Shown: piece after piece, positions 1-64,000 of the stretch
How positions within the stretch are numbered: position 1 is the first letter of the stretch
How the letters are laid out: each line of letters starts with the position of its first letter
Source: Caulifigura coniformis
GTDB lineage: Bacteria; Planctomycetota; Planctomycetia; Planctomycetales; Planctomycetaceae
Length of the DNA: 64,000 bases
Direction of reading: 5' to 3'
Assembly (NCBI RefSeq): GCF_007745175.1
Contig: NZ_CP036271.1
Span: 6,597,439 to 6,661,438 of the forward strand
Program-made: the position numbers and the translations under genes
The notes under the pieces: model-generated
The model's input: the letters and a program-made list of their open reading frames with translations, nothing else
Databases searched by the model: none
What the model was told of the DNA's origin: nothing

Positions 1-156
1 ATAACACGGATAGAACGGATAAGGGAAAAAGAGTCGTTCTGGCGGTCGAAGAGGATGTATGACAAGGCTTTCGCTGAAGCCAATGACACACTTTCTGTCA
101 CGGCGGTGACCAGGTCGAACCGCCCCTTATCCTTTTGATCCGTGCTATCCGTGGTT
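1..156. repeat. imperfect inverted repeat, tail of gltB intergenic region
   Basis: The first 25 bases (containing cacggatagaacggataagg) are matched in reverse complement by bases 124-156 (ccttatccttttgatccgtg and on). The arms are imperfect and the loop is about 100 bases. This lies just beyond the stop of gltB. Words of the type cacggatagcacggat look like short dispersed intergenic repeats; whether it acts as a terminator for gltB cannot be told. Confidence 0.5.
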
Positions 157-172
157 CTTGCCTTCCTTCAAT

Positions 173-4891
<4,719 letters not shown>

Positions 4892-4978
4892 TTCGTCCAT
4901 CCTCAGGGGGTGGAGGCAAGTCGTCCGACAGATTCGGGGAATCTTCGAGGCGACGTTGCTCCGAGTACTTCAGAGTCT

Positions 4979-5914
4979 TCAGTCAGCCTTGGCCCGCTCA
5001 GCGGGCGCCCGTTTCGTCCAGGGGTCGTCAGCCCCGAGAGCCTCTTGCAGAAGTTCGACGAACCGCGACGCGGCCGCCGACAGATGTTTGTGACGCCGCT
5101 TGACGATGCCGAGCGGACGATGCCACTTCAAACCCGTCAGGTGCAGCGCCTTCAGCATTCCCGCGTCGATCTCGCGCCGGGCGGTCGGCAGGGGAAGTAT
5201 GGAAACGCCGGCTCCGATTTCGACGGCGCGCTTGATGTTCTCGATATTATCGAACTGGTGGACGGCGTTCACCGACACCTTGTTCTTCCGCAGGGTGCGG
5301 TCGATCTCTTTCCGGATCCGCAGGTCCTGTGTGAACGCGACGAAGTCTTCGCCGTCGATTTCCGCGAGGGCGATGTCCGTCTTCGCGGCCAGTCGATGCT
5401 GCGGCGCAACGACGACCCCGATCACCTGGTCGAGCCAGGGAATGCATTCGATGTCGCCGCCGTCGCGGGGGAACGACACGATGCCGAGATCGGCCTCGTC
5501 CTGATTCACCCGTTCGTACACCTGGTCTGGATGGAGATAGTCCAGTTGCAGGACGACATCGGGATAGCGGTCCTCGAAGCGGCTGACGTACTCCGCCATC
5601 TGGAGCAGTCCGACCGAGTAAATCGCCGCGACTCGAACACGCCCCGTGACCTTGGCACTCAGGTTCTGGACCCGATCCTCGAGGAGCCGGTAGTCGGAAA
5701 ACAGTCGACGGCAGCCATCGAAATAGGCTTCGCCGGGAGGGGTGAGCTGCAGGGGCCGCTGCGAGCGATCGATGAGCGTAACGCCAAGGTGCTCTTCGAG
5801 TTGCTGAATTGCCTGGCTGATGGCCGGTTGGGACATGCCGCGAGCCGCTGCCGCCTTGGAGAAGCTCCGGCAGTTGGCGACATCACAGAAGATTTCTGCA
5901 TTTCGCAGCAGCAT
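4979..5914 (-). CDS. LysR family transcriptional regulator
   Basis: DNA-binding regulator of about 311 residues, typical for the family. Residues 1-60 form the winged helix-turn-helix (motif SFSKAAAARGMSQPAISQAI), followed by the dimerisation helix and a LysR substrate-binding domain (from about residue 90, RVRVAAIYSVG). It sits directly upstream of gltB in the same direction, which suggests it controls nitrogen assimilation, as GltC does for gltAB in Bacillus; that is inference from position. The ATG at 5914 is used; a GTG at 5920 in the same frame could also start it (GAGGGA lies 11 bases before). Confidence 0.93.
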   Translation of the reverse strand: MLLRNAEIFCDVANCRSFSKAAAARGMSQPAISQAIQQLEEHLGVTLIDRSQRPLQLTPPGEAYFDGCRRLFSDYRLLEDRVQNLSAKVTGRVRVAAIYSVGLLQMAEYVSRFEDRYPDVVLQLDYLHPDQVYERVNQDEADLGIVSFPRDGGDIECIPWLDQVIGVVVAPQHRLAAKTDIALAEIDGEDFVAFTQDLRIRKEIDRTLRKNKVSVNAVHQFDNIENIKRAVEIGAGVSILPLPTARREIDAGMLKALHLTGLKWHRPLGIVKRRHKHLSAAASRFVELLQEALGADDPWTKRAPAERAKAD

Positions 5915-5920
5915 GGTCAC

Positions 5921-6395
5921 GGCCGCGCGTCCCTCGAAAACGGCATCCGTTGCACCGTGTCATCCGCCGGACGAATGAAGTGACCGGCGTGTTATTGATG
6001 AATAGGTTATGGAGGCCAGGGGCGGGTGTCAATCGCGTGGATGTTTTCGCGACACGGAGTTTCGAAAATGCGTTCGCGGGAAGTTGAGAAAAGGAATGTC
6101 ACCGCAGAGACACAGAGGACGCAGAGAAGAGGGAGATCTCGGCCCGCAGCTCGAACCACCGGTTCACGTCATGAGTTCTGAACTCGGTTGGACACGTCCG
6201 ACATTCCGACCCACAGTTCCACCATCGCCTGAAGAGCTCATTCCAAAGCGGCCCCCGATCCAGCCAGCCGCGACCTCCCTCTTCTCAGCGTCCTCTGGGT
6301 CTCTGTGGTGAAACTTTTTTCCCACCCCAGGCACCACCTCAAAAGACCGCAATTGGCGAGTGTCGGAAGGAGGGATATAGTCGGCAGACCTCTTC
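5921..6395. other. 475-base intergenic region between divergent genes, with inverted repeat
   Basis: Separates the LysR gene from the DUF2617-like gene and must hold both promoters; I could not assign -35/-10 boxes with confidence. The right half is occupied by an imperfect long inverted repeat described separately. No coding signal is convincing on either strand. Confidence 0.6.
6100..6311. repeat. long imperfect inverted repeat (caccgcagagacacagagg type)
   Basis: Left arm 6100-6138 (caccgcagagacacagagg, then acgcagagaagaggga) and right arm 6274-6311 (tccctcttctcagcgtcctc, then tgggtctctgtggtgaaa) are near-complementary over about 38 bases with a 135-base spacer. A related single arm (accgcggagagacggaaaac) occurs at 20098-20130. 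This looks like a non-coding dispersed element, not a gene. Confidence 0.7.
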
Positions 6396-6962
6396 ATGAA
6401 AGTCGGCCGGATGGCTGTTCAGTCCGTTCATCCCAGCGCATTCGAACTCGCGTTTCGCCTGTACGACAGGGCGATTCATCCTGAGCTGTTCGATATCCGT
6501 GCGACGAAGAAGATTGACGGGGCCGGCTGGAAGGCGGCCATCAGCATTTGCGCCGGCGGACATGTCATTGCCCTCCAGACGCCGACCGGCGTCGCGACCG
6601 AACTGGCGATTCCGGCCCGCCTCATGACGCCCGACCGCGGCCTCGCCGCCGGACACAAGCTCGGAGCAAGCCGCGACTGGACCCTTCCGCTGAGCTGTGG
6701 CGTCCACGCCCACTTCAGCGCCCATATTGATGCGGTCGACGCCGTGGCCTTCCGGAATATCGAGCAGGAATTGACGCTCGACGCCCGCAGTTCGGCGATT
6801 TCGTTCCGGTTTCCCGGCGCGGGGCGCCTGCAGCCGGGGCCGCTGAGCGTCATTCGTGCCGAGTCTCTCGCCAGCGGCGTGATGTTCCATGCGTTCCACA
6901 CGTTCCCCGAGAACTCGGCCGTGCTGCGGACGCAGTCGCTCTACGAACTGCCGGCCGCCTGA
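6396..6962 (+). CDS. conserved protein, DUF2617-like
   Basis: A 188-residue soluble protein without signal peptide or membrane segment. It begins HPSAFELAFRLYDRAIHPELF-like and contains a conserved-looking central part around LTPDRGLAAGHKLG; this resembles the uncharacterised family DUF2617 as I remember it, so the family name is tentative. No function can be given. The start at 6396 lacks an obvious ribosome binding site; an ATG five codons downstream (6411) is an alternative. The next gene, a DUF2007-like protein, follows in the same direction after about 90 bases. Confidence 0.75.
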   Translation: MKVGRMAVQSVHPSAFELAFRLYDRAIHPELFDIRATKKIDGAGWKAAISICAGGHVIALQTPTGVATELAIPARLMTPDRGLAAGHKLGASRDWTLPLSCGVHAHFSAHIDAVDAVAFRNIEQELTLDARSSAISFRFPGAGRLQPGPLSVIRAESLASGVMFHAFHTFPENSAVLRTQSLYELPAA

Positions 6963-7050
6963 TCGCGACCGGCTTCCCCGCGGGAGTCCCTCCTCTAGAA
7001 TTGAGGACTTGCGACGCAGCCCCGTCACCAGACCGGATGAGAGCGCAGCC

Positions 7051-7350
7051 ATGGACCACGCGACCGAGCGGATGATCGAGGCCTACGTCGCCCGCGATTC
7101 TTTCGAAGGGCACTTTCTGAAAGACCTGCTCTCTGGCCAGGGCATCGAGGCCCATGTGACCGACGAGAATTCGGTCTACGCGGGCGTCGGCGGGATCGAG
7201 CGTCCCAAGGTGTGGGTCTTCGAGAAAGATCAGGAGGCTGCGCGGCGCCTTCTCGAAGAGTATGAAGCCACTCGCGCGCAGTCCGCAGCGCAACCCGATG
7301 AAGCGGACGATATCGCTCCGGAGTTCGATGCGCGTGACGAAACGCCGTAG
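7051..7350 (+). CDS. DUF2007-like putative signal-transducing protein
   Basis: A 99-residue protein with the pattern of the DUF2007 family: an opening segment about responding to two positions (EAYVARDSFEGHFLKDLLSG), then QGIEAHVTDEN, and a strand-helix end VWVFEKDQEAARRLLEEYE. The family is often found as small cytoplasmic proteins whose partner is unknown. The acidic tail after residue 80 is probably disordered. I start it at the ATG at 7051; the open frame extends upstream but that part overlaps the previous gene and is not family-like. A strong hairpin follows the stop. Confidence 0.8.
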   Translation: MDHATERMIEAYVARDSFEGHFLKDLLSGQGIEAHVTDENSVYAGVGGIERPKVWVFEKDQEAARRLLEEYEATRAQSAAQPDEADDIAPEFDARDETP

Positions 7351-7367
7351 CCGACTCGCCAAACGAA

Positions 7368-7403
7368 AAACACCCCGGCTGCTTTGGAGCGGCCGGGGTG
7401 TTT
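7368..7403. terminator. bidirectional hairpin terminator
   Basis: Stem aaacaccccggc (7368-7379) pairs with gccggggtgttt (7392-7403) around a 12-base loop. It lies between two convergent genes (the DUF2007-like gene and rimI), with A/T-rich ends on both sides, so it can serve both strands. Confidence 0.85.
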
Positions 7404-7425
7404 GAATGTGGTCTCGCAGCGAATC

Positions 7426-7959
7426 TCAGGCGGCCTCTTCGATGTCCGAGATCCGGTTTTGCGGAATGTATGGAGCGAGTTCGTCGGACTGCCGGTCGAG
7501 CCGGAACTGCATGATGTAGGCGTCTTCGGCCGTGTCGTCGTAGTGGCAGCGAACCACCCGGACGGCCCGGAAACCCTGGGTGCGGAAGAACAGCTGGCCG
7601 TCGAGGTTGCTTTCGCGGAGATCGAGCAGGATCTCGTTGCGACGCTGTTGCGACAGCTTGTCGATCAGCCGGAGCACCATTTGTTTGCCGACGCCCATCC
7701 GGCGGACTTCCGGAGCGACGGCGAAGTTCAGGATGTGGAGCTTGGCCTTGTGCAGTTCATAGATCATGAACCCCACGATCTGATGATTCGCTTCGGCCAC
7801 CATGCCGATGCAGTTGCGCTGCCGCAGGCAGCAGAGGAAGTCTTCGTCAGTCCAGGCGGTGGCGAAGCTGGTCCGCTCGATCTGGAGAACCTCGGGCATG
7901 TCGCGGCGGATCAGCCAGCGAATCTGCACGTCGAGTTGTTGTTTCGTGATATTGCTCAC
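7426..7959 (-). CDS. rimI: ribosomal-protein-alanine N-acetyltransferase RimI-like
   Basis: GNAT-fold N-acetyltransferase of 177 residues. The acetyl-CoA pyrophosphate-binding loop is visible as VRRMGVGKQM (R/Q-x-x-G-x-G) near residue 90, preceded by the strand LHILNFAVAPE and followed by LDLRESNLDGQLFFRTQGFR, both typical for RimI, which acetylates the N terminus of ribosomal protein S18. The C-terminal 25 residues (LDRQSDELAPYIPQNR) extend beyond the usual end of about 150. Other GNAT substrates cannot be excluded from sequence alone. Confidence 0.85.
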   Translation of the reverse strand: MSNITKQQLDVQIRWLIRRDMPEVLQIERTSFATAWTDEDFLCCLRQRNCIGMVAEANHQIVGFMIYELHKAKLHILNFAVAPEVRRMGVGKQMVLRLIDKLSQQRRNEILLDLRESNLDGQLFFRTQGFRAVRVVRCHYDDTAEDAYIMQFRLDRQSDELAPYIPQNRISDIEEAA

Positions 7960-8233
7960 TTATGCCTCCATGCACCGGCAGCAGCATCGAGCCCCGATCG
8001 GGCACATCCGACGTTCCTTCGTCATCTGATCCCGTCACGCGAGCAAGTTAATGAATGGCACACAGCGGGAGAAGGCCTGTTGTGGGACGATCGCGAAAAC
8101 GAGGGGCGCATCTCCATCAATCCCCGTTTCGGCCGCTGCGAAGCGGCATCTTCCGCCGGTAAGATGCAAAACACGCTGCCTCCGGCGTCCCGATTCCGCC
8201 CCACCTGGCCCCGCTTTCCCACGCTCTTCCCGG

Positions 8234-8770
8234 ATGAATCAGGACACGGCTCATCCGCGGCTCGCCGGCCGCGTCGCGACCGCCACCACGCGGCTCATCC
8301 TGATCGCCATCGTGGCGGGCGGCCTCGTTACGGTCGCGATGAATCTCTGGCAGATGCGATCGACGGGCAACGCCTTACCTTCCACTACATCGGACACGGT
8401 TGCGCCGTTGAATGACCTCCTGCGCGACACTCTTCCTGTCGTCCAGGATCGAGTTCGGGGGAGTGAAGCGGCCGCACGGGACGCCGTCGTGAACAAGATT
8501 CGCGACCAGATCGCCGCCGCCGTGTCGGAAGTCGCGTCCCGGACGGGGGCCGTTGAAACGAAGGACGATCCATTCCGGGACGCGATCGAACTGGCCCGCG
8601 ATCCGGGAGGGGTCTGGTCCGTCCACCAGCTTCAGGAAGTGGGCCGCAGGATCGTCGGCGTCGCCCGATCCGGGCGGGAACCGGCGGTGCTGTTCTGGGG
8701 CGGCTATGATGAGGCCGGTCCCGGCGAATGGACCACCTGGATCATGCAGCTTCCGCTGCCGAAGGAGTGA
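8234..8770 (+). CDS. membrane-anchored protein of unknown function, coupled to pseudo-HtrA
   Basis: A 178-residue protein with one transmembrane helix at about residues 20-40 (TRLILIAIVAGGLVTVAMNL), then a helical stretch (about 55-105) and a C-terminal globular part ending GEWTTWIMQLPLPKE. I do not recognise a family. Its TGA stop (8768-8770) is two bases before the ATG of the next gene, and that gene's ribosome binding site (AAGGAG at 8762-8767) lies inside this coding region, so the two are translationally coupled and may work together. The open frame extends upstream to 8051, but ATG 8234 is the best start because the membrane helix follows it. Confidence 0.8.
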   Translation: MNQDTAHPRLAGRVATATTRLILIAIVAGGLVTVAMNLWQMRSTGNALPSTTSDTVAPLNDLLRDTLPVVQDRVRGSEAAARDAVVNKIRDQIAAAVSEVASRTGAVETKDDPFRDAIELARDPGGVWSVHQLQEVGRRIVGVARSGREPAVLFWGGYDEAGPGEWTTWIMQLPLPKE

Positions 8771-8772
8771 AG

Positions 8773-10785
8773 ATGAAGCTGATGTCAGAAACCATCCTGC
8801 GGGATGCCCGGGTTCTCCGAAGAAGCCGGGTTTCTTTCGGCGCGGCCCTCGTCCTCGCCGCGATCTTCGGCACGCCGGTCGCCCCACTCTCCGCGCAGTC
8901 CATCCCACTCCCGATCCTCGAGGAACGCGCGTTCCAACAGGCGGCCCTGAAGGCCGAAGCGTCGGTCGTCCGCATCGAGACGATCGGCGGCGTCGACGTG
9001 ATCGGCGAGACGCTGATCGCCAACGGGCCGACCTCCGGAGTCGTCGTCGGCGCCGATGGCTGGATCATCACCAGCTCGTTCAACTTTTTGTCCCAGCCGA
9101 CCTCCATTCTGGTGACGGTGGGCGAAGGCCAGCGACATCCTGCCAGGCTGGTCGCGAAGGATGAATCGAGACAGCTCACCCTGCTGAAAATCGATGCCGA
9201 AGGGTTGAAGACGCTCGAGGCCGTTCCCCGCGAGGAGTTTCGCGTCGGCCAGTGGACGATCGCACTGGGCCGGACCCTGGAACCGACGTTTCCCAACGTG
9301 AGCGTCGGAATCCTCAGCGCGCTCAATCGCATTTCCGGCAAGGCGATCCAGACCGATGCCAAGATCTCTCCGGTCAACTACGGAGGAGCGCTGGTCGACC
9401 TCAATGGTCGCTGCCTTGGCATCATTGTCCCGATGTCCCCCGACCGCGAAGAGGTGACCGCCGGCGTCGACTGGTACGACTCGGGAATCGGGTTCGCCGT
9501 TCCACTCGTCGACATCCTGAGGGTGGTCGACCGGCTCAAGGCCGGCGAGACCCTGAAGCCCGGCCGGTTGGGTATTCTCTATCCCGACAAGGGACTCCTG
9601 ACCGGCGAGGTGAAGATCGACAAGGTCCGGCCGCGTTCACCGGCCGAGGCCGCCGGGCTCCTCGCCAACGACGTGATTGTCGGGCTGGACGGGCAGGAGG
9701 TCGACAGGGCCGCAACCCTCAAGCAACTGCTCGGCCCGAAGTACGGCGGTGATTCGGTCGTGCTCAAGGTTCGCCGCGGAAGCGAGACGTTCGAGAAGCC
9801 CGTGACTCTCGTCAGCCAGATTCCACCTTTCGAACTCGGCTTTCTGGGGCTGCTCCCGGAACGGAAGCCGAAATCGGAACCGGGACCTGCTTCGATTCGT
9901 GCCGTGCTTCCGGGGTCTCCTGCGGAGACGGCTGGCCTGAAGCCGGGAATGGCCGTCATCAAAGTTGGAGACAAGTCGACTCCGTCTTTCGCGGATGTGC
10001 AGACGGCGCTCGAGACGCAGGCGGCCGGCGACAAAGTGACCCTGGAGATTGAAGAGAAGGGCCAGAAGTCGACGCGCGAGGCGACCTTGGCCGCCACGCC
10101 AGAGGCCGTGCCGGAGACACCCGCTGCTCCTGTGATTCCGACTCCGGCCGAGGCGCCGAAGGATCTCAAGACGGGTCGTTTCGTCGACACGATCGAGGGG
10201 GACGACCGTCGTTTCTGGGCCTACGTGCCCGAGCACTACAACCCGGCCTTTTCGTATGGCCTGGTCGTCTGGCTGCATCCTGAGGCGGACAAGCGGGAAG
10301 CCTCGACGCTCGAACTCTGGAAGTCGCACTGTGAAGAGCGCGGTCTGATTCTCGTCGCGCCGCCGGCGTCGAACGAGGAGTGGGGGGCGTCCGACGTCGA
10401 ATTCGTGTTGGGCGTGATTGCGAAGATGCAGAAACGCTACACGATCGACCCGGTACGCACCGTCGTCGTCGGCGAAGCGGAAGGAGGACGGCTGGCGCTG
10501 TTCCTGGGGCTCACGAAGCGAGACGTCGTCGCTGCGGTGGCGACCATCGGCTTCGCCCTTCCGGCGCGCGTTCCCGAAGTCGACCCCGAGAATCCCGTCC
10601 GGTTCCACGTTTCGACGTTCGACGGCAGCCCGACCGCTTCCGCCATCAGGAAGAGCATCGAGCCCTACCGCAAAGAGAAGTACCCCTTGATCCTGCAGGA
10701 ATGGAAAGGAGCCGGCCAGGAAGGCCCCACAGCGGAGACGGTCGGCGAACTCGTCCGCTGGATCGACACCCTCGACGGCGTCTGA
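8773..10785 (+). CDS. secreted HtrA-like pseudoprotease with two PDZ domains and esterase-like C-terminal domain
   Basis: About 670 residues. A basic N terminus and hydrophobic helix (about 20-41, ending LSAQS) suggests export. Residues 50-270 follow the HtrA/DegP trypsin-like fold (DGWIITSS, ARLVAKDESRQLTLLKI, QTDAKISPVNYGGAL), yet the three catalytic positions are changed: His to Phe103, Asp to Gln134, Ser to Tyr203. Two PDZ domains follow (about 275-355, RPRSPAEAAGLLANDVIVGL; about 370-455, LPGSPAETAGLKPGMAVIKV). After a Pro/Ala linker, residues 470-670 resemble a dienelactone-hydrolase/esterase domain, but the nucleophile elbow reads GEAEGG (Ala569 where Ser is expected) and no catalytic His is evident. 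The protein is likely a binding scaffold or sensor in the cell envelope, not an enzyme; this is inference. Confidence 0.88.
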   Translation: MKLMSETILRDARVLRRSRVSFGAALVLAAIFGTPVAPLSAQSIPLPILEERAFQQAALKAEASVVRIETIGGVDVIGETLIANGPTSGVVVGADGWIITSSFNFLSQPTSILVTVGEGQRHPARLVAKDESRQLTLLKIDAEGLKTLEAVPREEFRVGQWTIALGRTLEPTFPNVSVGILSALNRISGKAIQTDAKISPVNYGGALVDLNGRCLGIIVPMSPDREEVTAGVDWYDSGIGFAVPLVDILRVVDRLKAGETLKPGRLGILYPDKGLLTGEVKIDKVRPRSPAEAAGLLANDVIVGLDGQEVDRAATLKQLLGPKYGGDSVVLKVRRGSETFEKPVTLVSQIPPFELGFLGLLPERKPKSEPGPASIRAVLPGSPAETAGLKPGMAVIKVGDKSTPSFADVQTALETQAAGDKVTLEIEEKGQKSTREATLAATPEAVPETPAAPVIPTPAEAPKDLKTGRFVDTIEGDDRRFWAYVPEHYNPAFSYGLVVWLHPEADKREASTLELWKSHCEERGLILVAPPASNEEWGASDVEFVLGVIAKMQKRYTIDPVRTVVVGEAEGGRLALFLGLTKRDVVAAVATIGFALPARVPEVDPENPVRFHVSTFDGSPTASAIRKSIEPYRKEKYPLILQEWKGAGQEGPTAETVGELVRWIDTLDGV

Positions 10786-10839
10786 GCTCCCACCTCTCAG
10801 TCCAGTTCCCGACCAACTCTCGTTTCGGACTCGAGTCAC

Positions 10840-11445
10840 TTGCTCCGCACCATCCTGTTCGACCTCGGCAACGTCATCGTCCATTTCTCTCACGCCCGCA
10901 TGTGTGAGCAGATCGGCGCCGTGCTGGAATGGACGGGTCCCGAGACCCGCGAGTTTCTGATCGACTCGGGACTCATGTGGAACTTCGAACGCGGCCTCGT
11001 GACCGAGGGGGATCTCCTTGCCGCCGTCGAGAAACAGCGCGAACGGAAGATCGAGCTCGTCTCGCTGAGCACTGCGTGCAGCGACATCTTCCAGCTCAAC
11101 GAGCCGCTGGTTCCGGTGATCGAATCGCTCAAACGCCGGGGGTTGAGGCTGGTCGTCCTGTCCAATACGAGCCATTGGCATGTCGACTGGATTCGCCGCC
11201 ACTGGAACGTGCTCGATCTGTTCGACGAACTCGTCCTCTCCTATGAAGTCGGGGCGATCAAGCCGGAGCCGGCGATCTACGAGGCCGCGATGAAGGCGAT
11301 CCGCTGCCGCCCGGAGGAATGCTTCTACACGGACGACATCCCCGCCTACGTCGCCGCGGGTCGTGAGTTTGGACTGCAGGCCGAAGTGTTCACGGACGTG
11401 GCCGCGCTAATCCCGCAACTGGCGGCGCGTGGCATCACGATCTGA
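10840..11445 (+). CDS. HAD-superfamily hydrolase, YihX-like phosphatase
   Basis: A 201-residue subfamily IA haloacid-dehalogenase protein. Motif I is FDLGNVI with nucleophile Asp8; the second Asp of the usual DxD is Gly, as in E. coli YihX (alpha-D-glucose-1-phosphate phosphatase). Motif II is VVLSNTS (Thr/Ser), motif III Lys in GAIKPEPAIYEAA, motif IV DD in CFYTDDIPAYV. Probably a sugar-phosphate phosphatase; the substrate is not determined. Translation appears to start at the TTG at 10840, since the fold begins there and no ATG is near. It lies 54 bases after the pseudo-HtrA gene, so it may be cotranscribed. Confidence 0.87.
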   Translation: MLRTILFDLGNVIVHFSHARMCEQIGAVLEWTGPETREFLIDSGLMWNFERGLVTEGDLLAAVEKQRERKIELVSLSTACSDIFQLNEPLVPVIESLKRRGLRLVVLSNTSHWHVDWIRRHWNVLDLFDELVLSYEVGAIKPEPAIYEAAMKAIRCRPEECFYTDDIPAYVAAGREFGLQAEVFTDVAALIPQLAARGITI

Positions 11446-11537
11446 ATCCTCTCAGCCGCTGCCGATTGACGTTCGGGGGACCGTTGCGGAAGCTGAGGGG
11501 CGCACGATTGCGACCTCTTTCTCCGCAGGGCAGGGAG

Positions 11538-13949
11538 ATGATTATGGTGCTCACGATTCTCCGGGCGGCGGGACGCTTCGCGCCCCGCGTGAACGCTCTC
11601 GCGATTCTCTCGCTTGTGGCTTTGGCGCTGGCGTCGTCGACGGTGGCCCAGGACGCGGAACCGAAGATCGGCGCCATTTCGGGCATCGTGGTCGATGCGG
11701 ACACCGGGGGCGTCGTTCCCGATGTTGAAGTCCGCATGTTCAAACGTCCCCCCGGCGGCGGGAACCGCCTGCAGTTCAAGATCACGCGTGTGCGTAGCGA
11801 TGCAGACGGCCGCTATCGGTTCGAGAACCTCAGCCCCGGCGACTATGGCATCTACGCCTTCCACGGAACGAAGGCGTCGCGCACGAAAGACTTCGACTAC
11901 GCCAGGGCAAAGATCGCGGACGACGGATCCTCGGAGCCCGTCGATCTGAGGCTGACGGAGGCGCTCACCCTCAAGGTCAGGGTTCTCGCGGAACAAACCG
12001 GGCAGCCCATCGAGGGGGCTTTCGTCCGATTGCGCTGGACCGATCTTGATGACACTGCCGCGACAGATGGGCACGGGGCTGTGCTGATTCATGGCCTGAC
12101 GCCTCACGATCAGCACATCGAGGCGAAGGCACCGGGCTTCCAGCTGAAAGCGGTCACGCAGACGCTAAAAGACCCACTCACAGAAGTGACCTTCAAGCTG
12201 CCGCCCGGAGGGTTCATTCAGGGAAAGGTCGTGAACGATCAGGGGAGGCCGCTGGCTGGCGTGAGCATCGGCGCCTCGCCCGAGCGTGGTTCCGACGGCT
12301 TCGATTCCGTGAAGTCGGACGAAGAGGGAAAGTTCACTCTGAACTACGTCCCGCTCACGCAGTCGGTCCGCATTTATGCCTCGTTGAAAGAGCACGAGGC
12401 TCACCACCAGTCGATCTCGCTCAATGGCGCGCCCTATCGGCCGCTGGAGATCGTCCTTCCTTCCCGACGCCACGGAGGAGACGCCGACATCACCGTGGTC
12501 GATCCCGAAGGTCAGCCTGTGCCAGGGGCGGAGATACTCAACTACGGCTCCTCCTCTGGCGATTATCACAAGGTGAAAACCAACGACCGCGGCGAATGTT
12601 CAATCACCAGGTTGTATCTGCGGCATTTGGGAAAAGGGGCCGAGTTGGCAGTGCGCGCGGAGGGATTCGCGCCCCAGTTGATTGAAGTGATGCCGTCGAC
12701 CGATGGCCCCGCGAGGTTGACGGTCAACCTCGAAAAGGGGCATCGCTACCGCGGCCGGCTCGTCAACGCGGCCGGCGAGCCAGTCTCCAATGCGTCGGTC
12801 TACGTGAACAACGGCAACTACGGTTCCGGGCTCTTCGGACACAAGCTCGACGTCGATAAGGAAGGACGTTTTTCATCGACGTCTCTCCCGCCGGAGTCGA
12901 CGGCGAACATCAGCGCCAGCGGGTACACACCGCAGGACCAGGTGAAGATTCCCCTCGATCAGGAGGAAGAGCACGTCATTACTCTGGAGTCCACAGGTCA
13001 CTTCCGCGGCCTCGTGACCAACGCCGCCACCGGTGCGCCGGTCCGTCGGTTCAACGTCAAGCTGGGCTTCGCCCGCAAGCCCCCGGCGGGCGCCCAGCGG
13101 TCTCGAGGCATTCCCTCCGACTGGGGCGACAGCGGACGCACGATCAACGACGACTCAGGCCGATGGCTCTGGGAAGAACTCCCGAACAACACCGCCTACG
13201 CCCTGACCATCGAGGCTGAGGGGTTTGATGCGACTCACGTCCCGGTCGCCGTCACGAACCGGGGCGAATCGGATCTTGAGATCAAGATGCAGCCGATCGA
13301 TCCCGGGTCGCTGGTCGAGGTCGCCGGCGTCATTCTCGACCCGAAGGGAGATCCGATCGAGGGGGTCCTGGTTCACCTGATCGGATGCGATCCGAAACTG
13401 GCCGCGAACGATCCGAACGGCCAGCGCGAAGTCCCCATGCACCTGATCCGCATCCATCAGGCAAAGAACATCGCCGCCTGCAGGTTCGCGCATGAAGCCA
13501 CAACAGCGGCCGACGGCAGCTTCCGGTTTCCCAGGGTTTCCAGTCGAATCGGGCTGCAGCTCGTCTATTGGGGCGACGAAACCCCTTCGACGCGGGTCCG
13601 GAAGCTGGAGGAGCGAACGGCGGAACAACTGGGCCGGCTCGAACTGCTCGCGCCGGCCGGCGTCACGATCACTGGACGCATCAATCTGAAAGCGTTTCCG
13701 GATCCGGGCCGGGTGTCCGTTCGCTCGACCGAGGAAACGTTCGACTCGCGGGACGTCAGTTTCAAGGCCGGGGATGATCGCTCGACGTTCACGATCAAGG
13801 GAGTCTCGGCCGGCACTGTGAACGTCACGCTGATGAGCGAGGCCGTTCCGTATCGCGAGAATGGGACCACGTTCTACAGGAGCAGCAGTCTGGGCAATCG
13901 AACCGTGACCGCGGGCCCCGGCGAGACGGTCGAAGTCCATTTCGAGTAG
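11538..13949 (+). CDS. large secreted protein made of carboxypeptidase-regulatory-like domains
   Basis: About 803 residues with an N-terminal hydrophobic export signal (LAILSLVALALASSTVAQ). The rest is a chain of about seven or eight beta-sandwich modules of the carboxypeptidase-regulatory type, each with a pattern like ISGIVVDADTGGVVPDVEV, IQGKVVNDQGRPLAGVSI, YRGRLVNAAGEPVSNASV, FRGLVTNAATGAPVRRF and VAGVILDPKGDPIEGVLV. No catalytic motif is seen, so an adhesive or structural role outside the cytoplasm is likely. The ATG at 11538 follows a purine-rich stretch (gcagggagatg); an upstream in-frame extension to 11466 lacks a signal. Family size and spacing of modules are from reading only. Confidence 0.85.
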   Translation: MIMVLTILRAAGRFAPRVNALAILSLVALALASSTVAQDAEPKIGAISGIVVDADTGGVVPDVEVRMFKRPPGGGNRLQFKITRVRSDADGRYRFENLSPGDYGIYAFHGTKASRTKDFDYARAKIADDGSSEPVDLRLTEALTLKVRVLAEQTGQPIEGAFVRLRWTDLDDTAATDGHGAVLIHGLTPHDQHIEAKAPGFQLKAVTQTLKDPLTEVTFKLPPGGFIQGKVVNDQGRPLAGVSIGASPERGSDGFDSVKSDEEGKFTLNYVPLTQSVRIYASLKEHEAHHQSISLNGAPYRPLEIVLPSRRHGGDADITVVDPEGQPVPGAEILNYGSSSGDYHKVKTNDRGECSITRLYLRHLGKGAELAVRAEGFAPQLIEVMPSTDGPARLTVNLEKGHRYRGRLVNAAGEPVSNASVYVNNGNYGSGLFGHKLDVDKEGRFSSTSLPPESTANISASGYTPQDQVKIPLDQEEEHVITLESTGHFRGLVTNAATGAPVRRFNVKLGFARKPPAGAQRSRGIPSDWGDSGRTINDDSGRWLWEELPNNTAYALTIEAEGFDATHVPVAVTNRGESDLEIKMQPIDPGSLVEVAGVILDPKGDPIEGVLVHLIGCDPKLAANDPNGQREVPMHLIRIHQAKNIAACRFAHEATTAADGSFRFPRVSSRIGLQLVYWGDETPSTRVRKLEERTAEQLGRLELLAPAGVTITGRINLKAFPDPGRVSVRSTEETFDSRDVSFKAGDDRSTFTIKGVSAGTVNVTLMSEAVPYRENGTTFYRSSSLGNRTVTAGPGETVEVHFE

Positions 13950-14145
13950 CCGCCCGGCCGGTGCAGATTCCAGCGCATGTCGCCGCGTTGGAGACTCGAT
14001 GGGCCCCGCGCTCTCCCGCGTGTGGTGCGCGGCCGGTCTCTCCCGGTAACTTAGGCGTCATTGAAGCGGTGTCGATGCCTCGCCCGACGTTCTCGCACCC
14101 TTCTGCTGCAACTGCACCCTGGCGGCCACATCAAGAGCGACTGCA

Positions 14146-15000
14146 ATGAACGAGCTGAAATTCGACGCGGGGCACGTGTTCTTTGAAGCAGGCGACCCGG
14201 GGCAGACCGCCTGGTTCGTGCATGAAGGCGAGGTCGAGCTTCTGACCGGTCCGGACACGTCGCCCGTCCGCGCGCGGATCGTCCGGTCGGGGGATGTGTT
14301 CGGAGAGCAGGCGCTCGTTGATGAGCGTCCGCGCGATGTGACCGCCCGCGCGCTGACGGGCGGACGCGTGGTCGCGGTCGCCCGGGAAGAATTCGAACGC
14401 ACGCTGTTCAACGCGCCGGCGCCGATCCGGGAGTGCCTGCGGACCTTGTTTGAACGGCTGAGGGCAGCCACTCACGATGACGATGCCGACTTTCAATTCG
14501 CCGACGAAGCATTCCTTGCGGACGACGGTTTCGGGATCGACGCATCGACAGCGAGCGGACCCGGCGAATCCGCCGCGGGGGTACCCAGCCAGTTCCCTGT
14601 TTCACAGGGGCGCGCCGGCGAATGGATCGTCGTAGTCCATCCTCTCACCCGGAAGGCCGCGGAAACGTTGCCGGAAGAGGGGTTACTCGTCACGCAGTTT
14701 CCGCTGCGCCTGGGGCGCGCCGCTGCGGCCGACGAGAACGAAGCTCTCGACCTGAACGACCTGTGGTTACTTGATGACGAGCCGTTCAACGTCTCGCGCA
14801 ACCACTGCGAAATCTATGTCGACGGCGTCGGGCCGGCGATTCGCGACCGGGGCAGCGCGCTGGGATGCGTCGTCAACGAGACTTCGATCGGGGGACGCGG
14901 GAAGATGCGCAACTGCGGCCTGGAACGGGGAGACAACGTCGTCATCCTCGGGTCGCGGGTCTCGCCGTACCAGTTCCGAATTACGGTGGAACGACGCTAA
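14146..15000 (+). CDS. cyclic-nucleotide-binding domain plus FHA domain protein
   Basis: A 284-residue cytoplasmic signalling protein. Residues 1-115 form a CRP/cNMP-binding beta-roll (FEAGDPGQTAWFVHEGEVEL, then GDVFGEQALVDERPRDVTAR, the place of the phosphate-binding cassette). Residues 180-284 form a forkhead-associated phosphopeptide-binding domain (PLRLGRAA, then VSRNHCEI with the conserved Ser/Arg/Asn-His, then ends LERGDNVVILG). It carries no DNA-binding helix-turn-helix, so it is not a CRP-type transcription factor. It probably links a nucleotide or redox signal to a phosphothreonine partner. Its stop codon overlaps the stop of the convergent ECF sigma gene by four bases. Confidence 0.88.
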   Translation: MNELKFDAGHVFFEAGDPGQTAWFVHEGEVELLTGPDTSPVRARIVRSGDVFGEQALVDERPRDVTARALTGGRVVAVAREEFERTLFNAPAPIRECLRTLFERLRAATHDDDADFQFADEAFLADDGFGIDASTASGPGESAAGVPSQFPVSQGRAGEWIVVVHPLTRKAAETLPEEGLLVTQFPLRLGRAAAADENEALDLNDLWLLDDEPFNVSRNHCEIYVDGVGPAIRDRGSALGCVVNETSIGGRGKMRNCGLERGDNVVILGSRVSPYQFRITVERR

Positions 15001-15752
15001 CCGGGCCGATTCCGGAAACGATCGAATGTCGGCCGGCCGCCGCGTCTCGAACTCATCCTGAATCTACCCTCGAGTGAGGTTCGAATCTGCATCCATCCCT
15101 GGCGAATGAGCGCCAGCTTTCGTTCGACCGTTCGAACGCTCACCTCCAGGAGGGCGGCAATTCCGGGATGGCTCAGCCCTTGCAGCTTGTAGATCGCGAC
15201 CTGTCTTTCGGGCTCGTCCTGAAGGGCGAGGAGCAACCGCTCCTGTTCCTCGAGGAAGCCCGCGATGACCTCATCCGCGACCTCCATGTCCGACGTCGAA
15301 ACCGCCTCGACAACCGCCCCGTCCCCCAGCTGGCTGAATTGATCGGCCCGGCCTCCGGCGTGCGTTCGAGCCCGCTCTTTGCGTCGACGCGAGATCGCTT
15401 TATTGCGAGTGATCGTCAGGAGCAGCCCCCAGAATGGGTCGCGATCACGCACTTCGGTCAGCGATCCATGGACGGCCGCGCTCCACACCGCGTGAAACAC
15501 GCTCTGGACCAGGTCGTCTTCATCCGCGGCCGCGGAGATCACGTTTGCGAAGCGACTCCGGGCCGCGCGAACGAGGGCGTCCCGGAAGTGCACATCGAGG
15601 AGGTCGCCCGCAGCGCGATCACCGTGCCTCAGGCGTTCCACCCAGGCCGTCACGGAATCGTCGAGTTCTCGAGGATTTGCAGGAGGCAACACGGATCGGC
15701 CGTAAGTTCTGGATGTCGATGACGATAGAAAACTGAATCCTGCGAAAAACAC
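14997..15752 (-). CDS. ECF-type RNA polymerase sigma factor
   Basis: Sigma-70 family factor of up to 251 residues. Region 2 is around residues 35-120 (ADEDDLVQSVFHAVWSA, then FWGLLLTITRNKAISRRRK) and region 4 around 165-225 (LSHPGIAALLEVSVRTVERK, helix-turn-helix). The linker between them (about 120-160) is long, and residues 1-30 and the C-terminal RRGGRPTFDRFRNRPG tail are extra. This fits planctomycete ECF groups. The GTG at 15752 is the first possible start and has no clear ribosome binding site; GTG 15692 is another. No anti-sigma factor is adjacent. The gene ends in a four-base overlap with the cNMP/FHA gene on the other strand. Confidence 0.85.
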   Translation of the reverse strand: MFFAGFSFLSSSTSRTYGRSVLPPANPRELDDSVTAWVERLRHGDRAAGDLLDVHFRDALVRAARSRFANVISAAADEDDLVQSVFHAVWSAAVHGSLTEVRDRDPFWGLLLTITRNKAISRRRKERARTHAGGRADQFSQLGDGAVVEAVSTSDMEVADEVIAGFLEEQERLLLALQDEPERQVAIYKLQGLSHPGIAALLEVSVRTVERKLALIRQGWMQIRTSLEGRFRMSSRRGGRPTFDRFRNRPG

Positions 15753-16099
15753 CCAGGGGACAGGGCCTTCCAGATGATGTTTTTGTTCCAGACGAAAAAT
15801 TTCTTCAATTCTGTGTCGGTTTGCTGAGTCGGGCCGCGTCTCTCAGTTGAGCGATTGCCAGCGGGCGACTCACGTGTGCACGAGTGGTCCGCTGATGCCA
15901 TCGCCGCCGTCGTTCTCTGGCGGTGGTGGAAATGGCCGCCCGGACACGGGAGTCGTTGGCGGGCTAAAACCTTCGACTGCAACCTGCTGTCCGAGCGGCC
16001 GTTTCCGAGTCTAGCAAATCCCGACGAGTCGACAGGCTCGCCGAGGGGATTGCATCAGGCTTTCGACATGAAGAGCGGGAGCTGGCGGGCGGGCTTCTG

Positions 16100-16132
16100 A
16101 CGGGCCCGTGATCCGCCGGATCACGGGCCCTG
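16100..16132. terminator. possible hairpin after repeat region, bphP side
   Basis: gggcccgtga pairs with tcacgggccc around a short gccgga-containing loop (gggcccgtgatccgccggatcacgggccc region). The two arms are perfectly complementary. It could end transcription from either side, but lies more than 300 bases from both neighbouring genes and no T-tract follows. Confidence 0.35.
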
Positions 16133-16254
16133 TCACGTTCTCTCCTCTGGTCCATCGCTGATGGCCCCCGTCGTTGCGACGAGTGGTGTCTGGAGCGCAG
16201 CCGACACGGGCCGAGGTGTGGGGCTGGCCTGGATCTCGGGGCGCCGAGTGGTCT

Positions 16255-16412
16255 GGCGTGGGAGGGATCGGCAACGTGCGCATGCTCACCCTGCTTCGCG
16301 ATGTGAGCATGGCACCTAACGCCGGCCTTCGCTTAAAGGGGGAGGGCACGGCAACGTTCGCCCGGGGCTTCCCGTTGGGCCAGCCCCGGCCACGCCGGCA
16401 GTCGTACCCGGC
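16255..16412 (-). repeat. modular palindromic repeat, copy 1 (modules A and B, reverse orientation)
   Basis: Module A holds catgctcac (16281-16289) and gtgagcatg (16303-16311), a nine-base stem with a 13-base loop, continued by gcacctaacgccggcc. Module B (16346-16412) contains cggcaacgttcgcccggggc and ccagccccggccacgcc. The same two modules in the same order occur at 20150-20295, and in inverted orientation around 27741-29310. Non-coding; no transposase of its own. Confidence 0.75.
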
Positions 16413-16435
16413 GCGCCCACCGGCTGCGATCAGCG

Positions 16436-19198
16436 TCAGACTCGCCCGGCAAGACTCGCCACGAGCGCGAGCAGTTCCGCGCTGTCCGCCGGCTTTGCGA
16501 GGTGCGCCTGAAAGCCCGAGAGCAATGCTTTCCGCCGGTCATCGGCGCGGGCATAGGCAGTCAGCGCGACGGCCGGCGTCTTCGACTTCCCCTCGCTGGC
16601 CTCGAGCGACCGCCAGCGTTTGATGAACTCATACCCATCGCCGTCCGGCATTCCGATGTCAGAAATGATGACATCGAATTCCGCCGAGCGGCGAGCTTCG
16701 AGCGCGTCCTCAATCGACGCGGCAGTCGTCACCTCGCAGTCGCATTCTTCGAGCATTCGCTTCACGACATCCCGCGCATCTTTTTCGTCATCCAGAGCCA
16801 GTACGCGGACGCCCTTGAGATTCAGTGCCTCACAGTCTGGCCGGGAGCCACTGAGTCGCGATTCCGGCGATGTTTCCTTTGCTGGCAGTTGCACGACGCG
16901 CACCGGAAGCGACACGACAAATGTCGCCCCCTTGCCGACGCCAGCGCTGTAGGCCCGCACAATGCCACCGTGCAGCTCGACGAGATCCCGCACGATCGCC
17001 AGGCCGAGGCCCAATCCGCCGAACCGCCGCGTCTTCGAGCTATCGGCCTGGCGGAATCGATCGAACACGTGCGGCAGGAAGTCGGACGCGATTCCCTGGC
17101 CGTTGTCGGCAATGCTGAGCTCCACGTGCGAATCGACCCGCTCGAGAATGACCTGCACCTTGCCGCGTGCATGTGTGAACTTGACCGCATTGGAAAGCAG
17201 ATTCCAGACGACCTGTTGAAGCCGGCCCGGATCGCCGGTGGTGTTCAGACCCGACAGAGGATCGATCATCGTCTCGATCCGGATGCCTTTGGCGGTTGCG
17301 GCGAGCGACACGGTTTCGATCGCGGTCTTCACGATCGAAGGCAGGTTCGTCTCCTGGAGGTCGAGCCGGATGTTTCCCGAGATGATGCGACTCACGTCGA
17401 GCAGGTCTTCAATCATCTTGGCCTGGGATCGTGCATTCCGCTCGATCACCTCCAGGCCGTCGGCCGTTTCCTGGTCGATCTGCTCTTTTTGAGCGAGGAT
17501 CTGCGCCCATCCGAGAATCGCGTTCAGCGGCGTTCGCAGTTCGTGGGACAGCGTGGCCACGAAGTCGTCCTTGGCGCGGCCGACCCGCTCGGACTCAGCT
17601 CTCGCCGCCCGTTCGGCCGCCAGTGCTCGCTCGTGCTCTTGGCTGGCGAGCCGCATATCTGTATTTGCAGAGGCCAGTTGCTCGCTTCGCCGCAGCATCT
17701 GTCGCGAGATCCGGTCTCGCAGCATCTGTGCCGCATCGAGTTCCGCCGGCGTCCAAGGGCGACTGCGGCCTTTCAAGGTTTCCTTCCACAACGCGAACGA
17801 CCCTCGCGGACTGAGCCGTGCGGCGCCGTCTCCTTTGACGACCGATTTCGAGGGGTCTCCCGCCCAGTGGACCTCGCGAACCAATTCCGTCCGGAACCAC
17901 AGCAGCTGATGCACTCGCGACCCTGTGAGAGACACGGCGAGCAGGCCGCTGGCCACGGCGCTCAATCGGCCCATCCCGAAGATCGCCTGGACGTTATCGG
18001 TCGCATACACATCCGCGGTCACGTTGTGTCGCAACCACGCGGACAGCTCGCGGATGATGTCGGGACCAGGCGTCTGGCCGATGCGGGTGATCGCATCCCC
18101 CACGACGACTGCCGCCCCATCGGCCGCGACGAAGTCCAGCATGGTGGGTGTCGATTCCACGAGTGCCTTCGCCGTGTCCTCGAACTTCGAGATGTTTTCC
18201 GACAGGTCGTCGGTGACTCGACGGAGCGTCGCGCGGTAGCTGGCCAGCTCACGATCGTCGGCGCTGGCGATCGACTGCGACATCAATTGCCCGAGCAGCT
18301 CGCAGGCAGTCCGAACGTCGTAAGGAACAAAACGCGGGGAATAATGATGGCAGGCCACCAGTCCCCACAGCCTGTTGTCGCGGATGAGCGAGATCGACAT
18401 GGAGGCCTGCACCCCCATGTTCTTCAGGTATTCCAGGTGAATCGGTGACACACTGCGGAGGACCGAGAAGCTCAGGTCGAGCGGATACCGACTGCCGGCG
18501 TCGCAGGCCGGAACGATGTGCGACGGACGGTAGCCGCAGTCGGCGATGAACCTCAGCCAGTTTCGGGTGTAGAGCTCACGCGCCTGGGCAGGGATATCGG
18601 ACGCCGGATAATGGAGGCCCAGAAAGGGCTCCAGGTCGTCTCGCCGTTCCTCCGAAATGACCTGGCCGTTCCACTCCTCGTCGAAGCGGTACACCATGAC
18701 GCGGTCGAAGCCGCTGATCTTGCGGACCTGATCGGCGCAGACGCGGGCGAGATGATCGACTGACTGAGCCTTCTGCAATCGTGCGATGGAACGCTGCACG
18801 AGTCGATAGAGTTCCGGCGCCGAAAGCGAGTTCCGGTCGTCGGACGGCTCGAGCTCGAGCAGGACGTTGTTGCCGTTGCGATGTGTGATCGCGTCGAAGG
18901 CGGTCGGCGGTTCGCGAACCTGAATCGTGTGGAAGTAGACCGGCTTGGTGTCGAACACTTCGGTGCGGAGCGCCGCCTCGAAGTGCTCTGCATCCTCAGG
19001 CCGGAAAATCTCCGCGACGGGGCGCCCGATCAGCGCGGCAGGCTCGAGGCCGATCAGGTCTCCCGCGTTTTCACTGACCCGCACCACTTCCAGATTCGGC
19101 GCTCGACAGACCAGCAACACTCCATGCGGCTGGATTGCTCCGGACTGGTGGATGGGCTCGCGATCGCAATTGGAAAGGTCGATCTGAGACGACTGCAT
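16436..19198 (-). CDS. bphP: bacteriophytochrome histidine kinase with fused receiver domain
   Basis: Red/far-red photoreceptor of about 920 residues. PAS domain with the biliverdin-binding Cys11 in SNCDREPIHQSGAIQPHG; GAF domain with PASDIP (Asp201), His254 and CHHYSPRF near 283; PHY domain with the tongue motif PRGSF (464-468); HisKA dimerisation box SHELRTPLNA with phospho-acceptor His552; HATPase_c with NLLSNAVKF, DNGQGI and GGLGLGLAIV; C-terminal REC domain with Asp847 in SDIGMPDGDG and the usual Lys in HLAKP. All key chromophore and kinase residues are present. The heme oxygenase gene lies 81 bases upstream in the same direction and provides biliverdin. The frame opens further up to a TTG at 19267; ATG 19198 fits the family start. 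Confidence 0.96.
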   Translation of the reverse strand: MQSSQIDLSNCDREPIHQSGAIQPHGVLLVCRAPNLEVVRVSENAGDLIGLEPAALIGRPVAEIFRPEDAEHFEAALRTEVFDTKPVYFHTIQVREPPTAFDAITHRNGNNVLLELEPSDDRNSLSAPELYRLVQRSIARLQKAQSVDHLARVCADQVRKISGFDRVMVYRFDEEWNGQVISEERRDDLEPFLGLHYPASDIPAQARELYTRNWLRFIADCGYRPSHIVPACDAGSRYPLDLSFSVLRSVSPIHLEYLKNMGVQASMSISLIRDNRLWGLVACHHYSPRFVPYDVRTACELLGQLMSQSIASADDRELASYRATLRRVTDDLSENISKFEDTAKALVESTPTMLDFVAADGAAVVVGDAITRIGQTPGPDIIRELSAWLRHNVTADVYATDNVQAIFGMGRLSAVASGLLAVSLTGSRVHQLLWFRTELVREVHWAGDPSKSVVKGDGAARLSPRGSFALWKETLKGRSRPWTPAELDAAQMLRDRISRQMLRRSEQLASANTDMRLASQEHERALAAERAARAESERVGRAKDDFVATLSHELRTPLNAILGWAQILAQKEQIDQETADGLEVIERNARSQAKMIEDLLDVSRIISGNIRLDLQETNLPSIVKTAIETVSLAATAKGIRIETMIDPLSGLNTTGDPGRLQQVVWNLLSNAVKFTHARGKVQVILERVDSHVELSIADNGQGIASDFLPHVFDRFRQADSSKTRRFGGLGLGLAIVRDLVELHGGIVRAYSAGVGKGATFVVSLPVRVVQLPAKETSPESRLSGSRPDCEALNLKGVRVLALDDEKDARDVVKRMLEECDCEVTTAASIEDALEARRSAEFDVIISDIGMPDGDGYEFIKRWRSLEASEGKSKTPAVALTAYARADDRRKALLSGFQAHLAKPADSAELLALVASLAGRV

Positions 19199-19279
19199 AC
19201 GCTCGACTTCGCCGACGGACTTGTTGGGGGGGCATTTCAGTTTCTCGCAGGGGCCGCTGCTCAACAAGAGGGTCTGCAG

Positions 19280-19891
19280 TCAACTTTTCAGCGCGTGTTC
19301 CAGCCACCGCTGCATCGACTGAAATGTGCCGACGGCGCTGTCGACGATGAGCCCGTCGCTCCCGGGATCGTTTGCGACGTAAGCCGACACGCAATCTCCG
19401 AAGGCCTTCCACATCGCCCCGACGCGAGGCCCGTAGCTGGAAAAGAACGAATGGCCACACTCGGGAAAGTCGGCGAGCCTTCGTTCGACCTCCCGCCTGA
19501 CGAGTTGACCGCCCAAGGTCGCGCCTTCCAGCACGTACAGCGTCCCCAGAGCCGCGGGCACGCCTTGAAGCGAAGGCAGGTCCTGGCATCGCGGCAGCTG
19601 CGCGAGAGACTGCCCGGACGTTCCAAGACGCGTCAGGTCGGATTTCAGCAACTTCGATTTCTGAAGTCGCTCGGGCGCGATCCCAACGGCCTCGAGTTCG
19701 CGAATGCTTCGCAGGCGGTCTTCGACCGGCTCGTAAAACCCGAGAAACGCTTCCAGAAACCTCCGGTACGATGTGGCCGACTCCAGTCGTCTCGGAAGAT
19801 CAACCGTCCGTTCAAGGGCTTGATGGGCCTCGGCGGTCGTCTCCCGGAGCGCGGCCATCGTCGGTGACGGACTTGTTGAACGCGTGCTCAT
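19280..19891 (-). CDS. bphO: biliverdin-producing heme oxygenase
   Basis: About 203 residues, all helical, of the bacterial BphO/HemO family. It opens heme to biliverdin IX-alpha, iron and CO. The proximal His lies in LRETTAEAHQALE, and the distal helix glycines in GTLYVLEGATLGGQLV. It is the first gene of a two-gene operon with the bacteriophytochrome, supplying the chromophore. The ATG at 19891 is preceded by AAGGAG at a somewhat long distance (13 bases); the frame is open to 19930. Confidence 0.94.
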   Translation of the reverse strand: MSTRSTSPSPTMAALRETTAEAHQALERTVDLPRRLESATSYRRFLEAFLGFYEPVEDRLRSIRELEAVGIAPERLQKSKLLKSDLTRLGTSGQSLAQLPRCQDLPSLQGVPAALGTLYVLEGATLGGQLVRREVERRLADFPECGHSFFSSYGPRVGAMWKAFGDCVSAYVANDPGSDGLIVDSAVGTFQSMQRWLEHALKS

Positions 19892-20502
19892 CTCCGCAGA
19901 TGCACTCCTTTCAGGCAACCTTCTCAGCAATCAAAGCTCAATTCTATCACGACGAGCGCCACGGCCACCCTGCCGTTCTGTGCGCCGTGTGGGCTGGTGC
20001 GGGGCGCGAGACGGGCCAAGCGTGCTGTTGGACTTTGTTCGGGCCCTCGAATACTCGGGGGACGGTTGCGCGCGAGCCCAGGCGAGGAGAAAGGTTCACC
20101 GCGGAGAGACGGAAAACGCAGAGACGGAGGGAGCAAGGGGGCGTGGGAGAGGTCGGCAACGTTCGCATGCTCACCCTGCTTCGCGATGTGAGTATGGCAC
20201 TCAACGCGGGCCTTCACTCGGGGGGGAGTGGGGGAGGGTTCGGCGGCCCACGCCTGGAGGCTTCGCTTCGGTGCGTCCCCGGCCACGTCTGATTGGGCTG
20301 GCCGCAGGTACACGGCCTGCCCGCGGCACCCGGTTGCAAGAGGGAGAAGGATGAAGGGCGGTCCGATCTTGAAGAAGCCTCTTGCGACTGTCGCCGCACC
20401 GGTTGCAGAGCGACACGGTGCGACCTCCGTTCGCATTGGAGGCACGACAACCGGTGGTACCCGGTGGAGGCAGGTCAGTGGCGTCTGCTGGCGCCAAGCC
20501 GG
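19892..20502. other. 611-base intergenic region with repeat element copy
   Basis: Between bphO (reading left) and the metalloprotease stop. It should contain the bphO promoter near 19900-19990. A short single arm of the caccgcggagagacgg repeat lies at 20098-20130, then copy 2 of the modular palindromic repeat at 20150-20470. I see no gene. Confidence 0.6.
20150..20470 (-). repeat. modular palindromic repeat, copy 2 (modules A, B and C, reverse orientation)
   Basis: Module A (20150-20210) has catgctcac (20166-20174) facing gtgagtatg (20188-20196, one mismatch). Module B (20230-20295) includes ggaggcttcgcttcgg and gtccccggccacg. Module C (20381-20470) includes cgccgcaccggttgcagagc and ends caaccggtggtacccggtgg. 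Order A-B-C matches copy 1 and the mirror image of copy 3. Confidence 0.75.
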
Positions 20503-22692
20503 TCACCCGTCGAGGATGAGCATGTTGTTCAGCCGGCGATTCATGGATCTCAGGACCACAATCCGGTCACGAGTGTCGACCAATCCATTGCCATCCATAT
20601 CATACAGCGGGTTATAAGGCTGGCCGATATTCGACTGGACGAGGAAAGAGTCCTGCGACGTGACGACGCGATCGCCGTTGACGTCGCCCATCAGCCGGTA
20701 GAACCGCTGCGGGGTGTCGTACACGCCGTCCTCATTGAAGTCGAAGCGGAGTTCGTAATAGCCATCGCCGGCGGTCGAGAACCGGTTGCCTCCAATTCCC
20801 TTCTCCCCGAAATCGAAAATGAGCCTGTTTCCAACGCGCGTCACCTGTCCGTAATCGGCGAGAGTCACCGCGCTCAACGGCGTGCCTTCGAGATCGAAGC
20901 GGCGGAGCCTGATCCGGTTGTTGCTCAGGATGTCGGCGAGATCGAACGAGCCGGCGATCGTCACTTCCAGGCGATTGATGAACGACCGCTGCGTCTGCCC
21001 GGACTGAACGACGAACGACGTGACCTGCCGGTTGATCCAGCTCACGGACGTGTCGGCCGCATAGGCCTGCCCGGAGGCGTCGGTAATGCCTGATCCCGCG
21101 GCACGCAAGGTGAGGACGTAGTCGCCTCCTGCCTCGGTCACGTCATGCAGATTGATCATGTACCGATCCGGCGCGATCTGGGTCAGCGTTGATCCAGCAA
21201 GATTCACATTGACGCCGTTGCGCGTGAGCCTGAAATCGGACAGCGTGACGCCCGTGACATTCTCTGAGAAGTTCAGATACACGACGGACTGGGCGTGAGT
21301 CAGGAGCGGGCCGGCCGTCTCGAAGCTGACCGTCGGCAGCAGATCGATCCCCGGGTAGCTCCCCGTGATCGTATACTGGCCCAGGCTGCCGTAGTCGCTG
21401 TAGCCATCATTCGGCGTCCGAACGCCCACGCCGTCGACCATCACGGAATAGGTTCCCGCCGCGAGGTTCAGCGAGAAGCTGGCGGACAGGAGATCCGCGG
21501 GATTGCTCGTCGCGACGTGCTGACCGCTGGAGTCATAGATCGAGGCCAGGATATCGAGATTGGCGCCGAGCGCGGCCGGGTCGAAGTTCAGCGACACGCT
21601 GCCGCCGGTCGTCGTGAACCAGAACCAGTCCTGATCGGTATTCCGCTCGATGATTCCCGATCGACTGAAAACGATCACGCCTGACTGCGGAGGATTCTGG
21701 GTCAGCGCCTTCGCCGCCTCGCGGGTGCTGGCGTAGTCGTCCGTCCGGTAAGTCACTCCTCCATTTCTGGGGCCGGTGATCAGGGCCAGGTCATCTTCGG
21801 TCCGGCTGGCGAACAGGTACTCGCCGCGGCTCCACTGCGTCACCGGCTGGTTGTAGCTGTTTCCCATAATGGGGGCCCAGCCCGTGCTCCCTGCCCCGGC
21901 ATGGCCCGTGTAATACTCAAGATCGCCGTTGTTCGGATTGATGCCGGGTTGGCCGTCGACGTTCAAGCCGTCATGCAGGACCCCCAGCGTGTGGCCGGCT
22001 TCGTGACTGGAAGCTTCCGCCAGGGATTTGGCGGCCTGGATCGAGTTGAACAGCGGGATGTCGCCGACAAACACGACCGGGACGAGCTGCTGGGAGAAGA
22101 CGAAGGCCGGCGTGCCTGACGACGACCGGAACGAATCCAGAGCCGCGACGCCGCCAATGGTCGCACCGTGCCACTGCAGGCTGCTGCCACCGATCACAAC
22201 TCGAATCCCGAACTGGGTATCGCCGGTGGTGGATTGGACGAGCGCATCGACGCCGGGGTCTTGCGTCGTCACGTTGATGTCGAACGGCGCGTAATCCTCG
22301 GCAACTCGCCGCCAGACATTCTGGATCACCTCGCGCTCGATGTCGCTGAACGCGGGATCGGAATCGACGGAGAACGCCGGCGAGACGATGTCGGCTCCCC
22401 CCGTGTAGTTCGTATTCCAGTTTGTGCCGCTGGTGGTATGCCCGGTGAAATCGAGATAGATGGTCTTCGTTGAGCCGGGCAGGCTGTTCAGCAGGAAGGT
22501 CTCGTTCAGCGGAAAAGGCGGCGCTTCCTGAGGGGTTCCCGGCCCCGTTTCACTCGCACTCAGCAGGTGCCGATCTTCCAGCACCTGAGCCTGGCAGGCC
22601 CCCAATGGCAGAAGACGGGCAGCTCCGGTCCTCCTGGCCTGGGATTTCCGATGTCTCGCAAGGATGCAGCGCATTGACCAGGGAGAAACCAT
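20503..22692 (-). CDS. secreted zinc metalloprotease with dockerin-like EF-hand C terminus
   Basis: About 729 residues. The N terminus carries a basic run (RHRKSQARRTGAARLL) and the motif VLEDRHLLSA, which matches the LEPR-type surface-protein signal common in planctomycetes. The catalytic zinc motif HEAGHTLGVLHD (His230, Glu231, His234, His240) and a Met-turn candidate APIMGNSY place it among metzincin-like proteases. A pre-peptidase C-terminal-type beta domain lies around 370-470 (ERNTDQDWFWFTTTGGSVSL). Near the C terminus DVNGDRVVTSQDSF and DMDGNGLVDTRDRI are dockerin/EF-hand calcium loops. The ATG at 22692 is preceded by AAAGGGG. It follows the PEP-CTERM gene by 101 bases on the same strand. 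Confidence 0.9.
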   Translation of the reverse strand: MVSPWSMRCILARHRKSQARRTGAARLLPLGACQAQVLEDRHLLSASETGPGTPQEAPPFPLNETFLLNSLPGSTKTIYLDFTGHTTSGTNWNTNYTGGADIVSPAFSVDSDPAFSDIEREVIQNVWRRVAEDYAPFDINVTTQDPGVDALVQSTTGDTQFGIRVVIGGSSLQWHGATIGGVAALDSFRSSSGTPAFVFSQQLVPVVFVGDIPLFNSIQAAKSLAEASSHEAGHTLGVLHDGLNVDGQPGINPNNGDLEYYTGHAGAGSTGWAPIMGNSYNQPVTQWSRGEYLFASRTEDDLALITGPRNGGVTYRTDDYASTREAAKALTQNPPQSGVIVFSRSGIIERNTDQDWFWFTTTGGSVSLNFDPAALGANLDILASIYDSSGQHVATSNPADLLSASFSLNLAAGTYSVMVDGVGVRTPNDGYSDYGSLGQYTITGSYPGIDLLPTVSFETAGPLLTHAQSVVYLNFSENVTGVTLSDFRLTRNGVNVNLAGSTLTQIAPDRYMINLHDVTEAGGDYVLTLRAAGSGITDASGQAYAADTSVSWINRQVTSFVVQSGQTQRSFINRLEVTIAGSFDLADILSNNRIRLRRFDLEGTPLSAVTLADYGQVTRVGNRLIFDFGEKGIGGNRFSTAGDGYYELRFDFNEDGVYDTPQRFYRLMGDVNGDRVVTSQDSFLVQSNIGQPYNPLYDMDGNGLVDTRDRIVVLRSMNRRLNNMLILDG

Positions 22693-22793
22693 TGCCCAGC
22701 CCCTTTGAAATGTTTCCGATGGGCGAAAGCCAGCACTCGCTGAGCTTTCCGGGAATCGGTCAAGAACTGAAAGGACCGTAGCAACGGTCAACG

Positions 22794-23519
22794 TCAATGG
22801 TCAACGAGCCCCGCCGTCTCCACCGGCTCACTCGCGCAAAATTCGTTCTTCCTTGTCGCTGCCTTTTGGAACCGACGCCGACGCCCCATCCCGGCGATGC
22901 CAAGCCCCGCGGCGCACAGCAGCAGGCTGGACGGCTCCGGAACGGCCGACACGGTCACCGTCCCGGAAAATGAAGTGTACGGGACCTGATCCGGGCCGTT
23001 GTTGAAGAACGCCGTTAGGGATGTGTCCTCGAGATCGATCGAAAACACGTCCCCCGCGACGGCCGGGGCCGAACTCAAGGTCGTCAGATCGAGTCTCGCC
23101 AACAGGACGTCAGTCGTCGGCACGAAGAGACTGAAGCCGCCGTCGGTCGCGTCGACCCCGATATAGGTGTTCTCGGGACCGACGTCGCCGACCGGCGTCT
23201 GCGGCGGACCGGCCGCTGCACTCACGCCGAAGAAGATGTAGCTCGGATCGTTCAGCTGGGAATCAGACTGCGGATCGGAGAACGCCAGGACGTTCGTCCC
23301 GACCACAGGGCTTGCCGTGAATTCGAACGAGAACCCGTTGAGCAGATCGGTTCCTGTTGTTGAGCGCAGGAACACGTCCACAAAGCCGGTCCCCCCTTCC
23401 CCGATCGACGTGCTGCCGATCGTCACGACCAGATCTGCTGTCGCCTGAGCCGGCAGGACCAGGCTGGCCGCCGACAGCCACGCCAGCACGAGAACTCTCC
23501 GCATGCCATTCGCCGTCAT
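22794..23519 (-). CDS. PEP-CTERM sorting-domain exported protein
   Basis: A 241-residue secreted protein. Signal peptide at the start (RRVLVLAWLSAASLVLPAQATA). The central beta-rich part (VTIGSTSIGEGGTGFVDVFL) resembles cohesin-like domains. The C terminus has the PEP-CTERM signal: VPEPSSLLLCAAGLGIAGMG followed by RRRR, to be cut and anchored by an exosortase. It then continues for about 26 more residues (FQKAATRKNEF and on), unusual since the basic cluster normally ends the protein. A GGGG element precedes the ATG at a good distance. It is the first gene ahead of the metalloprotease. Confidence 0.88.
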   Translation of the reverse strand: MTANGMRRVLVLAWLSAASLVLPAQATADLVVTIGSTSIGEGGTGFVDVFLRSTTGTDLLNGFSFEFTASPVVGTNVLAFSDPQSDSQLNDPSYIFFGVSAAAGPPQTPVGDVGPENTYIGVDATDGGFSLFVPTTDVLLARLDLTTLSSAPAVAGDVFSIDLEDTSLTAFFNNGPDQVPYTSFSGTVTVSAVPEPSSLLLCAAGLGIAGMGRRRRFQKAATRKNEFCASEPVETAGLVDH

Positions 23520-23891
23520 TGAGCTGCCCCTGGACGTTCGTCGCGAATTTGGTCAAGAACTTTTAACTGTCCTTGAATGCCCGCATGGATGTCAACGAAT
23601 TGACCTTGAAAACGAGTTCCAATGGCAAAGGATCTTCATCTGGCTGAAAGTGAGGGCCGCGTCGAAACACGGCGACGGGATGGCCGGGGTTGGAGCCCTT
23701 TTTGGCGAAGCCCCGGTCGGGCAGGGGGCATCGTTGTCGGCCGTTCTGGGGCGTGAGATCAGTTCTGGCGTTCCGTCTCTCGTCCGGGCAGTGAATCCAG
23801 ATTGAGTCTCGGTCAGCCGCATCCGGGCGGCTCGGCCTCTCGGATCCATCTCAGGCGTTCACGACGTTGGGTACCGTCCCGCCGGCTTGTG
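23520..23891. other. 372-base intergenic region with module-B-like repeat
   Basis: Upstream of the PEP-CTERM gene (promoter side) and downstream of the XylR-like gene. At 23681-23735 it has ggccggggttggagccc and gaagccccggtcgggc, which resemble module B of the dispersed repeat. No gene seen. Confidence 0.5.
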
Positions 23892-25055
23892 CTACGAGCG
23901 CTTTTGCCCTGTGACTCGAAACTTCGTCGGCGTCATTCCGGCCGACCTGGCGAATGCCGACTCCAATCGTCGAGAATCGGAGTAACCCGATCTGGAAGCG
24001 ACCTCCGCGATGGTGAGCTTGGTTTCCAGCAGCAGCATTTTCGCCCGTTCCATTCGGTGACGGCGGATCAGGGTTCCCAGCGTCATGCCGATCGATTCCA
24101 TGACTTTGCGCTCCAGCGAGCGGCGACTGATCCCGGCTGCGCGAACAACGTCGGCAACCTGGATGCCGCGCTGAAAGTTGCTTCGGACGAATTCCAGCGC
24201 CGGGCCGATGTCCTCGTTGTCCGTCGCCAGGATGTCCGTCGATTGCCGACAGATGACACCGGTTGGCCGAAGAAGCACGTCCGTCTCAAGTCCCAGTCGG
24301 CGCTTGTCGATCAACTGGTCGAGTCGGATTCCGGCTTCCACACCCACTGCCTCGGCCGGCAATGCGATGGACGACATCGGCGGCTCGGTGACGCCGCAGA
24401 ACAGCTCATCGTTGTCGACGCCGAGCACAGCGATTTCCTGTGGAACGCGCAGCGACACCTGGCGACAGGCCTCGATCACTTCCGCGCCCCACAGGTCGTA
24501 GGGAGTAAATACTCCCGCAGGACGCGGGAGGGTTCGAAGCCACGCCCCGAGGTTCCCTTCTCCGTCGACGGTGCCGAGCGGTCCGAGAGGTTCCTTGCCA
24601 GCGCTGTCAAAGACTTCGACCGAGTATCCTCGCGACTTGAGCGCACGGCGAAACTCGGCTTCGCGATCGGCCGAAAACAGCAGGCTCCTCTGGCCGGCGA
24701 AGCCAAACGATTTGAGCCCCCGTTCGAGGAAGTGAATGGCCGCCATCTCGCCGACGATGGCGTTGTCGACGTTCACCCGGGGAACCGGCAGGTTCGGGAG
24801 CACGGCATCGACATTCACCAGCGGGATCCTGGCCTTGAGCAGCGACCGGCACCATTGGCGGTCGTTCACGCAGGCGATCACTCCGTCGGCTTCGTTGAGG
24901 ATTCGGAGTGTCGAGGCGCTCGGGAGCGGGCGGGCGAGCGTGATTCTCCAGTTGGAACGCTGGTGCGAGTAGCCGACGATCCCGCGCAACACATTCCGGT
25001 AATACGAATTGGCCGTATTGATCGCCACACAGATCAATCTTCGGCGGGGCATCAA
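23892..25055 (-). CDS. XylR-like AraC-family transcriptional regulator
   Basis: A 387-residue regulator. Residues 1-265 form a LacI/periplasmic-binding-like sugar-sensing domain (RRLICVAINTANSYYRNVLR, later EIAVLGVDNDELFCGVTEPP), typical of XylR. Residues 280-385 are an AraC-type pair of helix-turn-helices (QVADVVRAAGISRRSLERKV and TIAEVASRSGYSDSRRLESA). In planctomycetes such proteins are numerous and usually act on carbohydrate genes. It is divergent from the DUF1559 gene that starts 158 bases away, so it may control that pair; this is inference. Confidence 0.93.
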   Translation of the reverse strand: MMPRRRLICVAINTANSYYRNVLRGIVGYSHQRSNWRITLARPLPSASTLRILNEADGVIACVNDRQWCRSLLKARIPLVNVDAVLPNLPVPRVNVDNAIVGEMAAIHFLERGLKSFGFAGQRSLLFSADREAEFRRALKSRGYSVEVFDSAGKEPLGPLGTVDGEGNLGAWLRTLPRPAGVFTPYDLWGAEVIEACRQVSLRVPQEIAVLGVDNDELFCGVTEPPMSSIALPAEAVGVEAGIRLDQLIDKRRLGLETDVLLRPTGVICRQSTDILATDNEDIGPALEFVRSNFQRGIQVADVVRAAGISRRSLERKVMESIGMTLGTLIRRHRMERAKMLLLETKLTIAEVASRSGYSDSRRLESAFARSAGMTPTKFRVTGQKRS

Positions 25056-25212
25056 AGCGCCTCAGCAGGCGTGCGCGAAACGTCGCATCATTTCCGCATT
25101 TCCGTCATTGTAGTCGACGAACCCCAGGTGGACACTGATTCTCCAAGGTCATCAGGCGTTTCATGTGTACCTCGGATCCCAGATCCGAACGCTCATCCTG
25201 GGAGACGCTCTT

Positions 25213-26253
25213 ATGCTGACGGCACGCAGCCGCACGCGCGGCTTCACGCTCATCGAGTTGTTGGTAGTGATCGCGATCATCGCGATTCTGATTGCCCTGC
25301 TCCTCCCGGCCGTTCAGCAGGCCCGCGAAGCGGCGCGGCGAACCCAGTGCAAGAACAATCTCAAGCAACTCGGCCTGGCGCTCCACAACTACCACGACAC
25401 CTACGGCATCTTCCCGATCGGAAACCTGTACGGCGACCTCGGGTCGGTCGGGCCGTTCCAATCCAACCGCACGACCTGGCTGGTCCGCACTCTCCCGTAC
25501 ATCGACCAGGCGCCGCTCTTCAATCTGGCCGACTTCAACAGCCGCAGCAACAACACCGGTTTCACCGCGAACTTCCCCGCCGCATACGACGCCCAGAATT
25601 GCCGCGGCGTGGAAATGCCGGCCTTTCGCTGCCCGTCTGATCCGGGTGGACGGCAGACGACCGGTCGCGCGGCGCTCGCGCCGACCAACTATGTCGGTTG
25701 CCAGGGGAGTGCCACCTCCAACACAGGAATCCCGGGCTGCTGCCCCGCCGGCACAGCCAATCCGGCCGCGGGCACGGGCGGTTATATGGCCGGCAACGTG
25801 ACCTGGGTGCTCATGGTCATGAACCCGGGAACCAGTGTCGGCATGTTCGCCGCAAACTCGCAAACCAGGATTCGCGACGTGACTGACGGGAGCTCGAACA
25901 CGCTGATGCTTTCCGAGTGTCTCGTGGGAGCGATGTCGCAGACCAACCCCAGCACGGCTGGCACGTGCGTCGGTGGCGACGCGACGACGCTCCTCCCGAC
26001 GCGCGGCTACTCGTGGTACTTCGGGACGACGGCCACCTGGATGTTCACAACCGTCCGCACCCCGAACTTCCCGCACGTCGATTGCGAGCGAAGCGGCGTT
26101 CTCTCCAACATGTCCGCCCGCAGCAAGCACACGGGCGGCGTTCAGGTGACGATGGCCGACGGGGCGGTCCGTTTTGTCTCCGAGAATCTCAACCTCGCGA
26201 CCTGGAGGGCGCTGGGCGATCGCGCCGACGGCAACGTTGTCGGCGAGTTCTGA
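25213..26253 (+). CDS. DUF1559 prepilin-like surface protein (first pair)
   Basis: 346 residues. N-terminal type IV prepilin signal [20 protein letters not shown] with the processing Gly and Glu+5, then the family hallmark [20 protein letters not shown] and a C-terminal H-x-GG-V region (SKHTGGVQVTMADGAVRFVS). This family is greatly expanded in planctomycetes; the proteins are exported and pilin-like, with no known biochemical function. The ATG at 25213 has GGAG (25200-25203) at a suitable distance; the upstream frame extension is not family-like. A lipoprotein gene follows after 64 bases. Confidence 0.95.
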   Translation: MLTARSRTRGFTLIELLVVIAIIAILIALLLPAVQQAREAARRTQCKNNLKQLGLALHNYHDTYGIFPIGNLYGDLGSVGPFQSNRTTWLVRTLPYIDQAPLFNLADFNSRSNNTGFTANFPAAYDAQNCRGVEMPAFRCPSDPGGRQTTGRAALAPTNYVGCQGSATSNTGIPGCCPAGTANPAAGTGGYMAGNVTWVLMVMNPGTSVGMFAANSQTRIRDVTDGSSNTLMLSECLVGAMSQTNPSTAGTCVGGDATTLLPTRGYSWYFGTTATWMFTTVRTPNFPHVDCERSGVLSNMSARSKHTGGVQVTMADGAVRFVSENLNLATWRALGDRADGNVVGEF

Positions 26254-26317
26254 GCGCCGGATCGCACGTCCGACGTCGTTTCCGAATTCACGCGCCTTCT
26301 CGAGGGGGTTCTTTTCG

Positions 26318-26758
26318 ATGAACACCAGGGTTGAGATGTGGTCAGTGTTCGGGCTTGTCGCAGCGGTCGTCATGGCGGGTTGCGGCGCGGACGGCCCGCC
26401 CCGCGGCGACGTCCGGGGACGCGTTACCGTCGGCGGCGAGCCGGTCGAGAACGGCGCGATCGTGTTCGTTCCGGTCGCCGGCATCCAGGGCGCGCCGGTC
26501 CAGTTCCAGATCGTCAATGGCGAGTATGCCTCGGATGTCAAAGGCCCGGTCGTCGGGAAGAACTCCGTGCAGATCTCCGGCGCCCGGGCGACCGGCAAGC
26601 AGACGATGAACATGGTGACCGGCGAGCAGGTCGACGTCTTCGAGGAAATCGTTCCGGCGAAGTACAACAACGACAGATCCGAACTTTCGGCCGACATTCA
26701 GGCTGGTGAGAACACGTTCGACTTCGAGCTCGACGGAAAGCCCCGGAAGGCCGGGTAG
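26318..26758 (+). CDS. small lipoprotein paired with DUF1559 protein
   Basis: 146 residues. Signal peptide with lipobox VVMAGC (Cys22 becomes lipidated), then a transthyretin/carboxypeptidase-regulatory-like fold (VRGRVTVGGEPVENGAIVFV). Such proteins regularly follow DUF1559 genes in planctomycetes; their function is not known. A purine run (gaggggg, 26301-26307) lies before the ATG at 26318. The equivalent pair occurs at 50854-52431. Confidence 0.9.
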   Translation: MNTRVEMWSVFGLVAAVVMAGCGADGPPRGDVRGRVTVGGEPVENGAIVFVPVAGIQGAPVQFQIVNGEYASDVKGPVVGKNSVQISGARATGKQTMNMVTGEQVDVFEEIVPAKYNNDRSELSADIQAGENTFDFELDGKPRKAG

Positions 26759-27603
26759 CTTCCATTCGTGACTGAGCTTCGCGCGGGAGCCGGTGGTCTG
26801 CTGACGGCCAGTGGGTCGCCCCGAGTGCTCGCAATGGGGGCCGTGCGGCGGCAAGCGGCTGAAGGCGAATTGGCAGTCCACTCCCGGAGGAACCTCTGGC
26901 GGCTGTTGCCGCACCGGTTGCAGAGCAACCGGTGGTACCCGGTAACGGTCAGGTTGGCCGCCTCCGCGTCCCTTCGAGAGATGTCCTCGACGGAGTGGCC
27001 GCGATAGAGCGCCATCGCCGCTTCGATGATCGTTGGAGTGGGCAAGTATCGGCCGTGTTGCCAATCGGACAGGTCAGAGTCGGCAACCGGTCGGAACGTA
27101 GCGACGGCCTGGATCGCAGCGGCGAGCGTCTCGCTGTTGCAGTAGAGCGGGTGGACGACCTGATCCTCGGCGAGACTGGGTGTGAACTCCGTTCTGGCGT
27201 TGGGGGCTTCTGTCGCCACGAGGATCGGTGTGATGACGCGATGATGGCTGGTTTCGTGAAAGTTCTTAAGGTCGAGCGCGTAGTCCCAGACCTGATCGAC
27301 GTCGTGCGAATCAAACTTGGATTCGCCGACCTTGAATTCGATGACGAAGATGACGCCATCCATCAGGAGGATGCAGTCGACACGTTTGCCAACCCGTGGA
27401 ATGGTGTACTCGAAATAGATGTGACCGGGATGGCGGCCGAGGGTTGTCAGCGTTTGCTTGAGGATGTGGATCTGCTGGACCCAGGCATCGCGCTGCGTGG
27501 TTTCGAGGTCAAACGCGTTGTTGACCGCCAGTTGGCCGAGGATCTCCGCCTCGCTTGCGTCGCAGAAGCCACTGACTGTTGCCGCGTAGAAGTACCGTTG
27601 CAC
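26698..27603 (-). pseudogene. truncated DUF2075-type protein (N-terminal nuclease-like part only)
   Basis: Begins with GTG at 27603 and matches the start of DUF2075 proteins (schlafen-type AAA/helicase-like): QRDAWVQQIHILKQTL, then the nuclease-like FEYTIPRVGKRVDCILL and VIFVIEFKVGE, then IIEAAMALYRGHSVEDIS and AEAANLTVT. In full-length relatives a P-loop NTPase domain with a Walker A motif follows here. Instead, at about base 26945 the frame runs into module C of the dispersed repeat and continues as unrelated residues that even overlap the convergent lipoprotein gene. So about 220 residues are genuine and the ATPase is missing. Family assignment rests on memory of the family; the break is seen directly. 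Confidence 0.8.
26901..26945 (-). repeat. module C of the dispersed palindromic repeat, at the break of the DUF2075 gene
   Basis: gttgccgcaccggttgcaga and gcaaccggtggtacccgg form the palindrome ccggttgc-agag-caaccgg. It is the same as the C modules at 20381-20470, 27707-27740 and 29430-29480. It lies exactly where the homology of the truncated gene stops. Confidence 0.75.
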
Positions 27604-27704
27604 GCTGAGCCCGTTGGGTTGCAGTCACGAAGGTGGGTGCGGCCACTTTAGCCGGCGGGTGATGGAGGGGGGAGGATTCGAGGGGCAGGACTCAGAGACC
27701 AGGG

Positions 27705-27824
27705 GGCACCGGGTACCACCGGTTGCTGTGCAACCGGCAGGGTGGCCGGGGCTGGACGTAGCGAAGCGAAGGAAGCCCCGGTCGAGCGTTGCCGAGCCTC
27801 CTTACTCACACGCCGGGTGCCATG
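27705..27824 (+). repeat. modular palindromic repeat, copy 3 left part (modules C, B and start of A)
   Basis: Module C at 27707-27740 (gggtaccaccggttgctgtg, caaccgg), module B at 27741-27798 (ggtggccggggctgg, gaagccccggtcgagcg) and the beginning of module A ending in ggtgccatg (27816-27824). It is interrupted there by the IS4 element and resumes at 29262 with the duplicated ggtgccatg and ctcacgtcgcgcagcag. Confidence 0.7.
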
Positions 27825-29261
27825 CAACGCCGTCCACGATTTCTATGACGCATCGAGCAAGGCTTGCCCCTTGAGGCGGAGTTTTGGCGTCAGTTCGGTC
27901 ATCCCAGGTGGACGAGTTGGCGGCTCGTGTTTCTGGTGTGGCCACGAACGAACGCGCTTCAAGCGTCGACGGCGGTATTGGTCACGCACTGCCTGACCCA
28001 ACTGGTCACGCCATGTCAGCGGCTCCCAGAGCGATCGATCCAGCGCCAGACGCATCGCACGGCGCGTCACGTCTCGAGTCCGTGAAGGGGACCATTGCCG
28101 TGGGTCATGATGACAACGCCGGAGCGACTTCAGGCTCAGGACCTGCAGGATCCACAGCCCCAACAGAGACGCCGTGTGCTCGGCCAGCACCGTCCGCGGC
28201 GTGCGGCTCAGCCATTCCCGACGATCGAACGTCTGCTTGATCGTCCGGTACGCGACCTCGATTCCCCACCGCCTGCGGTAGATTTCCCGGGCCTGCTTGG
28301 CCGACAGACGTGACGGCTCCAGCACATCTGTCAGCAAGAACACGGCCTTCTTGCCACGCCCCAGAAGAATCATTCGCAGAACGAGTGGCGGCTGGTCCCG
28401 GAACTTTGCCGGCCACAGCCAGACGATGTCTCCCTTGCGATGAATCAGCGCTCCCAGTTCCTGAACGAGCACTGTGAGATTCGCGCCCACGCGGAGCAGG
28501 AACGACACATTGGCCGCCTTGAGTCGTTGGCACAGTTCATAGCCCACGAAGCCGGCGTCCGCGGCGATCAGGCTCCCGGCCGGGAGCAAGTTGGCCATCT
28601 CCTCCAAGTGCCGTCGTTCGCTGGCGGTGCCGGGACCGATTCGGAAGTCCCACAGGGCGTTGAGTCCCAGGTGCAGCAGCATCGTGTGATACACCTGCGG
28701 AGCCGTGCGGATCTTGCCGGCACACTTGAGCCCCTGCTCGTTGGCCTTGGTTCGAGGTGACTCGAATCGGGAGCCGTCGGCGCCGAAGACCAGCCAGCCG
28801 GAGACGGTCCAGTTCCCGCGGGCCATGCGGCGAAGATGCGTCTGGAGGATCTCGCGGACTCTGGGAAACAGCAGGCCGACCCAGCGTGCCAGGGCTTCTG
28901 TGTAGCCGGTGTAGGACGTGGGGCAGGTCCAGCCCGGGAGCATACGAGACAGGAGTTCGCGAACGTTCTCAAAGCGACTGATGAGCGTCTTCGCGTCATG
29001 CCAGCTCATCAGCACCAGCGTCAGGAGCAACCGGCCGGGCGTCCATTGTGTGTTGCCGTGCACCGCCAGGTCCGCGAAGCGTGTCGGCGGACAGAGATCT
29101 TCAATTCCAGCCCTGAGCTGCTGCGCATATCCTGCGCGACATGGCCTCCGTGCCATGATCGAGTCTCCTGGGGAAAGGCGTTAGCACCCGTTCCCTACCG
29201 GAGACTCGATTTCTTTGCCAAGACTGAAATTACGCCGAAAGCAGAATCGTGGACGGCGTTG
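27825..29261 (-). mobile_element. IS4-family insertion sequence with 17-bp TIRs and 9-bp target duplication
   Basis: The ends are perfect 17-base inverted repeats: caacgccgtccacgatt at 27825-27841 and aatcgtggacggcgttg at 29245-29261. They are flanked by the direct repeat ggtgccatg at 27816-27824 and 29262-29270, a nine-base target duplication. Total length 1437 bases with a single complete transposase gene. The uninterrupted ends and intact gene suggest a recent and possibly active insertion. The target is module A of the local repeat family. One caution: other module A copies also continue with a sequence like caacgcc, so the exact outer boundary could be off by a few bases. Confidence 0.88.
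27843..29156 (-). CDS. IS4-family DDE transposase
   Basis: 437 residues. DDE catalytic core: first Asp in FGADGSRFESP, second Asp in LIAADAGFVGYEL, Glu in the IS4 signature Y-x2-R-x3-E-x6-K, seen as YRRRWGIEVAYRTIK. The N-terminal helical DNA-binding part is present and the reading frame is intact. The start ATG is 105 bases inside the right end of the element; the stop lies against the left inverted repeat. Confidence 0.93.
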   Translation of the reverse strand: MARRPCRAGYAQQLRAGIEDLCPPTRFADLAVHGNTQWTPGRLLLTLVLMSWHDAKTLISRFENVRELLSRMLPGWTCPTSYTGYTEALARWVGLLFPRVREILQTHLRRMARGNWTVSGWLVFGADGSRFESPRTKANEQGLKCAGKIRTAPQVYHTMLLHLGLNALWDFRIGPGTASERRHLEEMANLLPAGSLIAADAGFVGYELCQRLKAANVSFLLRVGANLTVLVQELGALIHRKGDIVWLWPAKFRDQPPLVLRMILLGRGKKAVFLLTDVLEPSRLSAKQAREIYRRRWGIEVAYRTIKQTFDRREWLSRTPRTVLAEHTASLLGLWILQVLSLKSLRRCHHDPRQWSPSRTRDVTRRAMRLALDRSLWEPLTWRDQLGQAVRDQYRRRRLKRVRSWPHQKHEPPTRPPGMTELTPKLRLKGQALLDAS

Positions 29262-29270
29262 GGTGCCATG

Positions 29271-29433
29271 CTCACGTCGCGCAGCAGCGTGAGCATGCGA
29301 GTTCAGCCCGGCCCCCCATCCTGAACCCGCGCCCGCGCCGCAACTCACCCCCTTGGCGTCTTCGCGCCTTGGCGGTTCCCCTCTCAAGCCACCGCGCAAC
29401 CCCTCCCGGTCAGGTGACCCACTATGTCATCAC
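29271..29433 (+). repeat. direct repeat unit 1
   Basis: Runs from ctcacgtcgcgcagcagcgt through gcaactcacccccttggcg and the cttcgcgccttggcggttcc segment to caggtgacccactatgtcat. It matches 29540-29702 at an offset of 269 bases with few changes. Its start is the right-hand part of module A (palindrome catgctcacg / cgtgagcatg, 29267-29297). Confidence 0.8.
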
Positions 29434-29480
29434 CGGGTACCACCGGTTGCCGTGCAACCGGTGCGGTGACAGCCGCAGGA
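29430..29480 (+). repeat. module C of the dispersed palindromic repeat
   Basis: gggtaccaccggttgccgtg followed by caaccggtgcggtgacagcc. Palindromic core ccggttgc-cgt-gcaaccgg. It lies between the two 160-base direct repeats. Confidence 0.75.
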
Positions 29481-29539
29481 GCTTCGCCTGCTGAGCGGCC
29501 TGCCTTCGTCCTTCCCGAGATCCATCGTCGGGTGCCCCG

Positions 29540-29702
29540 CTCACGTCGCGCAGCAGCGTGAGCATGCGAGTTCACCCCGGCCCCCCATCCTGACCCCGCG
29601 ACCGCCCCGCAACTCACCCCCTTGGCGTCTTCGCGCCTTGGCGGTTCCCCTCTCGCCCACCGCGCAACCCCTCCCCATCAGGTGACCCACCACATCACCA
29701 CT
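29540..29702 (+). repeat. direct repeat unit 2
   Basis: Second copy of the unit at 29271-29433, beginning ctcacgtcgcgcagcagcgt and ending around caggtgacccaccacatcac. It is preceded by gggtgcccc where module A has gggtgccat. Confidence 0.8.
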
Positions 29703-29791
29703 CCGCGCTCTCACCCACCCCCTTCAGGCACGCGCGCAACCCCGGCCGCAAAGGTAGGAAACCACACTTCCTCACTCGGGCCGGCCAAGCC

Positions 29792-30901
29792 ATGACCACC
29801 AAGCCGACGAAACCAGCGAAAACCAAACAGAAACCCGGCCCAAAACCCGCGAAACGACCCGAACCCACCCTCATCCCCCTCGCCGGCCGACGCCAGAAAC
29901 CCATCACCTGGCTCTGGCACGACCGACTCCCCCTCGGAAAAGTCTCGCTCCTCGTCGGTGAGCCCGGCGCCGGAAAATCCTTCCTCTGCCTCGACCTCGC
30001 CGCCCGCATCTCCCGCGGCGTGGACATCGCCCCCGAACCAACCCTCCCCAATCCCGCCGGCGTCCTGCTCCTCTCCGCCGACGACAACGTCGACGACACC
30101 ATCCTGCCAAGGCTCGAAGCCGCCGGTGCCGACCTGAACCGCATCACCCTCCTCTCCAGCTTCGCACCACCCCTCCGCGACGGCCGGCCGCACCGCCTCC
30201 TCTCACTCGCCCGCGACTTCGATCAGCTCGAACAGGCCCTCGACAAACTTCCCGACTGCCGCCTCATCATCATCGACCCGATCAACGCCTATCTCGCCGC
30301 CGTCAGCTCCAACAGCCACACCGCCGTCCGTCGCCTCATGGACCGCCTCGCCCGGCTCGCCGCCACGAAGAACGCCGCCATCCTGCTCGTCTCGCACCCC
30401 CGCAAACAGGCCGGCCCCTCCGCCATCTACCGCCCGCTTGGCTCGCTCGCCTTCGCCGCCGTCGCCCGTGTCGTCCTCATGCTCACCAACGATCCCACCG
30501 TCGCCAACCGCCGCCTGCTGCTCCCCGTCAAGGTGACGTGGAACGCTGCTCCGACGGGCCGGGCCTTCCGCATCGAAGACGGACGCATCGCCTGGGAGCC
30601 CGCCCCCATCCCCTTCACCGCTGACGACGCCTCCATCCTCGCCCTGACCGACGACCGCACCAGCGACCCTCGCCGCAACGCCAAAAACTGGCTGATCGAG
30701 CAGCTCAAGGAAAAGCGGCAACTCGCGGAAGAAATCCATCACCGCGCCCGCGCCGCGGGCATTCCCGTCCGCCTCCTCTGGCAGGCCAAGAAAGACTGCA
30801 AGGTCCGCGCGGTCCTCGATGGCAGGGAGAAACGCTGGTACTGGAAACTCCCCGACATGTGGCTCCGCGATTTCTCCGACGACCTCCTGCAGGTCATCTG
30901 A
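29792..30901 (+). CDS. RepA-like AAA ATPase (RecA fold)
   Basis: 369 residues. A basic Pro/Lys N terminus (KPAKTKQKPGPKPAKRPE), then a RecA-like P-loop ATPase: Walker A GEPGAGKS (56-63), Walker B CRLIIIDPINAY, and further conserved LLSADDN and LLVSHPRK. This resembles RepA/AAA_25 replicative-helicase-like proteins found in mobile elements. The C-terminal third (from about 300) looks like a winged-helix part (QLAEEIHHRARAAGIPVRLL). The coding strand is strikingly rich in C and poor in G, unlike the next gene. It stands alone beside an IS element and repeats with no primase or integrase nearby, so its role is unknown. Confidence 0.85.
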   Translation: MTTKPTKPAKTKQKPGPKPAKRPEPTLIPLAGRRQKPITWLWHDRLPLGKVSLLVGEPGAGKSFLCLDLAARISRGVDIAPEPTLPNPAGVLLLSADDNVDDTILPRLEAAGADLNRITLLSSFAPPLRDGRPHRLLSLARDFDQLEQALDKLPDCRLIIIDPINAYLAAVSSNSHTAVRRLMDRLARLAATKNAAILLVSHPRKQAGPSAIYRPLGSLAFAAVARVVLMLTNDPTVANRRLLLPVKVTWNAAPTGRAFRIEDGRIAWEPAPIPFTADDASILALTDDRTSDPRRNAKNWLIEQLKEKRQLAEEIHHRARAAGIPVRLLWQAKKDCKVRAVLDGREKRWYWKLPDMWLRDFSDDLLQVI

Positions 30902-31123
30902 CGCGCTGACGCACAAACCGCGCAATGCTTGCAACACTCACTCAAATTCCCAACGACAGGGGCCCGATCGACCCCGAAATCTCCGGCCCGACGAGGGCGG
31001 TCGGACGGCCATCAAAACCCGCCACCCACGCCGCCCCTCTTGCCCCGCTCCGCCCCGCCCGGAACAATCGGGCATCGGAAGCCTCTGGCCGCTCGGGGGA
31101 TTCGATTCACCCTGCGAACGCCC

Positions 31124-32389
31124 GTGTCTCTCAAGCTCGAACTGCCGACTCTTCAGAACTGGAGCTGCCACAATTGCGGGGGCTGCTGCAAGCAGCATGG
31201 CATTTTCATCACCGAGGCCGAGAAGGAACGGATCGAGTCGCAGGGGTGGAACGAATCGAACGGCGTCCCCAGGGATCAGCCGATCTTCGTGAAGATGGGG
31301 GGCGTGGTCGGGAAGGCCTGGCATCGGCTGGCGCACAAACCCGATGGCGGGTGCGTGTTTCTCGATGAAAAAGGGCTGTGCCGGATTCATGCGAAGTTCG
31401 GTGAGCCGGCCAAGCCGCTGGCGTGCCGCATCTATCCGTATGCGTTTCACCCCACGGGCAAGGGGGTGACGATCGGGCTGCGGTTCAGTTGCCCATCTGT
31501 GGTGGCGAACGTCGGGCAGCCGGTGTCGAAGCAGCGCGGGGAGTTGCTGGAGCTGGCGCGGCAGGTGGTTCCGGCCAACCTGGAGAAGGCGAAGCCTCCC
31601 GCGATCTCGCCAAAGGAGACGATTCCGTGGCCCGATTTTCACCGCGTCATCGCGGCCCTCGATGATTCGTTCGAGGATGAATCGGAACCGTTCCTGCAAC
31701 GACTGCTGGCGACGATCACCTGGACGACGCTCTTGGGGGACGCGACGTTTGCGAAGATCCAGGGAGAGCGGGTCGACGAGCTTTTGGGGATCCTGCGCGA
31801 GGCGGCCTGGGAGGCGACTCCGGAGAGTGCCGACGAAGTGCAGGAGCCGAGTGCGGTGGGGCGGACGCAGTTCCGTCTGCTGGCCGGTCATTATGCCCGG
31901 AAGGACACGTATGGCTCGAAGGACAACACGCTGCTGGGCCGGCTGCGGTTGTTACGGAGTGCTTTGAAGCTGACGGCGGGCAAGGGTCGGCTGCCGGCGA
32001 TTCAGTCGACGTTCAGGGAAGTGCCGTTCGAGGAGCTGGAGCAGCCGTTCGGTGTTCCGGAGGGGACGGACGCGCTCTTCACGCGATATTTCCGGGTGAA
32101 GATCCAGGGGCTGAGTTTTTGCGGGCCGGCGTATTACCACGTGCCGCTGGTGGAGGGGTTCCAGAGTCTGGCGCTGGTGTATCCGGCGGTGATGTGGATC
32201 GGCCGGTGGCTGGCGGCCAGTCATGGGCGATCGACGCTGGCGTTTGAAGATGTGGCTGACGCGCTTTCGATTGCGGACCACCATCACGGTTATTCGCCGG
32301 CGTTCGGGACGTGGGGGTTCCGGAAGCGGGTGCGGACGCTGGCGGAGCTGAATGATGTGGCGGCGCTGAGTGCGTGGTACAGCCGGTGA
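31124..32389 (+). CDS. YkgJ-family cysteine cluster protein
   Basis: About 421 residues. The N-terminal metal-binding cluster is SCHNCGGCCKQHG (C-x2-C-x2-CC) with further Cys in GGCVFLDEKGLCRIH and KPLACRIYPYAFHP, as in the YkgJ/UPF0153 family that probably binds zinc or iron. The rest (from about residue 130) is a long extension not seen in short family members. No function is known. I start it at the GTG at 31124, where the family-like sequence begins; the open frame goes up to 30929 but those residues look like random Pro-rich translation. Confidence 0.82.
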   Translation: MSLKLELPTLQNWSCHNCGGCCKQHGIFITEAEKERIESQGWNESNGVPRDQPIFVKMGGVVGKAWHRLAHKPDGGCVFLDEKGLCRIHAKFGEPAKPLACRIYPYAFHPTGKGVTIGLRFSCPSVVANVGQPVSKQRGELLELARQVVPANLEKAKPPAISPKETIPWPDFHRVIAALDDSFEDESEPFLQRLLATITWTTLLGDATFAKIQGERVDELLGILREAAWEATPESADEVQEPSAVGRTQFRLLAGHYARKDTYGSKDNTLLGRLRLLRSALKLTAGKGRLPAIQSTFREVPFEELEQPFGVPEGTDALFTRYFRVKIQGLSFCGPAYYHVPLVEGFQSLALVYPAVMWIGRWLAASHGRSTLAFEDVADALSIADHHHGYSPAFGTWGFRKRVRTLAELNDVAALSAWYSR

Positions 32390-32507
32390 GGGAAATGATG
32401 CGGCCCGGCGGGGTCGCCGCGGGGGCTTCGGGGGGGGAATGCTGCGTGCGAGGCGCGCCGGTTTGCAGGGGCGCGATGGCGGGCCAGCACTGGAATGCCA
32501 GGGGGCG

Positions 32508-33101
32508 TTACAGCGAGCCTTTGGAGGAGGGGACGCCGGTCTGACGGGGGTCGATGGTGACGGCCTGGCGAAGTGCGCGGGCGGTGCCTTTGAAGATCGC
32601 TTCGGCGATGTGGTGGCTGTTGTCGCCGTAGTGCAGGAGGACGTGGTAGTTGAAAAGTCCGTTCACGGACACGGCCTGCCAGAACTCGCGGATGAGTTCG
32701 GTGTCGAAGGTGCCGATCTTCTGGCTGGGGAAGTGGAAGCCGTGGGCGAAGTAGAAGCGGCCGGAGAGATCGAGGGCGACGGTGACGAGCGTTTCCTCCA
32801 TAGGGAGAGTGATGCTTCCGTAGCGGACGATTCCTTTTTTGTCGTCAAGGGCTTTGAGGAGGGCCTGACCGAGGCAGATGCCGACGTCTTCGGTGGTGTG
32901 ATGGTCGTCGATGTGGAGGTCGCCGACGGCTTTGACGGTGAGGTCGAAGAGGCCGTGCTTGGCGAGGAGGGTGAGCATGTGGTCGAGGAAGCCGACGCCA
33001 GTGTCGATATCGGCCTGGCCGGTGCCGTCGAGGTTCAGCGACAGGGAGATTTCGGTTTCGCCCGTTTTTCGGGAGATCGAGGCGGTGCGGGGGGTGCTCA
33101 T
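32508..33101 (-). CDS. hisB: imidazoleglycerol-phosphate dehydratase
   Basis: Sixth step of histidine synthesis: dehydrates imidazoleglycerol phosphate to imidazoleacetol phosphate. 197 residues, the length of the monofunctional enzyme. Manganese-binding His motifs are visible: GFLDHML (near residue 38), [11 protein letters not shown] (near 66), [17 protein letters not shown] (near 160). No other his gene is adjacent, so histidine genes are scattered, as is common in planctomycetes. Confidence 0.97.
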
Positions 33102-33348
33102 GCGGGAATTCTGCGGGTCGGTGGGCGGAGGGTCAATTTGGTCCGCGAAATTCGCCGGCTCCGGCGTACATCAGACCGCGGTCTGGGACGGTGGTTCCAA
33201 AGATTCGGGGCGGTTCCGGTGTGAAACCGGGGGCTTTCTGACGTGCGGGAGGGGTGTGGGGACCGGCCGTCGGCTGTTTCGTCGCCCCGGGACGGCCGGA
33301 AAAACGCCGCCTACGCTTCCGGGGACGAATGTTTAAACTGCGGTCGTT

Positions 33349-34008
33349 ATGGATCAGCAGGAACTTATTGAACGACTCATCCGGTGGACGCTGCTTGTGG
33401 TCTCGCTGTCGGTCCACGAGTGGGCCCATGCGTGGTCGGCGTACAAGCTCGGTGACGACACGGCCGCGAGGATGGGGCGTCTGACGTTCAATCCGCTGGT
33501 GCACATCGACCTTGTGGGGACGGTGATCCTGCCGCTTTTGAACGCGCCGATCGGTTGGGCCAAGCCGGTTCCCGTGCAGCCACATCGCTTCGACCGGAAG
33601 TACTCACCGGCGTTCGGCATGCTGCTGACGGCGATTGCGGGTCCGATTTCGAACATCGTGCTGGCGGTGATCGGGACCTTGATCTTTGCCGGCGCGACGC
33701 ATTTCCGGTTCAGTCATCCGGAGGCGTTCGAGGCGACGATCGTGATCCTGATCCAGTTCATCCTGATGAATATTGCGCTGGCGGTGTTCAACATGATTCC
33801 CATTCCTCCGCTGGATGGGAGCCGCGTGGCGAACTACTTCATGCCGTACTCACTGCGCCCCGCATGGGAGCAGATCGAGGAGTTCAGCATGTACATCCTG
33901 ATCGGCGTGTTCGTGATGCTGCGATACAGCGAAACCAACATTCTCTCCGGCCCCGTGGAGTGGATCTTCAGCTGGCTGCTCTTCCTGGCCCGGCCGCTGA
34001 TGGGATGA
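33349..34008 (+). CDS. site-2-protease-like M50 family membrane metalloprotease
   Basis: 219 residues with about five transmembrane helices. Zinc-binding motif HEWAHAW (HExxH) near residue 24 and the third ligand in NMIPIPPLDGSRV near residue 150 (N-x-P-x-PPLDG). This short form without PDZ domain is the FtsH/SpoIVFB-like or rhomboid-like site-2 protease group. The substrate is unknown. A perfect hairpin terminator follows the stop. Confidence 0.93.
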   Translation: MDQQELIERLIRWTLLVVSLSVHEWAHAWSAYKLGDDTAARMGRLTFNPLVHIDLVGTVILPLLNAPIGWAKPVPVQPHRFDRKYSPAFGMLLTAIAGPISNIVLAVIGTLIFAGATHFRFSHPEAFEATIVILIQFILMNIALAVFNMIPIPPLDGSRVANYFMPYSLRPAWEQIEEFSMYILIGVFVMLRYSETNILSGPVEWIFSWLLFLARPLMG

Positions 34009-34019
34009 GCGAAACGCAA

Positions 34020-34052
34020 AGCCCCCCGGCCGCAGGGTGCGGCCGGGGGGCT
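34020..34052. terminator. perfect 15-bp hairpin terminator, bidirectional
   Basis: agccccccggccgca (34020-34034), loop ggg, tgcggccggggggct (34038-34052). Perfectly complementary. It lies between convergent genes (M50 peptidase and the STN-like protein) and is preceded by aaa and followed by a few T, so it suits both directions. Confidence 0.88.
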
Positions 34053-34086
34053 GGTTGATCCTGGAGCGGACGTTCGCGCAGTGCGC

Positions 34087-35424
34087 TCAAGGGGCGGCGG
34101 CCTGGAGGTCTTCCAGCAGGGCCGCGATTTCGCGATGGGCCGACTGCGATTGGGTGATGACGAGGACGCCGGGCAGGACTTCCATGACGCCGGTCGGCGG
34201 GTCACCGTAGTGCACGATCTCGACCGCGTTGACGACAGCTTCGAGGGCAGCGATGGCGCCGCCGGTGAGGAGTTGTCCGACTCCTGCGAGGTCTTCGGCC
34301 GTCAGCTCGGGGGGCTTCACTGGAATGGCCGTCGGTGGAACGACGACCGGGCCGACGCTGAGGGTCGCGCCGGAGGCCTGAATGATCTCCTGCGGCAGGA
34401 GTTCATTGGCGACGGCGACGCTCGGCAGTTTGAAGGGGCCCTTCGGGAAGCGGGCCGCGAGGCGGTCGGCGATCTCGGTCGCCTGGCTGCGCCAGCTCCA
34501 CGGACGGATCGAATGGCAGATGGTTTTGGCAACCTGTTCGGGCGGGAGTCCTTTGAGTTGTCCGATCCGATAGACGCGGGTTTCCTTCACGGCGTTGGCC
34601 CGCAGCCTGGTCGTGATCACCACGGAGCGGCCGTCGATGAGGTAATCGAGGGTGAAGGCGCGGGTGATGATAGGCATCTCGTCGTTCAAGCCCGAGATGG
34701 GAGGCGCGGCGGCCGCAAGCAGCTGGTCGAGGGCTTCGCCGACGGTGACGCCGGTCAGCGCGAGGGCAGATGGAGAGATCGGCCGGGCCGACAGAAACTG
34801 GTGCGGAAGGGCGTCATCCTCCGAGGCGGGCTCGGAAGCGTCCTGATTCTGGTCCGGCGCCGGTTGGAGCGCCTCCGGGAGCGCTTCAGTGGTCGGCGTG
34901 ACGGCCTCGGGGGAGTCTGCCGGGATCGACGAGATGGAAGCGACGGCTGCCGGCGGCGCATAGGTCGACGGCGCGGAACCGGGGGACTTCGCGGGGGTCG
35001 TCTCCGCTTCACCTGCGGGGCCGAAGTTCGTGACACGGCGTTCCAGGCCGTCGAATGAGCCGGGACGATAGGGCTTGAGATGGGGGGACGGCGCGGCGTC
35101 CTTCCAGACGAGCAGGGGGCCTGAGGTCTGTTTCAGCCTATTGCCGAACAGTGCCTCCGCGCTGCCGCCGAGCATCTGCAGGGAGGCGGCATCCCAGCGG
35201 ATCGCCAGGCCGTGTTTCTCCCGGACATGGACGATGAAGCCATCGATATTGATCGGCTCGGAGTTCGGTTGAGTCCAGTCGAGCGGTTGGGCCAGGATTG
35301 CTTCGACCGCTTCGCGCTGCCGGGATCGGCTCATGCGAACCGGCTCGGCTGCCTGGGTGAGTTCCGGTATGGACAGGCCGGTCAGTAGGCAACACGAGAC
35401 CAGCGTGCGACGTATTCCCGCCAT
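34087..35424 (-). CDS. exported protein with STN-like domains, function unknown
   Basis: About 445 residues. Signal peptide near the start (RRTLVSCCLLTGLSIPELTQ, then AAEP). Two segments resemble the secretin/TonB short N-terminal domain: PINIDGFIVHVREKHGLAIR (about residues 60-90) and VTVGEALDQLLAAAAP to YLIDGRSVVITTRLRA (about 245-300), followed by TRVYRIGQL. A long Pro/Ala/Glu-rich linker (about 135-215) separates them. In planctomycetes such proteins often lack the secretin pore, as here. The start at 35424 has a GGAG just ahead; the frame is open to 35505. Confidence 0.75.
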   Translation of the reverse strand: MAGIRRTLVSCCLLTGLSIPELTQAAEPVRMSRSRQREAVEAILAQPLDWTQPNSEPINIDGFIVHVREKHGLAIRWDAASLQMLGGSAEALFGNRLKQTSGPLLVWKDAAPSPHLKPYRPGSFDGLERRVTNFGPAGEAETTPAKSPGSAPSTYAPPAAVASISSIPADSPEAVTPTTEALPEALQPAPDQNQDASEPASEDDALPHQFLSARPISPSALALTGVTVGEALDQLLAAAAPPISGLNDEMPIITRAFTLDYLIDGRSVVITTRLRANAVKETRVYRIGQLKGLPPEQVAKTICHSIRPWSWRSQATEIADRLAARFPKGPFKLPSVAVANELLPQEIIQASGATLSVGPVVVPPTAIPVKPPELTAEDLAGVGQLLTGGAIAALEAVVNAVEIVHYGDPPTGVMEVLPGVLVITQSQSAHREIAALLEDLQAAAP

Positions 35425-35713
35425 AGTGACACTCCATTGCGTCAAGATTCCTGAAAGCATCAAGCCCGTGCCCATGAGCATGCCCGCGGGATTCCGAATC
35501 GTCAATCAAAAAGCACTGGGCATCAGGTGACGGGGGGCTGCCGACCCGCGCTCGCCGGGCGTCCGACTGTGGGGAGGATCCCGGCGACGTCTGCTCGGGC
35601 GGAACCAGCGTCATCCGTTGATTGGCATCGGCACGCCTGACCTCGCAGCGGGTGGGCGTTATGATTCCCCACCCGATCCGATCGACCACCTTTTGCCAGG
35701 ACGCCGCCCGGCC
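35425..35713. promoter_or_regulatory. divergent promoter region
   Basis: The 289-base gap between the STN-like gene (leftward) and the TIM-barrel isomerase gene (rightward). It must hold both start sites. No operator or clear promoter boxes could be picked out by eye. Confidence 0.35.
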
Positions 35714-36616
35714 ATGATGCGCTTCCGTCGCCGAGCCCTTCTGAAGTCATCCGTCCTGGCCGGAGCCACGAATCTTGCTCCGTCCCTCTTCGGCCGGACG
35801 CAGGAAACGCCCGAAGAACTCAAGAAGATCGGCAGCGCGACGAAGACCCGCTTCGCGGTGAACGTCGAGATGTGGTGGACGAACCTGCCGTTTCTGGACC
35901 GCATCCGTCGCACGGCCGAGCTGGGGTTCCCGGCGATCGAGTTCTGGCCGCTGAAAGGGAAAGACCTTCCCGCGATTGCGGCCCTGACAAAAGAACTGGG
36001 CGTGGAAGTGGCCCAGTTCACGGCGTGGGGCTTCAAGCCGGGGATGAACGATCCGGCCAATCATGACGCATTCGAGGCGGCGATTGTCGAGGCCTGTTCG
36101 GCCGCCAAACAGCTCCGCTGCAAGCTGGCGACGGTCGTCGCGGGGGACGACATCCCGGGCATGTCGCAGGAAGAGATGCATGCCAACGTCATCACAGCGC
36201 TTAAGCGCGTGGCGCCGATTGCCGAGCAGCACGACCTGACGCTCATCCTCGAGCCGATGAACATCCGCGTGAACCACAAGGGGCATTGCCTGTACGGCAG
36301 CGGCCCGACGATGCGGATCGTTCAGGAAGTCGCATCGACGCACGTCAAAATCAACTGGGATCTGTATCACATGCAGATCACCGAGGGAGACCTGTGCGGC
36401 CACCTCAAGGAGGGACTCGAGAGCAAGACGATCGGCTACCTGCAGCTGGCCGATCATCCCGGACGTCATGAGCCGGGCACGGGCGAAGTGCATTACAACC
36501 GTGTGCTGAAAGAGGCCTACGATCTGGGGTATCGTGGCTACGTCGGCCTGGAATGCACTCCGCTGAAAGATGAAGTCACCGCCGCCCGACGAGTCGCCGC
36601 CGCCGACATCTGGTGA
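35714..36616 (+). CDS. hydroxypyruvate isomerase-like TIM-barrel protein (exported)
   Basis: 300 residues of the xylose-isomerase-like TIM-barrel family. Twin-arginine-like signal at the start (RFRRRALLKSSVLAGA). Metal and catalytic residues appear in LILEPMN (Glu), INWDLYHMQ (Asp/His), LQLADHPGRHEPGTGE (His) and GLECTP (Glu), the pattern of hydroxypyruvate isomerase (Hyi). A Tat-exported form points to a role outside the cytoplasm, where the substrate is unknown. Start at ATG 35714 (or 35717). The 2Fe-2S gene follows after 37 bases in the same direction. Confidence 0.88.
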   Translation: MMRFRRRALLKSSVLAGATNLAPSLFGRTQETPEELKKIGSATKTRFAVNVEMWWTNLPFLDRIRRTAELGFPAIEFWPLKGKDLPAIAALTKELGVEVAQFTAWGFKPGMNDPANHDAFEAAIVEACSAAKQLRCKLATVVAGDDIPGMSQEEMHANVITALKRVAPIAEQHDLTLILEPMNIRVNHKGHCLYGSGPTMRIVQEVASTHVKINWDLYHMQITEGDLCGHLKEGLESKTIGYLQLADHPGRHEPGTGEVHYNRVLKEAYDLGYRGYVGLECTPLKDEVTAARRVAAADIW

Positions 36617-36653
36617 GCCCACCTGGCCCCCTGTTCCTGGAATCGTGTTTCCC

Positions 36654-37124
36654 ATGGCCCGCAAACGCGTCATCACCGCCACGATCAACGGCCGCGAAGA
36701 GAGCTTTCTCTGCGAACCGCGTCAGACGCTCCTGGAAGTCCTGCGTGAGACGCTCGACCTGACGGGGACCAAGGAAGGCTGTTCCAACGGCAACTGCGGC
36801 GCGTGCACGGTAATCCTGAACGGCCGGCCTGTGGTGAGCTGCCTGGTGCTGGCGGTCGAGTGCGAAGGGGCCGAACTGCAGACGATCGAAGGGGTGGCCG
36901 ACAAGGAGAACCTGGCGCCGATCCAGAAATGCTTTCTTGAAAACGCGGCCCTGCAGTGCGGCATCTGCACGCCGGGGTTCATCATGTCGGCCCGGCATCT
37001 TCTCTCGGAGAACCCGCATCCGACGGAGCAGGAGATCCGTTTCTCGCTGGCGGGCAATCTGTGCCGGTGCACGGGGTATGACAAGATCGTGAAAGCGGTG
37101 CAGGCGACGGCTGAGCTGACCTGA
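36654..37124 (+). CDS. 2Fe-2S protein, CoxS/XdhC-type small subunit of a molybdenum hydroxylase
   Basis: 156 residues. First (plant-type) cluster GCSNGNCGACTVILNG and the second, C-terminal cluster CGICTPGF and GNLCRCTGYDKI, the full set of eight cysteines for two [2Fe-2S] centres. Such proteins pass electrons within xanthine dehydrogenase or CO-dehydrogenase-like enzymes. The molybdenum (CoxL) and FAD (CoxM) subunits are not present in this window, so it is an orphan here, possibly cotranscribed with the isomerase. Confidence 0.93.
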   Translation: MARKRVITATINGREESFLCEPRQTLLEVLRETLDLTGTKEGCSNGNCGACTVILNGRPVVSCLVLAVECEGAELQTIEGVADKENLAPIQKCFLENAALQCGICTPGFIMSARHLLSENPHPTEQEIRFSLAGNLCRCTGYDKIVKAVQATAELT

Positions 37125-37157
37125 GACCTGGGCGATGCGGCGACAAATCAGAGCGCC

Positions 37158-37487
37158 TCACGAGAGCAGAACGTACGCCAGCATCATCCCGGTGAACGCT
37201 CCCTGAAACGCGATCACTCCGATCAGAAGCGCCGAAAGTCCGGCCGAGTCATCCCGGACGAGCCTCGCGAGAAACGCCTCGATCCCCAGCAGCACGCTCG
37301 CGGCAAACAGAACATTGATCACGCCGTCGAAGCGAGTCGGCGGAATGCCGTTTGCCGGCATCGCAAGGAATTCGTCGGGAACGTCGAGAGCCTTTCTGAC
37401 GATGGCCAGCACGACCATCGGAATGAGCCAGATCCCGGCGCGGCGGAGGCGAACGCGCATCGGAGGTTTGGCCAGGCGCTCGTTCAT
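37158..37487 (-). CDS. small membrane protein of unknown function
   Basis: 109 residues with three hydrophobic segments (GIWLIPMVVLAIV near 19-31, VINVLFAASVLLGIEAFLA near 57-75, LSALLIGVIAFQGAFTGMML near 85-105). No recognised family. It follows the pspA gene by 10 bases on the same strand, so it is probably cotranscribed and could be a partner at the membrane. Confidence 0.75.
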   Translation of the reverse strand: MNERLAKPPMRVRLRRAGIWLIPMVVLAIVRKALDVPDEFLAMPANGIPPTRFDGVINVLFAASVLLGIEAFLARLVRDDSAGLSALLIGVIAFQGAFTGMMLAYVLLS

Positions 37488-37497
37488 GGAACCTCGC

Positions 37498-38028
37498 CTA
37501 CTTGCCGACTTCTTTCTTCAGGGCGGCGAGTTCGTCGTCGACGTTCCAGGTTGAACCGGCCGACACCTCGACCGGGGAGGACTTGAGCAATCCGGCTTCG
37601 TCGTCACCCGGCAGTCCGGCGCGGCGGCGCTCGGCATCGTGCAGCCGGGCTTCGAGAGCAGCCTGGGTGGTCTGAAGGTGACGGCAGGTGGCGGCGGCGG
37701 CGCCTCGCTGCTGTTCCAGCCCCGCGATCAGCGCTTCGACTTCCTTCTTGCGCATCAGCGCCAGCCGGGCCTGGTTCTCGTCGTTCCGTTCGAGGTGAGC
37801 CTTGGCGCGGGTCATCCAGCCGTCGATCTGGCTCTTTTGCTCGGCGATCTCGGCTTCGATCTTTTCGAGGTTGCGGGCGGCCGTCGCAGCGCTGCGGTGG
37901 GCCCCCGCGACGCCGTCCTTCATTTCCCGGATAATCTGTTCAAGAGCCTCCTGCGGGTTCTCCGACTCCTTGAGGAGCAGGGTCAGGTTGCAGGTGACGA
38001 TATCGGTCAGGCGGCTGAAGTAAGGCAT
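37498..38028 (-). CDS. pspA: PspA/IM30 family protein
   Basis: About 176 residues, nearly all coiled coil. The N-terminal amphipathic helix FSRLTDIVTCNLTLLL and the following NPQEALEQIIREMKDGV are typical for PspA/Vipp1, which bind and stabilise stressed inner membranes. It is shorter than E. coli PspA (222). It lies between an ECF sigma gene and a three-helix membrane gene on one strand. Start is taken at the ATG at 38028 (MPYFSRL); an ATG two codons upstream (38034) is possible. Confidence 0.88.
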   Translation of the reverse strand: MPYFSRLTDIVTCNLTLLLKESENPQEALEQIIREMKDGVAGAHRSAATAARNLEKIEAEIAEQKSQIDGWMTRAKAHLERNDENQARLALMRKKEVEALIAGLEQQRGAAAATCRHLQTTQAALEARLHDAERRRAGLPGDDEAGLLKSSPVEVSAGSTWNVDDELAALKKEVGK

Positions 38029-38135
38029 GGTCATCAAGCGTTTCGTGAAACAGAGGGTTCGCCGCCACCGGGGAATCTGAGTGAAACGACGCCTTCTGCG
38101 CGATGGATCAATGTCTCTCGAATGTGAACGGCATT

Positions 38136-38756
38136 TCACTGAGTCGCCGCCGCGGCAGGGGTAAACCCTCGCAGGGCGAGCTTTTCACTGAGCTTTTCCC
38201 GGGCCAGCCGCAGGCGGCTTTTGCACGTCGCCAGCGGGACCTCCATCGCGTCCGCGATGTCCGGGAGGCTGAGGTCCTGGAAGTGGTGCATCGTGAACGT
38301 TTCCCGCTGATCGGCCGGGATTTCGTCCAGCAGTTGTTCGATCAGCTCGGCCACTTCCCGTTTCTCGACGGTCGCGTCTGGAGGCAGGAGATCGTCCGCG
38401 ATCCGCTGCATGTGGTCGTCGTCTTCCTTGGCCTGGTGCTTCGACGCGTGGAGCAGCGCATCGTGCGACTTGCGGCGCACGTCGTCGACCAGCAGGTTGT
38501 GGGCGATGCGGAACAGCCAGCCTTTGAAGCGCCCGGACGGGAGGTAATCCCAGAAGCGGGCATGCAGCTTGAGGAACGTCTCCTGGGCGAGATCCTCGGC
38601 CAGCTGCGAATCCCGCGTGTTCCTCAAGAAATAGGCCCACAACGGCGAGCGGTAGCGTTCATACAATTCATCGAATGCGCGCGGATCGCCCCCCTGCAGC
38701 CGCACCATGAGGGCGTCGTCGTCTTCCGAGTTATCCACGCGCGCCGCGGGCTTCAT
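38136..38756 (-). CDS. ECF-type RNA polymerase sigma factor (RpoE-like)
   Basis: About 206 residues. Region 2: ALMVRLQGGDPRAFDELYER, then AEDLAQETFLKLHARFWDYL and GWLFRIAHNLLVDDVRRK. Region 4: LIEQLLDEIPADQRETFTMH and LSLPDIADAMEVPLATCKSR. The end (FTPAAAATQ) is short. No anti-sigma factor is adjacent. It precedes pspA by 107 bases, which suggests control of membrane stress; inference. The ATG at 38756 is used because the family begins just after it; the frame is open to 38876. Confidence 0.93.
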   Translation of the reverse strand: MKPAARVDNSEDDDALMVRLQGGDPRAFDELYERYRSPLWAYFLRNTRDSQLAEDLAQETFLKLHARFWDYLPSGRFKGWLFRIAHNLLVDDVRRKSHDALLHASKHQAKEDDDHMQRIADDLLPPDATVEKREVAELIEQLLDEIPADQRETFTMHHFQDLSLPDIADAMEVPLATCKSRLRLAREKLSEKLALRGFTPAAAATQ

Positions 38757-38990
38757 CCGATTCCCAAACCGTGTCTCATTCCGCCCGTTACCTGTTCCAC
38801 CCGTCGCCTGGCCGCGGTCGTGCCGGAATTCCTCCACAGGCCGACCCGGCAGCAGCCCCTTCCGCGTGCCTGGCACGACGACGTGACGCCCCTGCCCCGC
38901 AGGATGTCGACCTGGCGCACGCCGAAGGCCTGTGCCTGACCAGACTCGCCAATATAGTTACGAGAAACCACCGCACGCGAGTTCCGCTTG

Positions 38991-40226
38991 ATGCCTGCTG
39001 AAAACTTCACACTTTCCTTCGGATCAACGGGCCAGTTCCACGGCCAGATCGACCCGTCGCGCCTCATGGGGCGCTTCGTCGCTCCCGCGGCGATCACGGA
39101 CCTGAAGGGGGCCGTTGCCGCCGCGGTCGCCGCGCCGACCGACTACCCGCCGCTGCACCAGTCGCTCGTTCCCGGCGACCGCGTGGTGATTGTTCTCGAT
39201 CGCTCGACGCCGCGCCCGGACGAGGTCGTGGCCGGGCTGTTCGAGGAATTCGCACGTCGCGACATCGCGCCGTCGGATGTCGTGATCCTGCAGCCGGTGT
39301 CGCCGCTGGCGGAGAAACCGGGCGATCCGCGGGCCGCACTTCCCGAACCGATCCGCGAAGCCGTGCAATGGCACATCCACGACCCGCTGGCGACTGAGGC
39401 GTGCGCTTACCTGGCGACGACGGCCGCGGGAGAACGGGTTTACCTCGCGAAGGAACTGCTGGATGCCGACGTGACGATTCTCGTGGGGGCGGTCGAGTTC
39501 GACCGGCTGTGGGGCTATCGCGGCCTGCAGAGCGCGATGTACCCGGGACTGTCGGACGTCGAATCGCTGAAGAAGGCTCACGGCCAGCCGCACGAGGAGC
39601 TGCAGACGGAAGACGTCCGGCCGCTGCGCCAGAAGGCCGACGAGATTGCGTGGCTTGTCGGCGTCCATTTCGCGGTGGGAGTGGTTCCAGCGACCGGCGG
39701 CGGAGGCTCGCAGGTGTTCGCCGGCACGGCCGAATCGGTTCTCGCGCAGTGCCGTGACGCGCTGAACCAGACATGGAGATTCACGACGGAGGAGCAGCCC
39801 GAACTGGTGCTGGTTTCCGTCGACCAGGATGCGTTGGGGCACAACTGGATGCAGTTCGCCAGCGCCCTGCAGACGGCGAAATCGATCGTCGCCAAGGACG
39901 GCAAGATCGGCGTGCTGACGCAGCTGAATGCCCCGTTGACCGAAGGACTCCAGCTCATCCGCGACAGCCGCAAGCCCCGGGACGCGATGCGGCCGCTGAG
40001 GGAGCAAAGCCCGCCCGACCTGGCGACGGCGACGGCGCTCGCGAAGTCGGTCGAGTGGGCGAATGTATACCTGCTGAGCCATCTCGATCCGGACCTCGTC
40101 GAGGACATGTTCATGGTGCCGCTGGCGAACACGGACGAAGTGCAGCGACTGATTGGCGGCGAGGAGTCGATCGCCATTGTCGCCAGCGGCCAGCACGTGT
40201 GCGCGGAAGCGAAGGAGACAGCCTGA
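38991..40226 (+). CDS. LarA-like (lactate racemase domain) protein lacking the active-site lysine
   Basis: 411 residues. N-terminal LarA-type domain with VVIVLDRSTPRP and VQWHIHDP (His128/His130; corresponds to the HD motif of LarA), then AGAVEFDRLWGYRGL. Lactate racemase LarA carries its nickel-pincer cofactor on a Lys in a GGRKS-type loop; the matching loop here reads GYRGLQSAMYPGLSD and has no Lys. It may therefore be a divergent family member without the NPN cofactor. A hairpin with T-tract follows about 60 bases after the stop. Confidence 0.75.
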   Translation: MPAENFTLSFGSTGQFHGQIDPSRLMGRFVAPAAITDLKGAVAAAVAAPTDYPPLHQSLVPGDRVVIVLDRSTPRPDEVVAGLFEEFARRDIAPSDVVILQPVSPLAEKPGDPRAALPEPIREAVQWHIHDPLATEACAYLATTAAGERVYLAKELLDADVTILVGAVEFDRLWGYRGLQSAMYPGLSDVESLKKAHGQPHEELQTEDVRPLRQKADEIAWLVGVHFAVGVVPATGGGGSQVFAGTAESVLAQCRDALNQTWRFTTEEQPELVLVSVDQDALGHNWMQFASALQTAKSIVAKDGKIGVLTQLNAPLTEGLQLIRDSRKPRDAMRPLREQSPPDLATATALAKSVEWANVYLLSHLDPDLVEDMFMVPLANTDEVQRLIGGEESIAIVASGQHVCAEAKETA

Positions 40227-40284
40227 CCCAGGCGACGTATCTCAGTCACTGAAGTAGAACATCGGCGGACAATGTCGCACTGCA

Positions 40285-40335
40285 TGCCGCTGGCGGGAGG
40301 CGAGGTTCTAGCCTCGTCCGGCCAGCGGCATTTTT
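40285..40335 (+). terminator. hairpin plus T-tract terminator
   Basis: tgccgctggc (40285-40294) pairs with gccagcggca (40321-40330), with an inner stem aggc/gcct around the gttcta region, followed by ttttt (40331-40335). It ends the LarA-like gene and overlaps the last codons of the convergent SDR gene. Confidence 0.82.
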
Positions 40336-41057
40336 GTGGCCATGACAGTCATGAACAACACGTTCGCTTCAAGCGGCAGGGCGGCCATGTGGACGACGGC
40401 GTCGGCTACGTGGCGGACGTCCATGGTCGGCTCTTCGCGCATCGAGCCATCGGCCTGGACGATGCCTGTTTTCATCCGGCCGGTCATGGTCGTGTCGGCG
40501 TTGCCGATGTCGATTTGCCCGCAGGCGATGTCGAATCTGCGGCCATCGAGGGCGATCGATTTCGTCAGTCCGGTGATGGCATGCTTCGTGGCGGTGTAGG
40601 CGGACGAATCGGGTCGCGGAGCGTGCGCGGAGACCGAGCCGTTGTTGATGATGCGGCCGCCGATGGGCGTCTGTTCCTTCATCAGGCGAAACGCCCCCTG
40701 TGCACACAGAAAGGCGCCGTTGAGGTTCACATCGACGATCGACGTCCATTGATCGAAGGTCATGTCGGCGATCGAGACGCCCGGGAGGTTCAGCCCGGCG
40801 TTGTTGAAGAGGAGGTCGAGCCGGCCGAGTTCTTTGCGGATGGTGGCGAAGAGTGCCTTTACCGAGGCGGGTGAGGTGACGTCGGTCGGGACGATGAGGC
40901 ATTTGTCGGATCGCCCTGCGGCGGTCTCTTCGAGCTTTGGGCGACCGCGGCCGACGAGGACGACTTGCCAACCGGCGTCGCAGAGGGCCCGCGCGGTCGC
41001 GCGACCGATGCCGGAACCGGCTCCGGTCACCAGCGCAAATCGGGACAGATCGGACAT
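40308..41057 (-). CDS. SDR family oxidoreductase
   Basis: 249 residues, classical short-chain dehydrogenase/reductase. Cofactor loop TGAGSGIG near residue 11, NNAG near 87, active-site Ser in NGSVSAHAP and YTATK (Tyr and Lys). NAD(P)(H)-dependent; substrate unknown. Its terminal codons overlap the terminator of the LarA-like gene. Confidence 0.94.
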
Positions 41058-41142
41058 GCAGCCGCCTCGAGTCGGAAGACGAACCGTGGACGCAACGGGG
41101 CGTCATCATGAAGCGGCGACGACGATCGGGCAATCCGCGTCT

Positions 41143-42387
41143 TCAGGTCGTGGCCCGGCGCGCGCGATCGATGCGGTGACGCCAGACCTGGAGCAGGCCG
41201 TCGGCGACTGCCAGGAGCACTGGCCCCAGAATCACTCCGGCCGCTCCGAAGACCGCGAGCCCGCCGACGATGGAAAAGAAGACGAGCAGGGTGTGGAACC
41301 GCATGCGGTTTCCCACGAGGAACGGGTAGAGCAGGTTGTCGATGAGCCCGATGGCGAGGGCTCCCCACGCCACCAGAATGCCGGCCCTGGTCCAGTCGCC
41401 CTGCATGGCGAGCCACGCGGCCGTCGGCGCCCAGATGACGAACGTCCCGAGAATCGGCACGACGGCGAGCAGTCCCATCACGGCTCCCCAGAACAGAGGC
41501 GAAGGAAGCCCGAGCATCCAGAACATCAGTCCCCCCATGCAGCCCTGCACAAAGGCGACCGTCAACGATCCGAAGACGGTGGCGTGAATCGTGTCGTTGA
41601 TCCGCCGGATGATCCGGTCGGCCTCGGATTCAGAGAGAGGCATCAGCCCCCGTACGCCATCGAGGACGGAATGCCGATCGCGGAGAAAGAAGAACAGGCA
41701 CATCATCGTGATCAGCACCTGCATTCCGATCCAGCCGGCGCCGCTCAGAAACCCCCGCAGGCGGGAGGTCACCATACCGGCCGCGCTCGCGAGCGACCCG
41801 GAGGAAGGCATGCGAAAATGGGACGTCTCCTCCTCCTGATTCCTGAACGCGGGGACCTGCACCTGTTCGGCAGCGGTTGAGGCATCTTCCTCCAGGGCTC
41901 TCTGCTGGTCGGCCGACTCGACAGCGTCGTGTTGGCCGGCGCCTTCCGATTTGTCCCGATCGAGGGACGAGAACTCGGGGAGGCGTTTCAGGAGCGGTCC
42001 CAGATATCGATTCGCCTTCAGGGCTTCTTCCCAGCGCCCCGAGGTGATGCCGTCCTGGACGACGCCCGCGTACTGGGTCGCCTGCTGGACGAGGCTCGTC
42101 GTGACAAAGGCGGCAGGGATCATGAGGAGCAGCATGATCGCAACGACGGTCAGCCCCGCACACAGGCTGCGGTACGTTGTCTGGCGGTCGAGCCAGCGAT
42201 GGACGGGGTGGGCGATGACGGCCAGCGCCAGGGCCCAGGCGAGGGCCGTCAGGAAGGGCTCCACGACGAGGTAGCAGAGGTAAACCACCAGCCCGGTCGC
42301 GAGGACGAGAACGCCGGTGGTGATGGTCTCGGCCGGGATCGGCTGTTCCGGCGCGGGTGTGGGAATCGGTTCGGGACCAGTGGACAT
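41143..42387 (-). CDS. AI-2E family transporter (PerM-like)
   Basis: 414 residues with about eight transmembrane helices in the family's order: an N-terminal pair (LVLATGLVVYLCYLVVEPFL, LAWALALAVIAHPVHRWLD), then a third (LTVVAIMLLLMIPAAFVTTS), a long soluble segment, and the C-terminal set with GLPSPLFWGAVMGLLAVVPI and GTFVIWAPTAAWLA. A charged insertion of roughly 50 residues (around 150-205, GAGQHDAVESADQQRALEE) lies in the soluble part. Members export small signals or other solutes; the substrate here is unknown. Confidence 0.92.
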   Translation of the reverse strand: MSTGPEPIPTPAPEQPIPAETITTGVLVLATGLVVYLCYLVVEPFLTALAWALALAVIAHPVHRWLDRQTTYRSLCAGLTVVAIMLLLMIPAAFVTTSLVQQATQYAGVVQDGITSGRWEEALKANRYLGPLLKRLPEFSSLDRDKSEGAGQHDAVESADQQRALEEDASTAAEQVQVPAFRNQEEETSHFRMPSSGSLASAAGMVTSRLRGFLSGAGWIGMQVLITMMCLFFFLRDRHSVLDGVRGLMPLSESEADRIIRRINDTIHATVFGSLTVAFVQGCMGGLMFWMLGLPSPLFWGAVMGLLAVVPILGTFVIWAPTAAWLAMQGDWTRAGILVAWGALAIGLIDNLLYPFLVGNRMRFHTLLVFFSIVGGLAVFGAAGVILGPVLLAVADGLLQVWRHRIDRARRATT

Positions 42388-42455
42388 GGAGTCTGCTCAA
42401 TCGGGGATGCAGCACAGACTCTAAAGGAGAACCGCCGGGCGCGGAGTCCTCTTTC

Positions 42456-45185
42456 TCAGCCGGCCACTTCGCGCGCCTTGGATTTCAGGCGCGTGAGTTC
42501 ATCAAGCGCCTGGTCGGGAGTCATCGCCGCGGGATCGAGATCGCGCAGTCCGCTCATGACCGGATGGTTGTCGGCATCGAACAGGTTCATCTGCAGCGCG
42601 TGGATCTTCCTGCGCGGCTTGCGGGCGGGGATGGTCAGCTCGCCCGTTTCCTTGTGATGGTCGGCTTCGAGGGTCTTCAGGATCACGTCCGCGCGATCAA
42701 TGACGTCTCTCGGAACGCCGGCCAGCCGCGCCACCTGGATTCCGTAGCTGCGATCGGCCGCGCCCGGAACGATGCGGTGCAGGAACACGAGATCGCCGTT
42801 CTGTTCCCGCACGGCCACATTGGCATTCGCCAGGCCGGCGAGCGTGGTCTGCAGTTCGGTGAGCTCGTGGTAGTGTGTCGCGAACAGGGTGCGGCAGCCG
42901 ACTTCGTCGTGCAGGAATTCCGTGATGGCCCAGGCGAGCGAGACGCCGTCGTAGGTGCTGGTGCCGCGGCCGATCTCGTCGAGGATGACGAGGCTTCGTT
43001 CCGTCGCGGAATTCAGGATCCGGGCCGTCTCGGTCATTTCGACCATGAACGTACTTTGGCCGCGCGAGAGCTCATCGCTGGCGCCGACGCGGGCGAACAC
43101 GCGATCGGCCACGCCAATGACGGCCGAGCGGGCCGGAACGAACGAGCCCATCTGCGCCATGACGGTCAGCAGGGCCGTCTGGCGGATGTAGGTGCTTTTG
43201 CCGGCCATGTTGGGGCCGGTGATGAGCAGGATGTGGGGAGCGGTGGACAGGTCCGGAGAGGCGACGTCGCCAGTCCTCCCCAGGCGGACGTCGTTGGGGA
43301 CGAACTCGCCGGAAAGTTTGACACGGTCGAGGACGGGATGCCGGCCTTCGCGGATGTCGAGCACCGGATCGGCCACGACCTGCGGCCGGCAGTAGTTCGA
43401 CCGGACGGCCAGCACGGCCAGCCCCGTCAGCACGTCCGACTGCGCGAGCACTTCGGCCGTCTGCTGCAGTCGGCGACACTCCTGGCTCACACGCTCCCTC
43501 AGCCGCGAGAAAATTTCCTGTTCGAGCGCCAGCGCCCGCTCCTCCGCCCGCAGCACCTTGTCCTCATATTCCTTGAGGGGCGGCGTGATGTAGCGTTCCT
43601 GGTTCTTGAGCGTCTGTTTGCGAACGTATTCCGGAGGAACCTTCGCAGCGTTCGCGGCCGTGACTTCCAGGTAGTAGCCGAACACCTTGTTGAAGCCGAC
43701 CTTCAGGCTGGTGATCCCGGTCCGCTCGATCTCCTGCCGCTGATAGTCGGCGATCCACTGCTTCCCGCCGTTGCTCAGGTCGCGGAACTCATCGAGCTGG
43801 GCATTGAACCCGGGACGGATCACGCCCCCCTCGGCCACGTTGAGCGGCGCTTCGTCGACAACGGCCGCTTCGATGTCCCGACGAACCTCGGCGCACAGGT
43901 CGAGGTTTCCTTCGAGCGAACGGAGCTTCGCGCAATGTCGTCCCGCCAGCCGGGCCTTGAGACGCGGCAGGAGGGCGAGCGTGCGGGCGAGCGACGACAG
44001 GTCGCGCGGCGACGCCCGCAGCGTCGCGACGCGGGCGGTCAGGCGTTCGAGGTCGTACGCCTCCTTGAGCAGCGACTGGACGTCCCCCGCAAAGCTGCGA
44101 TCGGCGGCGATCTCGGCCACGGCATCGAGCCGCGCATTGATCGCCGGAACATCCGTCAGCGGATTCGAGAGCCAGTCAGCCAGCAGCCGCGCGCCCATCG
44201 GCGTGACCGTTTCATCGATCACGGCCAGCAGGCTGCCGTCGCGCCGCGTGTCGCGAAGCGTGCGGGTCAGCTCCAGGCTGCGGCGGGTGGCGTCATCGAT
44301 CAGCAGGTTCGAGCCGCGGCGATGCGGCTCGAGCTTCATGACATGATCCACGCCCGTTCGCTGCATCTCGCGGGCATAGTCGAGCAGCGCGCCGGCCGCG
44401 AAGACGGCCGGGGAATCATCCTCCAGGTCGAAACCTTCAAGCGTCGCCGTCTTGAAGTGGTTCTTGAGGACGTCCACGCAGCGGGCCGGCACGAAGCTCC
44501 AGGGGGCCCGCTCGGTCAGCACGAGGTCGGGGATGGTCCCCAGGGCCACGACGACCGGATCGATGCGCCAGTCTTCCGAGACGAGCAGTTCCGCAGGCTG
44601 CAGCCGGGCGAGTTCATCGAACAGCGCTTCGAGTCGCGGACCGGTGGGGCCTGTCCGCAGGGCCGCGAAGGGCTTCGCGTTCTTCCGCGACTGGGCGACG
44701 AGCGACACCTCGGCGCACTGGAACCGGCCGGTGGAAAGTTCGAGCCACGCGAGGCCGACGCGTTCCTTCTCGGGGAAGATGGCGGCCAGGAAGTTGCTGC
44801 GTTTGGGATCGAGCAGCGAGTCTTCCGTCAGCGTGCCGGGAGTGATGATCCGCGTCACTTCGCGGCGGACCATCCCCTTGGCCGTCTTCGGATCTTCGAC
44901 CTGGTCGCAGATCGCGGCGCGGTGTCCGGCGGCGACGAGCTTCTTCAGGTAGCCATCGAGCGCATGAAACGGAAACCCGGCCATCGGCACGGGGTTCGAC
45001 GACGTTTTGTCGCGGCTCGTGAGCGTCAGGCCGAGGACGCGGGCGGCGATCTCGGCGTCTTCGTGGAACAGCTCGTAGAAATCGCCCATGCGGAAGAGCA
45101 GGATCGTCCCGGGGGTCTCTTTCTTGACCTCCAGGTAGCGCTGCATCATCGGCGTGAGCCGAGGTTCTTCCGGGGAATTCGACAT
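42456..45185 (-). CDS. mutS: DNA mismatch repair protein MutS
   Basis: About 909 residues. Mismatch-binding N-terminal domain with the Phe-x-Glu motif GDFYELF near residue 38; connector, core and clamp domains; ATPase with Walker [11 protein letters not shown], Walker [16 protein letters not shown] and the ATHYHEL switch. Recognises base mismatches and small loops with MutL. The ATG at 45185 fits the family start ([20 protein letters not shown]); the upstream frame extension to 45269 crosses palindromic repeats and is not conserved. Confidence 0.98.
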
Positions 45186-45204
45186 GGATCGATCGACAAG
45201 CGTT

Positions 45205-45263
45205 GTCGACGCTGCCAGCGTCGACCTGCGTTCCAAAGCACACTCCGACGCTGGCAGCGTCGG
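45205..45263. repeat. pair of palindromic repeats upstream of mutS
   Basis: gtcgacgctgccagcgtcga (45205-45224, continuing c) and ccgacgctggcagcgtcgg (45245-45263) are each self-complementary, and they are also complementary to each other. They sit in the gap between the Dabb gene and mutS and look like REP-type sequences. Confidence 0.75.
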
Positions 45264-45288
45264 CCACAAGTTCGCCCCGGCGCGAGAA

Positions 45289-45597
45289 TCAGCCCGTGAC
45301 CCAGGAGTCGAAGACGCGGACCTGCTTCCACTTCGGCTTATTCTGTTCGATGAACGTCACGTGGTCGGCGACGGTCTGGTAGGCGTCGTGGGCCTCCTTG
45401 TCCTGGAAGTAGACGTGGAGGGCGACGTCGTACATGCGGTCGTTCACCGGGCGATTGAACTCGTCGCCGCATTTCCCGGCCGCGAAGAAGACGACGCCCG
45501 GATGGTTCTTCAGATACTTGTGACAGGCGGCGACCATCTCGTCGATGGCCTTGGGAGACGCATCGAACAGCGTGAAGTAAACGTCGTGAGCAAGCAT
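45289..45597 (-). CDS. Dabb family (stress-responsive A/B barrel) protein
   Basis: 102 residues. Ferredoxin-like alpha/beta barrel pattern with HDVYFTLFD at the start and [20 protein letters not shown] in the middle. Family members are small dimeric proteins; some plant forms are stress proteins, bacterial function is unknown. It lies upstream of mutS on the same strand, about 100 bases away. Confidence 0.85.
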
Positions 45598-45700
45598 GTT
45601 TTGAGCCGGGCAATGCAGAATGGAGGGCCACGGCGGACACGTTCCGCCGGGCCGCTCAATTTAGCCGGTTCGCCCGCGAACCGCAGTCGTGCCGACGGCA

Positions 45701-46195
45701 CTACGACACGCGGGCCGGGCGTTCGTGGAGAAACGTGAACGCGAACAGCACGATCGCGGCGGCGATGGTCAGCAGGCGGGCGCGGAGCAGGTTGTCGGAA
45801 GCGACCCTGATCATCCACGGGCGGAGGGGATCGAGTCGCGGGTCGATCGATTCGATGCGGGCCTGGACGGGCGGTTCGATGGTCCGCGCAGCGATGGTCG
45901 ATCGCGCGGGATTCGTCGCCAGCTTCTGCCGTGCGATGGCCGCAACGTAGTCGGGATCGGTCTCGAGGGCACGCGCCTCGAGTTCGAGTCGCCGGACTTC
46001 GAGCGCCAGTTGTTCGACGCGTGCCGACTGGTCGGCCAGCTGGATCGTGTGGCGTTCCGTTTCGAGGAACTTGCCGGAGAGCGTGGCCGCGGCGAAAAGC
46101 GCGCCGGCAATGAGGAGGCTGAACCAGAAGCAGAGGGAGACCAGCGTTCCGGAAACGCGGGGCGCAGGATCAGCGTTCGCCAGATCGCATGGCAT
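45701..46195 (-). CDS. FtsB/DivIC-like septum-associated membrane protein, with a second membrane segment
   Basis: About 164 residues. One transmembrane helix (VSLCFWFSLLIAGALFAAAT, about 20-40), then a coiled coil (IQLADQSARVEQLALEVRRL) ending in DPDYVAAIARQKL, the pattern of FtsB/DivIC after the coiled coil. A second hydrophobic segment near the C terminus (ARLLTIAAAIVLFAFTFLH) is unusual for that family. I choose ATG 46195; the frame is open to 46348. Function in cell division is suggested by family only and is uncertain here, since planctomycetes lack ftsZ. Confidence 0.65.
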   Translation of the reverse strand: MPCDLANADPAPRVSGTLVSLCFWFSLLIAGALFAAATLSGKFLETERHTIQLADQSARVEQLALEVRRLELEARALETDPDYVAAIARQKLATNPARSTIAARTIEPPVQARIESIDPRLDPLRPWMIRVASDNLLRARLLTIAAAIVLFAFTFLHERPARVS

Positions 46196-46331
46196 GATTT
46201 CCAGATCGTCGAGCCACTGCGGTTCCCTTTTGAGGATTGCATTCCCCGCCTCGTTTTTGCGACGGTTGGGGGCTCTTCGGGCCAGACGCCCGGAGCGACC
46301 CGAACAGCTGGTTTGGCCGGAGAGAACAGGA

Positions 46332-46784
46332 ATGCCGCTCGTCATCATCGAAGAGGACCGCCGGATCGAGGCCCCGGCGGAGGTAATTTACGGCATCCTT
46401 GCGGATTACCGGGCCGGTCATCCGTCGATCCTTCCGCCGGCGTTTTCCGGCCTCGTCATCGAGGAAGGGGGCTATGGAGCGGGAACCCGGATCCGGTTCA
46501 CCGCGACGATGATGGGGATGCGCGAGCAGATGGTCGGAGTGATCGAGGAGCCGGAGCCGGGACGGGTGCTGATTGAACGGTACCCCGATCGCGGGACCGT
46601 GACTTCGTTCACGATCGATCCCGAGCAGGACTGCTGCCGGGTGACGATCCGGACCGAGATTGAAGCGTCGCCAGTGAGTGCGTTCTTTCAGCGGCTGTTC
46701 GTGCCGCGGCTTCTCCGCGGCGTTTTTCGACAGGAGCTCGCGAATCTCGATCGGGAGGCAACACGAAAGAAGCCCGGCTTTTAA
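46332..46784 (+). CDS. SRPBCC family (START-like) protein
   Basis: 150 residues. Helix-grip fold of the SRPBCC/polyketide-cyclase-like group: PLVIIEEDRRIEAPAEVIYG at the start, FSGLVIEEGGYGAGTRIRFT in the middle and a C-terminal helix (AFFQRLFVPRLLRGVFRQEL). Members bind hydrophobic ligands; the ligand is unknown. Start at 46332 preceded by aacagga. Divergent to the FtsB-like gene. Its stop codon lies in the loop of the following terminator. Confidence 0.87.
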   Translation: MPLVIIEEDRRIEAPAEVIYGILADYRAGHPSILPPAFSGLVIEEGGYGAGTRIRFTATMMGMREQMVGVIEEPEPGRVLIERYPDRGTVTSFTIDPEQDCCRVTIRTEIEASPVSAFFQRLFVPRLLRGVFRQELANLDREATRKKPGF

Positions 46785-46799
46785 GAAAAGCCGGGCTTC
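46769..46799. terminator. perfect 14-bp hairpin terminator overlapping the SRPBCC stop codon
   Basis: gaagcccggctttt (46769-46782), loop aag, aaaagccgggcttc (46786-46799). The TAA stop of the SRPBCC gene (46782-46784) falls at the loop. Convergent to eno, so it probably serves both genes, with A/T-rich inner ends. Confidence 0.88.
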
Positions 46800-46841
46800 C
46801 GGAAGGCTGCAATCAGAATCGGATCAGGCGGGAAGCCCGAC

Positions 46842-48430
<1,589 letters not shown>

Positions 48431-49321
48431 CTACAGATTGATGCCGGCATAAGGGGCAGGCCTGGATTCGAATTTCATTCCGCAGAAATCGTAAAGCGAT
48501 CGCGGTTCGGCGAGTCCATTGTGCGGATCGAAGTCGGCCGTCCACAGATGACCCTGGGCACACCACACCAGACGGTCGTCGAGCCAGTCGCCCCAATCCC
48601 ATTCCGGGAAGTGGAGCGTGGGTCGATCGTCCGGCGGGCAGAGTTCATGCGGTTCCAGCCCATGGCCCGCCAGAGGCTTCCCGTCTCTGCCACGGCTCGA
48701 ATCCGCTTTGCGAAGCACCCACCCCCCTGGCAGCGTCTTTCTCAACGCCTGGGCGACTTCACAGGTTCCCGGCTTCTCGGCATTCCCCGGATCCTCGAGC
48801 GACCAGCCCCATCGCAGCTGTTTGAGAAGTGCGACGGATGTCTCCCCCACCCGGACCGGGCCATGCCCTTCCCGAAGATATCGAACGCACTCGAGCCCCG
48901 AGCTGCGGACGTCGATGTGCTGATCAACCGAGTTGAGCCAGAACCGACGGTTGTCGACAAAGTAGCCGCCCGATGTGAAGCCTCGCGCCTCGTCGTGGAG
49001 CACAATGGCTGTCAGGTAGGGTGGAACGGAGATCGCTGTCCAGGTATCCGCCGTGGCGCGTCGGTTCATTCGGTGATCGTCAGCACAATAGAGGAAGTGC
49101 TTTCCATCGGGTGAGAGGTCTGAGCAACTCCCGTGAATGCGCCCCTTGAGCCACTGTCCCAACTGCACTTCATCCGTCTGGCGGTTCCAGAGCAGGCAGG
49201 CGACTTCCTTGCTCGGTCCCTGCCGAAGGATCACCGCCACTTTGGCCTCGGAGGCGGGGATGACCTGAAGCCGCGGCGGAGGGGTGTCTGAAGGTCGACG
49301 AAGTCCAATTTGCGGCGTCAT
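48431..49321 (-). CDS. hypothetical protein, possibly beta-propeller-like
   Basis: 296 residues, soluble, no signal peptide or membrane helix. Repeated Trp-rich short strands (AVILRQGPSKEVACLLWNRQ, GKHFLYCADDH, LVWCAQGHLWTADFDPHNG) suggest a beta-rich fold such as a small WD-like or Kelch-like propeller, but no family is recognised. The end FCGMKFESRPAPYAGINL is not conserved to my knowledge. It is followed, in the same direction, by nothing until eno (308 bases). Function unknown. Confidence 0.7.
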   Translation of the reverse strand: MTPQIGLRRPSDTPPPRLQVIPASEAKVAVILRQGPSKEVACLLWNRQTDEVQLGQWLKGRIHGSCSDLSPDGKHFLYCADDHRMNRRATADTWTAISVPPYLTAIVLHDEARGFTSGGYFVDNRRFWLNSVDQHIDVRSSGLECVRYLREGHGPVRVGETSVALLKQLRWGWSLEDPGNAEKPGTCEVAQALRKTLPGGWVLRKADSSRGRDGKPLAGHGLEPHELCPPDDRPTLHFPEWDWGDWLDDRLVWCAQGHLWTADFDPHNGLAEPRSLYDFCGMKFESRPAPYAGINL

Positions 49322-49350
49322 TCAAAGTCTCCGGCAGATCGGCAAGCGAA

Positions 49351-50283
49351 CTACTTCTTCCCCTTCGCGCCGCGCATCTTGCTGCGAATGCGGGACAAAA
49401 CGGAATTGGCCTTCATTTCGCCGTCGCGGCCCGGGCCGTTCATGGCGGACTGCATTTCGGTCTGGAGCGACTGGACCGTCTTGCGGTGGGATTCGAACTG
49501 CTGCTGGATCGCGGCCAGGCCTTCGATCGGTCGACGCGGCGTCACGACGCGATCGATCAGGTCTTCGAACTGGTTGCGGTTGCCGGCCGAGCTGGTCACG
49601 CCGATGTCGTAGGCTTTGACGACCCGGGAAAGGACGGACGCTCCGTCGCGCAGCCAGCGCCGCGCGTCCTGCCAGTCGCGGTTGTCCTGGTTGTCGGCGG
49701 CGAGCCGTTCTTCCGGGGCAAGATCGCGGTTGAGCGACGTGAGCTTGGTGAGCTGGGAGTTGAGCTGTTTGCGCAGGCCGACGAGCTGGGCTTCCAGGAT
49801 GCGGATCGCGTTCCAGTCGGCCTCGATCGCCGAGTACATGGCTTCATTGCCGCTGGCATGGACCAGTCCGGCCGGGCGTTCGCCTGCGGCGGCCGGCTGG
49901 AGTGGGACCTGCATCGGCGTGGGGGCCGCGGGGGTTGGCAGCGAGGGGGCCTGAGCTGGTCCGGCGAACTGGACGACGATCGACGGATCGACGTGTGGCG
50001 GGGCCGGGACGAGGGGCTGATCGAACAGCGGGTTTGCTCCCTGCCCGGAGTCGAAAACGGCGCCGTAGGCCAGCCAGAACGCGACGGTGCGGGGATCGAT
50101 TCCGACGGCCGCGAGGAGTCTCCGCAGGCTGATTCGTCCGGGGAACGCGGCGTGTGTTCGCGGATCGACCTGGAAGACGAGGGCGGCTGGTGATTGCCAG
50201 AGGGCCCAGACAATCGCGCCGGGGAGTTCGGGCAGGAGGACGGGCTGCCATCCTGGGGATGGCCCGCCCGGGGAGCTGTTCAT
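49351..50283 (-). CDS. planctomycete hypothetical protein with Pro-rich linker and coiled coil
   Basis: 310 residues. Residues 1-90 look globular (LLPELPGAIVWALWQSPAAL, PGRISLRRLLAAVGIDPRTV). A Pro/Ala-rich linker spans about 95-140. Residues 155-310 are mainly helical with coiled-coil character (ADWNAIRILEAQLVGLRKQL, FEDLIDRVVTPRR), ending in a basic tail RIRSKMRGAKGKK. I do not recognise the family. It lies 30 bases upstream of the preceding hypothetical gene on the same strand, so they may form an operon. Confidence 0.75.
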   Translation of the reverse strand: MNSSPGGPSPGWQPVLLPELPGAIVWALWQSPAALVFQVDPRTHAAFPGRISLRRLLAAVGIDPRTVAFWLAYGAVFDSGQGANPLFDQPLVPAPPHVDPSIVVQFAGPAQAPSLPTPAAPTPMQVPLQPAAAGERPAGLVHASGNEAMYSAIEADWNAIRILEAQLVGLRKQLNSQLTKLTSLNRDLAPEERLAADNQDNRDWQDARRWLRDGASVLSRVVKAYDIGVTSSAGNRNQFEDLIDRVVTPRRPIEGLAAIQQQFESHRKTVQSLQTEMQSAMNGPGRDGEMKANSVLSRIRSKMRGAKGKK

Positions 50284-50853
50284 TCAGGGGCCCTTGCGAG
50301 GAGACCAGACATCAGAAAGTGTCATCTTCCCATGCCCGGAGTGCGATGGAAACGGCGCGCGAGGCCGGGCCGGTTGCCGGCGCGGGTGATGGAAACCTTC
50401 GCGGGTGTGCGCGGAAAACCGGCGTGGTCATCGGGGCGCGGTGGTCGGTGGCGGGGTGCGGTGGTGACGGCCGGCGCTCAGAGAGCGTCGCAAACGCGGC
50501 ATCTGCGCCGTTATTTCGCCAATTCCGCCTCACTGTTCAATAACGCCGCGCGCCATGGAATGGCGCGTGCGTTGGTGGCGTGTGCCTGGGCTGCGCATCG
50601 GCAGGCGTGCGGAGGTCGTCATTAATTTTTCCTTCTGTGGCGCCGGGGCGCCGAAGTTGAGGGGAATGCCATAAAACACAATGACATTGTGCTTCCTTCA
50701 ATTGCGACCGTGTGGAAGCGATCGTAGGTTTGAAGGTCACTTCTGATTGTGTTCTGGCTTTCAGCTCCCTGAACCTGACGGACGACGCTGTGATTCAGCG
50801 CGGCCCGTCGCGGCGGTCACCTCGGTCTTTGGTCTTTCCGGAGAGGTGGAGTC
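50284..50853. promoter_or_regulatory. 570-base regulatory gap with a 15-bp palindrome, upstream of the second DUF1559 gene
   Basis: Divergent gap between the coiled-coil hypothetical gene and the DUF1559 gene. It holds the perfect palindrome cacaatgacattgtg (50677-50691), 162 bases ahead of the DUF1559 start, within a locally AT-richer stretch (ataaaacacaatgacattgt). It might be an operator. A GC palindrome ggcgccggggcgcc lies at 50639-50652. Otherwise nothing seen. Confidence 0.55.
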
Positions 50854-51834
<981 letters not shown>

Positions 51835-51960
51835 AACGCCCGGCGACTGATCCTTACTTTCGCCGGCGACGGACCGACGGTTTGCACGATGTCTCATCGA
51901 TTCCGCCGCTCCCGAGCCGGCTCCTCGCCTCTATCCACCATGTATTCAGGATTTACTGCC

Positions 51961-52431
51961 ATGCTCCGTCGGCGCTTATCCCCTCTACTGGCCGCCGCCG
52001 CCATTGGCGTGCTCGCCGGTTGCGGCTCCTCTGATGGGCGAACTCACACTGCCCCCGTGAAAGGAAAGATCACCTACAAAGGCGAGGCCTTGCATGTCGG
52101 CTCGATCATGTTCGTTCCCGAAGCGGGAGGCAAAACCGCCGTCGCGAACATCAGCAAAGACGGCGAGTACGTTCTCGGCTCGTATGAAGATGACGATGGC
52201 GCGATTCTCGGCAAACACCGCATCATGATCATCGCGCTGACCGCCCCGGGAGGAACCGGCCTCCCGGAGGACTTCATCAAGGCCAAAGGAGGGGCCGAAG
52301 CGCAGGTCTCCGTCATTCCCGAGAAATTCAGCGACGACAAGACTTCAAAGCTCGTGGCCGAAGTGAAAGACGGTGAAAACACGATCGACATTGTCCTCAG
52401 CGAGAAAAGCGGCGAGGTGAAGCAGAACTGA
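51961..52431 (+). CDS. small lipoprotein paired with DUF1559 protein (second pair)
   Basis: 156 residues. Signal peptide RRRLSPLLAAAAIGVLAGC with lipobox LAGC, then a transthyretin-like domain (VKGKITYKGEALHVGSIMFV) as in the first pair. No known activity. Start at ATG 51961 (GGA nine bases ahead); an ATG at 51940 in the same frame would add MYSGFTA. A possible hairpin terminator follows at 52446-52505. Confidence 0.88.
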   Translation: MLRRRLSPLLAAAAIGVLAGCGSSDGRTHTAPVKGKITYKGEALHVGSIMFVPEAGGKTAVANISKDGEYVLGSYEDDDGAILGKHRIMIIALTAPGGTGLPEDFIKAKGGAEAQVSVIPEKFSDDKTSKLVAEVKDGENTIDIVLSEKSGEVKQN

Positions 52432-52445
52432 CCCTCCGCACGTTT

Positions 52446-52505
52446 CCCCCAATGCCATCGCCCGCGGCCTCCGAACCGGAGACACGGGCGATTGTCGTTT
52501 GGGGG
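52446..52505 (+). terminator. imperfect hairpin after the lipoprotein gene
   Basis: cccccaatgccatcgcccg (52446-52464) pairs, with mismatches, with cgggcgattgtcgtttgggg (52485-52504). It is 15 bases past the stop and may end the DUF1559/lipoprotein transcript. No T-tract. Confidence 0.55.
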
Positions 52506-52575
52506 CAGCTGAGGACTCGCTGCTCGGGAGCGCAATCGCGCGAGGGTTCTTTTGGCGTGGCAGACGAGCGCCCGT

Positions 52576-54054
52576 TCACGCAGCGCGGCGGGTTGGCTCG
52601 CTGAGGTCGGTCTTCGACGGTTCAGGAGCGGAGCGGGACAGGCCACGTCCGTTGAGCAGCTGCCCGATCCAGGTCTTGCGGACAAACACGGCGTACGAGG
52701 CGAGCGACAGGGCGACGCCGATGGTGAGGCTCAGGAACGCTTTCGACGCCGGCGCGATCGAGGCGTTGAGGAGCGCCAGCTGGACCAGACCGACGAGCGG
52801 ATGGTGGACCAGATACATCCAGAACGAGGCCTCGGCCGTGAAGGCGACGGGCGTCGGGACCGCGGCGCTTTGGACGGATCGGGCGAGCGAGAAGAGGCCC
52901 GTGGCGGCCAGCCAGCTGCAGGCAGAACAGGCGATCGTCAGGGCCGCGAGATTCAGGCTGGTGAACGGCATTTCGACGTGGCGGTGGATCTGCGGGAGAA
53001 GGAGGGCAAAGAGGCCGGCCGCGAGCAGCAGGCGGGTGCGGGGACTGGCGGTCGCGCGGGGGGAGAAGGATTCAGTACTGAGTACCCGGTACTCGGCACT
53101 CGGCGACCGGGGCGCGTTGAGATCAATCACGGAGCCTCGACGGCCGATCAGCTCGGTGAGCATGGACGCGCGTTCGCCGAACTGCATCCAGCCTGCCGCG
53201 AAGAAGAGGCCATAGAACGCGATGGCGGCGGGGCCGGGCCACCAGGTCTGCTGGAAGCCGATGAGGAAGGTGGGGTCGAGAGCGAGAATGAGGCCTGCGG
53301 CGAGGATGAGCGGGAGTTGCGGGAAGGGTTTCGGTGCCGTGTGGAGACCGGGCAACTGCAGGAGAGTCGCGTTCTGGCCCGCACCCCGGCCCTTTCCCAG
53401 AGCGGAGTCGGCTGAGGTCGCGGGCGCCGGGTGGAAGCGGGAAAACCGTGCAAGCCTCGCCCTCCCGGTGTGGAAAAGGACGGCGAGGGCGCTGAGGGTC
53501 CACAGGCACTGGAGGTACCAGAGGTGGGCGACGCCCCAGAACTGTTCGCTGAGGGGTGACGGGAGCTTGATGCTGAGGACCTTGCGCCAGGGGATCATGC
53601 CCTGCGTGTACCAGCCGATGAGCCAGACATACATGTCGGCCGGGAGGACGAAGAGGATGGCGAAGGCCAGGGGAAACAGGAGCCGCCGGGTGCGATGCGC
53701 GAGGAAGGCCTGGCCGGGGTTTCGTCGCCAGACACCTGCGGCGAGCGCTCCTCCCATGAGGAAGAACGTGGGCATGACGGCGGTGTTGATGGCCCAGCAA
53801 AACGCGTCAACGAGGCCACTTTGTTCGCTGGAACGGACGCACCACTCGAGTGAGGGGAGCGGGTGCGTCATGTAGGGGATGCCGGCGTGGAGCGCAACGA
53901 CAGCGAGAGCCGCTCCGGCGCGCAGCCAATCAAGGCCGGGCATCCGCGGTGTGGCCGCTGTGTCCGTGAGACGCGGCACAGGTGTCGCCGCTGCGCTCGT
54001 CTGTGGCGGCGCAGCGGCAGGAAAGCGAATCGGATTCGGCGCGCTGGACATCAT
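52576..54054 (-). CDS. membrane acyltransferase (acyltransferase-3 family) with repeat-derived loops
   Basis: 492 residues, about ten transmembrane helices. Family start GLDWLRAGAALAVVALHAGI with the catalytic His of the R-x10-H pattern, later AVMPTFFLMGGALAAG and HLWYLQCLWTLSALAVLF. It is close to glucans-biosynthesis-C-like proteins and would transfer acyl groups to a surface carbohydrate. Two parts look like translated short repeats: EYRVLSTES (bases 53072-53105) and TSADSALGKGRGAGQ (about 53360-53440). They lie in loops and keep the frame. Start ATG 54054 or the next ATG. Confidence 0.87.
   Translation of the reverse strand: MMSSAPNPIRFPAAAPPQTSAAATPVPRLTDTAATPRMPGLDWLRAGAALAVVALHAGIPYMTHPLPSLEWCVRSSEQSGLVDAFCWAINTAVMPTFFLMGGALAAGVWRRNPGQAFLAHRTRRLLFPLAFAILFVLPADMYVWLIGWYTQGMIPWRKVLSIKLPSPLSEQFWGVAHLWYLQCLWTLSALAVLFHTGRARLARFSRFHPAPATSADSALGKGRGAGQNATLLQLPGLHTAPKPFPQLPLILAAGLILALDPTFLIGFQQTWWPGPAAIAFYGLFFAAGWMQFGERASMLTELIGRRGSVIDLNAPRSPSAEYRVLSTESFSPRATASPRTRLLLAAGLFALLLPQIHRHVEMPFTSLNLAALTIACSACSWLAATGLFSLARSVQSAAVPTPVAFTAEASFWMYLVHHPLVGLVQLALLNASIAPASKAFLSLTIGVALSLASYAVFVRKTWIGQLLNGRGLSRSAPEPSKTDLSEPTRRAA
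53072..53105. repeat. short repeat tcagtactgagtacccggta inside the acyltransferase gene
   Basis: tcagtactgagtacccggta then ctcggcactcggcg is a degenerate array of a 7-8 base word of the agtacc/gtactc type and is read in frame as EYRVLSTES. Such low-complexity arrays are otherwise intergenic. Confidence 0.6.
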
Positions 54055-54157
54055 GTCCGGTGTGCAGCCTGCGGTTGTCGAACGTCAATCCCTTGGGAAG
54101 GGAGACTGTATCGTGAGGCCGTCCAGCGACCGAGAGCAGTTCCTGAGGCGGGCGGGT

Positions 54158-54376
54158 TTACATGCCGGCCAGCTGCGGAACCGGCTTCGACGCCTGTCGC
54201 GGCTCACGAATGATGGCCGCCAGCGCTTCGCCTTCGAGTTCGCCGCGGGAGATTCGTTTGTCGCGCGGGGCGTCGATGCACAGCTTGACGCGTCCGCCCT
54301 GAACCGACGAGACGGAGATGACGATGTCTCCGTCAATCACAATCGATTCGCCCACCTTCCGTGACAGCACCAACAT
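54158..54376 (-). CDS. csrA: carbon storage regulator, RNA-binding
   Basis: 72 residues. Typical CsrA start MLVLSRKVGESIVI and the RNA-binding C-terminal RVKLCIDAPRDKRISR (the Arg/Glu region with the usual AP motif shifted as DAPRD). Post-transcriptional regulator that binds GGA-containing leader sequences. A strong ribosome binding site AGGAGG precedes it. The C-terminal 18 residues (from about 55) are longer than in E. coli CsrA (61). Confidence 0.95.
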   Translation of the reverse strand: MLVLSRKVGESIVIDGDIVISVSSVQGGRVKLCIDAPRDKRISRGELEGEALAAIIREPRQASKPVPQLAGM

Positions 54377-54692
54377 GACATCCTCCTTGAGGTTTCAACT
54401 TCCTTGTGAGCGACGTCCTTGATCCGTGTCGCTCCGGGTTATTCCCGTCATTGGCTGCGATACGATATCCGTCTCGCATTCCCCGACAAGCCCTTTTTTC
54501 AATCCGCAAGGGGCGTGCCAGAACACATTTCCCTAAACCATTGCTACGTAACTCATTGTGCGTTATCAGTTTCAGGACAGGGGCTTCCCGGATCTCAAGA
54601 TCGGGCCGAGAATGCTCGCTGTGCGAACTGCTGCGTTCCTCGACGGGGAGACGCACCCAGGTGCTGCGATCCTGCGCGAAACTGAGCCATTG
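54377..54692. other. 316-base intergenic gap between csrA and the thiE fusion
   Basis: Divergent promoter region; somewhat lower GC than the surroundings. No feature identified. Confidence 0.4.
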
Positions 54693-56204
54693 ATGCCCCC
54701 CTCCGAGCCTCTTGCCGAACTTTCCCAGGGTGCCCGCCGGGTGCTGGAAGCCGTGCGGGAGATGGTCATCCCCGACTGCGAAGTGCACCCCTCAGTGCTG
54801 CTGCGGGCGGTGCGCGATGATGGAAGCCGCGGGGCGGAGATCCTTGAGGCGCACGTGAGCCCGGCCGATTTCGAGCGCGACCTGGCGTGGCTGATCGACA
54901 CCCACGAGTCGGCCGGGGACGATTACCTGGGACGCGTGCTGACGGAGGCACGCGTGGCAGCTCGCATGCTGGGGCGGCAGCAGGAGATCGGCACGGAACA
55001 CCTGCTGGCGGGCGTGATGTTGTCGACGCCCGAATTGGCGCGGCGATGGGAGGGGCGCGGCTTTTCCGTGGAACGGGTCCTGGGGAGTCGAGTCGCTCGC
55101 GAGAGCGGGTCTCACGCGGCGATCGATGTCGAGCCCGACCTGCACCTGGTGGTCGCGCCCGTTGCGGAATCGGGAGCCGCGGCGCGGATCATGGACGCGG
55201 CAGCGAATCGCTGCCGCGAGGGGCTGCGGGTGGTGGAAGACTTCGCCCGGTTCACCCTGGATGACCCGCTGCTGACCGAGTCGCTCAAAGGCATTCGGCA
55301 TGAGCTGGCCGAGACGCTCACCATGCTGGGGGCCGACGACTGGATCCGTTTCCGGGACACGCCAGGGGACGTCGGGACATCGATCTCGACGGCGTCGGAG
55401 CGGGTGCGGCCGTCGCTCGACAGTCTCGTCCAGGCGAACTGCAAACGGGTTGAAGAATCGCTGAGGACGCTGGAGGAGTTCGGGAAGCTGCAGCATCCCA
55501 GGGCCGCGGCGCGGATCGAGTCGTTGCGCTATCGCTTCTATACCGTCGAACAGAACCTGGCCGCGCGTCGGGCCGTGGGAGACCGGCTGGGCGATGCGCG
55601 CCTGTACCTATTACTGACGGATCGCCTGTGCCCGAACGGCGTGGGACCGGTGGCGCAGGGGTCGCTGGCGGGCGGCGTGGATGTGATCCAGCTGCGCGAG
55701 AAAGACATGAACGACCAGCGGAGGCTGACGCTGGCGAAGGCGGTCCGCGAGTGGGCGCGGTCGGCGGGCAAGCTGTTCATCGTGAATGACCGGCCCGACC
55801 TGGCGGCGCTGGTGGACGCAGACGGCGTGCACCTGGGCCAGGACGACCTGCCGGTGGCGGCGGCGCGGCGGATCGTGGGGTCGAAGGCGCTCATCGGCGT
55901 GAGCACGCATTCAATCGAACAGGCGCGGCGGGCGATCGGGGAAGGCGCGGATTACCTGGGGGTGGGGCCGGTGTTCGCCTCGACGACCAAAGAGTTCAGC
56001 GACTTCGCGGGGCTGGAGTTCGTCAGGCAGGCAGCCTCGGAAGTCCGCCTTCCGTGGTTCGCCATCGGCGGAATTTCGACGGGGAACCTGCCGCAGGTAC
56101 AGGAGGCCGGGGCGACACGGGTGGCGGTCAGCTCGGCAATCTGCGGCGCTGAGAACCCCCAGGGGGCCGCCCGGGCGCTGGCGGGAGCACTGACAGGCCG
56201 TTGA
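54693..56204 (+). CDS. thiE: Clp_N-like / ThiD2-like / thiamine-phosphate synthase (ThiE) fusion
   Basis: 503 residues. Residues 11-130 resemble the Clp N-terminal repeat domain ([14 protein letters not shown], then [18 protein letters not shown]). Residues 165-285 match the N-terminal domain of cyanobacterial-type ThiE proteins known as ThiD2 ([20 protein letters not shown], then [13 protein letters not shown]). Residues 300-500 are Thi[58 protein letters not shown]; it joins the pyrimidine and thiazole moieties of thiamine. The ATG at 54693 is preceded by ttg; an open frame goes up to 54558. The Clp_N part is unexpected; the other two are a known pairing. Confidence 0.9.
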
Positions 56205-56218
56205 AGTCTCAAACCTGG

Positions 56219-56293
56219 GTGCCACGGCCGTCTCGGCCGTGTGCGAGCACCAGCGGTGTCCACGGTTGCACGGCTCACAGAGCCGTGGCACGC
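56219..56293. repeat. pair of gtgccacgg palindromic repeats
   Basis: gtgccacggccgtctcggcc (56219-56238) and cacggctcacagagccgtgg (56269-56288, continuing ca) are each self-complementary and also pair with one another. They lie in the gap between the convergent ThiE-fusion and CDF genes, and may work as a bidirectional terminator. Confidence 0.7.
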
Positions 56294-56327
56294 AATCCAT
56301 ACAACGGGCCACTGAGGTCGCGGCCGG

Positions 56328-57296
56328 TCACTTCGGAGTGATGGCGGCCGTGCCGTCGCTTTCGATCTGGCACCATTCGTCGTGGCCGGTGCAGCCGTCG
56401 AATCCGGGGGGCTCGAGCTGGAGGGTGATGTGCTCAACGCGGAAGGCGTGTGAGAGACGTTCGTGCAGCCGGTGGAGGAGTTCGAGGGGGGTGCAATCGG
56501 CGGCGTGGGCGACGTGAGCCGACATCGCGCGGCAGTTGGCGGAGATGGTCCAGACATGGAGGCAGTGGACTCCGACAACTCCGGGCGTGGTCGCGATCGT
56601 TTCGCGGACCTGCCGGACATCGATGTCGCCGGGGGCGTGTTCCATCAGGACGCCGACGGTCCGTTTCAGGAGCCGATACGCGCCGATGAGGATCAGGATC
56701 GAAACGGCCGCGGAGGCAATGGGATCGAGGATGGCCCAACGCGCTCCGCCGAAGAGGATTCCAACGGCGGCGGCAACGGCGCACAGGCTGCCGGCGGCGT
56801 CTCCGGCGACGTGCTGCCACGCGCCTTCGAGATTCAGGCTCGATTTGCGATCGCGGTGGAGAAGGAGGAGGCCGGCGATGTTGGCGAGAAGTCCGATGGA
56901 TGAGACCGCGAGCATGAGCCCCGCGCGAACCTGGCTCGGCTCGGAGAATCGTTCCCAGGCCTCATGCAGAATTCCTCCGGCGACGAGAAACAGCAGCGCG
57001 CCGTTGAAGAGCGCAGCGAGCGTTTCGGATCGGCGTTCTCCAAAGGTGCGCTGATCGGTGGCCGGGACGACGCTCCGCCGCAGGGCCCACCAGGAGGCGG
57101 CGAGGGCGGCAGCATCGGACAGCATGTGGCCGGCGTCGGCCATGAGAGCGAGAGAGCCGCTGAGCCAACCACCGATGAACTCGACGATCATCAGCGAGGC
57201 CGTGAGTCCGAGGGCCCAGGCGACACGGCGGGAAATGGCCCCGACGTCGCCGGCGGCATGCGATTCGTGACCGTCATCGTGAGCGTGGACGTGCAT
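56328..57296 (-). CDS. cation diffusion facilitator (Zn/Cd/Co/Fe exporter)
   Basis: 322 residues, six transmembrane helices. N-terminal His-rich start (HVHAHDDGHESH); metal sites HxxxD in LMADAGHMLSDAAAL (TM2) and DPIAS (TM5), and the C-terminal cytoplasmic domain (REXIATTPGVVGVHCLHVWT, read as RETIATTPGVVGVHCLHVW). ZitB/CzcD-like proton antiporter. Start at ATG 57296; the frame goes on to 57338 but the His-rich start is typical. Confidence 0.95.
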   Translation of the reverse strand: MHVHAHDDGHESHAAGDVGAISRRVAWALGLTASLMIVEFIGGWLSGSLALMADAGHMLSDAAALAASWWALRRSVVPATDQRTFGERRSETLAALFNGALLFLVAGGILHEAWERFSEPSQVRAGLMLAVSSIGLLANIAGLLLLHRDRKSSLNLEGAWQHVAGDAAGSLCAVAAAVGILFGGARWAILDPIASAAVSILILIGAYRLLKRTVGVLMEHAPGDIDVRQVRETIATTPGVVGVHCLHVWTISANCRAMSAHVAHAADCTPLELLHRLHERLSHAFRVEHITLQLEPPGFDGCTGHDEWCQIESDGTAAITPK

Positions 57297-57438
57297 GCGG
57301 GTGATTGTAGTGCGGGGAAGATGGATCGGTTGGCCCATCCGCGCCTGCGCGGGAGAGCGGGATGCGGTTCAAATTGTGCGGATCGGACAGGTGGCTTAAT
57401 GTTCAGGCGGGCAATGTCCGACACGGAGGGAAAAAGGC

Positions 57439-57981
57439 ATGCCATCGATGAGCTTCGTGCTGGGGAATACCTTCGCCGGACCGGCCGTCTCGGTGTCGCT
57501 GGGAATCGATCCCGGCCTCAACCGGACGGGCTACGCCGTCATCGTGCGGACCGCTCGCGGGCTCAGGCTGAAGGAAGGGGGCGTGCTGCGTTCGACCAAG
57601 GGGCTGAGCCTGGCGGAACGCGTCAAGGAGCTCGGGAGCGAACTGCGGAACGTGATCGAGGAGTTCCGGCCGGACGGCATGGCCGTTGAACAGCTGTTCT
57701 CCCACAGCGCCCATGTGAAGACGGCGATCCTGATGGCGCATGCGCGGGGGGCTTTGCTGTACGCCGCGGCGGACGCGGGAATCCCGGTGGTGAACTACAC
57801 CCCGACGCAGGTGAAGCGGCTGCTGACGGGAAGCGGGCGGGCGTCGAAAGAGCAGATGCAGCTGGCGATCACGCGCGAGCTGGGGCTCAGCGCCGTGCCG
57901 GAGCCGAACGACGTGGCGGATGCGTGCGCGATCGCGCTGTGCCAGTTGCACAGCCGGCAGGTCGACCTGGCGACGGCGTGA
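57439..57981 (+). CDS. ruvC: crossover junction endodeoxyribonuclease RuvC
   Basis: Resolves Holliday junctions. 180 residues. The four acidic residues are present: Asp in LGIDPGLNRTGYA, Glu in MAVEQLFS, and two Asp in EPNDVADACAIAL. The first 15 residues are an extension ahead of the usual start. RBS ggaggg seven bases before the ATG. ruvA and ruvB are not nearby. Confidence 0.97.
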   Translation: MPSMSFVLGNTFAGPAVSVSLGIDPGLNRTGYAVIVRTARGLRLKEGGVLRSTKGLSLAERVKELGSELRNVIEEFRPDGMAVEQLFSHSAHVKTAILMAHARGALLYAAADAGIPVVNYTPTQVKRLLTGSGRASKEQMQLAITRELGLSAVPEPNDVADACAIALCQLHSRQVDLATA

Positions 57982-58150
57982 GCGCTGCGTGAGGCATCCA
58001 GTGGGGGCGGCCGGCAGAGTCGGCCCTGCGGATGGCGGATTCTTTCCTGGACGCTGCTCCTTGGCTGCGGCGGCTTGACGCCGATCGTCGTGGGGCCGAA
58101 TCTGGAGGTCACCCTCCTTCCGGCCATCCCCCCTGCCCGACCGGCCTGCC

Positions 58151-60025
58151 ATGCGACGAAGTCCCGCGCTCGCCTTCCTCATTTTGCTGGGTTCTCTTCT
58201 GGCATCCGCGACCTCTGCCGTCCGGGCGGATGAGCCGACTCTTCAGCAGCTGCAACAGCAGGAACAGGAGGCCGCGACGCGGCGTGACCAGACGAAGGGG
58301 GCGCTGGCCGACGTCGAGAAGCAGTTCCGTCTGATCGAACAGACCATTTCCAGGCTGAAGATCGATCTCGAACGGAACCAGTCGACCGTCACCGAAACCG
58401 AAGCGGCCCAGAAGAAGCAGCAGGAAGAGTCGACGAAGGCTGAAGCGGCCAAGGCGGAGTCGGAGAAGGCCGCCGCGGCTGCGGCGCAGGCACTCGCCGA
58501 CGCCCAGAAGAAGGCGGACGAGGCGAAGAAGGCGGCCGATGCGGCCCGGCAGGCGGCCGAGAAAGCAGTCGCCACCGCGGCCGAGACCGATAAAAAACTC
58601 GGCGGACTCAAAGAGGCGCTGGCCGGATTGCAGACGGGGCTCAAGACGTCGGGCGAATCGCTGACGGCCACACAGGCGGCGCTCGCCGCCGCGAGCAGTG
58701 CTTCGGAAACGGCGTACGCAGACTGGCTCGCGCGGGCCAAAGCCATCGAGGCGACGCTGAAGAAAAGCGGTTCGTGGGTGTCGTTCGTCGAAGAGGTCGC
58801 TCCCGTCTTCCAGCAGCGATGCGTCGCCTGTCACAACTCGCGAATGTCCAAGGGCCGGCTGAACGTCGAGACCTACGCCGCGCTGATGCAGGGTGGCGAA
58901 AGCGGACCAGCCCTGATCGCCGGGGATGCGGACAAGTCGGAAGTGCACTCGCAGGTGGTTGACGGCGCGATGCCCAAGGACGCCGCGCCGCTCACGGCCG
59001 AGCAGATCGCGATCATCGGGAAGTGGATCAGGCTCGGAGCGAAGCTCGATGCGGGGGTCGATCCCGGCGCGCCGCTGTACAAGGTCATTCCGAAAACGGC
59101 CCAGCCTGCGGCGCCCGACGCCTACAAGGTCGCCCCGCCGGTGACGGCGGCCGCGTTCAGCCCCGATGGGACGCTCATCGCGACCAGCGGTTACCACGAA
59201 GTGCTCCTCTGGAAGACGCAGGACCGCTCGCTCGTCCGGCGGATCGGCAACGTGGCCGAGCGCGTGTTCGACATTTCGTTCCACCCGGACGGAAGCCGAC
59301 TGGCGATCGCATCAGGAACTCCCGGCTCGCTGGGGGAAGTGAAGGTCTTCCAGGTGGCGGACGGCGCGCTGCTGGCGGACCTGGTGACGGTTGATGACGT
59401 GATGCTCGGGGCGGCGTTCAGCCCGGATGGTTCGCGTCTGGCGGCGTGCGGCGCGGACCGCAGCGTGTCGGTGTTCGACGTGGCGACCTGGAAGCAGCAG
59501 ATCCGCCTCGAAGACCATGCCGACTGGGTGCTCGACATCAACTGGTCGCCCGATGGCGGCAAGCTGGTGACGGCCAGTCGCGACAAGACCTCGAAAGTGT
59601 TCGATTCCAAAACGGGCGAAGCGGTCTCGACGTTCAACGGACACGCGGAAGTGGTGTTCGCGGCGGCCTTCAACAACGACGGCTCACAGGTCGTCTCGGC
59701 CGGTCGCGACAAGCAGGTCCGCGCCTGGAATCCTGCGGATGCCAAGCAGGCCCGCGCGATCGGCGGGTTCGGAGGGGATATCCTCGCGCTCCGCGTTCTG
59801 CCGGAGAACCGCGTGCTGACCGGGGGGGCCGACATGCATGTGCGGCTGCACCAGATCGCGGACGGCAAACCACTGAACGACTTCACCGGCGCGAAGGACT
59901 GGGTTTATTGCGTCGACGGGCACGCCGGTTCGAAGCTGGCGGTCTCCGGCAGCTATGACGGCGAGCTGCGGTTGTGGAACCTCGGCGAAGGGAAGCCGGC
60001 GGGCGAATGGGCGGCCAAGCCGTAG
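58151..60025 (+). CDS. secreted cytochrome-c-domain/WD40 protein with long coiled coil
   Basis: 624 residues. Signal peptide (LAFLILLGSLLASATSAVRA). Residues 30-190 are a coiled coil rich in Ala, Glu and Lys. Then a planctomycete-type single-haem domain with CVACHN (CxxCH) and distal Met in VVDGAMPKD, about 205-300. The rest (about 320-620) is a seven-bladed WD40 propeller (FSPDGTLIATSGYHEVLLW, FSPDGSRLAACGADRSVSVF, WSPDGGKLVTASRDKTSKVF and similar). In planctomycetes such proteins sit with DUF1549/DUF1553 proteins of unknown substrate. Here it stands alone. Confidence 0.92.
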   Translation: MRRSPALAFLILLGSLLASATSAVRADEPTLQQLQQQEQEAATRRDQTKGALADVEKQFRLIEQTISRLKIDLERNQSTVTETEAAQKKQQEESTKAEAAKAESEKAAAAAAQALADAQKKADEAKKAADAARQAAEKAVATAAETDKKLGGLKEALAGLQTGLKTSGESLTATQAALAAASSASETAYADWLARAKAIEATLKKSGSWVSFVEEVAPVFQQRCVACHNSRMSKGRLNVETYAALMQGGESGPALIAGDADKSEVHSQVVDGAMPKDAAPLTAEQIAIIGKWIRLGAKLDAGVDPGAPLYKVIPKTAQPAAPDAYKVAPPVTAAAFSPDGTLIATSGYHEVLLWKTQDRSLVRRIGNVAERVFDISFHPDGSRLAIASGTPGSLGEVKVFQVADGALLADLVTVDDVMLGAAFSPDGSRLAACGADRSVSVFDVATWKQQIRLEDHADWVLDINWSPDGGKLVTASRDKTSKVFDSKTGEAVSTFNGHAEVVFAAAFNNDGSQVVSAGRDKQVRAWNPADAKQARAIGGFGGDILALRVLPENRVLTGGADMHVRLHQIADGKPLNDFTGAKDWVYCVDGHAGSKLAVSGSYDGELRLWNLGEGKPAGEWAAKP

Positions 60026-60064
60026 GTAGGACCCGTCGCGACGCTGATGCATGACGGCATGCCA

Positions 60065-60628
60065 TCAGGAATCGTCTTCGACGACAACATTGCGTCTCGC
60101 CACAATTTCTCCGTCGGTGCCGTAATTCAGGGGAAAATTGCCTCGCACGTCTTTCCCGATGACGATCTGCATTTCGTAGGCGCCCGTCCGCTTCGGCGCA
60201 TGCATTGACGACCCGCTCGCTTCGATGGTCGATGTCTTCAACAGGACGCGACTGAAGATGGCGGGCTTCTCATACACCATGCCTTCCGTCCCCGTTTCCT
60301 TTCTGACGAACCGAATCCAGGGGCGCCAGGCAAATGGACGAGGCTCCTTTCTGGTCGGTTCGGTCGATGCAGATCGGACGCGGGTTCCTTTGAAGGAGAT
60401 GATGGCGCTCATCTTGAATCGCTGTCCACTTTTCAGTCGTTGTCCATCCACCGCCGGAACTTGATGCAACGTCCACGATGTGCAGTGAGCATGGTCGGAG
60501 ACGACATTCGGAACGATGACCGGCTTCAGCTTCTCCGCCGGAAGCATGGCCACCACGGCTCCAGCTGTGCAGCAAATCAGGGCGATGGCGACAATCGACG
60601 CCTTTCGCCATTCAGAACGCATCCACAT
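60065..60628 (-). CDS. membrane-anchored protein of unknown function, coupled to DUF1559-like gene
   Basis: About 187 residues. One transmembrane helix near the start (SIVAIALICCTAGAVVAMLP), then an extracytoplasmic beta-rich part (FKMSAIISFKGTRVRSASTE, EMQIVIGKDVRGNFPLNYG). Not recognised. Its start overlaps the end of the preceding DUF1559-like gene by about 17 bases on the same strand, so it is translated from the same transcript. GGGA seven bases ahead supports the ATG at 60628; ATG 60622 is possible. Confidence 0.72.
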   Translation of the reverse strand: MWMRSEWRKASIVAIALICCTAGAVVAMLPAEKLKPVIVPNVVSDHAHCTSWTLHQVPAVDGQRLKSGQRFKMSAIISFKGTRVRSASTEPTRKEPRPFAWRPWIRFVRKETGTEGMVYEKPAIFSRVLLKTSTIEASGSSMHAPKRTGAYEMQIVIGKDVRGNFPLNYGTDGEIVARRNVVVEDDS

Positions 60629-61553
60629 GGTCGTTCCCATTCCGGGTTCCGAGCGCCTGCCAGGAAGCGAGACTGATGGCATTCGAGACAAACCGGGCGC
60701 TTCCGTCGCAGAGCGCGACGTTCACGCCTCCCGCATGGCGGCTCCAGGCGGTGTAGGTATGGGCGGCCGGGAAGTTGGGATCCTCGAAATAGCAGCCGGG
60801 AGTGTTGGGCGGAAGAAAATGTCCGTAAGTCGCCTGCGGGACCACAAACAATTGAAAATACCCGCTTGAGACTGCTGGAAAGAGGCCCGTTCGCTGGCCG
60901 GCATCCCGACAGGCGCTCGCGAAAGCCTCCGGCGCGTCGACGGAATAGCTTCCCTTGAGGTGCCAGACGCAACGGATCGGATCACGCCGGCATGCCGCTT
61001 CGAACTCTTCCGCTCCATTCGGCCGCAACGGCTCATAATGAAACGCTTGGGGCCTCTCGGAAAAGTAGGCCGTCATCGACAATCCGTCGGTCACGTCACG
61101 CGACCGCAAGGGATTGTCTGGCCTCAAACTGACGAGGCCGTTCTTCCACGACAGGTCCGTGCCATGATTCACCAGATAATGAACTGGCGCGGACTCATAG
61201 GGCAGGATATCGCTGGCGGGACAGAGAATGACCGGGAGCAGGAGGCGCGGTGGAATCGGCGTAGAAAAGAACTCGGTCTTCAGATTCGGCTGTTCCAGAT
61301 AGGGCAGCAGGTCATCGAGCGGAGAGAGGCTTGCTCCCGGCAAATGGCCGCGAACCGATTCAAAATTCTGGCTGGCGAGGGCGATCTGCTTGAGATTGTT
61401 CACGCATTGGAGCCGCTGCGACGTTGCGCGCGACGTCATCACCGCCGGCAACAGCAAGCTCGCGAGCAGTCCAACGACGCCGATCACGACCAGCACTTCC
61501 AGCATGGTCACGCCCCGCCGCGAACTCTGTCTCAGAGAGACTCTGGTGTTCAT
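60612..61553 (-). CDS. divergent DUF1559-like prepilin protein
   Basis: 313 residues. Prepilin signal GVTMLEVLVVIGVVGLLASL with Glu+5, then QRLQCVNNLKQIALASQNFE and the C-terminal [20 protein letters not shown]. The usual QQAREAARR is reduced to MTSRATSQRL and the middle is Pro- and Cys-rich. The lipoprotein partner is not next in line; instead a membrane protein is coupled downstream. ATG at 61553 chosen because the prepilin signal follows closely. Confidence 0.88.
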   Translation of the reverse strand: MNTRVSLRQSSRRGVTMLEVLVVIGVVGLLASLLLPAVMTSRATSQRLQCVNNLKQIALASQNFESVRGHLPGASLSPLDDLLPYLEQPNLKTEFFSTPIPPRLLLPVILCPASDILPYESAPVHYLVNHGTDLSWKNGLVSLRPDNPLRSRDVTDGLSMTAYFSERPQAFHYEPLRPNGAEEFEAACRRDPIRCVWHLKGSYSVDAPEAFASACRDAGQRTGLFPAVSSGYFQLFVVPQATYGHFLPPNTPGCYFEDPNFPAAHTYTAWSRHAGGVNVALCDGSARFVSNAISLASWQALGTRNGNDHVDAF

Positions 61554-61834
61554 GTTCAGAGCATCCTTTCCTCTGGCACGCCAACGAATCGCAACAATCT
61601 GAGTTCGATTCCAGTTCTCGACCGGTCGCCACTCCGTTCCAAACGAAAAGAGGCGGCGGCCGAGCCTGGATTCCGATGCATCACTCCGATTGACACCAAT
61701 CCAACCGTCAAGATCGAGCGACCAGCGACCCTGACAGTCAGGACGAATGCACAGTGAAGAACCACGGCGAGCCGCTAGCTCCGAACATGGTCGCGATTGC
61801 CTCACGACATCTCGCCGAGAACTTCAAACGCCTG

Positions 61835-62329
61835 CTACTCAACATCCCCCAGATCAGCGACTCCCTCCCAGAGTTTCACATTCTGTAGTTCATCAGCCAC
61901 GATGAGGTTGCCGCCCTGACCTGTAGTAATCGCGTAAATGAGGTGGGGGACCGATTGCGAAACTGCAGCATCGTCGTCAAGGATCAACACCGTATAGCTA
62001 TGGCCTTGTTTCAATTGTGTGCCGGTCGCCTGGTAGATCATGTAATTCGAATCCGTCGGATCAACCGTCCCCGTTGGAGCGTAAATCTTGATTTCCGATT
62101 CGTTTGCGGCCATATCTCGGAAAACCACCGACACTGGCGGTCGCGCATTCACCGTGGCAACCGGAACCCGGATCTTCCACGAAATACTGACAAAAGTGTT
62201 TGCAGCCGGTTGATTGGGGGACTCCTGCGGGCATCCTGACGCACAGAGCACCAATGCCAAGAGGAAACGAAAATTCGACGACAACTTTCTGCCCGAAGCC
62301 ACCCCACCTCGAACATCATTGCACGACAT
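61835..62329 (-). CDS. small lipoprotein of unknown function
   Basis: 164 residues. Signal with lipobox LVLCASGC (about residue 27-34), then a beta-rich domain (FVSISWKIRVPVATVNARPP, HSYTVLILDDDAAVSQ). Strong ribosome binding site AGGAGG at the normal distance from ATG 62329. The frame continues upstream through the tandem repeat as ALSQ repeats, so a longer start cannot be ruled out but is unlikely. It reads toward the DUF1559-like gene. Confidence 0.8.
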   Translation of the reverse strand: MSCNDVRGGVASGRKLSSNFRFLLALVLCASGCPQESPNQPAANTFVSISWKIRVPVATVNARPPVSVVFRDMAANESEIKIYAPTGTVDPTDSNYMIYQATGTQLKQGHSYTVLILDDDAAVSQSVPHLIYAITTGQGGNLIVADELQNVKLWEGVADLGDVE

Positions 62330-62340
62330 AGCCACTTCCT

Positions 62341-62412
62341 CCTGAGAGAGAGCCTGAGAGAGAGCCTGAGAGAGAGCCTGAGAGAGAGCCTGAGAGAGAG
62401 CCTGAGAGAGAG
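62341..62412. repeat. tandem repeat, 6 perfect copies of a 12-base unit
   Basis: The unit cctgagagagag (plus strand) is repeated six times without error, 72 bases. Seen from the lipoprotein gene it reads ctctctctcagg, and its last copy abuts gagg, giving the AGGAGG ribosome binding site. The unit is 12 bases, so copy number changes keep any frame but alter the leader length. Confidence 0.92.
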
Positions 62413-62627
62413 CCTGCCACAACCGCGAAGCTGACTGCTTATTCGATCATGGCCTGAGTGGCCAAGCTACCAGTCTCAAGTTCGTTGTCAACCTCAAACA
62501 TGAGTCAAGAATTGATGGAGCTCCGCATCAAGCCGCTGGAAGCATTGCGAGTCCTGTGCCACCACTGCCGTGCAGCTTGGGATCGAGGTCATGATCCGCC
62601 CGAACAGGCTGAAGCCTGTACTCCGAA

Positions 62628-64000
62628 CTACGCAATCAGCTTTTCGACGATTTTTCCTGCGACGTCAGTCAGCCTGAAGTTCCTCCCCTGGAACTTGTAC
62701 GTCAGCTTCTCGTGATCCAGACCGAGGAGCTTCAGCAGCGTGGCGTGCAGGTCGTGGACGTGGACCTTGTCTTCGACGGAGTAATAGCCGAGTTCGTCCG
62801 TCGCACCGATCGTCTGTCCGTGTTTGATCCCGCCGCCGGTCATCCACATCGTGAACGCCTCGACGTGATGGTCGCGGCCAATGAGGTCGCGCGGCTCGCC
62901 CATCGGAGTGCGACCGAACTCGCCCCCCCAGATGACGATGGTGTCATCCAGCAGGCCGCGGGCCTTGAGATCGGTGACGAGGGCGGCCGCCCCCTGGTCC
63001 ACTTCCCTGCACCGCGCATCGAGCGGTTCGCCGAGGTGGGTGTCCTTGTTGCCGTGATGGTCCCAGTCGGTGTGATAGAGCTGCACGAACCGGCAGCCCC
63101 GTTCGACGAGCCGCCGCGCGAGGAGACAATTGTTGGCGAACGACGGCTTCGAAGGATCGGCCCCGTAGAGGTCCATCGTCTCCTTCGTTTCGCCGGAGAG
63201 GTCGACGAGTTCCGGCGCACTGGATTGCATGCGGAACGCCATTTCATAGGCGGCGATGCGCGTGGCGATCTCGGGATCCTGAACGGCCGCAAGCCGCGAC
63301 TGGTTGAGATCGCGCACCGCGTCAAAGAAAGCTCCCTGCCGGGCCGAGTCGTATCCGGGCGGGCTCGAGAGATTCAGGATCGGCTCGGCCCCGGAGAGGA
63401 ACGGGACCCCCTGGTAGGTCGTCGGCAGGAAGCCGCTGCCCCACAGCGCGGTCCCTCCGCGCGGGCCGCGCGGGCCTGACTGCAGAACGACGAATCCCGG
63501 CAGCGACTGCGACTCGCTGCCAATGCCATAGGTGAGCCAGGCACCCATGGATGGCATGCCGAAGCGTGAGGAGCCGCAGTTCATGAACAGCTTGGCCGGC
63601 CCGTGGTTGAAGACGTCGGTGGCCATGCTTTTCACGAAGGTCACATCGTCGGCGATCTTCGCGAGGTGCGGAAGACACTCACTGATCTGGGCCTTCGACT
63701 CGCCATGTTCCGCAAACTTGCGACGGGTTCCGAGGAGCTTCGCATCCCCCTTGATGAACGCGAACCGCTTGCCCTTGGTGACCTCTTCGGGGATGACCTG
63801 ACCGTCATACTCCTGCAGCTTCGGCTTGTAGTCGAACAGATCGAGTTGACTCGGCGCCCCGGCCATGAACATGAAGATCACCCGCTTGGCCCTGGCGGGG
63901 AAATGAGTCGGCTTGGGAAGGAGCGGAGGTTTCGCCTGCGGGAGGGGGGCCGCTGAGGCGTTTTCGCCCAGCATCGAGGCCAGAGCGATCGATCCCAGGC
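62628..64000 (-). CDS. DUF1501 domain-containing protein (5' end beyond window)
   Basis: At least 457 residues; the frame is open to the window edge, where LGSIALASMLG lies, the end of the usual twin-arginine signal. DUF1501 is a sulfatase/alkaline-phosphatase-like fold; visible parts are FMAGAPSQLDLFDYKPKL, FNHGPAKLFMNCGSSRFG, QLYHTDWDHHGNKDTHLG, WGGEFGRTPMGEP and the C-terminal VHDLHATLLKLLGLDHEKLT. Exported in planctomycetes; function unknown. The neighbouring gene would usually be DUF1549/DUF1553. Confidence 0.95.
   Translation of the reverse strand, partial: LGSIALASMLGENASAAPLPQAKPPLLPKPTHFPARAKRVIFMFMAGAPSQLDLFDYKPKLQEYDGQVIPEEVTKGKRFAFIKGDAKLLGTRRKFAEHGESKAQISECLPHLAKIADDVTFVKSMATDVFNHGPAKLFMNCGSSRFGMPSMGAWLTYGIGSESQSLPGFVVLQSGPRGPRGGTALWGSGFLPTTYQGVPFLSGAEPILNLSSPPGYDSARQGAFFDAVRDLNQSRLAAVQDPEIATRIAAYEMAFRMQSSAPELVDLSGETKETMDLYGADPSKPSFANNCLLARRLVERGCRFVQLYHTDWDHHGNKDTHLGEPLDARCREVDQGAAALVTDLKARGLLDDTIVIWGGEFGRTPMGEPRDLIGRDHHVEAFTMWMTGGGIKHGQTIGATDELGYYSVEDKVHVHDLHATLLKLLGLDHEKLTYKFQGRNFRLTDVAGKIVEKLIA

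Follow-up and report, generated by a model that had tools for sequence, protein, structure and literature searches.

Why a bacterium should keep an intact gene for a protein that has the fold of an HtrA protease and none of its catalytic residues is the question raised by a gene of Caulifigura coniformis, here called D. The gene lies within the window, by which we mean the whole stretch of 64,000 nucleotides analysed, corresponding to bases 6597439-6661438 of a single-contig genome of 6.76 Mb. Its reading frame is intact from an ATG at 8773 to a stop codon at 10783-10785, and AAGGAG stands directly 5' of the ATG, overlapping the end of the preceding gene. The features of D, in window coordinates, are as follows.

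8773..10785, + strand: gene D, encoding 670 amino acids in the order HtrA pseudoprotease, PDZ1, PDZ2, degenerate alpha/beta-hydrolase-like domain
8773..8898, + strand: probable signal peptide, residues 1-42, read from the sequence (basic start, hydrophobic stretch, ending in LSAQ)
8902..9552, + strand: chymotrypsin-fold (HtrA) domain, approximately residues 44-260, inactive by sequence (Pfam Trypsin_2, structural model, VIA-align)
9079..9081, + strand: Phe103 (TTC) at the position of the catalytic His (codon reading, alignment)
9172..9174, + strand: Gln134 (CAG) at the position of the catalytic Asp (codon reading, alignment)
9373..9387, + strand: VNYGG in place of GNSGG, with Val201 at the position of the oxyanion-hole residue Gly193 and Tyr203 at that of the catalytic Ser
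9559..9807, + strand: PDZ1, approximately residues 263-345, with a GRLGI loop (Pfam)
9835..10092, + strand: PDZ2, approximately residues 355-440, with a FLGLL loop (Pfam)
10174..10782, + strand: alpha/beta-hydrolase-like domain, approximately residues 468-670 (weak family matches; order of strands and helices in the model)
10477..10479, + strand: Ala569 (GCG) at the nucleophile position of the hydrolase-like domain (GEAEGG)

Pfam detects Trypsin_2 at residues 88-217 (3.7e-19) and PDZ at residues 277-341 and 356-427, and the NCBIfam model for DegP/HtrA gives D 173 bits against a cut-off of 416. An AlphaFold2 model of D (58 sequences; mean pLDDT 90.8, pTM 0.83) superposes over approximately residues 50-350 on HtrA structures by VIA-align, including 1y8t_A (Z 28.1, rmsd 3.9 A over 273 residues) and the DegP chain 8f0a_A (Z 27.4, rmsd 3.7 A over 281), which bears out the view of the first-pass annotation that the landmarks of the HtrA fold are all present. 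Its assignment of Phe103, Gln134 and Tyr203 (codon TAC, 9379-9381) to the positions of the triad His, Asp and Ser also holds, both in the codons and in the alignment with active HtrAs, and the two PDZ domains that it described as intact are recovered by Pfam and have conserved glycines at binding-loop positions (G264, G267, G359). D consequently shows the chymotrypsin-like fold followed by PDZ that marks an HtrA, and lacks both the His-Asp-Ser triad and the oxyanion-hole Gly193 that mark an HtrA enzyme.

The same state is found in every D sequence collected. We gathered 185 D proteins (104 and 80 from two locus sets, plus that of the window), comprising 154 distinct sequences by a 130-residue key; used as the query of a locus search, the single window protein returned no relatives, and the alignment returned its best 80 loci. 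The triad His, Asp and Ser are each present in 0/154 distinct sequences, such that the substitution seen in the window extends to other planctomycetes and no ortholog retaining the triad occurs among the D sequences collected. Phe occupies the His position in 141/154, Met is the commonest residue at the Asp position (90/154), and the Ser position carries Tyr in 153/154 and Val in a single sequence (L069). Gly193 of the oxyanion hole is kept in only 1/154, with Val (76) and Ala (27) as its main replacements. Where active HtrAs have GNSGG, in other words, D has come to carry a conserved xNYGG. D130, S182, R186, Q193, N202, Y203, G204, G205, Y235 and D236 are kept in 153 or 154 of the 154 sequences, and over residues 44-445 there is no conserved His or Cys column that might supply a catalytic residue from another position in the HtrA domain (in any one column, His occurs in at most 42% and Cys in at most 8% of the 154); the window protein has a single His within residues 44-260. 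Judged from the alignment, the conserved residues around xNYGG and the lack of a conserved His or Cys point to selection for a domain that would be dead yet specific, with no sign of a replacement active site.

We also considered whether D might represent a local mutation or a decaying gene. Both can be ruled out, because the substitutions occur in every D sequence collected and because matches at E 1e-30 or better are near-universal in the window's family and order: they are found in 142/150 genomes of the family, in 118/119 of the family genomes with completeness of 90% or more and contamination of 5% or less, and in 129/130 genomes of an order sample, while no other HtrA of C. coniformis itself scores better than 3.5e-23 against D. 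The earlier conclusion that a complete frame speaks against decay is accordingly strongly supported, the gene being intact, selected and in the same state in 154/154 distinct sequences. In a phylum sample, 68/294 genomes have a D match (20 of these from the class), the weaker of which may not be D, and a profile search with the D alignment matched 267 of the 294 phylum genomes, a figure that is not a count of D since most of these matches score lower and are possibly ordinary HtrAs.

Clustering the open frames beside D across 104 relatives revealed a shared run of genes upstream of it, which takes the form A-B-C-D on one strand in most relatives examined. The first-pass annotation makes no mention of this set because it is not visible within the window. 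B (approximately 600 aa) consists of HtrA and PDZ domains followed by a C-terminal domain, and the triad His, Asp and Ser are present in 95/95 of the sequences that cover all three columns (the set has 122 distinct sequences, of which 26 are fragments without the triad columns and 1 shows only the Ser). The model of B (pLDDT 86.1, pTM 0.84) matches the active HtrAs 2z9i_A (Z 32.7, rmsd 3.7 A over 281) and 3otp_F (Z 32.1, rmsd 2.5 A over 285), the structure matches listed for the D and B models being HtrA chains, and from its sequence B is expected to be proteolytic. C (approximately 350 aa) is a shorter HtrA-PDZ protein in which the catalytic Ser is present in 0/119 sequences, being replaced by Ala (72), Gly (22), Gln (8), Pro (7) and others; the His is present in 58 of the 119, the Asp in 54 and Gly193 in all 119. 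Since Gly193 is lost in D and kept in C, we suggest that the two dead proteins differ, with C keeping a formally activatable oxyanion loop and D having none. By fold and likely partnership D and C belong with the HtrAs, and neither is classifiable as an HtrA protease enzyme; Pfam matching alone makes proteins of the B, C and D types look like trypsin-like peptidases, and they are therefore easily miscounted as enzymes.

The remaining parts of the run are less distinctive. A encodes approximately 350-400 aa and has an NPCBM domain in both of the two proteins tested; an example is the first gene of the run at L180:2457-3596. The C-terminal domain of B is conserved and approximately 200 aa long (e.g. 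L174:4793-5440, in a locus of Thalassoglobus neptunius that contains all four of A, B, C and D). A sequence-profile search of the PDB with this domain gave no match of value (best E 0.37), and Pfam DUF4292 matches it weakly in 6/30 members (best 6e-4); we take DUF4292 to be a LolA-like family, and make no claim from the match.

A tree built from 83 protease-PDZ cores (quick method, without bootstrap) resolves B, C and D as one group each (SH-aLRT 100, 99 and 100, respectively), all of them separate from six further HtrAs of the C. coniformis genome. Two scattered HtrAs of that genome (L003 and L010) fall in the B and C groups. B lies there at 4061653-4063386 (-), C at 3728967-3729977 (+) and D at 6606211, meaning that the three genes are scattered and none has been lost; the best A-like gene, 32% identical, is at 3548671.

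Elsewhere the genes are closely linked. Among loci hand-picked for diversity from genome match lists before their neighbours were inspected (L055-L114), C lies upstream of D on the same strand in 43/43 outside the window's family (23 from the same class and 20 from others), as part of a B-C fusion in five of the 43, and the C-D gap is below 0.5 kb in 42/43 and 1.15 kb in the other (L074). Inside the family, C is upstream of D in 38/61 loci. For 3 of the 23 family loci without it, the sequence upstream of D is shorter than 0.4 kb; the other 20 extend 1.2 kb or more upstream, which shows a genuine break of the run within some of the family. Among the best 80 loci listed, 62 have at least 4.8 kb of DNA upstream of D, and within these A, B and C are all present in 47, B and C in 49, and none of them in 13; the median A-B, B-C and C-D gaps for the best 80 loci listed are 2, 3.5 and 33.5 bases.

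Co-retention follows the same pattern. Across the same 248 class genomes, D is found in 196 (E 1e-30), C in 198 (1e-25) and B in 196 (1e-60), and a comparison of the listings by eye shows discordance only in G176 (C only, weak), G306 (no D) and G310 (no B). None of the three is found in 50 of the 248, which makes the set dispensable. Family f2 accounts for 18/20 of the C-less class genomes listed (30 more being unlisted); B and D are not seen in f2 either, so that all three genes appear to be missing from it as one block. Single-frame fusions of B and C occur in five loci of four families (L068 in f11, L079 and L081 in f101, L083 in f54, L092 in f58). Fusions of the C-D type occur in two loci (L207 and L210), which belong to one genus and therefore count as one event.

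The last two loci belong to a second and distant trio, x1-x2-x3, found among 12 loci from the phylum profile list (L203-L214) that were chosen partly for visible neighbouring HtrA matches, and which therefore give no measure of how frequent this trio is. The gene order is x1-x2-x3 in L203, L204, L206, L208 and L211, and x3-x1-x2, equivalent to the order of B-C-D, in L209; L207 and L210 have x1 and x2 in one frame with two HtrA-type domains, the stretches retrieved for L205, L213 and L214 show two genes each, and L212 combines degenerate frames with an active one. The full triad is present in x3 in 12/12 loci and in no x1 or x2. The Ser is missing from x1, some frames of which are cut by the locus edge; x2 keeps the Ser and has lost the His in L206 and L211, and in L209 has Thr at the Ser position, with the His uncertain by one position. 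A tree of 69 rows places x3 beside B (96), unites x2 and D (92), and sets C and x1 together apart from all other sequences (84); given the quick method used, only the grouping of x3 with B is strong. Other families thus also have one apparently active and two apparently dead paralogs, and the groupings would fit a triplication early in the phylum, without amounting to proof of one. Two x1-x2-x3 trios (L203 and L204) lie approximately 11 kb apart on contig C21 of genome G533.

Our preferred explanation, to which we give a probability of roughly 0.6, is that D is an exported HtrA paralog whose protease activity has been lost permanently, and which is retained because it serves a mixed HtrA assembly as a dedicated non-catalytic subunit. 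Trimers of protease domains are described as the building unit of HtrAs (PMC4877387, PMC3640471), and the co-inheritance of one triad-bearing paralog with two dead ones, together with fusions tying C to B and C to D, suggests a mixed trimer or oligomer. The partners of D would be B and C, whose protease-type domains would pack with its own as in HtrA trimers or in a mixed higher oligomer. B alone would cut, and C and D would shape access and control, their PDZ domains (joined, in the class to which C. coniformis belongs, by D's hydrolase-like domain) capturing or positioning substrates or allosteric peptides. The dilution of one active site among dead neighbours could turn a general degrader into a restrained, signal-gated processing protease. 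A more specific version, which we hold tentatively and consider less likely than not, is that Planctomycetota have a heterotrimeric HtrA of 1:1:1 stoichiometry with a single active site, in which B cuts while the dead C and D complete the trimer and provide PDZ gating, and that an early triplication has left two surviving versions of it (B-C-D and x1-x2-x3). Several considerations weigh against a mixed assembly. The genes are scattered in C. coniformis and in some of its family, B resembles an ordinary HtrA and could trimerise with itself, non-interacting proteins of a single pathway would also be expected to share gene runs and to be lost together, and the set is absent from some class genomes. 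The MamE/MamO results given below, in which no contact was detected and the MamO protease domain did not suffice by itself, also count against it.

The role proposed in the first-pass annotation, that of a scaffold or sensor, can be extended to a free-standing scaffold, chaperone or sensor in which D forms a homotrimer, its PDZ domains bind unfolded or C-terminally exposed envelope proteins, and only a pathway is shared with B and C. The conserved loop glycines of the PDZ domains are in keeping with such a role, as is the persistence of D at a distance from B and C in some of the family, and inactive HtrA variants are reported to still protect cells (review PMC11642142). However, by itself this explanation accounts neither for the joint retention or absence of B, C and D, nor for the pairwise fusions, nor for the set of one active and two dead paralogs in the second lineage, and we consider it unlikely. 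Given that D is co-inherited with a B that keeps the triad and a C that lacks the Ser, a role as subunit in a mixed HtrA complex accounts better for the evidence. A different relationship with B, in which D or C is an antagonist or decoy that shields the substrates or peptides of B from cutting while remaining outside its oligomer, would agree with the fold and PDZ type that D shares with B and with their co-encoding; yet the B-C fusions join a dead domain to the protease chain, an arrangement better suited to a structural subunit than to a free decoy, and we regard this as improbable.

Two further possibilities would give the dead domains a chemistry of their own. D might have been repurposed in the manner of MamO, an inactive HtrA that is paired with MamE and carries a di-histidine metal site on its surface (PMC4794232); in that case the dead domain of D would hold metal ions or some other small ligand. 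D130 and D236 are conserved acidic residues that might act as ligands, but the low occupancy of even the best His and Cys columns in the HtrA-PDZ part of D makes a comparable site very hard to envisage, and we attach little probability to it. Least credible to us is hidden catalysis by the HtrA or hydrolase-like domain through residues at other positions. Ser101, Ser182, Ser199, Asp130, Asp236, Tyr203 and Tyr235 are nearly invariant in D, and a few hydrolase-like domains (6/135) have candidate Ser, Asp and His residues; against this, D offers no conserved His or Cys as base or nucleophile, the oxyanion Gly is replaced in 153/154 sequences, and the nucleophile column of the hydrolase-like domain is scattered.

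Compared with DegP, DegQ and DegS, D shares the fold and the domain order HtrA-PDZ(-PDZ), and differs in the loss of the whole triad and the oxyanion Gly and in the addition of a hydrolase-like domain. Among the nearest precedents is the pair MamE and MamO of magnetotactic bacteria, a triad-bearing and a dead HtrA kept together in one gene cluster, the dead one having a residue other than glycine at 193 (PMC4794232). D likewise has a co-encoded triad-bearing HtrA in B, although the genes are scattered in the window's own genome. MamO is required for MamE-dependent proteolysis without needing its own triad, its protease domain alone is insufficient to activate MamE, the transporter domain being needed, and no physical interaction between the two was detected in that account (PMC4794232). 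Unlike D, which has no triad residue, no conserved His from which a di-histidine site could be built and no TauE-like domain, MamO keeps the His and Asp, the two-histidine metal site and a TauE-like membrane domain (PMC4794232), and the planctomycete set further differs from MamE/MamO in that its dead paralogs number two and belong to separate clades. The authors of the MamO study read the combination of an active with a dead HtrA as a sign of selection (PMC4794232), and this combination recurs here in an unrelated group.

Plant Deg7, the other near precedent, also brings a potentially active and a degenerate HtrA domain together in one system, and the dead protease domain of AtDeg7 is reportedly involved in trimerization (PMC3473262). 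It is described, however, as one fused chain with one dead domain, whereas the planctomycete set usually consists of three genes, with fusions in some lineages. Arabidopsis Deg5/Deg8 is an HtrA hetero-oligomer of two different paralogs, but Deg5 keeps His147, Asp188 and Ser266 while its protease activity went undetected, and the complex is described as built from homotrimers (PMC3640471, PMC4877387). Deg genes with mutated peptidase domains are reported from two named cyanobacterial strains, as single cases for which the available portion of the source describes no linked active partner (PMC4877387). Among openly licensed papers, titles and abstract openings reveal no account of the planctomycete B-C-D set, and the terms "inactive" and "catalytic triad" are absent from the available portion of a paper giving counts of planctomycete PDZ proteins (PMC6411480). 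Reports on three Streptomyces HtrAs (PMC5157995) and on an htrA gene of Rhodopirellula baltica named in the context of cold shock (PMC2754498) have, in the portions available, no bearing on the question.

Should the preferred explanation, that of a mixed HtrA assembly, prove correct, the occurrence of one live and two dead paralogs, each marked by a conserved signature of its own, across many lineages of one phylum would represent a division of labour among HtrAs. The proteasome and ClpP/ClpR provide precedents for such a division. Natural triples and natural fusions would, in addition, make the function of pseudoproteases testable.

The C-terminal domain of D shows a looser pattern of loss than the HtrA domain. 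Pfam matches to it are weak (BD-FAE 0.0065, Esterase 0.013), and an NCBIfam model of the PHB-depolymerase type matches residues 477-592 at 2.1e-11, below its cut-off. This is a distant likeness to PHB-depolymerase/esterase-type hydrolases, from which D differs by loss of the nucleophile and the His in the window protein and most relatives. The first-pass statement that this domain lacks its catalytic residues stands for the window protein, where Ala569 replaces the nucleophile Ser and Gln649 the catalytic His, and needs qualification as a general rule, given that 6 of the 135 distinct D sequences with the domain retain candidate Ser, Asp and His residues (L137, L138, L139, L149, L155 and L166). 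These six suggest that a minority of D proteins may have retained an enzymatic hydrolase-like domain. At the nucleophile column the residues found include Gly, Ala, Asp, Gln and Glu, among others. Outside the class, 19/20 D loci are without the hydrolase-like domain, and their frame lengths suggest that the proteins stop after approximately one PDZ domain.

The immediate neighbours of D in the window are of a different kind from the shared run. Directly upstream is a small gene with one hydrophobic segment (8051-8770, likely start 8234), whose only homolog among the 104 loci, 30% identical, is in a locus of the same genus (L011). When this frame, a HAD phosphatase (10840-11445) and an acetyltransferase (7426-7959) were searched for in the 104 loci (tblastn, E 1e-4), they recurred in L011 alone, many of the loci tested having a flank of only approximately 1.5 kb. 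Further downstream of D, an open frame of 827 aa (11466-13949) contains carboxypeptidase-regulatory-like domains in seven stretches.
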